Shown one piece after another: positions 1 through 64,000 of a stretch of 64,000 nucleotides of DNA (its first letter is position 1; each line of letters opens with the position of its first letter). The stretch comes from an uncultured Bacteroidales bacterium. GTDB taxonomy: Bacteria > Bacteroidota > Bacteroidia > Bacteroidales > UBA4417. The DNA is taken from positions 30,760 to 94,759 of the forward strand of contig CAIRMR010000204.1 of the NCBI GenBank assembly GCA_903879715.1, in the 5' to 3' direction. Under the pieces are notes generated by a model. It saw nothing but the letters and a program-made list of their open reading frames with translations, had not been told where the DNA came from and made no database searches. Made by a program: the position numbers and the translations under genes.

Positions 1-2
1 TA

Positions 3-425
3 AGTTTAGATTTAAATGCACATTATAAGAATTTCGACCTCGAAGTGTTTTTAAACGGAGTTTCAGGCAATGACATTGTGTATCAGAACATGTGGGGGCA
101 ACCAAACACTTCGCCTCTGCGATGGACCCGGGATAATCCAACCAACGAGTATCCAAGCCTGCGAAATGATCGTTCCTATTATTTATCCGACTGGTTTATA
201 AAAGATGGTTCCTTCCTTAGAATACAAAATATTAACCTGGGATATAATTTCAAAACAAACAAGGTAAAATGGATAAACAACTTGCGCATTTACCTCAATG
301 CATCCGATGTTTATACGTTTACAAAGTTCAAAGGGTACGATCCTGAAGTGGGAACAGATGGTATTTACTGGGGCGGCTATCCGCGATTGAGCAAATGGAC
401 ATTTGGTTTGGATCTAACCTTCTAA
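3..425 (+). CDS. SusC/RagA-type TonB-dependent outer membrane protein, C-terminal fragment (5' end outside window)
   Basis: Frame is open from the window edge; the C-terminus (WFIKDGSFLRIQNINLGYNF...YPRLSKWTFGLDLTF) is typical of SusC; directly followed by SusD. Confidence 0.88.
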   Translation, partial: SLDLNAHYKNFDLEVFLNGVSGNDIVYQNMWGQPNTSPLRWTRDNPTNEYPSLRNDRSYYLSDWFIKDGSFLRIQNINLGYNFKTNKVKWINNLRIYLNASDVYTFTKFKGYDPEVGTDGIYWGGYPRLSKWTFGLDLTF

Positions 426-438
426 AAAAACGAAACTT

Positions 439-1941
439 ATGAAAACGAAAATACTATCTCTCTTAATGATTATCGGACTGCTGGTCAGTTCGTGCGACCT
501 GAATGAAGAACCTTACGGGTTTTACTCCGAAGATAACTTTTATAAAACACCTGCTGATGCCGAGGCTTCGTTACTATATGCATACAACGCGCTTACCTTT
601 CTCGAATATTCGAGAGGCATTTTCTACATTGGCGAACTTGCATCCGAAACCTGCGATGTTAAAGCTGATGAAGGATATGGAGCGCAGCAACTGAACAACT
701 GGACTGCGGATGCCACGAATGAATCTCTTACCTATTATTTTAAATACTGTTACATTGCTATAAACCGGGCAAATGCAATAATTGAAAATGTTTCCAACAG
801 TTCCTTCAGCCCTGCAGTAAAAAACAAACTGCTTGGGGAAGCCTATTTCTTAAGGGCTTTCAATTATTATAATCTTGTGAAGGTATTCGGACTGGTTCCT
901 ATTCAGCGTAAGATGGTGAAAAGCATCTCAGACGCCTCACCCAATATGGCTATGAATCTCGATGAGTTGTATGATTTCATCAATGCCGATTTAAGAACAG
1001 CTGAATCCTTTCTGGAAGTGTACCGCAATGCAGGCCGCGCCGACAAAGTAGCTGCCCAGGCGCTCCTGGCCAAAACGTATTTGACAATAGCTTCTTCGAA
1101 AGAAAGCGGTGTGCCGAAATATACCGATATGGCAAAGGATGTACAAATGATGTACGACAGTGCAGCCTATTTTTCAGGCAAAGTTCTTCACGATCAGGCT
1201 GAGTACTCGATAGATCCGCAATTAACTCATATTTATGATGTTAATGCTTCAAACGGACCTGAGCATATTTTTATCATGTCGATGGACAGGACCGGGCTCA
1301 ACGAAGGAAATTTTTCAAAAATAGCAATGATGTTTCACCCCTGGGTTGACGGAGTTCCTTATTACATCAAGAATCCTGATGGTACACTTACATATACTAC
1401 CAATGGGTGGGAAGTTTATCAAACTACAGCTGCATTTTATAACTCTTTTGCCGCAAACGATAAACGCAAAACAGAACTCCTGGTAACAAAAATATATAAC
1501 GCATCCGGAGTACAAACCGGCGCCCTTGGCACAAATTTTTCTTATGCTTTTACCCGGAAATATGTGGATCCTGACTTTGTAGGAGATAAATCAAGTGCCA
1601 AACCTTACCTAATCCGGTTTTCGGATGTAGCACTGATTTATGCGGAAGCTAGCGGCCCCACTGCAGATGGCTACAACTGGGTTAACCAGATCCGAAGCAG
1701 GTCTAATCTTCAGGCAATGGTTCCCGGATTGAATGCAGCCGACTTCCGAAAAGCGGTAGTGCAGGAAAGGGCCTGGGAACTTGCATTTGAAGGTCATAGG
1801 TTATATGATTTAAGAAGAAAGGCCATGGTTACATCAACCGATCCAAGAGCTGCTGCTTCCGGAATCACAGAGGAACAGGCTGCGTTTTATCCTATCCCTC
1901 AGATGGAAATTGACTTAAATCCGAATTTAACAGCAAAGTAA
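439..1941 (+). CDS. SusD/RagB-family nutrient-binding outer membrane lipoprotein
   Basis: Lipoprotein signal (LLVSSCD); SusD hallmarks AEAYFLRAFNYYNLVKVFG-like and VVQERAWELAFEGHRLYDLRR. Confidence 0.95.
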   Translation: MKTKILSLLMIIGLLVSSCDLNEEPYGFYSEDNFYKTPADAEASLLYAYNALTFLEYSRGIFYIGELASETCDVKADEGYGAQQLNNWTADATNESLTYYFKYCYIAINRANAIIENVSNSSFSPAVKNKLLGEAYFLRAFNYYNLVKVFGLVPIQRKMVKSISDASPNMAMNLDELYDFINADLRTAESFLEVYRNAGRADKVAAQALLAKTYLTIASSKESGVPKYTDMAKDVQMMYDSAAYFSGKVLHDQAEYSIDPQLTHIYDVNASNGPEHIFIMSMDRTGLNEGNFSKIAMMFHPWVDGVPYYIKNPDGTLTYTTNGWEVYQTTAAFYNSFAANDKRKTELLVTKIYNASGVQTGALGTNFSYAFTRKYVDPDFVGDKSSAKPYLIRFSDVALIYAEASGPTADGYNWVNQIRSRSNLQAMVPGLNAADFRKAVVQERAWELAFEGHRLYDLRRKAMVTSTDPRAAASGITEEQAAFYPIPQMEIDLNPNLTAK

Positions 1942-1968
1942 TTTATTTAAACAGAAGAAATCAGGCGT

Positions 1969-2847
1969 ATGAAAACACTAAAATATATTCTGGTATTAAT
2001 GGTTGCCACAGTCTTCTTTAGCTGCCAGAAAGATCCATTAAAAGAAATTAACGATGGTTCATGGAATAAAGAAAAGAATATCATTTCTATTTCGTTTTCC
2101 GATCAGATAGGGAAAACAACCATAGTAAGAACAGACACAAATGCCACCATAACTTTCCTTGACTTTGCCGAGGATTTCAGTGCCATAGAAATAACTTCTC
2201 TTGAAGTTTCCTATGGAGCAACTGCATCTGTCGCAGTAGGTCAGAAACTCGATTTTAACAATCCGGAAAAAACCACTACAATCATCATCACTCCTGTAAA
2301 CGGAGAGCCTCTCACCTGGACTATCAAAGCAGGCCAGTATGTTAATCCGTATAAAGGAACCTGGGGCATTCAGAGTTTTAAATTCAAGTGGGACGACTGG
2401 AATGGCTGGGGTCTTCAGGGAGAAGCTACCGTTGCTTCGAAAATGACTTCTGCTACCGCGGGGAATGACGACATAATAACTTTCAGTGCAATTGAAGGAG
2501 CAGATGTATCCGGAATTTTTTATGGCAGCTACGAAAGAACTAAAGGTACAGATGGGGCTTATGGCTCATACAAGTCTCCGGCAGGAACTGATTGGAGTGA
2601 TAAATTCGGACAATTACCTAATGGAAAGGGGAAATATTACATCAATCCGGATAATTCCGTATCTATCGAAGTTGAAGGCAGCAGTAAAAAACTAACGTCA
2701 GTTGGGACAACCGCATCTACTGCTACAACAATGACCTACGATCTCAATGCACAGCAAATCTGGACAATAGACTGGAATGACTATTACGGCACCGAAAACC
2801 AGTTGAAGATGGCATATAAAATCTGGTACATTTTAATTAAGCAATAA
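1969..2847 (+). CDS. PUL-associated surface lipoprotein with DUF5018-like N-terminal domain
   Basis: Lipobox FFSCQK; N-terminal repeat-like beta domain; follows susD. Confidence 0.6.
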   Translation: MKTLKYILVLMVATVFFSCQKDPLKEINDGSWNKEKNIISISFSDQIGKTTIVRTDTNATITFLDFAEDFSAIEITSLEVSYGATASVAVGQKLDFNNPEKTTTIIITPVNGEPLTWTIKAGQYVNPYKGTWGIQSFKFKWDDWNGWGLQGEATVASKMTSATAGNDDIITFSAIEGADVSGIFYGSYERTKGTDGAYGSYKSPAGTDWSDKFGQLPNGKGKYYINPDNSVSIEVEGSSKKLTSVGTTASTATTMTYDLNAQQIWTIDWNDYYGTENQLKMAYKIWYILIKQ

Positions 2848-2962
2848 GTTGATTGTAATTATAAAATAAATATTGTACAGATAGAAAAGCTGAAAATAGC
2901 ACATTATCTGATAAAACAAAAAATCAATATTTAGGTAATGGTTGAATTGTTGGGTTTGCAAA

Positions 2963-2991
2963 GGAGGTTTGGCTCACAAGGGCCAACCTCC
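2963..2991 (+). terminator. Hairpin downstream of the susCD-lipoprotein unit
   Basis: GGAGGTTTGGC-TCACAAGG-GCCAACCTCC; long GC-rich stem with one bulge, weak U tract. Confidence 0.5.
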
Positions 2992-3211
2992 ATTTGTACA
3001 AAAAATAAAAGACTGAAGAAGCATATTGAATAACTCTGATTCCAAAAAAGCTTTGCTGATTATAATCTGTTCAAAATGAAGCCTTAAATAAAAATAAACC
3101 GGCAACCGCAAGATGTATTTTATCGAATCAACCCGGCAATAATAAACCATCAATCACTGGAGAAATCATACTGCAAAAGTTACTCCGGCGATAGTAAAAA
3201 AATACTGACAC

Positions 3212-4705
3212 ATGAAAATCTTTTTATTACTGGCATTCGCATACATTTTTTTTGTCTCTTGTAAAAAGGATCCGGATCCGCCTGTATCTGATTCAAAAAA
3301 TGATCTGACGATCAAAACTGGCATTCTGAATCAGTCGTTTGTCGGAAACGGCCCTCAGTGGGGAGGATATGATGCACTTCAGACCTGGACGGGAAGCCCT
3401 ACACTTACAGAAGCTGACTGGAATACATTGTACCAGAGGGTGCGGTTTATGCGCCCGCCATTGGTGAGAATAATGGTCGACCAGGGATGGAATTACCTGG
3501 TTAACGGCAAATATGATCCTTCGAAAAGTGATGCTGTACTTATTAAAATCCTTGATTTCTGCGAAGTTGAAGGAATAACGGTGATGTTTGGCGAATGGGG
3601 CCATCAGGGCGGCACATCAATAAATACAACCTGGCTCGAAAATTCTGCAAAATTCTTAGAATACCTGCTCAACACAAAAAATTATACGTGTATCAAATAT
3701 TTTAATATGGTGAATGAGCCTAATGGCGATTGGTCGAGCATTAACGGGAACTATTCACTATGGAAATCATTGATAGAACAGTTTCACGCAAAACTGGTCA
3801 CGAAAGGAATTGCTTCTAAAGTAAAGATTATCGGACCTGATATTGCCATTTGGGATGCTAATCTTACTTCCTGGGTGATTAACACAAATTTTGACCTTGG
3901 CGATAAGATCGGGGCATATGATATTCACACCTATCCCAGCGAAACTGAAGTACGTGATGGCTCATATAAAAACATGGTTAAAGCATACAAAAATGCTGCC
4001 CCTCCAGCCAAAGAAATGCTGATGGGCGAACTTGGATTTAAATATGCGTCAAATTCAACATTAGGGCAGCAGAACGCACAGCGGATTGCTGGCGATCCAT
4101 ACGCATCGAGCGACTGTAATATGTTTGTTTATGATGCTTTTTATGGTATTGATATGGCTGATGCCGTGATTCAGAATATGCTGGCCGGGTACTCAGGGTC
4201 TATTCTTTGGGATCTGGACGATGCAATGTATAATATTGATGGCGGAGGTTCTACCAAACTAAAACGATGGGGTTTCTGGAATAGCCTCGGATCTGAGAAA
4301 TTCGGAAATGCTGCAGATGAAAATATCCGTCCCTGGTTTTACACCATGTCGTTACTGTGCAGGTATTTTCCACAAGGAACTAAGATTTTCGATGTTGCAC
4401 TGCCTGACAAGAAAGGGCTCAGAGCCATAGCAGGCGAAAAAAACGGGAAATACACCATTGCTATTGTCAACTCAAATTTTGCCAGTTACGAAATCAATCT
4501 GAAAATGGAAAACGGCATAACCTTATCCGGAGCGGATTTATACAAATACGTTTCAGGCGTCGGTGCCGCATTTACCGGAAAAAAAGATTCAAACGGATTC
4601 GCAATGCCTGAAGAAACAAATCTTACAATCGATTTCAGCACCGGCAAGTCAAAACAAATCAGCGTTCCTGGCCAGTCCTTTTTATTGTTCACCAATATGG
4701 AGTAA
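3212..4705 (+). CDS. Secreted lipoprotein glycoside hydrolase, clan GH-A / GH5-like
   Basis: Lipobox FVSCKK; FNMVNEPNGDW (acid/base NEP motif) and MGELGFK (candidate nucleophile); paralogue of 9040..10572. Confidence 0.7.
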   Translation: MKIFLLLAFAYIFFVSCKKDPDPPVSDSKNDLTIKTGILNQSFVGNGPQWGGYDALQTWTGSPTLTEADWNTLYQRVRFMRPPLVRIMVDQGWNYLVNGKYDPSKSDAVLIKILDFCEVEGITVMFGEWGHQGGTSINTTWLENSAKFLEYLLNTKNYTCIKYFNMVNEPNGDWSSINGNYSLWKSLIEQFHAKLVTKGIASKVKIIGPDIAIWDANLTSWVINTNFDLGDKIGAYDIHTYPSETEVRDGSYKNMVKAYKNAAPPAKEMLMGELGFKYASNSTLGQQNAQRIAGDPYASSDCNMFVYDAFYGIDMADAVIQNMLAGYSGSILWDLDDAMYNIDGGGSTKLKRWGFWNSLGSEKFGNAADENIRPWFYTMSLLCRYFPQGTKIFDVALPDKKGLRAIAGEKNGKYTIAIVNSNFASYEINLKMENGITLSGADLYKYVSGVGAAFTGKKDSNGFAMPEETNLTIDFSTGKSKQISVPGQSFLLFTNME

Positions 4706-4789
4706 TACCTTACTGTTTTAGTTAATGCCTCACATTACCCTCACCATTCATACAAAGCATCAGAATTAATACTTTCAAATTTTTTACCA

Positions 4790-5812
4790 ATGATTTTACA
4801 TAAATACGAAAACAATCCGATTTTATCACCGAATCCATCTAACGACTGGGAAAATCTTGTAGTGTGCAACCCGGGAATGTGGCATGAAAACGGAATTTTT
4901 TATATGTTGTACCGGGCAGCCGGAGATGATGAAAATCACATTATCCGTTTTGGGCTGGCTACGAGCGAAGATGGATTCAACTTCAGCAGGGTAAGTGATT
5001 TGCCGGCTTTCGGTCCAAGCGCGGAAGGCCCGGATAGTGGTTGTGTGGAAGATGCACGTATCGTAAAATTTGATGATTACTATTATATTACCTATGCTTT
5101 CCGCCCGTTTCATCCCGGTCAATACTGGAAATTCGCTCATGATGAAGTTTTAACCTGGGATCATGGCAACAATGCGCCTTGTTTTCTGAAGAAAAATATG
5201 GCAAATACAGCTCTTGCCATGACAAAGGATTTTAAAACATGGATCAGGCTTGGCCGCATAACTCAATCGGATATTGATGATCGCGATGTTATACTTTTTC
5301 CCGAAAAAATAAACGGAAAATATGCCATGCTCCATCGCCCGAAGGAATGGGTAGGACCACAATGGGGGCCCCAATTTCCTGCAATCTGGCTCAGGTATTC
5401 CGACGACATGCTGGTATGGAACGAACCCAGCCATTTACTCATGGAGGGGATAATAGGCGGCTGGGAAGAAAAAATTGGCGGTTCTACACCTCCTTTAAAA
5501 ACAGATCAAGGCTGGCTGGTGCTTTACCATGGCGTCGAAAACGGGGGCAATGGTTACTACAGTGTAGGCGCCGTATTGCTCGATTTGAATGATCCTACAA
5601 AAATAATCGGACGCACACCGGAACCTATCATGTGGCCTGAATTTGGTTACGAGATTGAAGGATTTTATAAAGGCTGTGTTTTCCCAACCGGGAATGTTAT
5701 TGTTGGCGATACCTTGTTCGTATATTACGGTGGGGCCGATAAATATGTAGGTGTTGCTACCTGTTCTGTAACGGAATTGGTGGAACATCTTTTAACAAAT
5801 AAAATGGAATAG
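4790..5812 (+). CDS. GH130-family glycosidase / beta-mannoside phosphorylase-like
   Basis: GH130-like architecture: NPILSPNP, NPGMWHENGIFYMLYRA, GPDSGCVEDARIVKFDDYYYITY, LYHGVE, VYYGGADKYVGVAT. Confidence 0.88.
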   Translation: MILHKYENNPILSPNPSNDWENLVVCNPGMWHENGIFYMLYRAAGDDENHIIRFGLATSEDGFNFSRVSDLPAFGPSAEGPDSGCVEDARIVKFDDYYYITYAFRPFHPGQYWKFAHDEVLTWDHGNNAPCFLKKNMANTALAMTKDFKTWIRLGRITQSDIDDRDVILFPEKINGKYAMLHRPKEWVGPQWGPQFPAIWLRYSDDMLVWNEPSHLLMEGIIGGWEEKIGGSTPPLKTDQGWLVLYHGVENGGNGYYSVGAVLLDLNDPTKIIGRTPEPIMWPEFGYEIEGFYKGCVFPTGNVIVGDTLFVYYGGADKYVGVATCSVTELVEHLLTNKME

Positions 5813-5903
5813 CGGATAAATTATCTGCGGTAATCAACTATAACTGCAAGCAGGAATAAGAAACACATTTTTCCTGCTTAATTGGATGATAAACTAAAGG
5901 ATT

Positions 5904-5927
5904 CTCTTTGGTTGAAAAACCAAAGAG
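5904..5927. terminator. Hairpin between GH130 gene and sulfotransferase-like gene
   Basis: CTCTTTGGTT-GAAA-AACCAAAGAG, 10-bp perfect stem with GAAA tetraloop. Confidence 0.45.
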
Positions 5928-6009
5928 AGAATTACTCTTCAAAACAGTCATTACATAAAAGTCTTGCTGTTGTACCATTTATAAATTTCTAATTGTAAAT
6001 CTCATACGC

Positions 6010-7917
6010 ATGAAGTTAAAACACATTATATTCTTTGCCATAACTCTATTTACCACTTCATGCCAGAAAGAGGTAGTAAGTGATAAAATGGAGATTTTGT
6101 CCTTTAAATTTCTTGCGGCAGATAATGAAGGATTAACAAATGATATTACAGGAATTATCAGCGGTAATGAAATTCAGGTAACTGCAATCGGACTAGCAAA
6201 TGTCACATCCCTGGTGGCAAGTTTTATTTCGACCGGCAAAAGTGTCAGAGTTGGGAGCACTGAGCAAATCAGCAGTGTTACCCCAAACGACTTTTCTAAA
6301 CCCATAGTGTATACAGTAATAGCAGGCGACGGATCGAAGCAGGAATATACAGTCGCCATATTCAGCGAAATGCTCACATATACTATTGATAATGTTATAG
6401 TTAATCCATATTCAAGGTCTGCTCTTTCTGCGATTATAACGGTCTCGGCAAGTCTGCCTTTCTCAGTTCACACCAATGTGCTGGGAATGGATGGTCCCAC
6501 ATCGGACATCTCATTTAAAAATGATTCGCTTAAGTTTCAGCACCAGGTTCCTGTATATGGCCTTTATTTCTCCAACGATTATATAAATGCAGGATGGGCC
6601 GGAAACAAAGTTGTAGTAACCCTGAAAGGCGAAAATACTATGACTTATACCGATACAGTTACTATTGAAACTATGGCTAAACCAGGTTGGTTTCCTAACC
6701 TTGCTACAACAGGTTCGGCAATGAATGACGGGGCGTTGTTTGCGTTTCTTTATAATAAATGGGGGCATGGTAACACAATCAGCACAATGATCAGCGACCG
6801 GTATGGCAAATTTCGTGGTTTCTGGTATATTGAAAATGAAGAAGATAATATGTTCCCCCTTACTTTTCTTAAGAATGGAAACCTAATCTATTCTGTTCCA
6901 CAAAGGAGTGCCATTTATGAAACAGATTTTCTGGGCAAGATTATAAATATATGGGACATCCCCGGCGAATTTCAAGGTTCCCATCATGATATCTGCGAAA
7001 TTCCATCAGGTTCCAAAGAAGGCAATTTGCTGGTAACGGTATCACAAACGGATGCCAGAGTACCGTATGATGTCCAAAACAGGCGTTTTATAGAGGATCA
7101 TATAATTGAGCTTGACCGCAAAACCGGCGCGCTCCTTACCACCTGGAACCTGCGTGATTGTCTTCAGGTTGGCAGGTCAATCATGCCAACATATATAAGG
7201 AACATTTCCTTAAATCCACTTGAATTCGACTGGTGTCATAACAATGGATTGGCCTTTGATCCCACTGATAATACTATTATTATAAGCACTTTTCACCATG
7301 GATTTGCCAAATTGGACTGGAGCAATAACCTGAAATGGATTCTTGCCCCTCATGGTGGATGGGGTGTGAATGGCAGAGGTGAATCACTGGATAAATATCT
7401 GCTTAAAGCTGCAGATCAGCAGGGAATCCTGTATTCCGATTCAGTACAGCTTGGATACAAATCCATAACAGGATTTGAATGGCCGTGGGTAAACCATTCC
7501 CCATCAGTACGTAATGAACAGGAAAACCAGGTGCTGACCTGCATGGTTAACGGGGCTTCCAAGAATTTTAAAACAATGCCATTTTTTGAAATCTCTTCCT
7601 GGGGAGCTGAATATGTCATTAACGAAAAAGCTATGACTGTTAAACAAGGGTGGACCTATGGCCGCGAAAAAGGAGTACCCCTTTTCTCCGTTACGGCCGG
7701 ACAGGCTACCAGGCTCAAAGAAGGAAATTACCTGCTCACATTTGGATCAATCGGATCAGCTTTCCTGGGAGCTTTTTATACCGGGGGAAACGAACGAGGC
7801 ATTGTTGCAGAGGTTGAAAACGGCAACCAGCTAATCTGGCAAATGACTGCCCTTGAACCTGAAAGAGCCGATTGGCGAATTTACCGTACTCAGAAATTTA
7901 CATTTCCTAATCAATAA
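6010..7917 (+). CDS. Arylsulfotransferase (ASST)-like lipoprotein with N-terminal DUF5018-like domain
   Basis: Lipobox TTSCQK; beta-propeller-like repeats with GSHHDICEIPSG, DHIIELDRKTGALLTTWNLRD, DWCHNNGLAFDPTDNTIIISTFHHGFAKLDW reminiscent of ASST (PF05935). Confidence 0.7.
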   Translation: MKLKHIIFFAITLFTTSCQKEVVSDKMEILSFKFLAADNEGLTNDITGIISGNEIQVTAIGLANVTSLVASFISTGKSVRVGSTEQISSVTPNDFSKPIVYTVIAGDGSKQEYTVAIFSEMLTYTIDNVIVNPYSRSALSAIITVSASLPFSVHTNVLGMDGPTSDISFKNDSLKFQHQVPVYGLYFSNDYINAGWAGNKVVVTLKGENTMTYTDTVTIETMAKPGWFPNLATTGSAMNDGALFAFLYNKWGHGNTISTMISDRYGKFRGFWYIENEEDNMFPLTFLKNGNLIYSVPQRSAIYETDFLGKIINIWDIPGEFQGSHHDICEIPSGSKEGNLLVTVSQTDARVPYDVQNRRFIEDHIIELDRKTGALLTTWNLRDCLQVGRSIMPTYIRNISLNPLEFDWCHNNGLAFDPTDNTIIISTFHHGFAKLDWSNNLKWILAPHGGWGVNGRGESLDKYLLKAADQQGILYSDSVQLGYKSITGFEWPWVNHSPSVRNEQENQVLTCMVNGASKNFKTMPFFEISSWGAEYVINEKAMTVKQGWTYGREKGVPLFSVTAGQATRLKEGNYLLTFGSIGSAFLGAFYTGGNERGIVAEVENGNQLIWQMTALEPERADWRIYRTQKFTFPNQ

Positions 7918-7966
7918 ACACCAAATCTTAATTCTCTAATTTACAAACAACTAAATCTCAAAAACT

Positions 7967-8794
7967 ATGAAAAAGTTTTTACTTACAATTTTTGTGGCTT
8001 CATTCTCCTTTGTCGTTTTCGGACAAGCGGTGCTCTCTGACTTTGACGGCACCCAGATGAGTGGAATTACCATTACAGAATGGGCCAGCTTCAAACCCGA
8101 GGTTGTACCTAATCCCCTGAAGGCAGGATTAAATACAAGTGATAATGTATTATTCTTCCCGGCCCATGATTTCTGGTACTATTATTATAATGTGTCCGGC
8201 CTTCTGGGTTTTAAGGATATCCCAGCCGAAAACTTCAATAAGTATGACAGGATCCGGTTCAAATACCTCATACAGGATACTACAGCCGGGGCAGATACAG
8301 TAAAAATACAATTGAAACTTGAAAAAGGAACTGAAGCGCATATATACTCCGAAGTACTGGTTTTACCTATTCCTGCAGGAACAGTAAATGGATGGGCAGG
8401 TACTTCGATTGCGATACCAAGGAATGCAGATAACTCTCCAATTACTCATACCATGATGGATTTTTTGGTTTCATCAAATGAGAAAACCCCCATTCCGTTT
8501 TATCTGGATGACATTACTTTTATTTCAACCCTTCCTACAGGTTTAAATCCGTTAACTGCCACATCAAGTTTACACTTGTATCAATCCGGGAACTTGCTAA
8601 ATGTAAAACTTGAAAAAGAGATCGTCATTAAAAACCTGGAAATATTTAATATTACGGGCACATTGGTCAGAACATACAAACTTGGTTATAGTACTTCCGA
8701 AATATCAGTGCCTGCAGATATGGCTTCCGGGAGTTATATTATCAGGGTAAACACATCCGGACAATCTATGAGCCAGAAATTCATAAAACGTTAG
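7967..8794 (+). CDS. Secreted carbohydrate-binding-like protein with T9SS type A sorting domain
   Basis: Signal peptide; C-terminal LEIFNITGTLVRTYKL...MASGSYIIRVNTSGQSMSQKFIKR is a T9SS type A CTD. Confidence 0.75.
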   Translation: MKKFLLTIFVASFSFVVFGQAVLSDFDGTQMSGITITEWASFKPEVVPNPLKAGLNTSDNVLFFPAHDFWYYYYNVSGLLGFKDIPAENFNKYDRIRFKYLIQDTTAGADTVKIQLKLEKGTEAHIYSEVLVLPIPAGTVNGWAGTSIAIPRNADNSPITHTMMDFLVSSNEKTPIPFYLDDITFISTLPTGLNPLTATSSLHLYQSGNLLNVKLEKEIVIKNLEIFNITGTLVRTYKLGYSTSEISVPADMASGSYIIRVNTSGQSMSQKFIKR

Positions 8795-8830
8795 ATCAAA
8801 TCTTTAGTTTTGCAGTAAATTATCATTTCG

Positions 8831-8871
8831 GGGGTGTGTCAAAAATATCACACATCTTTTTGATACACCCC
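8831..8871. terminator. Strong bidirectional terminator-like hairpin
   Basis: GGGGTGTGTCAAAAA-TATCACACATC-TTTTTGATACACCCC, 15-bp stem with one G/T pair. Confidence 0.75.
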
Positions 8872-9039
8872 TTTTGATTTGAAATACCTTTTTCCTATCA
8901 GCTTTTATACAAATACAGGTTCTGAAAATCGGCAAGGGTATTTCCCGAAAACGGGCAGATTATACATACCTGTGGAATGAAACAGTGGAATTGCTGTTGA
9001 TCAGTAAATGAATGTTGGACCATCTTTTAAAGAATTATA

Positions 9040-10572
9040 ATGAAAGCACTCAGTATTTTCTTCATCGCAATTATTGCCCTTGTTGGCAGTTCCTGCTCAA
9101 GCTCAAAAACTGTTCAGGTTTACCCTGAAAAAGTAATTTCCACAAAATTTATCGGCAATGGTGTGCAATGGTCCGCTTATCCCCATGCCGATGCTCCTGA
9201 TGCCGAATGGGGCGCACTGATGACGGATCAAAAGTGGCAGATGGTTTTTCACCGCCTCGATTACATGAAGCCTAAACTGGTACGGGTAATGGACCAGGCC
9301 AACTGGAGATACCTCAAAGGATTTGATGCAAAAGGTGAACCCATCCTGGATTTTGATTCCCCTGAAGTTAAATCACTTCAAAAACTACTGGACTATTGCC
9401 AGAAAAACGATATCACCGTTTTATTCGGCGAATGGGGTTGTCCTTTCCCCCTGGTTAAAACAGAAACCGGAATTTCAGGCCATTTTAAAGGCGCAAACGA
9501 CCCCGCATGGATTGGCATAATTGTTAAATACCTGGATAACCTGATCAATGTTAAAGGCTATACATGCCTCAAGCACTATACCTTAGTGAATGAACCTAAT
9601 GGTTACTGGGCTTCAACCCTGGGAAACTGGGACGAATGGAGCGAAGGAATTAAGATATTGAAAAAAGCTCTTACCGAAGCAGGTCTGGCCGATAAAATAA
9701 CAATTGCCGGACCAGACGCAGTGGCTGCTTATGATAATCATGAATCAAAATATACTGGTGTTGAATGGGTTGCAGAATCAACCCGTCAGCTGAATGACCA
9801 AATCGGAATCTACGAAATACATGCCTACACTAATTATGATGAGGTGCGCAGCGGAAACTTCACCAAATACTACAGTAACATTGCACAAATGGCAAAAGCT
9901 GTAAACAAACCCATTGTTTTCGGAGAAATCGGCTTTGAGAAAATGACTGAAGAAAACCAGAAGCGCGTTAAAACGGATCCTTACGCAAGCGAGGACAGCC
10001 AGATGTCAGTGTACGATTTCGACTATGGCATTGATATGTCGGATGCCGTAATTCAGATAATGAATTCAGGTTATTCGGGCGCTGCAGCCTGGGATCTGGA
10101 TGATGCCATGCACACATTAGGCGATAAGGGCGATAAAAGTAAGCTTAAACGATGGGGTTTCTGGAACATCCTGGGAACCGAAATCTGCAATAACCCGGCC
10201 GATGAAAATATTCGTCCCTGGTTTTATTCGTGGTCATTGTTATGCAGGTATTTCCCGACCGGAACAACTATTATTGAATCGGATAGCACAGGCATTGCCG
10301 GACTGAGACTGGTAGCAGGTACCAAAGGCGACGACATGACTATCGCTATTGTTAACAATTCGTCGGTAAATCAAAAAATTGATCTTAAAACCGGCGCAGC
10401 ATCTTCATCTAAACTTTTTAAAAAATACATTTACAGCGAAAACCTCAGACCTGTCGACAGCGAAAATTTCCCCGTTCCCCAGCAAACTGATATCCGCATA
10501 AAATCTTCAAAAGCCTTGTCAGTCGAAATTCCGCCTAATAGTTTTGTCCTCTACACCACACTTAATTACTAA
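9040..10572 (+). CDS. Secreted lipoprotein glycoside hydrolase, clan GH-A / GH5-like (paralogue of 3212..4705)
   Basis: Lipobox GSSCSS; YTLVNEPNGYWAS and FGEIGFEK motifs; collinear with the first copy. Confidence 0.7.
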   Translation: MKALSIFFIAIIALVGSSCSSSKTVQVYPEKVISTKFIGNGVQWSAYPHADAPDAEWGALMTDQKWQMVFHRLDYMKPKLVRVMDQANWRYLKGFDAKGEPILDFDSPEVKSLQKLLDYCQKNDITVLFGEWGCPFPLVKTETGISGHFKGANDPAWIGIIVKYLDNLINVKGYTCLKHYTLVNEPNGYWASTLGNWDEWSEGIKILKKALTEAGLADKITIAGPDAVAAYDNHESKYTGVEWVAESTRQLNDQIGIYEIHAYTNYDEVRSGNFTKYYSNIAQMAKAVNKPIVFGEIGFEKMTEENQKRVKTDPYASEDSQMSVYDFDYGIDMSDAVIQIMNSGYSGAAAWDLDDAMHTLGDKGDKSKLKRWGFWNILGTEICNNPADENIRPWFYSWSLLCRYFPTGTTIIESDSTGIAGLRLVAGTKGDDMTIAIVNNSSVNQKIDLKTGAASSSKLFKKYIYSENLRPVDSENFPVPQQTDIRIKSSKALSVEIPPNSFVLYTTLNY

Positions 10573-10579
10573 AAATACG

Positions 10580-12187
10580 ATGTCATTTTTTACTAACTTA
10601 AACTTTATAGATATCACGATTATCGTCGTGTATATCATCGGAATTACCTGGTGGGGCCTGAAAAACGCCAAAAATGATACTTCCACTGATTATTTCCTGG
10701 CAGGACGAAACATGAGCTGGGTGGTTGTCGGTCTGTCACTTTTCTCAGCCAGCATTTCAACTTCCACGCTTATCGGGCATTCAGGTTCTGCCTACGAATA
10801 CGGGATGGTTATTTTCAACTATAACCTCATTTCCATACTGGTAATGATATTTTTTGCATGGATATTCCTTCCCTTTTATATTAAGTCGGGAGTTTACACC
10901 ATGCCTGAGTTTCTTGAACGCCGGTTCGATCACCGTTCCAAATATTATTTCTCGGGAATTGCCGTTTTTGGCGGAATTTTTATGGATGTTTCAGCAACCC
11001 TTTACGGTAGCGCCATGATTTTCAAGATCATATTCCCCGAAATGGAATTGCAGGTTATTGTGATCCTTGCCGCAATTATTGTTGCATCATACACAATTCC
11101 GGGCGGATTAAATTCTGTTATCAAAACAGAAGTGATACAGGCAGTAATACTTATCATCGGATCGGTACTGCTGGCATTTATCGCCCAGCGAAATGTCGGA
11201 AGCTGGGAAGTGCTTCAGGAACGGTTTCACGATACGGTTTACCTGCATTTAATTCATGGACCAAACGATCTGGCAATTCCCTGGCCCGCACTGATTCTTG
11301 CCCTTCCCATCCTTGGATTTTATTTCTGGGGAAACAACCAGCAATTGGTACAAAGGGTACTCTCAGCTAAATCGGTCGATCACGGGCGGAAAGGTGTTCT
11401 GCTGACGGGATTACTCACTATGCTCACGCTATATCTTATCTTTATCCCTGCCATGCAGGCAGCCGTAGCCTTTCCGGATGTAAATCCACCGGATGGCATT
11501 TATCCGAAAATGGTTACAACCTGGATGCCGACTGTTTTCCTTGGGATTATGCTGGCGGTAATGGTTTCGGCTTTAACCGCCAGCCTCAGCGCATGCCTGA
11601 ATTCCGTTTCCACGCTTTTCACCATGGACTTCTACCGTAAAATTGATAAAAAGGCCAGTTCCAAAAAACTGGTGCGTGTCGGGCAAATTACGTCAACTAT
11701 TGTGCTGATTATCGGTGTATTGTGGGCGCCACAAATTCAGAAGTTCGGTACACTTATCAATTATTACAACGAAATACTTTCGTATGTAGGACCTCCTATT
11801 GTTGCTGCATTTATGCTTGGTTTGTTCTGGAAACGTGCCAATGCAACCGGCATTTTTTCGGGATTACTTTCAACCTTTGTGATGGCATTATTCATGTTTT
11901 TCTACGGCAAAGAACATTTTATCCAATCCGTTCAAAATCCGGATGCACCTCTCCATTGGCTGTACCTCGCTCCTATCAATTTCGCATTCGTAAGTATTGT
12001 TATGGTAATTGTGAGTTTACTTACGGCTCCTCCGCCCGCTGAAAAAACAGAAGGAAATGTTATCACCCGTCAATTTTTTATTGACGAAGCGCGTGAGTAC
12101 AAGGATGTGAAATTTTATAACGATTTCAGGGTTTGGGCCGTGGCTTTGTTCTTACTGTGCTTTGTTGTGATGTTTATCTACTGGTAA
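10580..12187 (+). CDS. Sodium:solute symporter (SSS) family transporter
   Basis: Multi-TM; DYFLAGRNMSWVVVGLSLFSASIS and YTIPGGLNSVIKTEVIQAVILIIGS motifs; ATG at 10580 follows the previous stop. Confidence 0.9.
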   Translation: MSFFTNLNFIDITIIVVYIIGITWWGLKNAKNDTSTDYFLAGRNMSWVVVGLSLFSASISTSTLIGHSGSAYEYGMVIFNYNLISILVMIFFAWIFLPFYIKSGVYTMPEFLERRFDHRSKYYFSGIAVFGGIFMDVSATLYGSAMIFKIIFPEMELQVIVILAAIIVASYTIPGGLNSVIKTEVIQAVILIIGSVLLAFIAQRNVGSWEVLQERFHDTVYLHLIHGPNDLAIPWPALILALPILGFYFWGNNQQLVQRVLSAKSVDHGRKGVLLTGLLTMLTLYLIFIPAMQAAVAFPDVNPPDGIYPKMVTTWMPTVFLGIMLAVMVSALTASLSACLNSVSTLFTMDFYRKIDKKASSKKLVRVGQITSTIVLIIGVLWAPQIQKFGTLINYYNEILSYVGPPIVAAFMLGLFWKRANATGIFSGLLSTFVMALFMFFYGKEHFIQSVQNPDAPLHWLYLAPINFAFVSIVMVIVSLLTAPPPAEKTEGNVITRQFFIDEAREYKDVKFYNDFRVWAVALFLLCFVVMFIYW

Positions 12188-12240
12188 GACTCAGAATGTG
12201 CAATGTGAACTTTTCAAACGTGAATTTTAAAAATACTAAA

Positions 12241-14415
12241 ATGAAAACCATTGCGACCCTTGTGATTCTGGTCATATTTTCAGTATCCTCTGCATTTGCC
12301 CAGGGAAGTGTAACGTATACCAACTTTGAGGATATTAATCTGAATTTTGGCTCTTTCATGACTACCATCGAAAAAGTAGCCAATCCCAGCAAAACAGGAA
12401 TCAATACCAGCGATAATGTCGGAAAAACTGTAAGTGCGGCGCAAACCTGGGAAGGTATTGTTAATGCAGCACCTTTGCCGAAGATAGATTTCTCCGATAA
12501 GCAGATTTTCAAGCTTAAAGTCTTTTCGCCACGAATTGCCAATGTCCTTATAAAACTGGAATATTCGGCAAATAAGGCTAATATTTATAAAGAAGTGTAC
12601 TGCATGACCACCCAGGTTGGTAAATGGGAGGAACTTTCCTTCGACTTTAGCGGCACTGCTTCAGGAACGTATGATAACATTGTTTTATTTTTCGACATTT
12701 TTGGTACGACTGCCGGGGAAACCTGGTATTTTGATGACCTGAAACTTGTTTCATCCTTGTCAGGCGATTCGGTTGTAAGCCTCCCTGGTATTTTCAACAG
12801 CAACATGGTTCTGCAGCAAAATATGGATGTTCCTGTCTGGGGCTTTGCTCCTCAGGGTGAAAAAGTTAAGGTAACCGGTAGCTGGGGCGGATCATTTGAA
12901 GCCACTGCAGATGCTGACTGGAAATGGTCGGGTAAAATAAAAACACCGGCTGCTATTCCCGGCCAGACACCAAAATATACACTCACAATTACGGGTTCAA
13001 AAAATGCAGTTCAGTTTGATAATATTCTCATAGGCGATGTTTGGGTATGTTCCGGCCAATCGAATATGGAATTCCCGATGACAACAAATGCTCCATGGAC
13101 ACTGGGCGTAAATAATTATGAAACCGAAATTGCTGCTGCCAATTATCCCAACATCAGGCTTTTTAAAGTACCTAAACGTGCATCTTCAATACCAGCAACT
13201 GATTGCGGCGGTTCATGGTCCGAATGCAGCCCTGCCACCGTGCCCACTTTTAGCGCAGTAGCCTATTATTTTGGGAAAGAACTGTATGATGACCTTAATA
13301 TAAACATCCCGATAGGTCTTATCCAATCAGCCTATGGTGGTTCTGCCGCCCAGGCATGGACCCGCCAGGATGTACTGGCTGCCGATGCGGCTATGAATAC
13401 CAAATACCTGGCCCCGTATTTACTAAATCCGGGTTCATTTACGGATGAATACAAAGCATCGAATTTATACAATGGAATGCTGGCTCCGGTAATTCCGTTT
13501 GGTATTCGCGGTTCAATATGGTACCAGGGCGAATCCAACAAAGAGGATGGTGAGATGTATCGCAAACTTTGTGCTGCTATGCTGCAAGGCTGGAGAACAG
13601 ACTGGAAACAGGGCGATTTCCCGTTCTATTACGTTCAGGTTGCTCCTTATGCCATGGGCATTCCGGAACCGGTGTATGCCGAATTCAGGGAAGCACAGTT
13701 TAATATGCTCTCCGAAACCAATACCGGCATGGCAGTTACCATGGATATTGGCGAAATAAACAATATTCATCCCCGCAACAAACTTGATGTAGGTAAACGA
13801 CTTGCGCTTTGCGCCAAAGCAAAAACGTACGGTGAAAATGTTATATTCTCAGGCCCTGTTTATGAGTCAGCTGTTATAGAAGGAAGCAAAATGCGGATTA
13901 AGTTTAAAGCAGAAACCGTTGGAACCGGGCTTACAACCAATAACGGCAGTGCTCCTGCCAATTTTAAAATTGCCGGTTCCGATAAGGTATTTTACCCGGC
14001 TACGGCTGAAATCAACGGATCCGATATCCTTGTTTCAAGCCCTCAGGTTGCAAACCCGGCAGCCGTTCGTTACGCCTTTTCAAACGCGGTAATTACCAAC
14101 TTAATGAACAGCGAAAATTTACCGGCGGTTCCGTTTCGCACGGATGGAATCATTTTAGAGATAAATGATAACAGCAAATCTGATGGCATCGAGGTGTTTC
14201 CAAATCCTTTTGACACGATTCTAAATATTAAAAATTGCACCAAAGTAGCACAGTTAGAATTAATTGACCTTTCGGGGAAAGTAGTATTGAAATCCGTAAA
14301 CCCCGGCAAAAAGGGCTGGAGCCTAAATACCACGGATATCCCGTCGGGTCTGTATATTTTAAAAATTCAGGATACAAAAGAAAGAGCAACCACAGTGAAG
14401 GTGATTAAAAAATAA
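12241..14415 (+). CDS. Sialate O-acetylesterase-like (SASA family) carbohydrate esterase with N-terminal binding-like domain and T9SS type A CTD
   Basis: NMVLQQNMDVPVWG, GDVWVCSGQSNMEFPM, WYQGESN motifs; C-term GIEVFPNPFDTILNIKN...GLYILKIQDTKERATTVKVIKK. Start at 12241 (MKTIATLVILVIF) preferred over the ORF-track start. Confidence 0.88.
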   Translation: MKTIATLVILVIFSVSSAFAQGSVTYTNFEDINLNFGSFMTTIEKVANPSKTGINTSDNVGKTVSAAQTWEGIVNAAPLPKIDFSDKQIFKLKVFSPRIANVLIKLEYSANKANIYKEVYCMTTQVGKWEELSFDFSGTASGTYDNIVLFFDIFGTTAGETWYFDDLKLVSSLSGDSVVSLPGIFNSNMVLQQNMDVPVWGFAPQGEKVKVTGSWGGSFEATADADWKWSGKIKTPAAIPGQTPKYTLTITGSKNAVQFDNILIGDVWVCSGQSNMEFPMTTNAPWTLGVNNYETEIAAANYPNIRLFKVPKRASSIPATDCGGSWSECSPATVPTFSAVAYYFGKELYDDLNINIPIGLIQSAYGGSAAQAWTRQDVLAADAAMNTKYLAPYLLNPGSFTDEYKASNLYNGMLAPVIPFGIRGSIWYQGESNKEDGEMYRKLCAAMLQGWRTDWKQGDFPFYYVQVAPYAMGIPEPVYAEFREAQFNMLSETNTGMAVTMDIGEINNIHPRNKLDVGKRLALCAKAKTYGENVIFSGPVYESAVIEGSKMRIKFKAETVGTGLTTNNGSAPANFKIAGSDKVFYPATAEINGSDILVSSPQVANPAAVRYAFSNAVITNLMNSENLPAVPFRTDGIILEINDNSKSDGIEVFPNPFDTILNIKNCTKVAQLELIDLSGKVVLKSVNPGKKGWSLNTTDIPSGLYILKIQDTKERATTVKVIKK

Positions 14416-14505
14416 TAGCCGTTCTTTTAAATTCCGGGATTTAGAGAAGCCCATTTACCAGAGTAATTTATTGGTGTTTTTCGATTCTATCAAAGTTGAT
14501 TTTCG

Positions 14506-14585
14506 GTTTTGCCCGTTAAAAGCAATAACTTTATACACCTTTTATGGCAACGAAGTTTATTGGAAAATTAGTTTTGCCCGTTAAA
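14506..14585 (+). promoter_or_regulatory. Pair of 15-bp direct repeats upstream of the beta-mannosidase gene
   Basis: GTTTTGCCCGTTAAA at 14506-14520 and 14571-14585, exact. Confidence 0.35.
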
Positions 14586-14672
14586 TTAAATTTCTGAAAT
14601 TTGGATTGACTTACAGACGGGACTAAACTGAATATTAACCGGAATATAAAGAAAAATCACCACCCTGAATTT

Positions 14673-17273
14673 ATGAAAAAGCACCTGTTGCGCAATGCGC
14701 TCTTAACATTCGTTCTGATGATCACTACATTTTCCCTTCAGGCACAAACCTCAGTATTATCAATGGAACTGAATAAAGACTGGGAGTTCAGGCAAACAGG
14801 AACTACCGACTGGCTGCCTGCCACTGTGCCCGGTACGGTTCATACCGATTTGCTCGCCAATAAGAAAATTGAAGATCCGTATTACCGGTTGAATGAACAC
14901 GACCTGCAATGGATTGATAAAGTAAACTGGGAATACAGAGCAACAGTTAACCTGTCGGCTGAAATGGCAGGGAAGCAGAATATTGTAATGGAATTCCTAG
15001 GCCTGGATACGTATGCCGATGTGTATATCAATGATAGGTTGGTGCTGAGCGCGGATAATATGTTCCGTACCTGGAAAGCAGATGTAAAAAAACAGCTGAA
15101 GCAAGGAGAAAATCAGGTACGTATTTTACTCAAATCACCAACTGTAATTGGCTTGCAGAAACAGGAAGCATTGGGTTTCGGACTTCCGGCAGGCAATGAC
15201 CAATCTGTTACAGGAGGATTGGGTAATAACCTTGTAAGCATGTACACACGCAAGGCCGGGTATCACTTTGGCTGGGACTGGGGCCCGCGCCTGGTAACTT
15301 CAGGTATCTGGCGGAAAGTACATATACAAGCCTGGGACAGTCAGAAAATTGAGAGTATTCATATCGTACAGAACTTACTTGGTGCCAAATCAGCCCTGTT
15401 AAAAGCCGAAGTGGAAATAACAGCCGACCGGGAAAGCAAACAGGATATCAGTATTAACGTAAATAACATCCTTACCACCAGCCAGGCATTATACATTCAA
15501 AAAGGCACTCATATTTATCCTGTTGATTTTGAAATCAAAAATCCTAAACTCTGGTGGCCCAATGGCCTCGGCGAACAGGTTCTTTACTCAATAACAGCAG
15601 TTTTGGGGGATGATCAGGCTGTTGCTGACAGTAAATCAGTACAAACCGGCTTGCGCACCATAAAGCTTATCCGTAATCCGGATGCAGATGGCAAAGGCGA
15701 AAGTTTTTTCTTTGAAGTGAACGGAAGGCCTGTGTTTATGAAAGGCGCCAACTACATTCCGAATGATGTCTTCCTTCCAAGGGTTACACCCGAAAAATAT
15801 GAGAAAGTTGTGAAAACAGCTGTTCAGAGTAATATGAATATGCTCCGCGTTTGGGGCGGAGGAACTTATGAAGATGATCTTTTCTATGATCTTTGCGATA
15901 AATACGGCATATTAGTGTGGCAGGATTTTATGTTTGCCTGTACCATGTACCCAGGCGATCCGGCCTTCCTGGATAATGTAAAAAACGAAGCCATTGATAA
16001 CGTAAAAAGACTTCGTAATCATCCCTGTATTGCGCTCTGGTGCGGCAACAATGAAATAGAATCCATGTGGGCACAATGGGATGAAAAAGCAGGCTGGGGT
16101 TATAAACAACTTTACAACATTGAACAACGTGAAATTATATGGAATTCCTACGATGCTGTCTTTCACCATATTTTACCCGATGCCGTAAAGGATTTCGCAC
16201 CGGATCAAGCCTACTGGCATTCATCTCCTTCAGCAGGATTTGAGAAACTTGCTAATCACGAAACCCGCTCCGGCGATATGCATTACTGGGGTGTCTGGCA
16301 TGGGCTTCATCCGTTCAGCGACTTCCGCAAATACAAAGCCCGCTTTATGAGCGAATACGGTTTCCAGTCGTTTCCTGAATTCAAAACTGTTCAGAAATAT
16401 ACCCTTCCCTCTGATTACAATATAGAATCAGAAGTTATGGCTTCGCATCAGCGCTCAGGAATCGGCAACCTCCGTATAAAACAATACATGGAAGCGGATT
16501 ATAAAATCCCGGCTGATTTTGAACAGTTTCTGTATATCGGTCAGGTTTTGCAGGCCGAAGGCATCAAAATGGCAATTGAATCACATCGGCAGGCTATGCC
16601 GTATTGCCAGGGTTCCCTATATTGGCAGATCAATGATTGCTGGCCGGTTGCTTCCTGGAGCAGTATGGATTATTACCAGCGCTGGAAAGCTTTGCAGTAT
16701 TTTTCCCGTGATGCATTTAAAAACTCCATCATTTCAACAATTGAAGAAAACGGAAAAATCAAAATATTTGGAATCTCGGATTTACTTACTCCTCAGAAAG
16801 GATCACTGAGTATAAAACTGATCGATTTCCAGGGAATCACACTTTGGGAAGAAACTATTAAAACACAGTTACCTGCAAACTCTTCTGAAGTTATTTTTGA
16901 GACAGACACCACTGAATTGCTCGGCCTGGTTGGAAGAACCAGGTGCATACTGGTTGCAACTTTTGAATCCGGCAAAAATGTAATTGATACTGATTACCAA
17001 TACTTTGCCAAAGTGAAGGACATTAAACTTGTTGATCCTGTTATCAGTCTCGACGTCAAAGAAACTCCGGATACATATTCAGTTACTATCCATTCTGAAA
17101 ACCTGGCGAAAAATCTTTTCCTTACCAGCACCAACAGTGAAGTTCAGTTTTCAGATAATTTTATGGATATTCTTCCGGGAGAGTCTGTTACAGTAACCTG
17201 CCCGAAATCAATAGGATTTGAAGAGTTTAAAAGTGGGTTGAAATATCTGACGGTGTATGAGACGGTTAAATAA
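14673..17273 (+). CDS. Beta-mannosidase, GH2 family
   Basis: VPGTVHTDLLANKKIEDPYYRLNEHDLQWIDKVNWEYRA, GYHFGWDWGPRLVTSGIW, RVWGGGTYEDDLFYDLCDKYGILVWQDFMFACTMYP, CGNNEIE. Confidence 0.95.
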   Translation: MKKHLLRNALLTFVLMITTFSLQAQTSVLSMELNKDWEFRQTGTTDWLPATVPGTVHTDLLANKKIEDPYYRLNEHDLQWIDKVNWEYRATVNLSAEMAGKQNIVMEFLGLDTYADVYINDRLVLSADNMFRTWKADVKKQLKQGENQVRILLKSPTVIGLQKQEALGFGLPAGNDQSVTGGLGNNLVSMYTRKAGYHFGWDWGPRLVTSGIWRKVHIQAWDSQKIESIHIVQNLLGAKSALLKAEVEITADRESKQDISINVNNILTTSQALYIQKGTHIYPVDFEIKNPKLWWPNGLGEQVLYSITAVLGDDQAVADSKSVQTGLRTIKLIRNPDADGKGESFFFEVNGRPVFMKGANYIPNDVFLPRVTPEKYEKVVKTAVQSNMNMLRVWGGGTYEDDLFYDLCDKYGILVWQDFMFACTMYPGDPAFLDNVKNEAIDNVKRLRNHPCIALWCGNNEIESMWAQWDEKAGWGYKQLYNIEQREIIWNSYDAVFHHILPDAVKDFAPDQAYWHSSPSAGFEKLANHETRSGDMHYWGVWHGLHPFSDFRKYKARFMSEYGFQSFPEFKTVQKYTLPSDYNIESEVMASHQRSGIGNLRIKQYMEADYKIPADFEQFLYIGQVLQAEGIKMAIESHRQAMPYCQGSLYWQINDCWPVASWSSMDYYQRWKALQYFSRDAFKNSIISTIEENGKIKIFGISDLLTPQKGSLSIKLIDFQGITLWEETIKTQLPANSSEVIFETDTTELLGLVGRTRCILVATFESGKNVIDTDYQYFAKVKDIKLVDPVISLDVKETPDTYSVTIHSENLAKNLFLTSTNSEVQFSDNFMDILPGESVTVTCPKSIGFEEFKSGLKYLTVYETVK

Positions 17274-17299
17274 ATATTCCCCGAGTAGTTATCCACACA

Positions 17300-20200
17300 T
17301 TAAAGTTTCCCTCCCAGCACCGTCCCCTTTTTATATTTCTTCACATTCCCATCCATATCAAAAACTTCAACAAAAACAATATATCTTCCGATCAACGCTT
17401 TGGTCCTCTCGTCAGTAATACCGTCCCAGGCAAAAGCGCCTGAGGTACCACATAGTTCGTGGTTCACAAGGTTACAGATAAGGTGACCGGTTGCATCGTA
17501 AATAGTAATGCTGATATTATTCCCGGGAGCGCCGAAAGAATAAGCTATGTTCAGATAATCGTTGTAGCCGTCATTATCGGGTGAAAAAATATCCGGCGAA
17601 AGGGTAATTTCATTTTCATCCGTTACCGTAACTCCGAATTGCGAGTTTTTATACCCTGGTGTTCCAAAACCTGCCGATTCTGCAGCTGAATGCCAGTTGG
17701 TTGCGTCATCCGAAGCCCTTTCCGGGTTTATCCTTTCGAGCGAAACTCCATCTACGCTGGTTAACAAAGGATACTGCATTGCAGCGGTGTAAGCAACCAA
17801 ATCTATTACTTCTCCGCTCTTTGTGGTAATTGCAACAACGCCATCTTCATTATTCATTGATGGGAAAGATACCATATTTATAAACGCCTTTGGATCAGTG
17901 GTTTTATAGCATTTCTTAACCGCTGAACTATCCGTCGAGAGCACTAAATAATCATCGGGGAAAATCAGAAATGGATCTCCACTGATTTGGTTGTAATCGG
18001 TAATTACATTGTTTATCGTATCGTAATTTACAAGAATCAGGTCTTTCAGGTCAATCACTTTTGCGGAGCGGTTAAATATTTCCACAAAATCAACACAATC
18101 CTCAACCGGATCGAAGAGTAATTCGTTGATCACAATATCATTTTCTTCTGCTTCCGCAGGAATGGCCAGCCGCGCTGAACTTCCGGTTAAAATCTCATTT
18201 CCTGCACAATCGGTGATGTTGCCAGTACTTGTCAGCGTATAAATTACATTGATCTGCAAAGGTGAAGACGGCGTGAGATCAACAATTTTGTAATCGGGAT
18301 TATGCGCCACAACAGTGACCGGATTCCCAATTCCGTCGCTGATCGTATAATTTGCCGGATTTAAAAGATTTGCGCTATCGCACGATTCGGTAAACCAAAC
18401 CGTCATGTGCATCGGATCGTGAACACCAACCCGGCTGATTTCCGGAGCCAAAAGATCAGGATTTGAAGCTTTTACCGAATTAACCGTTCCGGGAGTTCCT
18501 CCATCCGAATTACTGCAAACCGTCCAGTTTGCAGCTTCACCGCAGGGATTCAACGGATCAATAAGCTCCAGCGACCAGCCTCCGTCCTTTTTGTAACTAC
18601 CTTTATACCAGCCATCTGAATAAGATACTGAATGGATCACATTCCCGTCAAAATCCTTTAGCGTAATCGTTCCACTTAAATTAGTAACCGCAAAACTACT
18701 GAAATCGATCACATCACCGAAAGGCTGCAGCAACGGTTTTGAACCATCGTCACAAAGAATTACATATTCTCCGGCAGGTAAAGTATAATTCGGAAGTGGC
18801 TTGGCTGTTGTTCCCAGCCACAGAGTCAGATATTTCAGTTCAAGCGGGAAATTGCTCCGGTTGTAAAGTTCAACATATTCAGATTCAGGCAGATTCACCG
18901 TCGGTGAAGGGTCAGCCATTATTTCATTTATAAGCACATCAAATGTTTTAGCCTGATGCCAGCTAAAGGGCGATTGAGTTGTATCAATTACATTTCCGGC
19001 CATGTCCTTCACATTTACAATATCAAGTGAATACACAACATCAGGAGTAAATCGCTGCGCGTAAACCAGATGCACCATCCTTTGATCAAAAAGATCAATG
19101 GCAGCCGAAACAGGGATAAGGGAACCTGGCATGGTCGAATAATTGCTCACCCTGGTAGAACTGGCGGCTTCAACCGGCTCAGTGAAAGTTATTGAAACCT
19201 TGTTCAATGTTTCGAGCGAAACCGAAACAACCTCGGGAGAGATAGTATCAGGGAAAGGAATCCCAAAATGCATTGAATTTTCAGTTAAAAACGCATTCCC
19301 AGCACAATCGGTGAGATTATTCGTACTTGTCAGCGTATAATCAACACCGACAACCAGCGGTGCAGACAATGTAAGATCAGCTATTTTGTATTCGGGGCTG
19401 TGTACCCAGACATCGGCCGGATTTCCTATTCCGTTATCTATGATATAATTTGACTTATTCAAAACAGCTGCGCTGTCGCATGATTCGGTAAACCAAATTG
19501 TTATATGTGTAGGGTCAATAACTTTCACCTGGCTGAGAGCGGGCGAAACCAAATCCGGATTTGAGGCATGTACCGAATTCACTTTGCCGGGAGTTCCACC
19601 ATCGGCATTACTGCATGCCGCCCAGTTGGCGGATTCGCCACACGGATTCATGGGATCAATCAGTTCGAGCGACCAGCCGCCGTCTTTTTTATAACTATCC
19701 AGAAACCAACCGTCAGTATATGAAATGGCATGAATCACATTTCCATTAAAATCCTTAAGCGTAATTGTTCCGGAAACATTGGTTACAGAAAAAGTACTGA
19801 AATCAATGACAGGTCCCAAAAGTGAGAAGAATGGTTTTGCCCCGTCATCACAAAGAATTAGATATTCACCCGCTGCCAGAGTGTATTGTGGAAGTGTCTT
19901 TTTAGTGCTGCCCAGCAACAACGTCCAGCCTTTCATATCCACAGGGAAGGAACTGCGATTATAGAGTTCAACATATTCAGCTTCCGGCAAATTCACCGGA
20001 GGCGTAGGATCAGACATAATTTCATTAATCAGCACATCATAGGATTTTGCCTGGTGCCAGCTGAATGAAGAATGAGTTGTATCCATTGCATTTCCGGCAA
20101 GGTCTTTCACATTTATAATATCAAGCGAATAAACAATATCTGGTGTAAAATACTGTGTATAAGTAAGATGAATTATTTTAGAATCAGCAGGATCCGGCAT

Positions 20201-22114
20201 AGCAGTTGTTGGCACATATAAACCAGGTGAAGTTGAATAGTTATTCACCATGGTAGCACTTGCGGATTCGACTGGTTCAGTGAATGTTACTGACAGTTTG
20301 TTTGTTGCTTCGAGAGAAACCGAGATTACTGATGGCGGTGTGGTATCGGGAATCGGAAGCGCAAACTCCGCTGAATTCCCAGACTGAATAACATTTCCGG
20401 CACAATCGGTGATAGTGTTCGTAGTTGTGATAGTGTAATTCACGCCAACCACCAGGGGCGAAGCCAATGTAAGATCAGCGCTATTGTAATCAGGGCTGTA
20501 TGCCCAAATAGCGGTTGGATTTCCTATTCCGTTATCGATGCTATAATTTGTCTTGTTCAAAACTGTTGAGCTGTCGCATGATTCACTAAACAAAACCGTT
20601 ATATGTGTTGGATCGGCTATCACAACACTACTGACAGAGGGGGGAACCAGATCGGGATTTGAGGCATGTACCGAATTCACTTTGCCGGGAGTTCCCCCAT
20701 CGGCATTACTGCATGCCGCCCAGTTGGCGGACTCGCCGCAGGGATTTAGCGGATCAATCAGTTCGAGCGACCAGCCACCGTCTTTTTTATAACTGCCCTG
20801 GAACCAGCTTTCGGCATACGAGGCTGTGTGAATCACATTCCCGTCAAAATCCTTCAGCGTAACGATTCCACTTCCATTGGTTACTGAAAAACTGCTGAAA
20901 TCAATCACAGCTCCATAAGGTGCAAGTGAAGGTTTTGATCCGTCATCACAAAGAATAACGTAACCTCCTGCCGGAAGGGTGTATTGGGGCAGCACTTTTT
21001 CGGTTGTACCAAGCCATAATGACCAGTTTTGCAGTTCAACCGGGAAAGCGCTTCGGTTATATAATTCAACATATTCAGTTTCAGGCAGGTTAACCGGCGG
21101 CGTGGGATCGGCCATAATTTCGCTGACCAGAATATCATAGGTTTTAGCCTGGTGCCAGCTAAATGGTGTTTGGCTTGCTGTCATTACATTTCCGGCAAGG
21201 TCCTTAACATTTTTAACATCAAGCGAATAAACAATGTCGGGTGTAAAACGCTGAGCGTACGAAAGATGAATAATTGACGGGTCGAGGAAATCTTGCGTTG
21301 CCGATTGAGGAACCAACGATCCGGGTGTTGTTGAGAAATTGTTGACATTAGTAGAGCTTGAAGCTTCAACCGGTTCATTGAAAATTACAGATAAATTGTT
21401 CAGTGTTTCCAATGAAACAGAAACCACTTCAGGTGGCAGATTATCAACAATTACAGGTCCCGCATAAAAATCGTCATAGTAAAATCTTGTGCCGTTGCTG
21501 CTGGTAAACTTGCTGTAAACTCCCAGGCATGAACCGTTTGTAAAGGTATTGTCGGCACCGGAAGCCTGTATTTTATAATTTGTACCTCCAAGTTCATCGG
21601 CATACACCGTCCACGAGCCTCCTGCAGCCCGGACTACCTTTATCCGGATGGTGAAAGCAGCGGCCAGAAGCCCGTCAGTTCCCCGGCAAATAACAGTATG
21701 TATATTTCCCGATTGCTGAACAAGTTCGATGGCATCGTTTGACCCGGTTTCGCCAAATTTAAGATAATAGCCGTTGAGCGGTCCTTTCAGATCGGCCTGA
21801 TCCGAAGTTAAATAAAAGCGGGCGAGGTTGTTATCCGATGGCGCAAAAGCTAATTTTATCCAAAAATGCCATTCCATGTCCGGTGTCATGCTATTGGCTG
21901 CTGACAAGGCGGCTGTTTCTGAAATTGTTGAATTAAGCTGAAGTTGTGACGCTGTATTCACTTTGTATAAAGCTACATCGCCGGTCCAGGTTGGATTTGA
22001 AGTAAAATTGCCATCGGTGAAACTATCAGCAAACTGTGCTCTGGCGAAGCCCTGGAATAGAATAACACTGATAATAAATAGCAGAATCTTTCGCATATTA
22101 CTATTGATTGACAT
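17300..22114 (-). CDS. Large secreted protein with repeated Ig-like and lamin-tail domains and a gliding-motility-type (T9SS type B-like) C-terminus
   Basis: Three repeats of (SVSLE..NKLSVTFTEPVE + LTD-like NEIMADPTPPVNLPEtEYVELYNRS); C-term TLSPDIFSPDNDGYNDYLNIAYSF...GRYIVFVEVFDMDGNVKKYKKGTVL. Confidence 0.85.
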   Translation of the reverse strand: MSINSNMRKILLFIISVILFQGFARAQFADSFTDGNFTSNPTWTGDVALYKVNTASQLQLNSTISETAALSAANSMTPDMEWHFWIKLAFAPSDNNLARFYLTSDQADLKGPLNGYYLKFGETGSNDAIELVQQSGNIHTVICRGTDGLLAAAFTIRIKVVRAAGGSWTVYADELGGTNYKIQASGADNTFTNGSCLGVYSKFTSSNGTRFYYDDFYAGPVIVDNLPPEVVSVSLETLNNLSVIFNEPVEASSSTNVNNFSTTPGSLVPQSATQDFLDPSIIHLSYAQRFTPDIVYSLDVKNVKDLAGNVMTASQTPFSWHQAKTYDILVSEIMADPTPPVNLPETEYVELYNRSAFPVELQNWSLWLGTTEKVLPQYTLPAGGYVILCDDGSKPSLAPYGAVIDFSSFSVTNGSGIVTLKDFDGNVIHTASYAESWFQGSYKKDGGWSLELIDPLNPCGESANWAACSNADGGTPGKVNSVHASNPDLVPPSVSSVVIADPTHITVLFSESCDSSTVLNKTNYSIDNGIGNPTAIWAYSPDYNSADLTLASPLVVGVNYTITTTNTITDCAGNVIQSGNSAEFALPIPDTTPPSVISVSLEATNKLSVTFTEPVESASATMVNNYSTSPGLYVPTTAMPDPADSKIIHLTYTQYFTPDIVYSLDIINVKDLAGNAMDTTHSSFSWHQAKSYDVLINEIMSDPTPPVNLPEAEYVELYNRSSFPVDMKGWTLLLGSTKKTLPQYTLAAGEYLILCDDGAKPFFSLLGPVIDFSTFSVTNVSGTITLKDFNGNVIHAISYTDGWFLDSYKKDGGWSLELIDPMNPCGESANWAACSNADGGTPGKVNSVHASNPDLVSPALSQVKVIDPTHITIWFTESCDSAAVLNKSNYIIDNGIGNPADVWVHSPEYKIADLTLSAPLVVGVDYTLTSTNNLTDCAGNAFLTENSMHFGIPFPDTISPEVVSVSLETLNKVSITFTEPVEAASSTRVSNYSTMPGSLIPVSAAIDLFDQRMVHLVYAQRFTPDVVYSLDIVNVKDMAGNVIDTTQSPFSWHQAKTFDVLINEIMADPSPTVNLPESEYVELYNRSNFPLELKYLTLWLGTTAKPLPNYTLPAGEYVILCDDGSKPLLQPFGDVIDFSSFAVTNLSGTITLKDFDGNVIHSVSYSDGWYKGSYKKDGGWSLELIDPLNPCGEAANWTVCSNSDGGTPGTVNSVKASNPDLLAPEISRVGVHDPMHMTVWFTESCDSANLLNPANYTISDGIGNPVTVVAHNPDYKIVDLTPSSPLQINVIYTLTSTGNITDCAGNEILTGSSARLAIPAEAEENDIVINELLFDPVEDCVDFVEIFNRSAKVIDLKDLILVNYDTINNVITDYNQISGDPFLIFPDDYLVLSTDSSAVKKCYKTTDPKAFINMVSFPSMNNEDGVVAITTKSGEVIDLVAYTAAMQYPLLTSVDGVSLERINPERASDDATNWHSAAESAGFGTPGYKNSQFGVTVTDENEITLSPDIFSPDNDGYNDYLNIAYSFGAPGNNISITIYDATGHLICNLVNHELCGTSGAFAWDGITDERTKALIGRYIVFVEVFDMDGNVKKYKKGTVLGGKL
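18145..21440 (-). repeat. Three tandem ~1.1 kb coding repeats
   Basis: Equivalent SVSLETLN-coding segments near 21425, 20325 and 19226, giving a period of about 1.1 kb (~366 aa). Confidence 0.85.
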
Positions 22115-22264
22115 TCAATTAACGTAAATGTAGTATTTTTGCAGTTCTGAAATAAATTCTTTGGTAAAGATATGAAATCGCAATTATTTAGCAAAAAGCA
22201 ATTTCGGTCATTTTAAAAATTCAAGACAATTTCAGTTAAAAACAACAACTAATCAAGATATATT

Positions 22265-23272
22265 ATGAAAATTGCAATTGTTGGTGCCACCGGCCTGGTA
22301 GGAAGCGTTATGCTTAAAGTTCTGGAAGAAGCGCGCTATATTCCTTTCGACAAAATTTCCGAGATCATACCTGTTGCATCCGAAAAATCAGTGGGCAAAG
22401 ATCTATTTTTCAATAATATGCCCCGTAAAATCGTGAGTGTAACTGATGCAATCGCCATGAAACCTGATATAGCAATATTTTCAGCCGGGGCATCAATTTC
22501 TTTGCAATATGCTCCGCTGTTTGCCGCCGCCGGAACCTTTGTGATCGATAACAGCTCTGCCTGGCGCATGGACGAAAACATTCCTTTGGTTGTTCCCGAA
22601 ATAAATGCTTCCCTGCTGAATAGCAAAACTAAAATTATCGCAAACCCGAATTGCAGTACAATTCAGCTGGTACTTGCCTTATCGCAACTGCATCAGCATC
22701 TGAAAATCAAACGTCTCGTTGTTTCAACCTATCAGTCAGTTTCAGGGACCGGTCAGAAAGCCATGGAGCAACTGATGAACGAACGTGCCGGAACACGCAC
22801 CAACATGGTTTATCCTCATCCGATTGACCTCAATCTATTCCCTCACGGCGGCACTTTCGAAGCCAACGGGTATACAACCGAAGAAACGAAGCTGCTTAAT
22901 GAAACAAGGAAAATTCTGGGTGATAATTCCATACGAGTTACAGCTACAGTTGTTCGTGTTCCTGTAACCGGTGGCCATTCGGAATCGGTAAATATTGAGT
23001 TTGAGAAAGAATTCGAGATGCAATGGATTAATAAACTTTTGTCATCAACCAAAGGTGTTGTGGTACAGGATGATCCTGAAAAATCCATTTATCCTATGCC
23101 TAAATATGCCGAAGGCCGCGATGAGGTTTTTGTAGGCCGTATCCGCCGCGACGAATCACAGCCTAACACCATCAATATCTGGGTGGTAGCAGATAACCTC
23201 CGCAAAGGTGCCGCCACCAATGCTGTTCAGATTGCCGCGTACCTGATGAATAACGAGCTGGTGAAATCGTAA
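22265..23272 (+). CDS. asd: Aspartate-semialdehyde dehydrogenase
   Basis: MKIAIVGATGLVGSVMLKVLEE, IIANPNCSTIQLV, YQSVSGTGQKAMEQL, RVPVTGGHSESVNIEFE. Confidence 0.97.
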   Translation: MKIAIVGATGLVGSVMLKVLEEARYIPFDKISEIIPVASEKSVGKDLFFNNMPRKIVSVTDAIAMKPDIAIFSAGASISLQYAPLFAAAGTFVIDNSSAWRMDENIPLVVPEINASLLNSKTKIIANPNCSTIQLVLALSQLHQHLKIKRLVVSTYQSVSGTGQKAMEQLMNERAGTRTNMVYPHPIDLNLFPHGGTFEANGYTTEETKLLNETRKILGDNSIRVTATVVRVPVTGGHSESVNIEFEKEFEMQWINKLLSSTKGVVVQDDPEKSIYPMPKYAEGRDEVFVGRIRRDESQPNTINIWVVADNLRKGAATNAVQIAAYLMNNELVKS

Positions 23273-23314
23273 GGTTGGACCGGATTATTCTCAGAACGAG
23301 TTATATTCTTACTT

Positions 23315-23495
23315 TTTGAAATTCCAAGTCCCAAAATCCACATTTCAAGTCCCAAACTCCAAATTCCAAGGCCCAAATTCCAAAATAAAAAGTCTAAATC
23401 TCAAGAAAAAAAATAACGTGAATCTCAATTTCAAGGTTGGAATTTCTAACCTTGGAATTTGAAGCTTGGAATTTGAAGCCTGGAATTTATACAGT
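23315..23495. repeat. Low-complexity intergenic word repeat (AATTCCAAG / CTTGGAATT family), inverted arrangement
   Basis: Several AAATTCCAAG(G/T)CCCAAA words followed by CTTGGAATTTGAAG words in reverse orientation. Confidence 0.8.
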
Positions 23496-23528
23496 TGTAT
23501 CTCGCCCCACTTTAACTTACTCTCCACA

Positions 23529-24458
23529 ATGCGAATCTACCGTCAGATATCTGAATTTAAATCCCACTGTAACCCGGTGGCAACGGTAGGTGTATTTGAT
23601 GGTGTTCATCGCGGCCACCTGGAAATAATCAGCCGCTTACTGGCAGTTGCAAAAGAAAAGAAATGCGAGTCTGTTATAATCACTTTTGATCCACATCCTA
23701 AGTTAGTGCTGCCGCATAATGCTGAAGTACGCCTGCTGCAAACACTGGATGAAAAACTTAAGCGTTTCGAATTAGCCGGTGTCGATGTTGTACTGGTAAT
23801 ACCTTTCGACCTTGCATTTGCAAAAATCACTCCCCACGATTTTATTAAAAACGTCCTGGTTGACCAGATAAAGGTGAGTCATGTAATCACAGGTTATGAT
23901 CATTTTTTTGGTCAGAACAGGCAGGGTGATTTTGATATGCTTAGCAAAATGGGCAGGGAATCTGGTTTTACCGTGGATGAATTGCCGATGGTGCTGGTTG
24001 CTGAACATACGGTTAGCTCTTCAATAGTACGGCGGGCATTGCTCGACGGGGATGTAAAACTTGCGGCAACAATGCTTGGCTATGCGTATGAAATGACCGG
24101 GCTTGTAGTTGCCGGAAATAAAATCGGACGGAACATAGGCTATCCAACAGCAAATCTGAAGCTTACATACAAGCACAAACTGGTTCCGGGCCAGGGAGTA
24201 TATGCTACACTGGTTAAAATTAATGATTCCGTTTTTAAAGCAATGACCAATATTGGTTACCGGCCCACTATCGATGCCGATCGCCTGACTATAGAAGCCA
24301 ATATTTTTGATTTTAACCAGGATTTATATGAGAAGGAAATAACGCTTACGTTTATCGAACGGATTCGTGATGAGAAAAGATTCGCAAGTTTAGGGGATCT
24401 TCAGTTTCAGCTGGCAAGCGATAAAATTACTGCAGGAAAGATATTGGAAGACTTTTAG
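23529..24458 (+). CDS. ribF: Bifunctional riboflavin kinase / FAD synthetase
   Basis: VATVGVFDGVHRGHLEII, VIITFDPHPKLVL, GRNIGYPTANL, GVYATLVKI; ATG at 23529 preferred. Confidence 0.95.
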   Translation: MRIYRQISEFKSHCNPVATVGVFDGVHRGHLEIISRLLAVAKEKKCESVIITFDPHPKLVLPHNAEVRLLQTLDEKLKRFELAGVDVVLVIPFDLAFAKITPHDFIKNVLVDQIKVSHVITGYDHFFGQNRQGDFDMLSKMGRESGFTVDELPMVLVAEHTVSSSIVRRALLDGDVKLAATMLGYAYEMTGLVVAGNKIGRNIGYPTANLKLTYKHKLVPGQGVYATLVKINDSVFKAMTNIGYRPTIDADRLTIEANIFDFNQDLYEKEITLTFIERIRDEKRFASLGDLQFQLASDKITAGKILEDF

Positions 24459-24590
24459 TCAATTTTTAAATGTCGGTAAAAAGTAGACTTTTTCAATTTT
24501 ATAACAGTACTAGGTAACAATGCTCTTTCTCCCCTCGCCTTGTCGCCCTTCGCCCCTTCTGTTTGTAGAAATCCAAAATTAAACGGTTAC

Positions 24591-25415
24591 TTAAATCTTC
24601 TCCTTCTTCTCCGCATTATAAGAAATCAGGCATTCATTAATCGCCTTATACAGATTGTATTCTGTAGAGCTGACAATAAAATCAACCGAAAGGTTGCAGT
24701 ACAACATAAAATCCTGTATATCCTTATCCGATCTGAACGAAGTTACCTGTTTTACAACTTCTGCATTATATCGTCGGGCTGCCACTACCTTTTTCTGATC
24801 CTGGCTTACCAGCGTCTCCAGTTTTCGCCTGCTCTTACCTTCTTTGCTGAATGCATCATATAAAGCCGTAATCGGGCCGGGAATAGTAAGTGTTAAGCCG
24901 GGATTGGCCAATCCCGGGGTGCTTCTGCCAGGTGGCACACCTCCGGCGGGAAGAGGCATATTGTAAAATTTCGGATCGTTAAGTTTAAGATCTGTAACTT
25001 TCGGCGTTTGATCCTCCATGGCAAGCACGGCTTCCTTCAGCGCCTGAGCATCAGCAGGCCAGGGAAAAATCTCTACACCGGTTATCATAATGGTATCCGA
25101 CTTCATTACAACATGCAACGGAATTATCGGAGATAGCCTGTCGACAGGAATATGATATTTAAAGGGAATATATCCAATACAGGTAACCCTCAGCGTATCT
25201 CCCGGATAGGTATTGATCTGGAACTGTCCTTTCCAGTTGCTGGTAGTTCCCTTGTTCGCAGATATATTTACAATATGCACATTTTCAATAGATTTTCCCT
25301 GTGGATTTGTAATAAATCCTTCAACTGAAACTTCCGGGCGTTTTTGAGCAACCTGTGCTTTAACACTCAGGAAAACCGGAAAAAAAAGAAGGAAGAGGAG
25401 CCAGTTGAGTTTCAT
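24591..25415 (-). CDS. Carboxypeptidase-like regulatory domain protein (exported)
   Basis: Signal peptide; VSVEGFITNPQGKSIENVHIVNISANKGTTSNWKGQFQINTYPGDTLRVTCIGY. Confidence 0.7.
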   Translation of the reverse strand: MKLNWLLFLLFFPVFLSVKAQVAQKRPEVSVEGFITNPQGKSIENVHIVNISANKGTTSNWKGQFQINTYPGDTLRVTCIGYIPFKYHIPVDRLSPIIPLHVVMKSDTIMITGVEIFPWPADAQALKEAVLAMEDQTPKVTDLKLNDPKFYNMPLPAGGVPPGRSTPGLANPGLTLTIPGPITALYDAFSKEGKSRRKLETLVSQDQKKVVAARRYNAEVVKQVTSFRSDKDIQDFMLYCNLSVDFIVSSTEYNLYKAINECLISYNAEKKEKI

Positions 25416-25575
25416 GTTCCCAAGTATAATTATGCAAAAGTAGATGTAAATAAAAGGGGATAAAAGTTAATACTTGTTAAACAGGAACTTAGCCGCGATC
25501 AGAAGTGTTTGAGTCCTGAAAGAGTCTGTTGAAGAACTTCTATTAAATTGATTAGTGGAAACATATGTGACTTAC

Positions 25576-26052
25576 TTATTTCGCCTTCGTCACCACAATA
25601 CCGATTTCAGCAATTCCTTCCGTCTGAATTTTAGGAATCAGATTTTCAATAGTGATCTTGTAGTTCCCTTTTTCGGCCATACTAAAGCTTTTCCAAAGAA
25701 CCAGGCGGGATTCAGCTTTTGATTCTATGGGTTCTGTTATCAGTTTACCGTTTTCACGCACCGGGATTGATATTTCGCGTATACTCTCCTCGCCTTTCGG
25801 AGAAGTTAGAATCATATAAAGCGGAATTTTATCCGGTTGGAACAGTCTGGTACACCGGACAATGAGTGTAATATCATAGCTTTTGCCTACCTCATTTACG
25901 GGTATTTCAATTTGTTTGATATCGAACCTATCCCAGCTGGAGTTCGTCAATTTCAGGTATTTCTCAAAAACAGGACCTTTTTCGCATGAAATGGAGAAAA
26001 TGGCAAGTATAATAACAAGAATAAGGTTGAAGAGTAGTTTTGAGTTTTTCAT
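25576..26052 (-). CDS. gldH: GldH-like gliding motility lipoprotein
   Basis: Lipobox FSISCEK, ~158 aa, GldH-like C-terminus (AEIGIVVTK). Confidence 0.5.
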   Translation of the reverse strand: MKNSKLLFNLILVIILAIFSISCEKGPVFEKYLKLTNSSWDRFDIKQIEIPVNEVGKSYDITLIVRCTRLFQPDKIPLYMILTSPKGEESIREISIPVRENGKLITEPIESKAESRLVLWKSFSMAEKGNYKITIENLIPKIQTEGIAEIGIVVTKAK

Positions 26053-26181
26053 AAAGTAATGATTAAAATTTTGCCGAATGTTGTAAACTGAGATCCTTAA
26101 ACGCCGCAGGCATTTGAACTCTTGAACCTTACACTTCGCCGCCGCTCAGTGCCCGGTTTGTTGCTGATTAAACTTGGAATT

Positions 26182-27270
26182 TTATTCAATAACCCCGCTT
26201 CCAAAGCAAATCCGTGAGTCCTTATCGTAAACTACGCCAAATTGCCCGGCTGCAACTCCTGAAACCGGAACCGAAGATTGCAGAATATAATTTTCCCCGG
26301 CTCTTTTCAGAATTCCCTTTGTAAAATCGGGAGTATGGCGGATTTTGAAGGTTATTTCATGTTCAGGAGCATCATCCTGCCAGGGATTTCCACTGATAAA
26401 ATGAAAATCAGTCAGCCCAATTACATCCTGGTATTGTGAAATGGGATCATAGCCATTGGAAACAAAAATGGTGTTTTCAATTGAATCCTTCTTCACCACG
26501 AACCAGGGTCCGCCACCCAGGTTAAGCCCTTTACGCTGGCCTATGGTATGAAACCAGTATCCTTTATGTTTTCCAAGTATCTTCCCTGTTTCAAGTTCAA
26601 CTATTTTGCCTTCTTTCTCCCCAATATATTTCCTGAGAAAATCAACATAATTTACTTTCCCCAGGAAACAAATCCCCTGGCTGTCGCGGCGGTGAGCGCT
26701 GGGCATGTTTTGTATATGAGCGATAGCACGGACCTCACTTTTCATCAGGTTGCCGATCGGAAACATAAGTTTGCTCACTTGCGGGTAGGTGATTTGAGCA
26801 AGAAAATCAGTCTGATCTTTGATCGGATCTTTAGCCGTAGTAAGCCAGGTTTTCCCGTTTTCAACCACTGTATTGGCATAATGGCCGGTTGAGATCTTAT
26901 CAAAATCCTTGCCCCAGTATGTTTCGAACTCACCGAATTTTATAAGACGGTTGCACATCACATCGGGATTTGGCGTAAGCCCTTTGCGGACAGCATCCAG
27001 CGCGTAAGCCATCACATTGTCCCAATATTCTTTATGCAAAGGAACAACTTCCATTTTTAACCCGTAATACTTGGCAAGCCAGGAGGTAAGCTCAATGTCT
27101 TCTTCAGAAGAACAGTCCATAAAACCCTCTTCATCTTTCATCCCGATCTGGATGTAAAAAATTACCGGTTCGTAACCCTGCTCTTTTAACAAATGCAAGG
27201 TAACCGAGCTATCAACACCTCCCGAAACTAATGCTGCTATATTCAATGATTTCTTATTGTTAGGGTGCAA
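26182..27270 (-). CDS. mnmA: tRNA-specific 2-thiouridylase
   Basis: [83 protein letters not shown]. Confidence 0.93.
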
Positions 27271-27299
27271 AAATACTACTTTTCCGAGAATGTGGTTCT

Positions 27300-27360
27300 G
27301 CCAGGATATTTCCAGGGTCGGAAGCCGGAAGTCCGGAGTCGGAAGTCGGACGCATATTCA
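27300..27360. repeat. Low-complexity word repeat GGAAGTCGGA family
   Basis: GGTCGGAAGCCGGAAGTCCGGAGTCGGAAGTCGGA; shares GGAGTCGGAAGTCGGA with the 47.1 kb gap. Confidence 0.7.
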
Positions 27361-27635
27361 TTAAAACGTTCTGTCCATTAGCATTTCAGCCTGACAAACA
27401 CTTTTTGAAACAGGTTTTCGATTCGCTTATATTTCTTTTTTAAGTGCACTACAAAATTTCCGTTTGAATACAAACCAGCCTGCTTCTGACTTCCGCCTCC
27501 AGACCTCCGGCCATTTATTGCAATTCTTTTAATTCTACTAAAATCCAAATACCATAATGCATTCTGGTTTGACATCACAAAACTTCTTGCTATTTTTTTC
27601 AATATTTTGTACTTTTATCATGCTGAATAAATCTT

Positions 27636-29180
27636 ATGAATGTGAGATCTCAAAGCATTCATACAAAAACCATTCTCCTGGCCGTTCTGCTGGCATTGTG
27701 TTTTTTCAGTAATTGTCAATCGCATACCAATCCGCCAATCACCATGAAAACTCCGGATACTTTACAAAACCGTCAGCCTGCAGTGGCTGGTAGTTTTTAT
27801 CCTTCCGACCCTGCTGAGATTCAGCAAATGTTAAAGTTGTACTTTGCCAAGGCACCTGCTCATCCTTTCGGCAGTGAAGTGATGGCAATTATTTCGCCCC
27901 ATGCCGGTTATGTATTTTCGGGCGAAGTGGCTGCGGCCGCATTCAACCAACTTGATCCTGAAAAGGAATACAAAACCATTTTTATACTGGGAAGCAGCCA
28001 TCGCAATTCGTTTGCAGGAGCATCCATTTACAGCTCAGGGAATTATAGCACGCCGCTTGGAAGTGTGAAAACCGATTTCGAAATCGCGCAGAAACTGGCG
28101 ACAGGAAACAAGGTTTTATCATTCGATCCGCAATATCATAAGTCAGAACACAGCATAGAGGTTCAGATTCCTTTTATGCAATATTTTTTAAAAAAAGATT
28201 TTAATATTGTTCCTATCCTTTTAGGCACACAGGATCCATTACTATGCCAGCAGATTGCAAAAGCATTGAAACCTTATTTTTCGCCTGAAAATCTTTTTGT
28301 GATCAGTACCGATTTTTCGCATTACCCGGCGTATAAGGATGCATTTGTTACTGATCATCAGATTGCAGATGCCATTGCAACCAACAATCCGAATAAATTT
28401 TTAGAGGTTGTAGAAAACTGCACCAGCAAGAAAGTCGAAAACCTGTCAACAGGATGTTGTTCCTGGCCATCTGTGCTCACGCTGATGTACCTCACCGAGG
28501 AAATGTCAGGAATAGCATACAAACAGGTATTATACAAAAACTCAGGCGATTCGCAATACGGGGAAATGGATAGAGTAGTCGGATATTATGCCCTTAGCGT
28601 ATTACAGCAAAAGTCGGGCACAATGGTATTGACCGATTCGGACAAGAAAGAACTTCTTCAGATTGCCCGAAATACAATTAAGACTTACTTACAGGAAAGC
28701 CTGTCTGCATCCGTTGATATCGAATCCTTATCAACTGCTTTAACAAGCAAGGCAGGGGCCTTTGTAACATTAAAAAAAGAAGGTGAACTTCGTGGATGTA
28801 TCGGCCATTTTGAAGCAGACAAACCTCTCTACAAGATTGTTCAGCAAATGGCCGTAGCAGCTGCTACCCAGGATTATCGTTTTGATGCTGTAAGTCTTTC
28901 TGAAATGAAACAGATAGATATCGAAATTTCAGTACTCTCACCCATGCAAAAAATCACCAATGTGAACAATATCCGGCTTGGTGTTGATGGTATTTATATT
29001 AAAAAAGGAAGCAGAAGCGGTACTTTTTTGCCACAGGTTGCCACCGAAACCCATTGGAACCTGGAAGAATTCCTGGGCCACTGCGCCCGCGACAAAGCCG
29101 GAATCGGATGGGACGGATGGAAAGAGAAGGATGCCGAAATATATGTTTACCAGGCGTTTGTATTTGGGGAAAAGGATTAA
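27636..29180 (+). CDS. Fused Memo-like (AmmeMemoRadiSam protein B) and AMMECR1 (protein A) protein with lipoprotein-like signal
   Basis: AVAGSFYPSDPAEIQQML, ISPHAGYVFSGEVAAAAF (Memo); AGAFVTLKKEGELRGCIGHFEADKPLYKIVQQMAVAAATQDYRF (AMMECR1); N-term LLALCFFSNCQS. Confidence 0.9.
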   Translation: MNVRSQSIHTKTILLAVLLALCFFSNCQSHTNPPITMKTPDTLQNRQPAVAGSFYPSDPAEIQQMLKLYFAKAPAHPFGSEVMAIISPHAGYVFSGEVAAAAFNQLDPEKEYKTIFILGSSHRNSFAGASIYSSGNYSTPLGSVKTDFEIAQKLATGNKVLSFDPQYHKSEHSIEVQIPFMQYFLKKDFNIVPILLGTQDPLLCQQIAKALKPYFSPENLFVISTDFSHYPAYKDAFVTDHQIADAIATNNPNKFLEVVENCTSKKVENLSTGCCSWPSVLTLMYLTEEMSGIAYKQVLYKNSGDSQYGEMDRVVGYYALSVLQQKSGTMVLTDSDKKELLQIARNTIKTYLQESLSASVDIESLSTALTSKAGAFVTLKKEGELRGCIGHFEADKPLYKIVQQMAVAAATQDYRFDAVSLSEMKQIDIEISVLSPMQKITNVNNIRLGVDGIYIKKGSRSGTFLPQVATETHWNLEEFLGHCARDKAGIGWDGWKEKDAEIYVYQAFVFGEKD

Positions 29181-29229
29181 CAGCAGCTTTAAAGCGGTTT
29201 GATTTTAAAGATTCAGATGTCTGCCTGTA

Positions 29230-29925
29230 AATTCTTATGCTGACCAACAAGATCAGGAAGGATCATCCCTGTATTCAAGCTTAACCCTCAAAGCATGGGA
29301 AGGGAAAAGTTTGAGGTAGTTTATTTTGCACATGGTTCGCGTGTTAAAAAACCAAAAACTTCCGTGTAACCAGCGATAGCAGAGGCGTAAACCCATTTCC
29401 CGGATTTGATAAAAGAGCTTGGGATTACATCTGTAATCCAGGCTTTGGTGAGTGTATAAGCTATTAAGAGATGCCTGGAAAGTTCTATTATCTCACATTG
29501 ATCATGGATTTTATTCAATCATGAATTTGCAGGCTTTCCGCAAGCAACTGCTTATGAACGGAAGACACCACGCTGCCTGCCTTGAACTGTGAAGGCAAAA
29601 CCTGTGGACAGGCCGCCCCGGAAGGAGCTATAATTCATGATGCAGGCGGCCAACATCACAGGAATGCGTTTAAAAACACTCGCTAAAAAGCTAAAAATGA
29701 GTAGCCCAATGACGGAAGACAGTTTGTGAAAACTCACATGCAGAAAGGTTAAACGGGACGATAAAAAACTTTATCTTTACCCTTACGTTCCTGAAGTTTG
29801 AAGAGCTTACAAAAGAAACAGAAAGGGCAGCGTATATGTACAACAATGGCAAACCAATCAAGACATTAAATGGAATGACCCCGGTTCGAAATCAACAGAA
29901 CAACAACAAATTTTAATGTTAAGAA
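29230..29925 (+). pseudogene. Decayed IS3-family OrfB transposase remnant
   Basis: Frame-shifted fragments in order on + strand: LTNKIRKDHP, GREKF, KKPKTS, FPDLIKEL, GAIIHDAGGQHHRNAF, MTEDSL, FEELTKETERAAYMYNNGKPIKTLNGMTP. Confidence 0.7.
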
Positions 29926-30020
29926 ATAAACTAAAACTACGTTAAATCCGGTCAACGTTAATTATGCATTGACAAATCGTAAACCAGTAACCATAGAACG
30001 TTAAGCTATAAAATTGAAAA

Positions 30021-31136
30021 TTGAAAATTACACTATACATATTACAAAAGGAATTCAGGCAGATTTTTCGCAATAAGTCGATGCTGCCCATCATTTTCGT
30101 TATACCGGTTGTACAATTGCTGATACTTGCATTTGCAGTTACTTTCGAAATTAAAAATATCAACCTGGTGATTGTGGACATGGATCATTCGGTAACTTCA
30201 AGGCAGTTGGTTTCAAAGTTTAGTGCACCTCCGTTTTATCATATAAAAGCCTATGCCAATTCGTATACGGAAGCCGAAGAGCAACTCAAAACCGGTAAAG
30301 CCCATCAGATACTGATCATACCAAGCCAATTTGAACACGACCTGCAAAAAGAATCAAAAGCATCGGCTCAGCTGATTACCAATGCTATCGACGGAAGTGC
30401 CGCCGCCATAATGAACGCGTATGGGAGTTCAATAATTCTGGATTACAACAAAGATATACTTGTTGACCTGTCGGGAGGCCTCGATATAAAATCACCTTTC
30501 GATATCAGGTATTCGTTTTGGTTTAACCCGCAGCTGAATTATAAAACCTATATGGTTCCCGGAATTCTTGTATTGCTGGTGACCATTATCGGGATGTTTT
30601 TATCCTCCATGAATATAGTGCGTGAAAAAGAAATGGGCACCATTGAGCAGATCAATGTTTCACCAGTAAAAAAGTACCAGTTTGTTATTGGCAAGTTGTT
30701 GCCGTTCTGGTTCATTGCCTTGTTTGAACTTGGTTTTGGATTGACGCTTGCACGCGTTGTTTTTGATATTCCGATCCTTGGAAGCCTATGGCTGATATTC
30801 GGGGTGGCTTCTGTTTATTTATTAGCAGTACTAGGCATTGGGCTTTTTATTTCAACTATCGTAAATACACAGCAGCAAGCGATGTTCCTGGCTTGGTTTC
30901 TGGTAGTTGTTTTTGTTATGATGAGCGGATTGTTTACACCGGTTGACAGCATGCCGGAATGGGCACAAAATATAAATATTATAAACCCCATAGCTTATTT
31001 TATCCGGATTATCCGAATGATAATGCTCAAGGGTTCGCAATTTCAGGATATATTGAAACCTTTTATGGCTATAACGATTTATGCGGTAACATCCTTAACA
31101 CTGGCGGTTTGGAGATACAGGAAAGTAGCTTCCTGA
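30021..31136 (+). CDS. ABC-2 type transporter permease (YhhJ/YbhR-like)
   Basis: KEFRQIFRNKSMLPIIFVIPVVQLLILAFAVTFEIKNINLVIVDMD; NIVREKEMGTIEQINVSPVKKYQFVIGKLLPF; TTG start after an in-frame TGA. Confidence 0.85.
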   Translation: MKITLYILQKEFRQIFRNKSMLPIIFVIPVVQLLILAFAVTFEIKNINLVIVDMDHSVTSRQLVSKFSAPPFYHIKAYANSYTEAEEQLKTGKAHQILIIPSQFEHDLQKESKASAQLITNAIDGSAAAIMNAYGSSIILDYNKDILVDLSGGLDIKSPFDIRYSFWFNPQLNYKTYMVPGILVLLVTIIGMFLSSMNIVREKEMGTIEQINVSPVKKYQFVIGKLLPFWFIALFELGFGLTLARVVFDIPILGSLWLIFGVASVYLLAVLGIGLFISTIVNTQQQAMFLAWFLVVVFVMMSGLFTPVDSMPEWAQNINIINPIAYFIRIIRMIMLKGSQFQDILKPFMAITIYAVTSLTLAVWRYRKVAS

Positions 31137-31872
31137 TCAGGTTCTTAATACAAAACCTCTAATTGTATGCATCAACCTCCATTTGTTTTGGCCCTGTTTA
31201 TGTGCGTTTTTTTGTAGTGGGTTTTCGTTCCTTTGATTTACACCCATTCTTATACTAAGTGTCAGAGTCAATACTTTTATTATTCTTTTTTTATCCGAAG
31301 TGATTTGTCCTGCCAGAGACTGCCTGCTGTGGATACAATGAAAAGGGGCGGGTTTTCCTGTAATTCCAGGAAAGCCATAACCAATATTAAAGAGTCGTTA
31401 AGGAGCTTCCGGCTAACTTTCATATCATTCTTTATTTTATTTCCTTGATCGAAGAATATTCCGGAGTGCCGAACCTTAAATCACCGGCGAAAATTTTGTT
31501 TCAACAAATATATCGCCGCTCTGCTGTTTATGACAATCGGTAAGAGTTGGTTTATTTTCGGGGTGCAGCGAACCATTATAGCTTGAATTAATTAATAATC
31601 AAATCAAAAAATTTTAAACCATCCGTTAATTTTCAGGTTCTGAACGGGAAATCAGGCCGTTCATCTATTTCATTTTGCATTTGCTGTAAGCAGGAATACT
31701 TTTACTTCCGATATTTATTCAAAGAAATCCTATCGGCTCCGTTTTTACTCCCAGTAAACGAAATATTCATTACCCCAGAGGAACTGCATCTGCAGTTTTT
31801 CGACGGTAGCCGGAAATTCCAATAATACAGACGGGATTAGTACTTTCAGCACTAACCAAACCAACTCGAAAC

Positions 31873-32370
31873 ATGAAAAATGTCCTCGTTTTTCTTTCCG
31901 TTTTCTTTATGATGTTTTTTGCGTCATGCAGTGATGATGCATCAGATTCAGATACAGGAGGCAGTAGTTTAACAGGCAGTTCGAGCCACAATACCGGCAA
32001 AAACTGCCTGGGCTGCCATTTATTTAAAGCCGCCGGATCGGTTTATAGCAAGTCGCTTACATCCATTTATTCGGGAACAGTAAATAAACTTTCAACAGGC
32101 GCCAATGGCACAGGCACTGTTCTGGCATCATTGAATTCAGATAATACCGGGAATTATTATGCCAACAATTCAATAAATTTCGGTACCGGAATTTATTTTT
32201 GCGTTACCGGCACAGGCGGAACTGTAAAACATTTGTGGTCAGCCATTACCAACGGAGCCTCTAATTCATACCATATCGGACCAGTTACTTCAAAAATTGT
32301 GGGCAGAATAGAAGGATGCGAAGCTGCATTACGTACAAATAACCCCGCCATGCAAAATAAATTCATTTGA
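31873..32370 (+). CDS. Small lipoprotein with one c-type heme motif (CXXCH)
   Basis: Lipobox FFASCSDD; HNTGKNCLGCH at 32005-32019. Confidence 0.65.
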   Translation: MKNVLVFLSVFFMMFFASCSDDASDSDTGGSSLTGSSSHNTGKNCLGCHLFKAAGSVYSKSLTSIYSGTVNKLSTGANGTGTVLASLNSDNTGNYYANNSINFGTGIYFCVTGTGGTVKHLWSAITNGASNSYHIGPVTSKIVGRIEGCEAALRTNNPAMQNKFI

Positions 32371-32433
32371 CTGTCATTTAATTCAGAGCAAACAGAGCTT
32401 AAAACATAGTATTAAAACCAATTTCAGGAAATC

Positions 32434-32694
32434 ATGAAACACAAGATGAAAGAAAATTTAGCCATTTCCGATGCCGGTGTGTTGTTAAACACTTTTAATG
32501 GCGAATCCTTCCAGGCCAATGAGCTCGGGGTGATGATTATCGAAAAAGTCAGGAAAAACCACAGCAAAGCCCATATTGAAGAGTATATTCTATCGGAATT
32601 TGATATCGATAGCGAAACAATGGAAGAGCACCTGCAGGAACTCCTGGTTTACATGATGCATAATCAATTAATTGACAAAATTCCAAAGGATTGA
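32434..32694 (+). CDS. PqqD-like small protein (RiPP-recognition-element-like winged helix)
   Basis: LAISDAGVLLNTFNGESFQANELGVMIIEKVRKN...IEEYILSEFDIDSETMEEHLQELLVYMMHNQLI matches the PqqD-family pattern. Confidence 0.7.
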   Translation: MKHKMKENLAISDAGVLLNTFNGESFQANELGVMIIEKVRKNHSKAHIEEYILSEFDIDSETMEEHLQELLVYMMHNQLIDKIPKD

Positions 32695-32718
32695 ATTCGT
32701 ATGAATTAATATCTTTGT

Positions 32719-33858
32719 ATGATGAGAAAGCGCTACAATGAATGGAATACAAAACTATTTTCGGGTAAAAAAATACCTGTCATCCTGCATGCGGCTGTTT
32801 GGCTCATTCTTTTCATACTGCCGGCGTACCTGCTTTTTATCGATTCGGGCAATGATGAATCTATTCTCAGAAGGACTTATGTACAGATATTCCTGTATGC
32901 TGTGATTTTTTATGCCAACTATCTTGTATTTACACCTAAGCTTTTCTTCAAACACAGGAAACTACTTTACTTTGTCGCGGCAATTTCATTGGTGGTTTTA
33001 GCAACTATTGTCAATGAATTAACCTTCAAAGCATATGGCTTCAGAGGCCGGGATGCAAATCGCGAAATGGGAATGCGCCCTCGCATGCAACCTCCGCCTG
33101 GAGTTCCGTTCATGCCGGGCACTGAGTTCAGAACTGAATCCCAACGGCCATCCGCAAACTGGCCCTTGTATAATTTTATCATAACAACCGTATTCCTGTC
33201 TGGATTTGGTTTGGGATTGAGCTTTACCGATAAATTCACACAACAGGAAAAGAAACGTAAGGAAGCCGAAAAAGAAAAACTGAATACCGAACTTGCGTTC
33301 CTTAAAAACCAGATCAACCCGCATTTCCTGTTTAACACATTGAATAATATCTATTCACTGGTTCAAACCAGTGTTCCCGATGGACAAAAAGCAATCCTGC
33401 AGTTATCAAAACTGATGCGCTACATCCTTTACGAAACGGAGAAAGGCGACAGGTTCCTCAGCCAGGAGATTGACTTCATGAAGACCTATATAGAACTGAT
33501 GAAACTCAGGATTTCGGACAAGGTTTCCATCACAGTAAGTTTCCCTGAAGACTTTATTGATGTAGCAATTCCGCCGCTGCTTTTTCTGCCTTTCGTCGAA
33601 AACGCATTCAAACATGGGATCAGTTACCGTCGCCCGTCGTTTGTTAAGGTTCAGTTGAAAACAGAGCCGGAGAAAATAATTTTTGAATGCAGCAACAGCA
33701 TTGTAAATACAGGCGACGAGCTATTGAAATCCGATTCGGGTATTGGCCTTGAAAATGTCAAAAAACGACTTGCGTTACTGTATCCTGACCGACACAAGCT
33801 ACAGGTATTGGAGACCGACACAACCTACCAGGTCATGCTTCAAATAGACATTTCTTAA
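32719..33858 (+). CDS. LytS-type sensor histidine kinase
   Basis: TM helices; LKNQINPHFLFNTLNNIYSL H-box; PPLLFLPFVENAFKHG; GIGLENVKKRLALLYP. Confidence 0.92.
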   Translation: MMRKRYNEWNTKLFSGKKIPVILHAAVWLILFILPAYLLFIDSGNDESILRRTYVQIFLYAVIFYANYLVFTPKLFFKHRKLLYFVAAISLVVLATIVNELTFKAYGFRGRDANREMGMRPRMQPPPGVPFMPGTEFRTESQRPSANWPLYNFIITTVFLSGFGLGLSFTDKFTQQEKKRKEAEKEKLNTELAFLKNQINPHFLFNTLNNIYSLVQTSVPDGQKAILQLSKLMRYILYETEKGDRFLSQEIDFMKTYIELMKLRISDKVSITVSFPEDFIDVAIPPLLFLPFVENAFKHGISYRRPSFVKVQLKTEPEKIIFECSNSIVNTGDELLKSDSGIGLENVKKRLALLYPDRHKLQVLETDTTYQVMLQIDIS

Positions 33859-33859
33859 C

Positions 33860-34582
33860 TTGCCGGCTATGATCCACACTATTGCAATTGATGATGAACC
33901 GTTAGCATTAAATCTGGTTACAGGTTACATTCAGAAGACTCCGTTTCTTCGGTTTGAAGGTGGATTTGATAATCCGCTGAGTGCCATGGAATATTATGAA
34001 AACAACCCGGTAGACCTGGTATTCCTCGATATCCAAATGCCTGACTTGCTTGGAACGGATTTTGCACGGATGCTTCTGAACGGGCCCAAAGTTATATTTG
34101 CCACAGCGTTCCAGAAATTTGCCATCGAAGGCTTCAAACTCGAAGCGGTAGATTACCTGTTGAAACCATTCGGCTACGAGGAATTCCTGACAGCTGCTTT
34201 AAAAGCACGTAAACTGATTGAATTGGAGAGCCTCAAGGCCAACAGCGTCGAAACTAACGAAAAGTTTCTTTTTATAAAAAGCGAATACAAAATCCGCAGG
34301 ATCAATTTTGCCGATATTCTTTATATCGAAGGGATGAAGGATTATGTTAAGATATATCTGAAAAACGAGTCAAGTCCTGTACTTTCCATCAATTCGCTTA
34401 AAACTCTGGAGGCGAAACTTCCCGTATCAGATTTTATGCGCGTGCATCGCTCATACATCGTGAATCTTAACTGGATTGAAACTATTGAGCGTTTCAGAAT
34501 CGTGTTTGGAAATGTTTATATTCCGGTCAGTGACCAGTACAAGGATGTATTTCAGAAATTCCTGAACGAGAATTTCCTCTAG
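33860..34582 (+). CDS. LytTR-family response regulator
   Basis: IAIDDEPLALNLV receiver and VFLDIQMPDLLG; LytTR domain FMRVHRSYIVNL. Confidence 0.95.
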   Translation: MPAMIHTIAIDDEPLALNLVTGYIQKTPFLRFEGGFDNPLSAMEYYENNPVDLVFLDIQMPDLLGTDFARMLLNGPKVIFATAFQKFAIEGFKLEAVDYLLKPFGYEEFLTAALKARKLIELESLKANSVETNEKFLFIKSEYKIRRINFADILYIEGMKDYVKIYLKNESSPVLSINSLKTLEAKLPVSDFMRVHRSYIVNLNWIETIERFRIVFGNVYIPVSDQYKDVFQKFLNENFL

Positions 34583-34593
34583 TTCACTGATAA

Positions 34594-34711
34594 GTGTCTG
34601 CACACCCAACGGGTGTCTGACACTACTATTTGCTTAACCTCAGCCTCAACTCACCCTTTTCTGATCAACAATTTGCCTCAGGTGTCAGACACCCTGCGGG
34701 TGTAAAGACAC
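34594..34711. repeat. REP/BIME-like pair of 30-bp inverted repeats, each with internal dyad
   Basis: GTGTCTGCACACCCAACGGGTGTCTGACAC (34594-34623) versus GTGTCAGACACCCTGCGGGTGTAAAGACAC (34682-34711), near-perfect inverted copies. Confidence 0.8.
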
Positions 34712-34717
34712 CTGTGC

Positions 34718-36667
34718 CTATGCCAGCGGAAGTGTAAACACGAAAGTGCTTCCCTCTTTTAACGTACTTTCAACTTTGATAGTGCCACCATTTTTAGTAA
34801 CAAAATCTTTGCAGAGAATTAGTCCCAGCCCGGTTCCTGTCTCGCCGGCAGTACCTTTATTCATAAAATGCTGATCATATTTGAAAAGTTTTGCTTGGCT
34901 CTCCGCCGAAAGCCCGATACCAGAGTCGATGACGGATATCTGTGCAAATCCTTCCAATCTGATCGATTCAATGCGGATTTTGGTTCCGTGGTAAGAGTAT
35001 TTTATCGCGTTATTGATAAGGTTATGCAGCACTGAGATTATCATATTTTCATCTGCCAGTACCATTAATTTTTCATCAACAGTGCTTTCAATTACAATAT
35101 CTTTTTGTTTGGCGACGGTTTGAAGATTATTTGCTGTTTTACCGCAAAGCTTTCCGATTGAAAATTGTATTGGACGATAAGTAATCATTCCGCTTTGCGA
35201 AGTCGACCAGGTAAGCAGGGTATTAATTATTTCAAAAAGATTGGTTGATAAAGTATGAATATCGCGGGTAAAAATCTTCTTTTCTTCTTCGGTAAGCTTA
35301 TCATAATCAGTCAGGAGCAAATCACTAATGCCATGAATTGAGCTTAAAGGATTTTTAATGTCATGGGCAAGGATAGAAAGGAATTTGTCTTTGGAAACGT
35401 TAAGTGAAATAAGTTCATCTTTTTGCAATTCTATAAGATCGTTTTTTACTTCGAGCTGTTCATTGGTTTTTCGCTTGATCCGGTTCTGAGTTATAAGTAA
35501 GATAACCAGTACCGCTATAATTACCAGTATTGCGCCCAGGATATACAGCATCAGGTTTTTCTTCGACAACTCAAGCTCCTTGTTTAAGTTTTGTTTTACA
35601 AGGTGTTCCTTTTCAACTTCCCGTTTTGCAATCTCATACTGATATTGAATTTGTGAAACTTTTTCAGTGGTTTCTGCATTCAGTATGCTATCGTTTAGCT
35701 GTTTTGATTTGTCAAGGTATGAGTAAGCCTCTTTAAAGTTATTCCTGGCAACATGATAGTCGGATAAAAACTCGTAGGATTTTGCCAGCAGATCTTTGGA
35801 GCCGACTTCTTTCGCAAGTTTTTCCGCAGTGTTAAGGTACTTGGCGGCTTCTTCGGTCCGTTTCATATCAAGCATAATCTCACCCATATTCAGGTGATAG
35901 TAACAGATATGATATTGATCTTCTTCCTGTTTCCAGATTTTCAATGCTTTATCCAGGTATTCAATGGCCAGGTTATAATTACCCATTTTTTTACTTGTCA
36001 GACCAAGGTTAATATAGGCAGCAGCGAGGTAGGAATCATTGCCGGATTTCTCATATATTTTAATGGCTGAAAGGAGATTTTCACAAGCCGGTTTATAGTT
36101 CTTCTGCTTGGCAAGTACAATGGCGATGTTCAGCTCACAATCAGCGATTCCATTTTCGTTTTTCGTCCGTTTAAAATAATCGAGAGCTTTATTATAATAA
36201 GATAATGACATTGGATAGTTATTCATGCAATCGTGAACAATTCCAACATTCATAAGCGCTTTTGCCTGCATCGCTGAGTCGCCTGATTCACTAAAAAGAT
36301 GTTGTGCCCGCATCAGGTTATCGAGCGATTTATCGTACCACGACTTTTGCATATAAACCAACCCTATAAGCCTGAAACATTTTGCCGAATCAATTTTTTC
36401 TCCGTGTTTGCTGATCATATCCAGGAGCTGATACTCTGTTTCTAATGCTTTGTCGAGCTCTGAATTGGTATAATATGCTTTTCCAAGAGCAGAAAGAGTT
36501 TTAATTTTTTCCTGGGGTGTCAGGGTTTTTGCCAGCACCAGCTTCAGACTGTCGGCTTCTTTACTTCCGGAATCAGGAAGAATATGTGCATTACCCTGTA
36601 GGGCTAAAACCACAATACAAACAAACATGAATATGGAAAAGTGTCTGATATTTAAATGTTTATCCAT
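34718..36667 (-). CDS. TPR-containing hybrid sensor histidine kinase
   Basis: Multiple TPR repeats, TM, H-box FLSILAHDIKNPLSSIHG, HATPase GTGLGLILCKDFV; start MDKHLNIRHF at 36667 preferred over 36742. Confidence 0.88.
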   Translation of the reverse strand: MDKHLNIRHFSIFMFVCIVVLALQGNAHILPDSGSKEADSLKLVLAKTLTPQEKIKTLSALGKAYYTNSELDKALETEYQLLDMISKHGEKIDSAKCFRLIGLVYMQKSWYDKSLDNLMRAQHLFSESGDSAMQAKALMNVGIVHDCMNNYPMSLSYYNKALDYFKRTKNENGIADCELNIAIVLAKQKNYKPACENLLSAIKIYEKSGNDSYLAAAYINLGLTSKKMGNYNLAIEYLDKALKIWKQEEDQYHICYYHLNMGEIMLDMKRTEEAAKYLNTAEKLAKEVGSKDLLAKSYEFLSDYHVARNNFKEAYSYLDKSKQLNDSILNAETTEKVSQIQYQYEIAKREVEKEHLVKQNLNKELELSKKNLMLYILGAILVIIAVLVILLITQNRIKRKTNEQLEVKNDLIELQKDELISLNVSKDKFLSILAHDIKNPLSSIHGISDLLLTDYDKLTEEEKKIFTRDIHTLSTNLFEIINTLLTWSTSQSGMITYRPIQFSIGKLCGKTANNLQTVAKQKDIVIESTVDEKLMVLADENMIISVLHNLINNAIKYSYHGTKIRIESIRLEGFAQISVIDSGIGLSAESQAKLFKYDQHFMNKGTAGETGTGLGLILCKDFVTKNGGTIKVESTLKEGSTFVFTLPLA

Positions 36668-36933
36668 TTTGTGCGAGCTGATTATTTTTTTTAGGAGGGG
36701 GGGAGGTGTTGCATACTGCCGTACACAGGCATTTTTCATCAAATTTCCGGAAAATAATTCATATATTAAGATATGATTTGATAAAAATATAGTAGCGCAA
36801 TGTTTTAATGCAAAAATTTATATTTGACAGTTTATAAATCAGCCCGATTCAAGATTAACTCTTTAGTAGGAATAATTCCCTTAATTCATGAATCATTCGT
36901 GTGTGTCTTAACGAGATAGAAACCAGATTTTTT

Positions 36934-39075
36934 TCAACGGATCAGGGAAAATAAACCTCTTTTACTTCCAATATTGTCTTCCCGGAGCGAAAGCCCGAAG
37001 GTGGCTGTAAATGTATACATACCTTCAGGACAGTCCTTGCCGCCAAATTTCCCATCCCAACCTTTGACTACATCATCAGTTGTAAAAATAAGTTGTCCCC
37101 AGCGATCAAATATATACATTTTGAATGTGGAGATATTCCTTACAACAGGCCGGAATACATTATTCACGCTGTCATTACCTGGTTTAAAGGCATTCGGGAA
37201 AAACACAGTTCCCAGGCACACAGTTCCTGAATATAAAAGGATATCGGTTGTATCTGAATTTGAACAGGTGGTTGGCGAAGAGTATGAGTATACAATACGA
37301 TGCAAACCTTCAGGTTCTTTATACGGGAAAAGGCTATCCGCAGGAATACCATCAACAAAATAGTTTCCGCCCTGTGGTTCCCCGCCACTAAGTTTGAAAC
37401 CGGGAGCTGTATAGCATATTTCCTGGTATGGCGCCAAGGCAACAACAGGGAGTGGTTCAAAAGTGATATCCCGATCGATGGCAGGTCCGTCGCCACATCC
37501 GGCGTTCTGACCTTTTACTGAAAGTATGCCCTCAGTGGCATTAGTGTCAAAATTAAGAGTAGCGTTCCTTCCTGACTCCTCAATTGTTGTGCCTTTCCCG
37601 GAATAGGACCATGTATAACTGCTTGAATTCGGATCGTTGGCTACAAAAAAATCAAGACTGCCGGATGTTCCTATACAATGAACGCTGTTGCCTGATAAAG
37701 CAGGGATTACAGGGAACCTTTTCGTAGTAAAAGTTACTGGTACAGTTTCGGACCAGGAAACAAACCACCATGAATTTATAGTTTTATTGTTTCCAAACTC
37801 GTTGTTCCAGGTATGGCAGCCGCTTGCGCTTACGCATCCTGTAGAAGAATTCGTTGTGCCGCCTATTTCGGAATCATCCCAAAAAATTCTCAATTGTCCA
37901 CCTGCCGGCCTTATTTGGCTTACTATATATCCATAATCATTGCTTTCAATATCGAAAATAGGTAAGTGGGTTAGCCCGCTGAGATTAGTTATCGTGAATG
38001 CCAGGGATATCCCGTTTGCAACTGGTTTTCCATAGTTGTCGTTACCATCCCAGGAAATATGATTGTATCCATCGCCACCCGGCTCAGCTTTTACATCGGC
38101 TATGATCTGAACATCTTCGCCATCTGCGCCGGGATTTGGATTTATCTCAATAAGAAGTTTAACAGTTCCGTCTTTTTCAACTCTCAGGTCAAAGTCACCT
38201 CCTCCTGTAGCACAATCGGGTGTAACATTAATTGGTAAAAAAATGCCTGATTTTGCCTTTTGTGTCGGATATACAGTACTATCAGGATCATTCAGGAAAA
38301 TCTTGTATTGAAGGTAATTTAACGGCCCGCTTCTGGATTTCCGGTCACTTTCCAGGTCACCGGTATTATTGCAACCTGTCATATTGCTTGAAATTGAAAA
38401 TGTCCCGCCCCGGAAGCCATTACAGTCTACTTTTGTTACAATACTGTCGTCTGAAAGAATCATCATTTTTCCATAAAACCGTTCCACGTTGGAGTAATTA
38501 TCAGGTCCACTCCAGAATTGCCACGCCTTTGACCAAACACGACCATCCACTGCTTTTTGGGCGGCGTTAATAACCGTAATATCAAAATATTCGAATAAAT
38601 GCCGTGTGTCATCCGTATAAGGCGATGGATATTCGAATTCAAGGAAATAATCTCCGGTGGTTAACAAGGGTGGCAATTCAATATAATCATATCCTCCCGC
38701 AGCCGGAAACGGTCCAGCAATGGCTGCATTGTAAGTAGAAATGAACCCGGCACCCGATGTTGGGACGGGAAAAGGGCCATAAACAGTTGTGCCGGAAGGA
38801 TTTTTTATCCTGTAAACGAGGCCTGGTGTATAATTACCCAAGTCCTTTCCAAAGCCAAACCTTATTTTTTCCGAGGTACTGGCAATTGAGATGTTAAGTC
38901 GTAAATCATCCGAAGCACCGTAAAAAGCAAAGTCACTCCTCGATTTATTGATACACAATTGCCCTTTCGAATTCGTGCCAGGCATTAGCTGTTTGGTGCC
39001 TTCAGCAAAAAGCATAGCAGTTGAAAAAACGACCAGACACAAAAAAACAGCTAAGCTTCTGAAAACTTTTCTCAT
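36934..39075 (-). CDS. Secreted protein with gliding-motility-associated (CHU_C / T9SS type B) C-terminal domain
   Basis: Signal peptide; C-term VFFPNAFKPGNDSVNNVFRPVVRNISTFKMYIFDRWGQLIFTTDDVVKGWDGKFGGKDCPEGMYTFTATF. Confidence 0.88.
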   Translation of the reverse strand: MRKVFRSLAVFLCLVVFSTAMLFAEGTKQLMPGTNSKGQLCINKSRSDFAFYGASDDLRLNISIASTSEKIRFGFGKDLGNYTPGLVYRIKNPSGTTVYGPFPVPTSGAGFISTYNAAIAGPFPAAGGYDYIELPPLLTTGDYFLEFEYPSPYTDDTRHLFEYFDITVINAAQKAVDGRVWSKAWQFWSGPDNYSNVERFYGKMMILSDDSIVTKVDCNGFRGGTFSISSNMTGCNNTGDLESDRKSRSGPLNYLQYKIFLNDPDSTVYPTQKAKSGIFLPINVTPDCATGGGDFDLRVEKDGTVKLLIEINPNPGADGEDVQIIADVKAEPGGDGYNHISWDGNDNYGKPVANGISLAFTITNLSGLTHLPIFDIESNDYGYIVSQIRPAGGQLRIFWDDSEIGGTTNSSTGCVSASGCHTWNNEFGNNKTINSWWFVSWSETVPVTFTTKRFPVIPALSGNSVHCIGTSGSLDFFVANDPNSSSYTWSYSGKGTTIEESGRNATLNFDTNATEGILSVKGQNAGCGDGPAIDRDITFEPLPVVALAPYQEICYTAPGFKLSGGEPQGGNYFVDGIPADSLFPYKEPEGLHRIVYSYSSPTTCSNSDTTDILLYSGTVCLGTVFFPNAFKPGNDSVNNVFRPVVRNISTFKMYIFDRWGQLIFTTDDVVKGWDGKFGGKDCPEGMYTFTATFGLSLREDNIGSKRGLFSLIR

Positions 39076-39302
39076 AATAAACTGATACGCAAAGATACCG
39101 TAGTTAGTTTGATATCATTGTATAAACAGTGAATGGTTTTGTTAAAATATTCATAAAAGAGTTGACGAAATTGCAATTACACGTTTTGTACTATTCAGCA
39201 AAGGAAGTTTCATATCCTGAAATTACAAATCCCAAATCCAAGGGAGAAACAATAGGATTTTCCGCCCCTGGAATTTTGAATCTGGCTCCTGGAATCTGAT
39301 TT

Positions 39303-40970
39303 TTATTTGTATCCTTCATTATGCACGCTTTTCACTGCCCTTCCTGAAGGGTCGTTCTGGTTGCGGAACGAAGCGTCCCACGCAAGCGCTTCGGGAGTGC
39401 TGCAAGCTACCGATGGTACCGATGGCACGCATTGCGCCGCTGCATCCGAAGGGAAATGATCGGCAAAAATGGAACGGTAATAATACTCTTCTTTTACCCG
39501 TGGCGGATTAATAGGGAAGCGGTATTTCGCGTTGGCCAGTTGTTCGTCGGTAACCTGTGAAGCGGTAAGTTCCTTCAACGTATCAATCCAGCTATAGCCA
39601 ACGCCATCGGAGAATTGTTCTTTCTGTCGCCAGGCAATGCTCGCCGGCAGATAATCCTCGAAGGCTTTGCGGAGTATCCATTTCTCCATTTTACCGTCTT
39701 TCGCCATTTTGTCTTCAGGATTCAGGCGCATGGCAACGTCCATAAATTCTTTGTCGAGGAAAGGAACGCGGCCCTCAACACCCCATGCTGCCAGCGATTT
39801 GTTAGCCCGTAGGCAATCATACAAATGCAGTTTCGACAATTTCCGTACTGTTTCCTCGTGAAACGATTTGGCATCCGGAGCCTTATGGAAATAGAGGTAA
39901 CCGCCAAAAATTTCATCGGCGCCTTCGCCCGAAAGCACCATTTTTATTCCCATCGATTTTATAACCCTCGACATCAGGTACATAGGCGTCGAAGCGCGTA
40001 TGGTAGTAACGTCGTAGGTTTCGAGATGGTAAACCACATCGCGTAAAGCATCCAGGGCTTCCTGTATGGTGAATTCAATTTCGTGGTGTACCGACCCAAT
40101 ATGATCAGCCACAATCCGCGAAGCTGCCAGGTCGGGCGAACCTTTGAGGCCAACTGCAAATGAGTGAAGCTGGGGATACCAGGCTTCCTGCAGATCGTGC
40201 GATTCAATACGGCGGGCGGCATATTTTTTTGCGATAGCTGAAATAACCGAAGAGTCAAGACCTCCTGACAGCAAAACACCGTAAGGAACGTCGGACATCA
40301 GCTGACGGTGAACGGCTTCTTCCAAAGCTACACGCAATTCGTGAATATTGCTCTGATTGTCTTTTACGGCTGAAAAATCTTCCCAGTCGCGCTTGTACCA
40401 TTTACGCATTTCACCGTCTTTACTGTAGAGGTAATGGCCTGGCAAAAACTCCTCGATGCGGTTGCAGGTGCCTTCGAGGGCTTTGAGTTCTGATGCCACG
40501 TAAAAATTGCCGAACTTGTCCCATCCCATGTACATAGGAATGATTCCAATGTGATCGCGGGCAATGAGGTAACAGTCGTTTTCGACATCGTACAGGGCAA
40601 AAGCAAAAATGCCGCTCAGGTCCTCGATGAAATCAATTCCTTTTTCGCGGTACAGGGCCAGAATTATCTCGCAATCGGAATGTGTAAGAAACTCATAGTC
40701 ATTTTTTAAGGTTTTGCGAAGATCCAGGTGATTGTAAATCTCACCGTTAACGGACAAAATCAGTTTTCCATCTTTACTCTTCAGCGGCTGTCCTCCCGAT
40801 TGTGGATCGACAATGGAAAGGCGCTCATGAGCCAGGATGGCTTTTTCGCCACAGTAAATACCCGACCAGTCCGGCCCGCGGTGGCGTATCTTTTTCGACA
40901 TTTCAAGTACCTGCAACCTTAAATCCTGCGAAGCCGTCTTCAGCTCAAAAACTCCTACAATTCCACACAT
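39303..40970 (-). CDS. asnB: Asparagine synthase (glutamine-hydrolyzing)
   Basis: MCGIVGVFELK, RHRGPDWSGIY, LSIVDPQSGGQPL, GVLLSGGLDSSVISAIA, VLSGEGADEIFGGYLYFHKAP. Confidence 0.97.
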   Translation of the reverse strand: MCGIVGVFELKTASQDLRLQVLEMSKKIRHRGPDWSGIYCGEKAILAHERLSIVDPQSGGQPLKSKDGKLILSVNGEIYNHLDLRKTLKNDYEFLTHSDCEIILALYREKGIDFIEDLSGIFAFALYDVENDCYLIARDHIGIIPMYMGWDKFGNFYVASELKALEGTCNRIEEFLPGHYLYSKDGEMRKWYKRDWEDFSAVKDNQSNIHELRVALEEAVHRQLMSDVPYGVLLSGGLDSSVISAIAKKYAARRIESHDLQEAWYPQLHSFAVGLKGSPDLAASRIVADHIGSVHHEIEFTIQEALDALRDVVYHLETYDVTTIRASTPMYLMSRVIKSMGIKMVLSGEGADEIFGGYLYFHKAPDAKSFHEETVRKLSKLHLYDCLRANKSLAAWGVEGRVPFLDKEFMDVAMRLNPEDKMAKDGKMEKWILRKAFEDYLPASIAWRQKEQFSDGVGYSWIDTLKELTASQVTDEQLANAKYRFPINPPRVKEEYYYRSIFADHFPSDAAAQCVPSVPSVACSTPEALAWDASFRNQNDPSGRAVKSVHNEGYK

Positions 40971-41022
40971 AAAATTTATTTTTTAAAGTAAAACATTACA
41001 TCAACCGTTCACACAGGGCAAT

Positions 41023-41049
41023 AAAAAAGGCCTTCCTGTAAGGAAAGCC
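41023..41049 (-). terminator. Intrinsic terminator in the asnB 5' leader (proposed attenuator 3:4 hairpin)
   Basis: GGCTTTCC-TTACA-GGAAGGCC-TTTTTT on minus strand. Confidence 0.85.
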
Positions 41050-41081
41050 ACTTATGATTTTTCAAACACAATACAGCTTTC

Positions 41082-41132
41082 CTAATCCGCCAGGGGATTA
41101 TAATTATTGAAAAGTGTATTATGATTTAACAT
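41082..41132 (-). CDS. Putative Asn-rich leader peptide MLNHNTLFNNYNPLAD* of asnB
   Basis: ATG TTA AAT CAT AAT ACA CTT TTC AAT AAT TAT AAT CCC CTG GCG GAT TAG; five Asn codons of 16; lies between a promoter-like element and a terminator. Confidence 0.7.
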   Translation of the reverse strand: MLNHNTLFNNYNPLAD

Positions 41133-41155
41133 TTTGCCTGTATTAGTTTGTGGCA

Positions 41156-41189
41156 CAAAGATAATAAGAAATGATTATATACTGACAAA
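41156..41189 (-). promoter_or_regulatory. Bacteroidetes-type promoter for asnB leader (-33 TTTG, -7 TATCTTTG)
   Basis: TTTG (41189-41186) then 22 nt then TATCTTTG (41163-41156), matching TAnnTTTG. Confidence 0.6.
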
Positions 41190-41219
41190 AATAATTTGGT
41201 CTGGATATACATACACTTT

Positions 41220-41930
41220 TTAGAAGAAGCGCTCGTTAATAAATTTCTGAAATTTTTCCTTGTAGTTTTCGGATATGGGAATGTATTCCTTGCCGAAAAC
41301 GATACGGTTGCGTTCGATGGTCTTGATTTTATCCAGGTTCACAATAAAGGAGCGGTGAACACGCATAAATTTAGATTCGGGCAGGTTTTCTTCCAGCGAC
41401 TTCATGCTCATGAGCGAAAGGACAGGTTTTTCATTGTCTTCGAGGCAGAATTTTACATAGTCTTTCAACCCCTCGATATATAGAATATTATTAAAATCAA
41501 TCTGAAGCAGTTTGTAATCCGCTTTTACAAAAATTGAAGTGCGGGTTTCGGGAATTGCAGCTTTTTCGAAGTGCCCGAACCAGCGTTTCGCTTTATTTAC
41601 CGCGTTCAGGAATTCAGGATAACTGATTGGCTTCAGAAGGTAATCCAGCGCATCCACCTTAAATCCTTCGAGTGCGAATTGCTCAAAAGCGGTAGTAAAA
41701 ATCACTTTTGGACCATCCTTCAGGCTTCGTGAAAACTCAAGGCCCGAAAGCCCGGGCATCTGTATGTCAAGAAAAATAATATCCACTTCAGTTTTATCCA
41801 GCATTTCCATAGCCTGGAAGGCACTGCTGCAACGTCCGGCCAGTTCGAGAGAGGGAGTTTTCGAAACGTAACCTTCAAGCAAATCCAGCGCCAGCGGTTC
41901 ATCGTCAACAAGTAAGCAACGGATGGTCAT
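41220..41930 (-). CDS. LytTR-family response regulator
   Basis: CLLVDDEPLALDLLEGYV; IIFLDIQMPGLSG; FMRVHRSFIVNLDKI. Confidence 0.95.
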   Translation of the reverse strand: MTIRCLLVDDEPLALDLLEGYVSKTPSLELAGRCSSAFQAMEMLDKTEVDIIFLDIQMPGLSGLEFSRSLKDGPKVIFTTAFEQFALEGFKVDALDYLLKPISYPEFLNAVNKAKRWFGHFEKAAIPETRTSIFVKADYKLLQIDFNNILYIEGLKDYVKFCLEDNEKPVLSLMSMKSLEENLPESKFMRVHRSFIVNLDKIKTIERNRIVFGKEYIPISENYKEKFQKFINERFF

Positions 41931-41959
41931 GGTTTCTGATGATATTTAATTGGATAAAG

Positions 41960-42145
41960 GTGAAAAGTGAAAAAGTCAAGATCCAAGTCTCAAATTCCAA
42001 GACCCAAATTCCAAGCGCCTAAGATTAGATATTCCCTCATTGTTCCACAGTGTTCTTAGTGCCTCCGTGGTATTTTTATTCCTCTTAAAAGCAGATACTC
42101 CTTCTCTGTGTTCCTCCGCGTTCTCCGTGCCTCCGTGGTAAAAAA
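41960..42145. repeat. Intergenic word repeats (AATTCCAAG and GTGCCTCCGTGGTA families)
   Basis: TCAAATTCCAAGACCCAAATTCCAAG; TAGTGCCTCCGTGGTA and CCGTGCCTCCGTGGTA. Confidence 0.75.
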
Positions 42146-42154
42146 ACCAAATCC

Positions 42155-43219
42155 CTATTTCTCCGAACCTGTTTTCAAAGTCAGTGTTGAAACATATTTT
42201 TCACCAATTTCTTCAATAGTAAGCTCAAAAGCTGATGGATAAATCAGCTCAAGCCGCTTACGCAGATTGATAAGGCCAATGCCTGATCCGCTTTTATCCG
42301 CTTCAGGTTTAGGGAAATTGCTGTTTTCGACGCGGCATTCCAGTTCGTTGGCGCCGGTCATGCTGATGCGGATCGAAATATATGAAGGAAGTACAGGACT
42401 AACACCATGCTTAAACGCGTTTTCGACCAGCGAAATAAAGAGCAGAGGCGCAATTGTAATACTTTCGTCGGCATTCAATATTTCCGTATCCAGTTTTACA
42501 TGCGACGGAAGCCGCAGGCTCATCAGTTTAATATAATTTGTGGTGAAATTGAGATCCTTGCTCAAGGGAACTTTGGGATGATCGCTTTCATACAACACAT
42601 ACCGGATCAGGTTACTGAGCTGGTGAACCGCATTCTGAGCGTTTTCCTGGTTGATCGAAATCAGGGAATATATATTGTTAAGTGTATTGAAAAGGAAGTG
42701 AGGATTAAGCTGGTGTTTCAGGTTCTGAAGTTCCGATTCGATATGAAGTTTTTCGAGTTCTTTTTGTTCGGCCTGCGATTGGTACCATTGGGTTGTCATT
42801 TTTATGGCTGTTGATAAACCTGCTGTAACACTCATCGAAATTATATCGCGGTACAGGATTATTTCCCTCATTTTATCTTTGGGAGGGACATGTTTATTGG
42901 TTGATAACTGAGCATAGTAGGAAGAAAAGAAGAATTGCCTGATTAAATCCATTACCAATAAGCACAAGGCAAACAGTATGAGATTGGCCAGGAAAAACTG
43001 CCAGATTTTTTTGTTGAAAAGATACCGGCGTATGATCAGGAAGTAATTGGTATAGAATACAACCATCAGGAAAACGATAGGCAGCGAGAAATCCAGGTAT
43101 CGTATTATATTCCTTTCACCTTCACTGTAGATGAAGATCAATGGGAAAAACAGAATAATTCCCCATAGGATTAAGTGTATTGAAAGCTGAACAGAGCTGT
43201 TTTTTCGTGTTTCAGACAT
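42155..43219 (-). CDS. LytS-type sensor histidine kinase
   Basis: LKHQLNPHFLFNTLNNIYSLI; APLLFISLVENAFKHG; GSGIGLINLRKRLELIYP. Confidence 0.92.
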   Translation of the reverse strand: MSETRKNSSVQLSIHLILWGIILFFPLIFIYSEGERNIIRYLDFSLPIVFLMVVFYTNYFLIIRRYLFNKKIWQFFLANLILFALCLLVMDLIRQFFFSSYYAQLSTNKHVPPKDKMREIILYRDIISMSVTAGLSTAIKMTTQWYQSQAEQKELEKLHIESELQNLKHQLNPHFLFNTLNNIYSLISINQENAQNAVHQLSNLIRYVLYESDHPKVPLSKDLNFTTNYIKLMSLRLPSHVKLDTEILNADESITIAPLLFISLVENAFKHGVSPVLPSYISIRISMTGANELECRVENSNFPKPEADKSGSGIGLINLRKRLELIYPSAFELTIEEIGEKYVSTLTLKTGSEK

Positions 43220-43264
43220 GGCTGGATTTTAAGCTGTTTTCTTATATTTGATTTTGTGACAGGT

Positions 43265-43402
43265 GACTTGATTCCTTCCCTTCGGCTGGCTTCGGTTGGC
43301 TTCGGCTTCGCTCAGCCAACGCAGCTCAGCCGCCGCCGTTCAGGGTAAAGTTTGCGAATTGTATTTCACATCCGACATCCCACATCCCACATCCGACATC
43401 CT
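43265..43402. repeat. Intergenic word repeats (CTTCGGCTGGCTTCGG and ACATCCCACATCCGAC families)
   Basis: TTCGGCTGGCTTCGGTTGGCTTCGGCTTCGCTCAGCC; CACATCCGACATCCCACATCCCACATCCGACATCC. Confidence 0.75.
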
Positions 43403-44626
43403 TTATTCATACCTGATAGCATCAATCGGATCGAGGTTAGCCGCTTTTTTGGCCGGATACCATCCGAAAAACACTCCCGTAAAAGTACAAACTGCAAACG
43501 ATAAAACAATAGATGAAGTTGTAATTACAATCGGCCAGTTGAGCATGCTTTTTATGATAAACGAGCTTCCAACCCCGATGGCAACGCCGATAATACCTCC
43601 GACAATACTTATCAGTACCGCTTCAATTAAAAACTGGGTCAGAATATCGAGTCCGCGGGCACCAACAGCCATTCGAAGGCCTATTTCGCGGGTACGTTCC
43701 GTTACCGAAACAAACATGATATTCATAATTCCTATACCACCAACTATTAGTGAAATTCCTGCTATTACAGCCAGCAAAATCGTCATTACTGAATTGGTGC
43801 TGCTGAACATGGTTAGCATTTCCTTTTGCGAACGCACATGAAAATCATCGTCATCACCTTCTTTTATCTTGTGCTGAACCCGGAGTATAGCTTCCATTTC
43901 CGCTTTGGCTTTATCGCTTACATCTTCTGTAGTTGCTGAGCAATAAATTCCGTTTAAATAAGTAATTGCCACCACACGTTTTTGAACCGTTGTATAAGGT
44001 GCAAGCAGAACATCGTCCTGGTCCTGGCCCATGCCGTTTTCACCTTTTTCGGTCAACACACCGATTACTTCGAATGGTATTTTATTGTAACGGATTGATT
44101 TACCGACCGGGTCAGCGCCTTCGCCAAAAAGTTCTTCTACTACCGTTTGCCCAAGCAGACATACTTTTGCAGCTGAATTTATTTCCCTTTCGGTAAAAAT
44201 TCTGCCACTTTGGATTCCATACTTGCGGATAGAAAGGTAATCCTGGTTAACTCCCTGCATGCCCACCGGCCAGTTGTTAGCTCCGTAGATAGATTGTCCG
44301 CTGGCATTAACCATAGGTGAGATGGCTGAAATGTAGTTGCTTTGCGCTTTCAGAGCATCATAATCTTCGAGTACCATCGATTGATTGGCGGAAGCCGACA
44401 TCCTGGCACCACCTGAGAACATATCAGCACCCGGTTGCACCATAATCATATTGGACCCCATTTTCGAAATCTCGTCCTGTATGCTCTTTTTTGAGCCTTG
44501 CCCGATGGCCAGCATTGCGATGACTGCCGCCACGCCGATGATAATTCCCAGCATGGTTAGCAGTGCCCTGAACTTGTTACTCACGAGGGCTTTAAGTGAT
44601 ATCCTGAAAAGATTTGCTATGTTCAT
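43403..44626 (-). CDS. MacB-like ABC transporter permease
   Basis: LVSNKFRALLTMLGIIIGVAAVIAMLAIGQG; GIGIMNIMFVSVTERTREIGLRMAVGAR. Confidence 0.95.
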   Translation of the reverse strand: MNIANLFRISLKALVSNKFRALLTMLGIIIGVAAVIAMLAIGQGSKKSIQDEISKMGSNMIMVQPGADMFSGGARMSASANQSMVLEDYDALKAQSNYISAISPMVNASGQSIYGANNWPVGMQGVNQDYLSIRKYGIQSGRIFTEREINSAAKVCLLGQTVVEELFGEGADPVGKSIRYNKIPFEVIGVLTEKGENGMGQDQDDVLLAPYTTVQKRVVAITYLNGIYCSATTEDVSDKAKAEMEAILRVQHKIKEGDDDDFHVRSQKEMLTMFSSTNSVMTILLAVIAGISLIVGGIGIMNIMFVSVTERTREIGLRMAVGARGLDILTQFLIEAVLISIVGGIIGVAIGVGSSFIIKSMLNWPIVITTSSIVLSFAVCTFTGVFFGWYPAKKAANLDPIDAIRYE

Positions 44627-44639
44627 GATTTTATTTTTT

Positions 44640-44816
44640 TACCTCATTGTCTCCCTTCTCCAGTCTTCGACTTGCTTCGGCAAAAGCTCAGCAGCCACCG
44701 CTCAGCCATCGGATAGGAAAGATTGCTTTTACTCTATAATGGCTTTGTGGACCGACGAATTCTTGTTCAATTAAGTCGCCTCTCGCCCCTTCGCCCCTCA
44801 CCCTTTCGCCCCTCAA
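44640..44816. repeat. Intergenic word repeats (CAGCCACCGCTCAGCC and CGCCCCTTCGCCCC families)
   Basis: GCTCAGCAGCCACCGCTCAGCC; CGCCTCTCGCCCCTTCGCCCCTCACCCTTTCGCCCC. Confidence 0.75.
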
Positions 44817-45563
44817 CTAATAAGTATCTACCTCCACGGGCAATAAAGCCAGCGATTCCGCAGCCGAACCAACTTTTTCTCTTTTTTCATCCTTTGTTAT
44901 CCTTCCATCACGAAGCATAATGCTGCGTTGGCTGAACAAGGCAATATCCGGTTCGTGGGTTACAAATGCTATGGTTTTACCCTCGGAATTCAGTTGCTGA
45001 AACAACGACATAATTTCGTAGGAAGTTCGTGTGTCGAGGTTACCGGTGGCTTCGTCGGCAAGGATAATTACCGGGTCGTTAACAAGAGCCCGGGCGATGG
45101 CAACACGTTGCTGCTGTCCGCCCGACATCTGGTTCGGCATATGGTGCATACGTTCGGCAAGTCCAACAGATTCGAGAACGTGCATGGCTTTCTCGCGGCG
45201 CTCTTTGGCTGAAACTGCTGAATTATACATCAAAGGCAGTTCCACATTTTCGAGGGCGGTGGTACGGGGCAGCAGGTTATAGGTTTGAAAAACGAAGCCA
45301 ATCTTCATATTCCTGAGTTTTGCCCTTTCGTTTTTCGACATGGATCGTACTGGTATGCCATCAAGCAGGTATTCTCCTTCTGTTGGCGTATCCAGGCATC
45401 CGAGAATATTCAGAAGCGTAGATTTACCTGAACCGCTGGTTCCCATTATGGTAACAAATTCGCCTTGCTGTACCGTAAAGGAAATTCCCCTGAGTGCCAG
45501 TACTCTCTGGTCGCCAACTATAAACTCCCGTTTTAAGTGGTCAACTTTTATTATGTCAGTCAT
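44817..45563 (-). CDS. MacB/LolD-like ABC transporter ATP-binding protein
   Basis: [55 protein letters not shown]. Confidence 0.96.
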
Positions 45564-45689
45564 GATATCGTATGCCGGGTTTTATTCCGACGATTTTAAA
45601 AGTTTCATTAATCACCCTTTGCTATATTGTGAAAGGAGTATTCTTAATGTAAAAAAAATCCTTTTATCTTTTTCCAAATCTTCATAATC

Positions 45690-45765
45690 CTCATGTCAAC
45701 CCATCACTCCATTTCTCCATCTCTCCATCGCCCCTTCGCCAGGTCGCCAGGTCGCCCCTCGCCTG
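45690..45765. repeat. Intergenic word repeat (CGCCCCTTCGCCAGGTCGCC family)
   Basis: CCATTTCTCCATCTCTCCATCGCCCCTTCGCCAGGTCGCCAGGTCGCCCC. Confidence 0.7.
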
Positions 45766-45766
45766 A

Positions 45767-47044
45767 CTATTTCTTTGTCGAACTCCCCGGTCGTTTTGGC
45801 ATAAACGGGCTGCTTGCCGTTTCCGCTTTTACTTCCGAAGCTTTTACCTGTTCCATTGAAACAACAACTACCTGGCCTTCTTTAAGTCCCGAGATAATTT
45901 CTACATTGGTTTCGTCGGTCATGCCGGTTTTTACCCGGACAGGATAAATGGAATCGCCTTCTTTTACCCAAACGGTTTTAGACGCAAGAGATTCATCTGT
46001 TTTTACACCACCATTAAGGCTGGTTTCCGGAGGTTGAAGAATCCCTGTCGCAGGAGCGGCTTTTGCTCCTCCAACCTGCTGTTGCTCTGCAGTTGGAACG
46101 GCTGGTGCCATCTGAGCCATCAAAGTGCTGTCGGGTTTGAATCTCAACGCTTTTGCAGGAACAGTTAATACATTTTCAACTTGCTGGGTATAGGCAATAA
46201 TGCTTGCTGTGAGTCCCGGTTTAAGTTTCAGATCGGGATTTGGAGCATCAACAACCACGCTGTAAGTAACTACATTTGATGTGGTAACAGCCAGTAACCT
46301 GATCTGTTTTATGGTTCCTATGAAATTATCGTCGGGGTAAGCATCCACAGTAAAAGTAACTTTCTGACCTTCTTTAACCTGTCCGATATCGGCTTCATCC
46401 ACATTGGCCACAACCTGCATTTTGGTCAGATCCTGGGCTATGGTAAAAAGGGTTGGCGTACTGAAACTGGCTGCCACTGTTTGTCCTTCATCCACCGCGC
46501 GGCTGAGTACAACTCCGTCGATAGGTGAATAAATCATCGTATAGCCAAGGTTTGTATTCGCCCTGTTCACTTCCGAAGTCATTTTGGCTAAATTTGCTTT
46601 CGCGTTGCTGTATTGATACAGTGCAGCTTCGTAATCGGTTTTGCTTACAGCCTGTTTTTCGTAGAGCTCCTTAATACGGTTGTAAGTGGCTTCCTGGTAA
46701 GTGGCAGCGCTGGCCGCCGATTCCAGGTCAGCTTTCATCGAAGCTAATGAGGCCAGCAACGGAGTTTTGTCTAATTCTGCCAAAAGATCACCTTTTTTAA
46801 CTATGGAATTGTAATCCACATAAATTTTCTTGATAACGCCCGAAACCTGGGTTCCGACACTCACCTGTTTCACGGGTTCAACCGTACCGGTTGCAGTTAC
46901 CGTATTGCTGATGGTTGCACGCGCAACAACAGCCGTTGAATATGTTGTTACGGTATTGTTGTTTCCCCTGAAGAAAAACCAGTAAACTGCTGCTGCTGCG
47001 AGCAAGCCTGCGACTGTGAAGCTTAGAATTCTGTATTTTTTCAT
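45767..47044 (-). CDS. HlyD/MacA-type periplasmic adaptor
   Basis: ISNTVTATGTVEPVKQVSVGTQVSGVIKKIYVDYNSIVKKGDLLAELD; YSPIDGVVLSRAVDEGQTV. Confidence 0.94.
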   Translation of the reverse strand: MKKYRILSFTVAGLLAAAAVYWFFFRGNNNTVTTYSTAVVARATISNTVTATGTVEPVKQVSVGTQVSGVIKKIYVDYNSIVKKGDLLAELDKTPLLASLASMKADLESAASAATYQEATYNRIKELYEKQAVSKTDYEAALYQYSNAKANLAKMTSEVNRANTNLGYTMIYSPIDGVVLSRAVDEGQTVAASFSTPTLFTIAQDLTKMQVVANVDEADIGQVKEGQKVTFTVDAYPDDNFIGTIKQIRLLAVTTSNVVTYSVVVDAPNPDLKLKPGLTASIIAYTQQVENVLTVPAKALRFKPDSTLMAQMAPAVPTAEQQQVGGAKAAPATGILQPPETSLNGGVKTDESLASKTVWVKEGDSIYPVRVKTGMTDETNVEIISGLKEGQVVVVSMEQVKASEVKAETASSPFMPKRPGSSTKK

Positions 47045-47099
47045 TGTTTTTGGATTTTACGGATTCGCTATTCGTATTTTTTTTGTATTCGTTTTCTTT

Positions 47100-47245
47100 G
47101 ATTTGGCTGGAAGTCGGGAGTCGGAAGTCGGAAGAAAATCTCTTTTCATACTTCATTCTATCTCATACTTCATCTTATCTCGTTCTCTTAACTTCGGACT
47201 TCCGTCTTCCGTCTTCGGACTTCCGTCTTCGGACTTCCGACCTTT
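47100..47245. repeat. Intergenic word repeats (GGAAGTCGGA / TCGGACTTCCGTCTTC family)
   Basis: GAAGTCGGGAGTCGGAAGTCGGAAG ... CTTCGGACTTCCGTCTTCCGTCTTCGGACTTCCGTCTTCGGACTTCCG. Confidence 0.75.
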
Positions 47246-47250
47246 CTCCC

Positions 47251-48576
47251 TTAAAGCTCAATCGGCTTATTCTGATAAAAATCAAGGATTTTATAATTCA
47301 GAATTGCCGCGTACTTTGCCTGCAGGTATTCCTGTTGAGCAGTGAGGTAATTGGTTTTCTCCGTGAGCAGCTCAACTGTGTTTTTCATCCCAAGGTTGAA
47401 TTGTTCCTCAATAAGGGAATAACTGACCAAAGTGAATTTAAGCTGTTCGGAAGCCGCCTGGAAACGGCTTTGTGCCGATGCCGCATCGAGATAAGCTGTT
47501 TCAACTTCGGTGAGCAGGTTAGTCTGGATTTCGGCATACGAAAGTTTCGCTGTTTCAATCCCGATCTGAGCTTTCGATAAGGATGATTTTACCTGCTTTT
47601 TATTGAAGATCGGAATGTTGAGGCTGAGGCCCGCGTTCTGGTAAAAATTGTTGCCTAGCTGGGTGGCATAATTGCCGGATACCAGTGAATTATGACCCGT
47701 TGCCAGGCTGGCACTCAGCGAAAGGCTGGGAAGCAATCCGGATTTGGCAATATCCAGATCAATGGCAGCAACAGCCATATTTACTTTGCTGTTTTCAACT
47801 TCAGGCATGGTGTTAAGAGCCGTATTGAAAACGTCCTGTTTCACCGGCAATGCTTTTAAAACCTGGTTATCATCCAGTACCGGGAATTTTACAACAAGTG
47901 TATCGTTAATACCTAACTGTAATAATTGTTTTAACTGAAGTTTCAGCAGGTTCAATGTGTTGTTGGCCAAAACCAGTGCATATTTATCCTTGCTGTATTG
48001 CGATTGAACCTGGGCGTAATTGCTTTCGGCAATATACCCCGACTCAAATAATATCTTTGCGCGCTTGTATTGCGTTTCGGACGAGATCAGGGTGTTTTCG
48101 GCATTTACAACCGATTCTTTAGCATACAGGATTTTAAGATAGGCGGCAGTTATGGTAAGTTCCATGTTATTTTCTTCTTGTTTTACGGTCAGTTCGCCCG
48201 ATTTCACCAAAAGTTCCTTTTGCGAAATCGTGTTATTAAGTTTGTTGCCGTTGTATAAAACCATTTCCGACTGCAGGGAATAATTTCCTGTAAAGGATTG
48301 TTCCTGGCTACTGCCCGAAGCTGCCATCTGGTTGGTGAAGGACTGGCCGATTCCGCCATTCAGGCTGGGAAGTTTTTCGGCTTTGCTTTGTTCGAAGGTT
48401 ACTTTGCCGATTTCAACGGATTGCTGCTGCATTTTAATCTGGATATTGTTTTCCAGTGCGTAGTTAATACAGCTTCGCAGATCCCATTCTTTGGGTTTCT
48501 GCTGTCCGGAAATTGTTGGAGCAATACTTATGAATCCAAGCAGAATGATGAATGATATTAGACTTTTACTTTTCAT
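47251..48576 (-). CDS. TolC-family outer membrane efflux protein
   Basis: Signal peptide; WDLRSCINYALENNIQIKMQQQSVEIGKVTFEQSKAEKLPSLNGGIG; two OEP repeats. Confidence 0.92.
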   Translation of the reverse strand: MKSKSLISFIILLGFISIAPTISGQQKPKEWDLRSCINYALENNIQIKMQQQSVEIGKVTFEQSKAEKLPSLNGGIGQSFTNQMAASGSSQEQSFTGNYSLQSEMVLYNGNKLNNTISQKELLVKSGELTVKQEENNMELTITAAYLKILYAKESVVNAENTLISSETQYKRAKILFESGYIAESNYAQVQSQYSKDKYALVLANNTLNLLKLQLKQLLQLGINDTLVVKFPVLDDNQVLKALPVKQDVFNTALNTMPEVENSKVNMAVAAIDLDIAKSGLLPSLSLSASLATGHNSLVSGNYATQLGNNFYQNAGLSLNIPIFNKKQVKSSLSKAQIGIETAKLSYAEIQTNLLTEVETAYLDAASAQSRFQAASEQLKFTLVSYSLIEEQFNLGMKNTVELLTEKTNYLTAQQEYLQAKYAAILNYKILDFYQNKPIEL

Positions 48577-48831
48577 TATCGTATTCTTTGATTTAACGAA
48601 GCAAAAGTATACCCACCCAGATATAGTTAAAAATTATATATAAGTTAAGGGAGAGTTTATGGATAAAGAGGGGAAATTTATCGACGAAACAAAAACTACA
48701 TTTTGCTTTCAGGACTAAGTCAGGTTCAAAATGTGAGAGTTGCGACAGGTAAAAAGACCGATAATCCACAGATTAAATTCTCTGGTTAAAAGAAAGTTTA
48801 CCTTTACAGATCAAATTTTAAAAAAGAAGGA

Positions 48832-49602
48832 ATGGCAGCTTTACGCGAATTGATGTTCAAAGGTTGGTACTGGTATGTAAGTAATATCGACAAAAAGGCG
48901 GAAGTGCTCTTTATGAACTACGGCTATACGCATCACAATATGCCGGTTACCCTGGAACCACACGATGAACCCAACAGGTATTCGGCTCAATTGTATCACC
49001 TGCTTGGTGCAGCTGCCGATTTAAAAAATAAGGACATAGCCGAAATAGGTTGCGGTCGTGGTGGCGGGTTATCGTACATTGTACGAACCTTCTCCCCGTC
49101 AACAGCCATAGGTGTTGACCTCGAAAACCGTGCTGCAAAATTCTGTAGCAAACATTACAAACTAAAAGGATTATCATTTCAGCAGGGCGATGCCCAGAAT
49201 TTATCTTTTTTAAAAGACAACTCATTTGATGCAATCCTGAATGTTGAATCGTCGCACCGGTACCCTGATATGGGGCTTTTCCTGAAAGAAGTTCACCGTT
49301 TGCTGCGCCCGGGAGGACATTTTTTATTTACCGATTTTCGCTGGGATTGGGAAAAACCGGAACTGAAACAGCAGCTTGCCGATTCAGGATTGAATATCAT
49401 TAAGGAAGAGATGATAACCAATCATGTTGTGGACGCACTCGATGCTGACGATTCGCGCAAACGCACACTGATCAAAAAGCTTGTTCCCGGATTCGTTCAC
49501 AAAGCAGCTCTTAATTTCGCCGGCACCATCGGAAGTAATACGTATAATCATTTTGCATCCCGCAAATACGAATATTATAATTATGTTATGCAGAAAGCAT
49601 GA
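48832..49602 (+). CDS. Class I SAM-dependent methyltransferase
   Basis: DIAEIGCGRGGGLSYIVRTF...GVDLENRAAKFC; EVHRLLRPGGHFLFTDFR. Confidence 0.88.
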   Translation: MAALRELMFKGWYWYVSNIDKKAEVLFMNYGYTHHNMPVTLEPHDEPNRYSAQLYHLLGAAADLKNKDIAEIGCGRGGGLSYIVRTFSPSTAIGVDLENRAAKFCSKHYKLKGLSFQQGDAQNLSFLKDNSFDAILNVESSHRYPDMGLFLKEVHRLLRPGGHFLFTDFRWDWEKPELKQQLADSGLNIIKEEMITNHVVDALDADDSRKRTLIKKLVPGFVHKAALNFAGTIGSNTYNHFASRKYEYYNYVMQKA

Positions 49603-49674
49603 TTTGTTAAACAGATCATGCTTCTCATGTATCCTTTGGATGCCAGGGAATATCTACTTCAAAAAAAGCAACAA

Positions 49675-49696
49675 CCCCTTCATAAAAATGAAAGGG
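49675..49696 (-). terminator. Terminator downstream of 49749..50618 lipoprotein gene
   Basis: Minus: CCCTTTCAT-TTTT-ATGAAGGGG-TTGTTGC-TTTTTTT. Confidence 0.6.
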
Positions 49697-49748
49697 CTGT
49701 GCTGACTATCAATCATGCGTACTGAGTAAATACAAGCTACGGGGAAAT

Positions 49749-50618
49749 CTATTTCTTAACTATTCCATTCAGCTTCACTTTAAATTTAACAGAAGTGGCT
49801 GAACTCAATGCACTTGAAGCCTGTCCATCAGGAGATTGTGGTTTTGCCCCCATTCCTCCGCCAGGTGAACCGCCTGTACCACCACCACCTTTCCCGCCAC
49901 CACCACCTTGATGCTTTCCGCCTCCGCCAGGTGCTCCTCCTTGCATACCACCTTTTCCCGAACCATTTCCCTGCCCAGCCAAAGCATCTATTTTGATTTT
50001 TAATCCAACAACAGGGTTATCCTTACTAATGTTAAAGTCTTTGTTGTAGAATGAATTTAAGGGTATTGCCACTTCATAGGTCATGAAATTTTGTTCATTC
50101 CAGTCAATAGCAGCCATTATGCCTTTGGCATCACTGGTTAAAAAGGTTCCGTTGTATGCAGGCAGAAAACCACTTAATGTTAGTTGCGGTTTTTGAAGCT
50201 GATATTCTTCAGCCAGGTTGATTCTGCCTGGATTTCCCCCTTTTGTAATCTCCTGGTTTTTACCATTGTTTATCGGTTTCTGGCCATATTTACCGGGTAG
50301 AGGAAAATTAACACAAACAGCCTCTTTGTTTTTTCCGGAAGGATCAAGCCAGATTTCCATTCCCGAACTTAATATCTTCATTTGAATAGGTTGCTCCGTG
50401 GCGCGTATACAGATATAAAGATTCGTTTCGTCGTTGGTAACAGTATACTGCAAACCGCTTTCCGAATCGCTGTATCGCAAGGGCAATGACCATTCAGTTG
50501 GATCGCCGTCGGCCAAAACGGACTTTGTTTGCCATGATGCCTGGTACATTTTGGAAGAACAGGATACAGACACCAGGAGGAATACGATGCTGCCGATTTG
50601 TCTTGTTAGCTTTTTCAT
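49749..50618 (-). CDS. Lipoprotein with CBM9/DOMON-like domain and Gly-rich segment
   Basis: Lipobox SVSCSS; YTVTNDETNLYICIRATEQPIQ..GMEIWLDPSGK; GQGNGSGKGGMQGGAPGGGGKHQGGGGGKGGGG near the C-terminus; start MKKLTRQIG preferred. Confidence 0.7.
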   Translation of the reverse strand: MKKLTRQIGSIVFLLVSVSCSSKMYQASWQTKSVLADGDPTEWSLPLRYSDSESGLQYTVTNDETNLYICIRATEQPIQMKILSSGMEIWLDPSGKNKEAVCVNFPLPGKYGQKPINNGKNQEITKGGNPGRINLAEEYQLQKPQLTLSGFLPAYNGTFLTSDAKGIMAAIDWNEQNFMTYEVAIPLNSFYNKDFNISKDNPVVGLKIKIDALAGQGNGSGKGGMQGGAPGGGGKHQGGGGGKGGGGTGGSPGGGMGAKPQSPDGQASSALSSATSVKFKVKLNGIVKK

Positions 50619-50796
50619 TTTATTTTTATTGTTAATAAATTTCATATGATCGTTCAGATTGTATTTCTAAAAAAGAAAGGAGTGAGAAGTTCCCAATCAA
50701 ACCAGCATACCCCGGGCGGAGTCTCTACTCTCCGTACTCCTCACTTCCTTTTCTTCGCGCAACAAAGCAACAAAACCAAACTTAATTTTTTCTGTT

Positions 50797-50816
50797 CCCC
50801 GACCTGAAGGTCGGGG
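50797..50816. repeat. Short perfect palindrome (REP-like) CCCCGACC-TGAA-GGTCGGGG
   Basis: 8-bp perfect stem, tetraloop, no T-run on either side. Confidence 0.55.
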
Positions 50817-50822
50817 CAATGA

Positions 50823-51632
50823 TTAATTTGCAATTACTTCAAGGTACGTTGTATCACTCGCCATTCCGGTAAAAACGCCAAAACCATTTTTTATCAATGA
50901 AACCGGGCTGGTAATATTATTTGAATTCACTTCTGTTTGTGAGTATAGATCTGCAAATTCATCATTCACCTTGAAAAGTATTATCCGATAGTGCCCAAAG
51001 AAATTCAGGTTGCGGGTACCAAGGCGGGCTTCCGATGTATTGGTTGGCGAAATGCTTGTAGTATCTGACAGTTCGAGGTATACTGAGCGGTAATTTATAA
51101 AGTCCCTTGTAGTTTCCATATACTGGATCAGGCCATAATAATAACTCTCATCAGCGTTATACCAGCTTAGCATAAGATCTGCCGGTGGGGCCGATGGGAT
51201 ACTGCTACTAGTGATGGTAATGCGATCCATATAAATGATATTGGACGAAATGCTGAAATCCAGAGGTTTATCCGGAATGATCGTTGTGGAGGAAACAGTA
51301 TCCGAAGCATACACGAATTTCAAAACATACGATTCTCCGGGCTGTATTCGTTTTTCGCCAAGCGCCAATGTATAAATCCCGAAACTTGTTTCAGAGAGGT
51401 CAGCACCATTAATCTGGGGATGCAATCCGCTGATAAATTCAGTAGCGACGATTGTATCATCCGAGAATGGAAGTATTTTAGTGACTTTAATCGTAATAAT
51501 GCTGTCGCCGGCATACAGGTAGGATTCCACGATGGGCAAATCATCAGGTGTGATGGGCGTATTGAGCTCTTTACTGCACGAGGCAAATAAGCCTATCATC
51601 AACATCATTGCGGGTATAACTGTTTTTTTCAT
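50823..51632 (-). CDS. DUF4249-like lipoprotein
   Basis: Lipobox LFASCSKELNTPI; adjacent to TonB receptor, as is common for DUF4249. Confidence 0.7.
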   Translation of the reverse strand: MKKTVIPAMMLMIGLFASCSKELNTPITPDDLPIVESYLYAGDSIITIKVTKILPFSDDTIVATEFISGLHPQINGADLSETSFGIYTLALGEKRIQPGESYVLKFVYASDTVSSTTIIPDKPLDFSISSNIIYMDRITITSSSIPSAPPADLMLSWYNADESYYYGLIQYMETTRDFINYRSVYLELSDTTSISPTNTSEARLGTRNLNFFGHYRIILFKVNDEFADLYSQTEVNSNNITSPVSLIKNGFGVFTGMASDTTYLEVIAN

Positions 51633-51633
51633 T

Positions 51634-54366
51634 TTACCTGATTTGAACTGAGAGTGAAATGTTAGGTGTGATACCTAATAGATTTACGTTAGTTTCGGTA
51701 AGACCTGTTTCGTCGACCGAAAACTCTTTATACCATACATTTGTATGGTTATACACGTTGAACAAAGAAAATCCTATTGACCCTTTGCCCGTTTCACCCA
51801 TATTTATATCGTATTTTATAGCCATGTCGAGACGCTGGTAATCAGGAAGCCGGGCTGCATTTTTGCTGCCCGGAATAATTATGGATTGGGTTGTGCCATC
51901 AGGCATGGTAAGCACATATCCCCCGATTGGTTGTGTATATGGCAAGCCGGTTGAATATACCCATGTCCCTGATAAAGTCCATTTTTTAATTTTATAAATG
52001 GCTACAACTTTCAACTCATTTGTAACGTCCTGCGACGCGCTGAAGTATTTATCCCCGTATACCGGGAATTTATATCTGGTTTCGGATAGCGTGTAGGCTA
52101 TCCAGCCGCTGAATTTACCAAACTTCTTCTGAGCCATCAGGTCAATTCCACGTGTGTAGCCATTTCCTTCGTAGAAAAGAGATGAATAATCAACACTTTG
52201 ACCAAACGTATGTGAAAACCGCAGCGTATATTCTGTTAGTCCTGTAAGTTGTTTATAATACGCTTCAGCATCAAACAGGTAATCCTTAGTTTCATAACTT
52301 GCACCGGCAATGTAATGGATAGATCGGCTCACAGGAATATTTTCACCGTTTGAAAGAACCCATATCTCCCGGCTTCCCGATTGAATATCTTCCCTGATAA
52401 TGCGGTTGGCAAACTGGTAATAAACGCCTGTTGAAGCCTTTAACTTGAATTTTTTCGTCAGTTCGTACGACCACTGAAACCTTGGCTCAATATAGGGTTT
52501 CCGCGTGTTGCTGTAATACGATAAACGCAGTCCGGGCATTATAGTCATTTTCTTGTTCAGGGGGCTGAGCCGGTCCTGCACATACATGGCTATAAGATCC
52601 CCTTTGTCGATCATATCAAGAATGGAAAGGGTGTCGTTTTGAATATAATTGTACTTAATGTCGTAATGGTTGTATTGGGCGCCGAATTCAATCTGGTTCA
52701 GCGAATTCCATTTCCACTCGTTATCCGTTTTGAAGGAAAAATCCTTAAGTATATTGGTTTCCATGGAACCACTGTTGAAACTGCTGCTTGTACCATCGGT
52801 AAGGATAATAGTACGGGCATCACTGCGGTCTTTCGAATTGGAATAGTCAGATATGGATAACAGGTTATTGGAGTATAATTTTTCGCTCCATTTCCGCGAC
52901 CATTTCGCGCTGCTACCCCAGTTTCCCCATTTGGTAAGGTCAGTAATGCCACCGCTCATGCTCATACCGCCACGACTGTTGCCCATGCTGCGGGAATTGT
53001 CGAAATAGTCCTGGCCGCTGAAGAAAGAAACAGAAACAATATCTCTGATGCTGAAATTGTACGTAATTTTAGCATTGAGATCATAAAAATAGGAAGTAGG
53101 TTGCTGCTCTTGAACATTCCGGCCCATGCCACCGGGACCGCCGCCTAAAGGAACAGGATTAGTAGTTGTGTTGTCCTGGCTGAATGAGTCGAAGAACTTC
53201 TGATACAGAAAAGTTTTAAAAGAGCGTCTACCTGCAATAAAAACCGATCCTTTGCCCTTAATAGGGATTTCGGCGTAAGCATTAAACGCAATAAGGCCAA
53301 CATCTACACCAGCATTAAACTTCTGATCATTGCCGGTCTTGCCGATGATCTCCATCACACTCGACAGGCGTCCACCGAATTTGGATTCAAAACCTCCTTT
53401 ATACAGTTGTACTTCCTTTATTGCATTGGGATTGAACGCGCTGAACATGCCAAAAAGATGTTCCTGGTGATAAACGGTAAAGCCATCGTAAAGGATCAGG
53501 TTCTGATCGGGAGTGCCACCCCGCACATACAATCCTGCTGATGAGCCACTGCTTCCACCTATACCAGGCATAAGCTGGAATGTTCTGAAAATATCTTTTT
53601 CACCAAGGCTGGGAAGTTCAGCGATTTTGGCAGGAGCCATTTTAATTATGTTATTGCCTTCCGAGGCCTTTAACAGGTCTTCCCTGTGCCCGTTAATTTG
53701 TACTGCATCCAGCTGCGTGGCAATCGGATCCATCAGGATACTGATATTATTGACATTGGCGTGCGGGCTAAGGTAAAATGTCTGTTTATAATAGCCCAGA
53801 TAAGTTGCCATAATGGTACAAGTATCTGATGGGATCTTAGGTAAAGTAAAATACCCGTCAACATTGGATTGGCAGCCCTGGGTGGTGCCTCTTACAGAAA
53901 CGGAAGCAAAAGGCAAGGGCTCACCACTTAACTTATCTTTAATAATTCCGGTAGCCGTGAAACGGAATTTTGTTGGCTTACCTTCATATTTCAATGTTGT
54001 TGACGACAGTTTACTGGCATTCAGGATTGATCGCAGCGTAACATGAAATACACTGTTGGAATCTATAGTATATCCGAGAATAGTGTTATCGCGGAAAACA
54101 ATCTCAATGGCACGGCTTGCCGGGGTTTCGGTAAAAAGGTAATCGAATTTCTGATCTTTTGCCTCTTCAGGATTATATTCAATGGCGATTTTGTATTTGT
54201 TTTTGAAATCATCCAACACTTTTACCAATGGCTTTCCCCAGTAATATTCGTTAATTTTAATTTCATCCGAAACCTGGGCATTTGTAACCGCCGAAACTGC
54301 AAGTAAAAGCGATAATGTTAGTACACAAGTATTCGTTCGAAGGTTTGACTTAAATAACCATGACAT
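51634..54366 (-). CDS. TonB-dependent receptor with STN-like and carboxypeptidase-regulatory-like N-terminal domains
   Basis: IKINEYYWGKPLVKVLDDFKNKYKIAIEYNPE (STN-like); FRFTATGIIKDKLSGEPLPFASVSVRGTTQGCQSNVDGYFTL; plug GGTPDQNLILYDGFTVYHQEHLFGMFSAFNPNAI; start MSWLFKSNL preferred. Confidence 0.92.
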   Translation of the reverse strand: MSWLFKSNLRTNTCVLTLSLLLAVSAVTNAQVSDEIKINEYYWGKPLVKVLDDFKNKYKIAIEYNPEEAKDQKFDYLFTETPASRAIEIVFRDNTILGYTIDSNSVFHVTLRSILNASKLSSTTLKYEGKPTKFRFTATGIIKDKLSGEPLPFASVSVRGTTQGCQSNVDGYFTLPKIPSDTCTIMATYLGYYKQTFYLSPHANVNNISILMDPIATQLDAVQINGHREDLLKASEGNNIIKMAPAKIAELPSLGEKDIFRTFQLMPGIGGSSGSSAGLYVRGGTPDQNLILYDGFTVYHQEHLFGMFSAFNPNAIKEVQLYKGGFESKFGGRLSSVMEIIGKTGNDQKFNAGVDVGLIAFNAYAEIPIKGKGSVFIAGRRSFKTFLYQKFFDSFSQDNTTTNPVPLGGGPGGMGRNVQEQQPTSYFYDLNAKITYNFSIRDIVSVSFFSGQDYFDNSRSMGNSRGGMSMSGGITDLTKWGNWGSSAKWSRKWSEKLYSNNLLSISDYSNSKDRSDARTIILTDGTSSSFNSGSMETNILKDFSFKTDNEWKWNSLNQIEFGAQYNHYDIKYNYIQNDTLSILDMIDKGDLIAMYVQDRLSPLNKKMTIMPGLRLSYYSNTRKPYIEPRFQWSYELTKKFKLKASTGVYYQFANRIIREDIQSGSREIWVLSNGENIPVSRSIHYIAGASYETKDYLFDAEAYYKQLTGLTEYTLRFSHTFGQSVDYSSLFYEGNGYTRGIDLMAQKKFGKFSGWIAYTLSETRYKFPVYGDKYFSASQDVTNELKVVAIYKIKKWTLSGTWVYSTGLPYTQPIGGYVLTMPDGTTQSIIIPGSKNAARLPDYQRLDMAIKYDINMGETGKGSIGFSLFNVYNHTNVWYKEFSVDETGLTETNVNLLGITPNISLSVQIR

Positions 54367-54367
54367 A

Positions 54368-55423
54368 TTAACAGGTTTTGACAGTAAGTTTTGTGCAGAA
54401 TATTTCATGGAGAATTTCCTGCTTTAATATGTATTTCTTAGCGTATTGCATATCCAGCCTTTTCCGCAGGTTATCAAGCCCTATGCCTGAACCACTTTGA
54501 TCCGCGTTGCTTTTGGGATAATATGTGTTCTCAACAGAAAGAATGACCGTTCCACTGTCCAGAAGCATTTCAACGTGAACAAACGATGGTTTGCTGGAAG
54601 AAATTCCGTGTTTGAAAGCATTTTCAATTAAAGGGATAAACAAGAGAGGGGCAATTTGCCAAGCCGGCAATTCATCAGGGAATGATGTATTTACTTTCAC
54701 ATCATCTCTCATCCGCAACTTCATCACATTGATGTATTGTTGCAGAAACTCTATTTCCTTTGCCAGGGAAACTTTAGGCGAAGTAGTTTCATACAAAAGA
54801 TACCTCATCATTTTTCCCAGGCTGTGAACACCTTGTTTCGCCTTTTCCTGCGATGTATCGACAAGGGAATAAATACTGTTAAGTGAATTAAAAAAGAAAT
54901 GGGGTTGCAGCTGATATTTAAGGTGCGTCAATTCGGATTCAAGACGCTGGTTATCGATTTCCTTCATCACGGTTTCGGTCTTTAACCATCTTTGCGTTGT
55001 TTTAATAGCCAGGCTGGTAATTACAGGGATAAAAAAAGATGCTGCCGAACGCAGGAAAAAGGGAGATTTTGAAGGCTCAAAATGCTTACCCTGCGGCGGA
55101 AACATAGGGAAAGTGGGTTCCGGCCTGGGCATCAGGTCCATCACCATATTATTGAGTAAGGCGAAAATGGCAATCAGCAAAATATTGATGCCAATAAAAG
55201 CCATCGTCTTCCGGTTAAACAAAAAATGGTTCAGAAGAAACAGATAGTTGGCATAAAACAAAATGGCCGACCAAAGCAATGGCAACCACGAAGTGCGTAC
55301 CAGGAAATCATTATTAACAAACTCATTACCTGAATACAGGAACGGGAAAGAGAACAAAAACGTCCAGGACAGCATATGTAAGGCTATACCGAGAGCTTTC
55401 TTTTTCCATGAATCGAGAGTCAT
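54368..55423 (-). CDS. LytS-type sensor histidine kinase
   Basis: LKYQLQPHFFFNSLNSIYSLV; APLLFIPLIENAFKHG; GSGIGLDNLRKRL. Confidence 0.92.
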   Translation of the reverse strand: MTLDSWKKKALGIALHMLSWTFLFSFPFLYSGNEFVNNDFLVRTSWLPLLWSAILFYANYLFLLNHFLFNRKTMAFIGINILLIAIFALLNNMVMDLMPRPEPTFPMFPPQGKHFEPSKSPFFLRSAASFFIPVITSLAIKTTQRWLKTETVMKEIDNQRLESELTHLKYQLQPHFFFNSLNSIYSLVDTSQEKAKQGVHSLGKMMRYLLYETTSPKVSLAKEIEFLQQYINVMKLRMRDDVKVNTSFPDELPAWQIAPLLFIPLIENAFKHGISSSKPSFVHVEMLLDSGTVILSVENTYYPKSNADQSGSGIGLDNLRKRLDMQYAKKYILKQEILHEIFCTKLTVKTC

Positions 55424-55638
55424 AATAGCAGCAGGTTTTTATACGTAATCTGGTAAAAGAGCAAAATGCCTGATAGCCCTATTGAACCGGGTGCAAAATT
55501 GCAGCAAACGGTTACACTGCCAAAATGAAATATACGGTTGGCCGCTTTTTTCGTTTAAATCGGTTGATTTTACCCATCAAAGCAAAACAAGACCTGATAG
55601 GTTTTAATTCCTTTAAGGTCCTGCCTGAAAAACAAAAA

Positions 55639-55654
55639 CAGGCCATGAAGCCTG
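55639..55654 (-). terminator. Terminator downstream of the S9 peptidase gene
   Basis: Minus: CAGGC-TTCATG-GCCTG-TTTTTGTTTTT. Confidence 0.65.
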
Positions 55655-55719
55655 CTTTTAATCTTGTTTGAATTGCATCTGGAACTAATTATCTGTTGTT
55701 CCGGATAGTATCGAAATAT

Positions 55720-57924
55720 TTAACGACCTCCTGCCGGGCAATTCTCATGTAAAAATTTCGAACTGATGGTTTTCAGGTGTTCTCGTGTTCCTTCGCCCTC
55801 GTATATTCCGTGCGAACGCATTGGGTAGGCCATCATCTGGAAGGGTTTGTTATACCGGATCAGTTCGTTAATCAGCTTTTCAGCATTGGCATAATGAACA
55901 TTGTCGTCGCCGGTACCATGGATATAAAGCAGGTTTCCTTTCAGGTTTTTAGCGTAGGTATAAGGCGAACCTGCAATGAAATCAGCGCGGGTTTCCTGTG
56001 GGATTCCCATATACCGTTCCTGGTAGGTGTTATCGTAGGCTAACTGGTTGGCAACCGCAGCTACAGCGATACCGGTTTTGAAAATTTCGGGATACTGAAA
56101 CATAAGATTAAGGGTCGATGAACCTCCGCCGCTCCAACCGGTAACCGCCACGCGGCTGGTATCGCAGAACGACCATTTGAGCACTTCCTTTGCGCCCATG
56201 GCCAGGTCGCGGATATTTATGATTCCAATCTTGCGGTAAATAGATTTCCGCCATTCGCGGCCCCGAGGTGACGGAGTTCCCCGGTTATCAACGGAAACAA
56301 AAAGATATCCCTGATCGGGAATATTATCGCCAAACTGGGAGTTCCGGCCTACTCCATACTGATCCATAACCGTTGAAGACCATGGTTCGCCATAAACATA
56401 AAAGAAAACAGGGTATTTTTTCGTTGGATCAAAATCTTTAGGTTTTGAAATCCAGCCATCGAGCGCGATATTGTCTTCGGTTGTCACTTTAAAGAATTCA
56501 ATCTGTTTGCCATACGGATCTTCTTTAAGGTTCTTTGCAATGGATTTACTGTCATCCAGGGGTTTCATCTCCTTCAGACCTATCCATTCCGATGATGGCA
56601 TATACAAATGGCTCGAAAAACTATGCCTGGCCCACTTTCCATTCGGAGACATAACGTAATTGTGTGTTCCGGGTAAATCAACAGAAGTAAGACGTTCAGG
56701 AGTTCCACTGCCATTAAGACTGGTGCGGTACAGATAACGCTGGGTATAATTATCAGGAGAAGCAGAGAAATATAAAATGTTGTTTGTTTCATCAATCAAA
56801 TTCAACCTGATCACATCAAAATCTCCTTTTGTGATAAGAGTTTCTTTGCCATCCATTCCGATGCGGTACAGATGCCGCCATCCATCTTTTTCGCTGGCCC
56901 AGACAAAAGCCTTCTTGTTTTCGATCCAATCCCAGCCCACATTATCACCACTGTTCCAGCCGGCTTTTATATCAATCCAGGCTGCATCGCTTTCGGTCCA
57001 TAATTGTTTACAAACTGATGTTTTCGAATCCGCCAGAAGAATATTGGTTTTGTTCTGTTTACGGTTCAACTGCTGAATGATCAGTTCCTTGTTATCAACC
57101 CATTCCATCCGCACCAGGTAATTCTGAAGAGGATCGCCCTCAATTTTCATCCATTTTGTTTTAGAGGTGGCAATATCAACCACACCGATTTTAGCCGGCG
57201 AAGGATCTTCTCCCGCCTTCGGATATTCCACCGGAACCGTAAATGAATAGGTGGAATCGGTAGTGTTAAGCATCAGGTAATTCCGAACCTGTGAAGCGTC
57301 GATATTCCAGTAAGCAATGCTTTTCCCATCCGGGCTCCAGCGGAAACCATCCTTGCACATTAGTTCTTCAGCATAAACCCAGTCGAAGGTGCCATTTATG
57401 CTGCGATCGCGGGTATCGAAAGTAAGCTGTTTGATTTTCCCGGTTAAAATATTTTCAACATACAGGTTATAGACAACTTTGTTTTTCGATTTATCCTGGT
57501 AAACATAAGCAACACTGCTGGCATCAGGCGAAAACTTGGCATACATCAGTCCATCCAGGCGCAGGCTTTTACCAAGCTGTTTCAATGTTCCGGATTTTGG
57601 TTGATACAACCAGACTTCTCCGGTAGTTTTGTGATAAACGGTTAAGGTATTGATTAAAAGCAGGCATTTATCCTCCTTTGCTGACCACTGAAAAGAGTTA
57701 AGTTGCCTGGGGTGAATGCTGTCCTTCGGGAAAAGTTTTTCAGCCTCAACCAGCGTGGTTTTGGTCATGGAAGGCAATTCCACTTTCACTATTTTGCCTT
57801 TTTCCAGGGTAGTGTAACTATTTCCATCCGGTGACCAGTTCATCACCCCGCCACCCATAGGTTGCGAAAAGGCTAAACCTGAAAAAGCAATTATTGCCAG
57901 CAATAGTAAGAATCTTTTATTCAT
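55720..57924 (-). CDS. S9 family dipeptidyl peptidase IV-like
   Basis: GWSGGGSSTLNLMFQYPEIF (GxSxxG catalytic Ser); DDNVHYANAEKLINELI; MRSHGIYEGEGTREHL; start MNKRFLLLLAI preferred. Confidence 0.93.
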   Translation of the reverse strand: MNKRFLLLLAIIAFSGLAFSQPMGGGVMNWSPDGNSYTTLEKGKIVKVELPSMTKTTLVEAEKLFPKDSIHPRQLNSFQWSAKEDKCLLLINTLTVYHKTTGEVWLYQPKSGTLKQLGKSLRLDGLMYAKFSPDASSVAYVYQDKSKNKVVYNLYVENILTGKIKQLTFDTRDRSINGTFDWVYAEELMCKDGFRWSPDGKSIAYWNIDASQVRNYLMLNTTDSTYSFTVPVEYPKAGEDPSPAKIGVVDIATSKTKWMKIEGDPLQNYLVRMEWVDNKELIIQQLNRKQNKTNILLADSKTSVCKQLWTESDAAWIDIKAGWNSGDNVGWDWIENKKAFVWASEKDGWRHLYRIGMDGKETLITKGDFDVIRLNLIDETNNILYFSASPDNYTQRYLYRTSLNGSGTPERLTSVDLPGTHNYVMSPNGKWARHSFSSHLYMPSSEWIGLKEMKPLDDSKSIAKNLKEDPYGKQIEFFKVTTEDNIALDGWISKPKDFDPTKKYPVFFYVYGEPWSSTVMDQYGVGRNSQFGDNIPDQGYLFVSVDNRGTPSPRGREWRKSIYRKIGIINIRDLAMGAKEVLKWSFCDTSRVAVTGWSGGGSSTLNLMFQYPEIFKTGIAVAAVANQLAYDNTYQERYMGIPQETRADFIAGSPYTYAKNLKGNLLYIHGTGDDNVHYANAEKLINELIRYNKPFQMMAYPMRSHGIYEGEGTREHLKTISSKFLHENCPAGGR

Positions 57925-58003
57925 AATATTTTTAGATTTTAAATCGGGGCGCAAGATAGCAATTATCGGTTTTCAAAATTAAAAATACCTTTCATAATAA
58001 AAA

Positions 58004-58026
58004 TGGCCGTCAGAAAAAGACAGCCA
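58004..58026 (-). terminator. Terminator downstream of the M2/M3-like peptidase gene
   Basis: Minus: TGGCTGTC-TTTTTCT-GACGGCCA-TTTTTA. Confidence 0.65.
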
Positions 58027-58055
58027 CTTATATTTCATTAAAATCATTTAAAGTG

Positions 58056-59660
58056 CTATTTAACAAATTGCTCAGCATAATACCTGGCAGTTAGTTTTTC
58101 GCCGGTCGCTTTTTCTATCATTACATTCCAGTGGTATCGGGCACCAGGACTAAACACTTTTTCTTTGAAATAATCGCCAACTTCCTTTTTGCCAAAATAG
58201 CTTTGCCCGAAATCTTCAGATTTAAGAATTGAAGTAGCGATGTAATGATTAAACTGCGATGCCAGTAATTCTCCCAAAAGGTAATTATGATAATAGCATG
58301 GCGAGGTTGCAATATGAATTTTGCTGGCCCAGTCAGGTTGATCGCGATTGGTCGGGCGTTTGATCATCTGGTATTTCTCAACAAGGTCCCACCAAAGCGT
58401 ATTCAGATCTTGTTCAGGATTTTCGTACAACGCTTTTTCGAAACGATACATTACCTGTGCCCAGCGGCTGAACGTTAATTGTTCAAGACGAAGGACTTTG
58501 AATCCTTCCGCTGCAACTTTATGTGCATCAGCCTCATCAGTGAGTTTCATATCAACGAGGAACCCGGCATTCGACGACATGCGGCCAAAAAACATGGCAA
58601 TGGCTTCGGTTGTAAAGGTGTGAGCCGGATTGCGAAGCGTAAACGGCAACTGCGGATCAATGTATTTATCGTAATTGGCGTGCCCGAATTCGTGCAGCAT
58701 GGTTCCCATCCAGTTCTGGTTGGGTTTAATATTGCAAAGTACTCTCACATCACCCAGGTTATCAATATCAATGCAATAGGCATGCTGGTTCTTACCGGTT
58801 TTTTCGTAAAGATCGCTTTGGGCAAGCATGTCTTTTATATCAAGACCTAAGCTCAAATAATAATCGGTAGTCAATGTTTCAATATTCCGGTCCTGGTAAT
58901 ATTTGTCGAGGTCGATGCTGTAAATTGCCGGTGGTTCCTGGAAAAAGCGGTTCTGGTAATGCCAGGGCATCAGTTCTTCCACGTTTACATTGTCTCGTTT
59001 GGACAAGTATGAGTCAATTTCCTTTTTTAATTCAGTAAAAGAATCACGGGTCAGGTTGTCGAGTTCATCGAACAGGGAACTTATCTCTTCAGGATCCTGT
59101 TCGCTGAGTTTCAGGCTCATTTCGTGGTAGTTGCTGAAACCAAGCTGCCGGGCAATTTCGTTCCGTTTTTTTACCAGGCCGATAATATCCCTGGCCACAA
59201 CCAGGCCGATGGCTTTGTGACCTTCCCAGGCTTGTTTCAACTCACCGGAATTGGTGGAAGTTTTCAATACTTCTTCCACTTCGTTGTCGCTGAGTTTTTT
59301 GCCCTTTACATCAGCACGGAAATTCGAATATTTCTGTTCAATTTCGGTCTGCATCGATATAACGCTGTTCAGTAGTTCCGTGTCAACCTGGTTTCCGAGA
59401 TAGGCATCGTACATTACATCAAGCTGTCGCTTCAGCAACTCATCAGTAATAGTATCCGAATCTTTAATCCGTTTAAGGATAGCAAAATCCTCTTTATTCG
59501 AGAAAACCTTTGTGAGCTCTATATTCAGTTCTTCTGATTTCTTCCAGTCTTCTTCTTTCCCGCTGATAGAAGCAGTCCAGTAAGCCAGCGAAGACGCTTT
59601 GGTAAGCGGTTGAACAACGGATTCGAATCTTTGTATAAAAGTAATCAGTTCTTTTTGCAT
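58056..59660 (-). CDS. M2/M3-like zinc metallopeptidase (peptidyl-dipeptidase type)
   Basis: MLHEFGHANYDKYI (HExxH); SNYHEMSLKLSEQDPEE; downstream TEAIAMFFGRM zinc-ligand-like region. Confidence 0.88.
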   Translation of the reverse strand: MQKELITFIQRFESVVQPLTKASSLAYWTASISGKEEDWKKSEELNIELTKVFSNKEDFAILKRIKDSDTITDELLKRQLDVMYDAYLGNQVDTELLNSVISMQTEIEQKYSNFRADVKGKKLSDNEVEEVLKTSTNSGELKQAWEGHKAIGLVVARDIIGLVKKRNEIARQLGFSNYHEMSLKLSEQDPEEISSLFDELDNLTRDSFTELKKEIDSYLSKRDNVNVEELMPWHYQNRFFQEPPAIYSIDLDKYYQDRNIETLTTDYYLSLGLDIKDMLAQSDLYEKTGKNQHAYCIDIDNLGDVRVLCNIKPNQNWMGTMLHEFGHANYDKYIDPQLPFTLRNPAHTFTTEAIAMFFGRMSSNAGFLVDMKLTDEADAHKVAAEGFKVLRLEQLTFSRWAQVMYRFEKALYENPEQDLNTLWWDLVEKYQMIKRPTNRDQPDWASKIHIATSPCYYHNYLLGELLASQFNHYIATSILKSEDFGQSYFGKKEVGDYFKEKVFSPGARYHWNVMIEKATGEKLTARYYAEQFVK

Positions 59661-59669
59661 TTGGTAAGG

Positions 59670-59900
59670 ATAAAGGTCAAAGGTTTAAAAGGTCAAAGTG
59701 CTGCGCTGGTCAAAGTGCACTGAGCGGTGGTGGCTGAGCGAAGCCGAAGCCAGCCGAAGTGCAATTGGCTGCGCCGTTCAAAGTGCAGTAAGTGGTGGTT
59801 GCTGACGGTGGGTGAGCGGTGGCTGGTGAGCGGTGCCGAACTAAGCCGGACCCCCGAAGCAAAATAAAGTTCAAAGGTTGCGCCGTTCAAGGGTTCATAA
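59670..59900. repeat. Intergenic word repeats (GTCAAAGTGC / GAGCGGTGGCTG / GCCGAAGCC families)
   Basis: Repeated GTTCAAAG, GTCAAAGTGC, TGAGCGGTGG, GCCGAAGCC words over ~200 bp. Confidence 0.75.
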
Positions 59901-59953
59901 TTCAGGATGCAAATCCAAGATTCCACCGCCGAAAATTACTTATTCATTTCTTA

Positions 59954-60002
59954 TTTAATGTTATGTGTTTTTCATTTCTTAAAATGAACACATAACATTA
60001 AA
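59954..60002. terminator. Long hairpin downstream of cysS
   Basis: TTTAATGTTATGTGTT ... AACACATAACATTAAA, 16-bp perfect arms, inner arms CATTT/AAATG. Confidence 0.65.
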
Positions 60003-60054
60003 CACTAAATATTAAATGAAAAAGTATTAGAGATGATTACCAATCCGGCATTTT

Positions 60055-61524
60055 TTACTCAATATCCCAGGTAGCTCCATCCTTCGTATCCTTAATGCTT
60101 ACTCCAGCCTGAGCAAGTGCATCACGCAGCCGGTCGCTGGTAGCCCAATCTTTATTGGTGCGGGCTTCGCGGCGAAGGTCAAGGATAATGTTCATCAGGT
60201 TGCTGATTACCTGGTTGCCGGCTTGAGGATCATTTTCAGGAAGCAATCCGAGAATATCGAAAGTAAACGTATGCATCATGCTTCGTAACAGTCCGATATC
60301 ATCAGCTGTCAGACTTTCTTTCTTATCATTAGCAGAATTGATAATTCTTGCCCCTTCAAAAAGATGGGCAATCAGGATCGGGCTGTTGAGATCGTCGTTC
60401 ATGGCTTCATAACATTTGGCCTGCAATGCGGCAATATCAACCGTTGATTTATTGGCCGGAACCAGTTTTTCAAGGGTTGCAATGCTTTTCATCAGCCGTA
60501 AAAAGCCTTTCTCAGAAGCTTGCAGAGCTTCGTTGCTGAAATCAAGCGGGCTGCGGTAATGAGCCTGGAGGATGAAGAAACGAACGGTCATTGGACTGTA
60601 GGCTTGTTGCAGGGCAGCATGCTGCCCTGCAAAGAAATCATCAAGCTGAATAAAATTGCCCAGCGATTTACCCATCTTCTGCCCGTTGATGGTGATCATA
60701 TTGTTGTGCATCCAGTATTTGGCCGGAGTTTTATGGTTACAAACCGTGCTTTGCGCAATTTCACTTTCGTGATGCGGAAAGAGCAGGTCCATACCTCCGC
60801 CATGAATATCGAACTGCTCACCAAGGTATTTGGTGCTCATGGCCGAACATTCGAGGTGCCAGCCCGGGAATCCATCGCTCCAGTCCGAAGGCCAGCGCAT
60901 AATATGTTCAGGTTGCGCCTTTTTCCATAAGGCAAAATCAAAACTATTTCTTTTCTCGTCCTGGCCTGCCAGTTCGCGGGTGTTCGATAAAAGATCTTCA
61001 ACTACACGGCCAGAAAGAATTCCGTAATTATGAGTCTCATTGTATTTTTCAACGTCAAAATATACTGAGCCTTTGCTTTCGTAGCCCATACCGGCATTCA
61101 GTATTTTTTTCACCATGGCAATCTGCTCAATAATATGACCTGATGCGCGCGGCTCAATGCTGGGTTTCAGCACATTTAGTTTGTCTATGGCAGCATGGTA
61201 GCGATCGGTAAAATACTGTACCACTTCCATAGGTTCAAGTTCTTCCAGGCGAGCTTTTTTTGCAATTTTATCTTCGCCTTCGTCGGCATCATTTTCGAGG
61301 TGGCCGACGTCGGTAATATTACGCACATAACGCACTTTATATCCCAGGTGGCGCAGGTAGCGGAACACCAGGTCGAACGAAATTGCCGGACGGGCATGAC
61401 CCAGATGAGCATCGCCATAAACAGTTGGCCCGCAAACGTACATGCCTACGTGAGGAGCATTAAGAGGAACAAAAAGTTCCTTCTGGCGTGATAAGGTATT
61501 GTATACGAATAAGTTGTTTTCCAT
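60055..61524 (-). CDS. cysS: Cysteinyl-tRNA synthetase
   Basis: [66 protein letters not shown]. Confidence 0.97.
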
Positions 61525-61636
61525 GCTGAATTATTTAGCAGGGTGCAAAGGTAGGGAAATTAAGGAATTGAAGGAGTTGGCCAAATTAGTAGCTTATAAA
61601 AGGTTCAAAACAATTTAGAGTTGAACGAAAAGATTC

Positions 61637-62881
61637 TTATTCAAATAACCACTTCCACGTTGGAAGAAACTGAATTTGACATTCCCCAATTTGCAATGTT
61701 TCTTCCGAGTCAATCGTCAAAATAAGGCCTGTTTGCAGATTATAAGTATGCATTGCATCCAGCAGTCCATTTATTTCACGTTGTTTTGTCATTTCATTTT
61801 CAAACGAATCGCACACTTGAATCGCTGCAGTTATATTAAAACCATTTCGAAGAACAAAATCACATTCCACTTTACTCTGATGATAGAAAATTTCTAATCC
61901 ACGCCGTTTAAGTTCAATAAATACCAGATTCTCAAGCAACCGGCCTCTGTTTTGTGAAAAATTAAATCCCAGTTTAAGAATCAACGCATTATCCACAAAG
62001 TACGTTTTTTTGGGATTCAGGATTTGAGATTTTAATGAAAAGTCAAATCTTGCTATTTGAAAAATCAGGTATGTATTCTCAACAAAATGAATATAGTTGC
62101 TCACTGTTGTCGGGTTTTTAACTCCGATAATACCAGCAAGGGACTTATTGGTGGACAGTCTTGCCGCATTACTGGCTAAAAAATAGACTAATTGAAGCAT
62201 CTCCTTTTCGTTGGTAAGATTATTCCTAACCAGAACATCTTTGTATAAAATCGATTCGTAAAGTTGCTTCAGATATAAGTCCTGTTTTGTTTCCAGAAAC
62301 AAAGGAATGCCGCCCTCCAGCAAATATTCCTGAAAAAGGCCGGCTATTATTCCTCGCTCCGAAGTGGTAAGGATTTTGTCGGAAGGTATTTTTTTTCGCT
62401 TATATGCAATATATTCCTGAAAAGAAAACGGGAATAGTTCGAAACGCAAAAACCGTCCAGTGAGGTGGGTTCCCATTTCACGACTGAGCATCATTGCATT
62501 GGAGCCGGTAAGAAAAACCTTGAGTCCGGAATCATAAAGCCTTCTTACAAAACGTTCCCAGCCCGAAATGTTCTGTATCTCATCAAAATAAAAAGTTGAT
62601 TGCTCCCCATACATTTCAATAAATACTTCGTGTAAAAGCTGGAAATGCTCAACCCTAAAGTTCAGCAATCGTTCATCGTCAAAATTGATAAAGAAATCCT
62701 GCTCCTTTTGTTTTGTTCGGATTTGTTGTAACAGAACAGACTTGCCACATCTGCGAACACCTGAGATAACCAGAATTTCATGAGCTGTAATAAGTACCTG
62801 AGGAACCTTACGTTCTACCTCTAAAGCAACGGTGTGTCGTACTCGTTGTTCTTTAATTACAAATCTCAATATTTCTTTCAT
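61637..62881 (-). CDS. AAA ATPase with DUF4143-like C-terminus
   Basis: ISGVRRCGKSVLLQQI Walker A; FYFDEIQNISGWERFVRRLYDSGLKVFLTGSNAMML; DUF4143-like LLENLVFIELKRRGLEIFYHQSKVECDFVLRNG. Confidence 0.9.
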   Translation of the reverse strand: MKEILRFVIKEQRVRHTVALEVERKVPQVLITAHEILVISGVRRCGKSVLLQQIRTKQKEQDFFINFDDERLLNFRVEHFQLLHEVFIEMYGEQSTFYFDEIQNISGWERFVRRLYDSGLKVFLTGSNAMMLSREMGTHLTGRFLRFELFPFSFQEYIAYKRKKIPSDKILTTSERGIIAGLFQEYLLEGGIPLFLETKQDLYLKQLYESILYKDVLVRNNLTNEKEMLQLVYFLASNAARLSTNKSLAGIIGVKNPTTVSNYIHFVENTYLIFQIARFDFSLKSQILNPKKTYFVDNALILKLGFNFSQNRGRLLENLVFIELKRRGLEIFYHQSKVECDFVLRNGFNITAAIQVCDSFENEMTKQREINGLLDAMHTYNLQTGLILTIDSEETLQIGECQIQFLPTWKWLFE

Positions 62882-63142
62882 TGTATCTTGCTTTTTTCAG
62901 AACAAAGATACTATTGTTCTGTTTGAAATGTATCTTTTAACGATTATTATTCTATTTGTAAAAGATCTTTTTGTAACCGGTTATCGTTTATATGATTTAC
63001 AGAGAGGTGCTGGCTATTCTTTCGGATGGGGGAAGTCGTAAGCTTTCAAAACGTTAAAAACTTTTAAACTAGCAACTTCCTTCTTCGTTCAATAATTTAT
63101 ACTAAATTTTTTTTGTAGCTATCCCACAATTGCGGAATATAG

Positions 63143-63307
63143 TTCAATCGCCCTGCTCACAGCAACCAGGCAGCAAAGGAAGGCCCGGTTTTTCGGGCAG
63201 AGGATTATGCCTATACCGTCGCTTTTGATTATTCAGGTGAAAAAGGAATATTGGATATATTTGTAACTGAAAAAAAAATAAAAGATATTGGGAGCTACGG
63301 GCGTTGA
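63143..63307 (+). pseudogene. Coding remnant without start codon (…KEGPVFRAEDYAYTVAFDYSGEKGILDIFVTEKKIKDIGSYGR*)
   Basis: 55-codon protein-like open frame, no ATG, upstream in-frame stop. Confidence 0.35.
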
Positions 63308-63391
63308 AAAAATCAATCAAGAAGTAGAAATTACTCAAATAAAGATTTAAAAATCCGTATAAATTCATGGAATAAACTTTAAACTATTAAT

Positions 63392-63862
63392 ATGAAAGGG
63401 ATTATCTTAGGCTTCGTACTATTTTGGGCAATGTCTCAACTAAATGGACAAGAAATTAATATTGATTGCAGTTGGGATACCTTATTTGCAAAAAGAATTG
63501 AGTTAATTCCCTTACCAATGTATTTTGATTGCTCAGGTTTAAATATTAATAAGCAAATTGCCTTTATACCTGCTCCACAAGAGTTGAATGAAGTTTTGCC
63601 TAAAGAACTTATTGAAAATATTGACCTTAATAAATATAACCTATTTATAAGAAGTTGTTCAACATCCGGATGTAAAACACCTTCAGTTAAATGTCTTTTA
63701 TTTAAAGATGAAACTAAACAAGAGACCTTTCTTAATGTAAACATACTTGAATTTGGTTTTTGTAAAATAGCACGACCAACTATTATAGCATTCCTGGTTA
63801 AAAAGGTTGATTGTCCTCAATTGAATACTATTTGTATTACCAAAAACAATAGGGAAAAATGA
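63392..63862 (+). CDS. Hypothetical secreted protein
   Basis: Signal peptide-like N-terminus; 156 aa; no family recognised. Confidence 0.5.
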   Translation: MKGIILGFVLFWAMSQLNGQEINIDCSWDTLFAKRIELIPLPMYFDCSGLNINKQIAFIPAPQELNEVLPKELIENIDLNKYNLFIRSCSTSGCKTPSVKCLLFKDETKQETFLNVNILEFGFCKIARPTIIAFLVKKVDCPQLNTICITKNNREK

Positions 63863-63963
63863 ACAATAGCGTCCTAAACGATTAAAAAAAAGACAAAAAG
63901 AGAGAAGGGATTCTCGTATCTCAAATTACCTTTGAGTTGCACAACAAAAACACCCCTTCTCCC

Positions 63964-64000
63964 ATGACAAATATAACATTGTTTAGCCAAATCATATCCA
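63964..64000 (+). mobile_element. Start of a probable IS4-type transposase truncated by window edge (MTNITLFSQIIS...)
   Basis: ATG ACA AAT ATA ACA TTG TTT AGC CAA ATC ATA TCC resembles N-termini of Bacteroidetes IS4-like transposases; only 12 residues visible. Confidence 0.4.

Follow-up and report, generated by a model that had tools for sequence, protein, structure and literature searches.

Asparagine-rich leader peptides with switchable terminators upstream of asnB and asnA: candidate ribosome-mediated attenuators in Bacteroidota

On the minus strand of the window, the 64,000-nucleotide stretch of Bacteroidales DNA analyzed here, a tiny Asn-rich open reading frame (ORF) and a switchable terminator are located between a LytTR response-regulator gene and asnB (Table 1), which raises the question whether a ribosome translating this ORF decides on the transcription of asnB. 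Ribosome-mediated attenuation is a textbook kind of regulation, and an initial annotation of the locus had proposed attenuation of the trp/his type. At the sequence level the comparative tests described below support this proposal, and we regard it as very probable that the asnB leader functions as a transcription attenuator of the trp/his type, operated by the ribosome and sensing charged Asn-tRNA.

Table 1 Features of the asnB leader region in the window.
Feature	Position	Strand	Remarks
LytTR response-regulator gene	41930-41220	-	upstream neighbour on the same strand; ends ~90 nt ahead of the leader
TTTG, possible -33 element	41189-41186	-	22 nt ahead of the -7 box; spacing varies in some relatives
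TATCTTTG, Bacteroidota -7 box (TAnnTTTG)	41163-41156	-	23 nt upstream of the leader ATG
Leader peptide ORF MLNHNTLFNNYNPLAD*, 16 codons	41132-41082	-	Asn at codons 3, 5, 9, 10 and 12
Segment 1 (codons 4-8)	41121-41109	-	partner: segment 2 RNA, 41081-41069; from RNAalifold consensus and pair counts
Inner hairpin of 1:2, TAATCC/GGATTA	41100-41083	-	compensatory change T-A to C-G in G010
Segment 2, antiterminator 5' arm AGGAAAGC	41083-41076	-	starts inside the leader stop codon
Antiterminator inner stem-loop TTGTG/CATAA	41071-41052	-	41071-41067 pairs with 41056-41052
Segment 3 GGCTTTCCT	41049-41041	-	common to antiterminator and terminator
Intrinsic terminator 3:4, GGCTTTCC-TTACA-GGAAGGCC-TTTTTT	41049-41023	-	stem of only 8-9 bp; six T
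asnB, glutamine-hydrolysing asparagine synthase, 555 aa	40970-39303	-	controlled gene; NCBIfam and Pfam

The promoter, the ORF and an RNA capable of forming either 1:2 together with 3:4 or 2:3 are seen in the sequence itself. As outlined in Table 1, the Asn-rich frame was confirmed by sequence and translation, the two promoter-like boxes and every arm of the pairings 1:2, 2:3 and 3:4 were found where the initial annotation had placed them, and the intrinsic terminator with its T run is likewise present. The upstream TTTG agrees with the Bacteroidota promoter consensus. Stem 1:2 is real but longer than had been described, with codons 4-8 pairing with the RNA down to 41069, and the distance between the T run of the terminator and the asnB ATG was measured as 52 nt instead of 53 nt. 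The proposal that region 2 begins at the leader stop codon was borne out by the start of the antiterminator 5' arm. The leader of the window is a single attenuator, not a tandem.

From these elements we infer the movement of the ribosome, the termination and the response to asparagine as follows. If Asn-tRNA is charged, the ribosome would proceed to the stop codon and cover segment 2, 3:4 would form and transcription would end near 41023; the RNA from 12 nt past the stop folds as the terminator. If Asn-tRNA is scarce, the ribosome would stall at Asn 9-12 with its leading edge just short of segment 2, whereupon 2:3 would form ahead of the synthesis of segment 4 and RNA polymerase would enter asnB. 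With a ribosome placed at Asn 9-12, the RNA left free as far as segment 3 adopts the antiterminator fold (-15.4 kcal/mol). An untranslated leader would form 1:2, again resulting in termination. The genome encodes an AsnRS (TIGR00457, 630.8 bits), so that charging of Asn-tRNA can report free asparagine; no convincing Asn leader was found at the asnS gene of this genome.

The folding energy of the leader amounts to -37.3 kcal/mol compared to -23.2 +/- 3.3 kcal/mol for dinucleotide shuffles (z -4.25), and none of 200 shuffles was as low. Pairing to the terminator arm as good as that of the native post-stop region was obtained in 0 of 2000 shuffles. Furthermore, when the two strands of the window were scanned for a promoter followed by a short ORF and a terminator, the asnB leader ORF was the only one returned. 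The product of asnB was identified as asparagine synthase B (NF006949, 934.7 bits; cut-off 499); the genome also encodes two distant AsnB-like ORFs with 38-39% identity. At gathering scores no Rfam family matched within the window, including Trp_leader, His_leader and the other leader families as well as the T-box model. Consequently, the asnB leader would work like the Trp_leader and His_leader families without being a member of either by sequence. A plasmid search with the asnB leader gave no match.

This AsnB was found in 10 of the 16 genomes of the family, all of them belonging to one genus. Eight of nine same-genus asnB upstream regions examined carry an Asn-rich ORF followed by a terminator, encoding the peptides MLNHNTLFNNYNPLAD, MLNHNTLFNTNNPLAD, MFNTNTLFNNYNPLKD, MFTTTNSAFNYNPQAD, MFSPNTLFNNNNPVPD, MAQNFNTVFNNNNPFPD, MFTYNTFSNNYNPVPG and MYNTNTLFNNYNPLAD; the ninth (L092), whose AsnB is 80% identical, is devoid of this combination. 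Three genomes of a second family of the same order carry MYLLNNNNLFNYNPFQW (two) and MFILNNFNLLINNNPFER (one), which completes a set of asnB leaders from 11 genomes and two families, i.e. the window genome and ten further ones. The combination of Asn-rich ORF and terminator is absent upstream of about 146 further asnB genes of Bacteroidota, which together with L092 indicates that the leader is lineage-specific at asnB. The initial annotation had named homologous leaders without a short ORF or without Asn codons as evidence against its own reading; the leaders of the 11 genomes keep the short Asn-rich frame, as had been anticipated for an alignment of homologous leaders. A sequence model of the leader gave one strong match in its own genome (E 4.6e-31, the next being 0.03) and, throughout the family, one strong match per leader-bearing genome, located at asnB.

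The asnB leader peptides comprise 16 to 18 residues with 3-6 Asn each, encoded in total by 48 AAT and 8 AAC codons. Despite their differing sequences the last Asn codon is separated from the stop by exactly four codons in all 11 leaders. A TAnnTTTG box lies 20-33 nt upstream of the leader ATG in every case, and the T run ends 48-52 nt upstream of asnB in most leaders and 216 nt upstream in one. In L087 (genome G004) leader and terminator are intact, and the extra sequence that separates them from asnB comprises about 164 nt and includes a short CTTCGGACTTCCG repeat.

With respect to the stems, the segment 3 core GGCTTTCC, which has to pair with both segments 2 and 4, is retained in 11 of 11 asnB leaders. 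In segments 2 and 4 most substitutions preserve pairing, many of them via G-U, in line with the compensation that the initial annotation had expected. The RNAalifold consensus consists of stems 1:2 and 3:4, for which 94.2% of the cells are paired and 6 both-side changes were counted compared to 1.9 in shuffles; for terminator 3:4 all stem cells are paired in the 11 sequences and the T run is kept. For the antiterminator 2:3 with its inner stem, 92.3% of the cells are paired compared to 33-57% when slid, with 6 both-side changes against 1.6 in shuffles. These both-side changes mostly represent a single contrast between the two families, to which G010 (inner hairpin of 1:2) is added, so that independent compensations are few. 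Complementarity of 2:3 exceeded that of shuffles in all eight same-genus leaders; in the second family the 2:3 pairing is partly G-U and no better than shuffles. The inner stem of the antiterminator is identical in most same-genus genomes, and in the second family it has substituted pairing-compatible bases. The stretch 41052-41076 (TGTATTGTGTTTGAAAAATCATA) between segments 2 and 3 is near-identical in eight same-genus genomes with divergent flanks, and the inner stem accounts for only part of this conservation. A separate motif before segment 3 (~TTTGnAAAATATA), seemingly common to attenuators of different amino acids, was considered and dropped, since most of it coincides, in the asnB leaders, with the loop and 3' arm of the inner stem, a stem kept by pairing-compatible changes.

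In analogy to asnB, 118 asnA upstream regions were surveyed for short ORFs that contain 4 or more Asn within 12 residues and are directly followed by a terminator. The initial annotation did not extend to asnA in 13 families, to tandem copies or to the leaders that this genome has for other amino acids. The genome itself is devoid of asnA, which occurs in 112 of the 295 genomes of the order. Asn-rich ORF and terminator were found together at 20 of the 118 loci, representing 13 families according to the family labels of the genome set. Seven of these loci (L222, L265, L285, L304, L305, L323 and L336) carry tandem Asn attenuators; in L265, for example, MTTLQNNLFNNNSNNNLLRIGKAIV and a terminator are followed by MQKINLNNNNP and a further terminator. 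In the tandems the first leader often contains NNNLLR.GK and the second NNNN.PP close to the stop. A terminator lies behind 27 of 30 Asn-rich ORFs at asnA compared to 22 of 110 ORFs in which another residue is enriched (p = 2e-12), and behind 10 of 14 compared to 11 of 172 at asnB (p = 3e-8), both p-values being indicative, because related genomes were counted as independent and thresholds were set during the analysis. In the reverse-strand control a terminator was found behind 0 of 1 and 1 of 3 ORFs. The codon enrichment in terminator-linked leaders is specific to Asn. Taking asnB and asnA together, the same predicted attenuator design occurs in about 15 families of Bacteroidota, and at asnA it is often tandem.

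For 38 asnA and asnB leaders we determined how far the stretch pairing best with the terminator's 5' arm lies from the last Asn codon within the densest run. This distance amounts to 9-19 nt in 37 of the 38 leaders with a median of 13 nt, and a ribosome with a codon in its A site covers roughly that many nucleotides downstream. Since this spacing corresponds to the leading edge of the ribosome, a stall at the last Asn codon would leave the antiterminator arm just free. Besides the Asn run and its spacing the 38 leader peptides share little. No other sequence evidence bears as directly on the proposed attenuation mechanism as this spacing. Of the 38 Asn leaders 24 have a promoter box in front, compared to 43 of 618 background ORFs. 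The second leader of each of the seven tandems has no such box, as expected if one transcript spans both.

The same arrangement could originate from an ordinary terminator of the LytTR gene, which ends on the same strand shortly before the leader, combined with an ORF arising by chance in A+T-rich DNA. Asn codons are A+T-rich, so that base composition helps to produce Asn runs, which counts against the attenuator reading, and 38 of 158 asnB upstream regions contain some terminator-like hairpin. However, a promoter box separates the leader from the gene on the LytTR side in 11 of 11 genomes, on which ground the terminator of that gene was rejected. Recurrence at asnA in 13 families, which is found neither for other residues nor on the reverse strand, and the 2:3 complementarity of the eight same-genus leaders are likewise at odds with chance; a chance ORF was rejected on the amino-acid and reverse-strand controls. 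Altogether we regard this explanation as extremely improbable.

It is also very improbable that the leader acts via translation, by sequestering and freeing the start of asnB, or via Rho instead of intrinsic termination. Translational attenuation by leader peptides is known and the terminator stem is short. Nevertheless, every asnB leader retains the stem and the T run, and at its distance from asnB the terminator leaves the start of the gene unmasked. As to the cause of the stall, Pro-rich nascent chains can stall ribosomes, and Pro codons follow the Asn run (NP, NCPP, NPPP in many) in 11 of 11 asnB leaders and several asnA leaders, so that the nascent peptide or the Pro codons might act in place of uncharged Asn-tRNA. 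We give this little credence: many promoter-proximal asnA leaders contain no Pro (e.g. NNNLLRIGKAIV) whereas Asn is found in all, and the CCN codons provide a C-rich partner for the G-rich segment 2, so that Pro can be accounted for without any stalling. Attenuation by a ribosome waiting for charged Asn-tRNA hence stays the preferred reading.

Leaders for other amino acids, each with a terminator behind, were observed in the same genome for hisG (L155, His leader MNFNQLHHHHLHTISGME), trpE (L156, Trp leader MRTQSANMNWWHFTTNVVDS) and ilvD (L160, reverse strand, Ile/Leu/Val leader MSVIFSNSIISLLLLVLWKIQVG). Furthermore, a metY-cysK-metX-like operon (L237:5380-5750) is preceded by the Met/Cys-rich MYIKASVILNASNNAMMCCCMCV and MAFQTSITNPLFHMCMCCCMILRMRNG in series with terminators; the ilvD and met/cys gene names are our reading of the protein sequences. 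Ribosome-mediated attenuation therefore seems to be a general feature of this genome. A structured model of the Asn leader, applied to 395 genomes of the class, found besides its own asnB only two leaders, both in other families: the His leader MKMNNTMKHHHQFAGRKL at a HisG-like gene (L203:1500-1610) and MKQVQNILIQIISVVIIGHERV at a branched-chain-aminotransferase-like gene (L204, ~1500-1610, reverse strand). The predicted attenuator architecture is thus common to leaders for different amino acids, which suggests that the His, Trp, Ile/Leu/Val and Met/Cys operons of Bacteroidota are controlled likewise.

We consider it rather probable that asparagine supply in Bacteroidota is widely under hitherto undescribed Asn-leader attenuators at asnB or asnA, often doubled in series, within a toolkit comprising His, Trp, Ile/Leu/Val and tandem Met/Cys leaders. 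Asparagine would then join the amino acids sensed via leader-peptide attenuation, with one logic applied to two unrelated asparagine synthetases (AsnA and AsnB) in about 15 families. Bacteroidota mostly initiate translation without Shine-Dalgarno pairing. If the proposed mechanism is true, it implies close coupling of transcription and translation in this phylum, and because attenuation requires a ribosome pacing RNA polymerase, the Asn leaders make this coupling directly testable. The tandem asnA leaders provide a natural test of how two identical switches in series act on a response.

Among known systems, the trp and his leaders of enterobacteria resemble the Asn leader in their short ORF rich in codons for the product, in the 1:2, 2:3 and 3:4 pairings and in a terminator before the first gene. 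In contrast to them, the Asn leader would sense asparagine, guards asnB or asnA, carries a Bacteroidota promoter and matches no Rfam family. Asn-specific T-boxes of Firmicutes respond to the charging of Asn-tRNA and regulate asparagine genes via antitermination; they bind the tRNA directly without a leader peptide, whereas the Asn leader uses a peptide ORF. Outside Proteobacteria the same logic occurs for other amino acids: Actinobacteria and Firmicutes have candidate leader peptides (PMC1262725, PMC2965389), and Staphylococcus aureus has a leucine-rich leader attenuator at ilv (PMC5794164); the passages concerned name neither an Asn leader nor Bacteroidota. Within the same phylum, attenuation before amino-acid operons was inferred from transcript maps: clues to leader-peptide attenuation are mentioned in general terms for Flavobacterium psychrophilum (PMC9723704), and Bacteroides thetaiotaomicron has leader-like sORFs (PMC7366714); neither main text names an asparagine leader. 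Two leader ORFs in series, as in the seven asnA loci, are present in Salmonella mgtCBR (PMC3641672), where they respond to different signals, whereas the asnA pairs repeat one amino acid. Neither an Asn-specific leader attenuator, of which the initial annotation had known no described case in Bacteroidetes, nor a tandem asnA form was found in the open-access literature searched. Within this literature, what is new is the asparagine specificity and the tandem asnA variant of a known mechanism.
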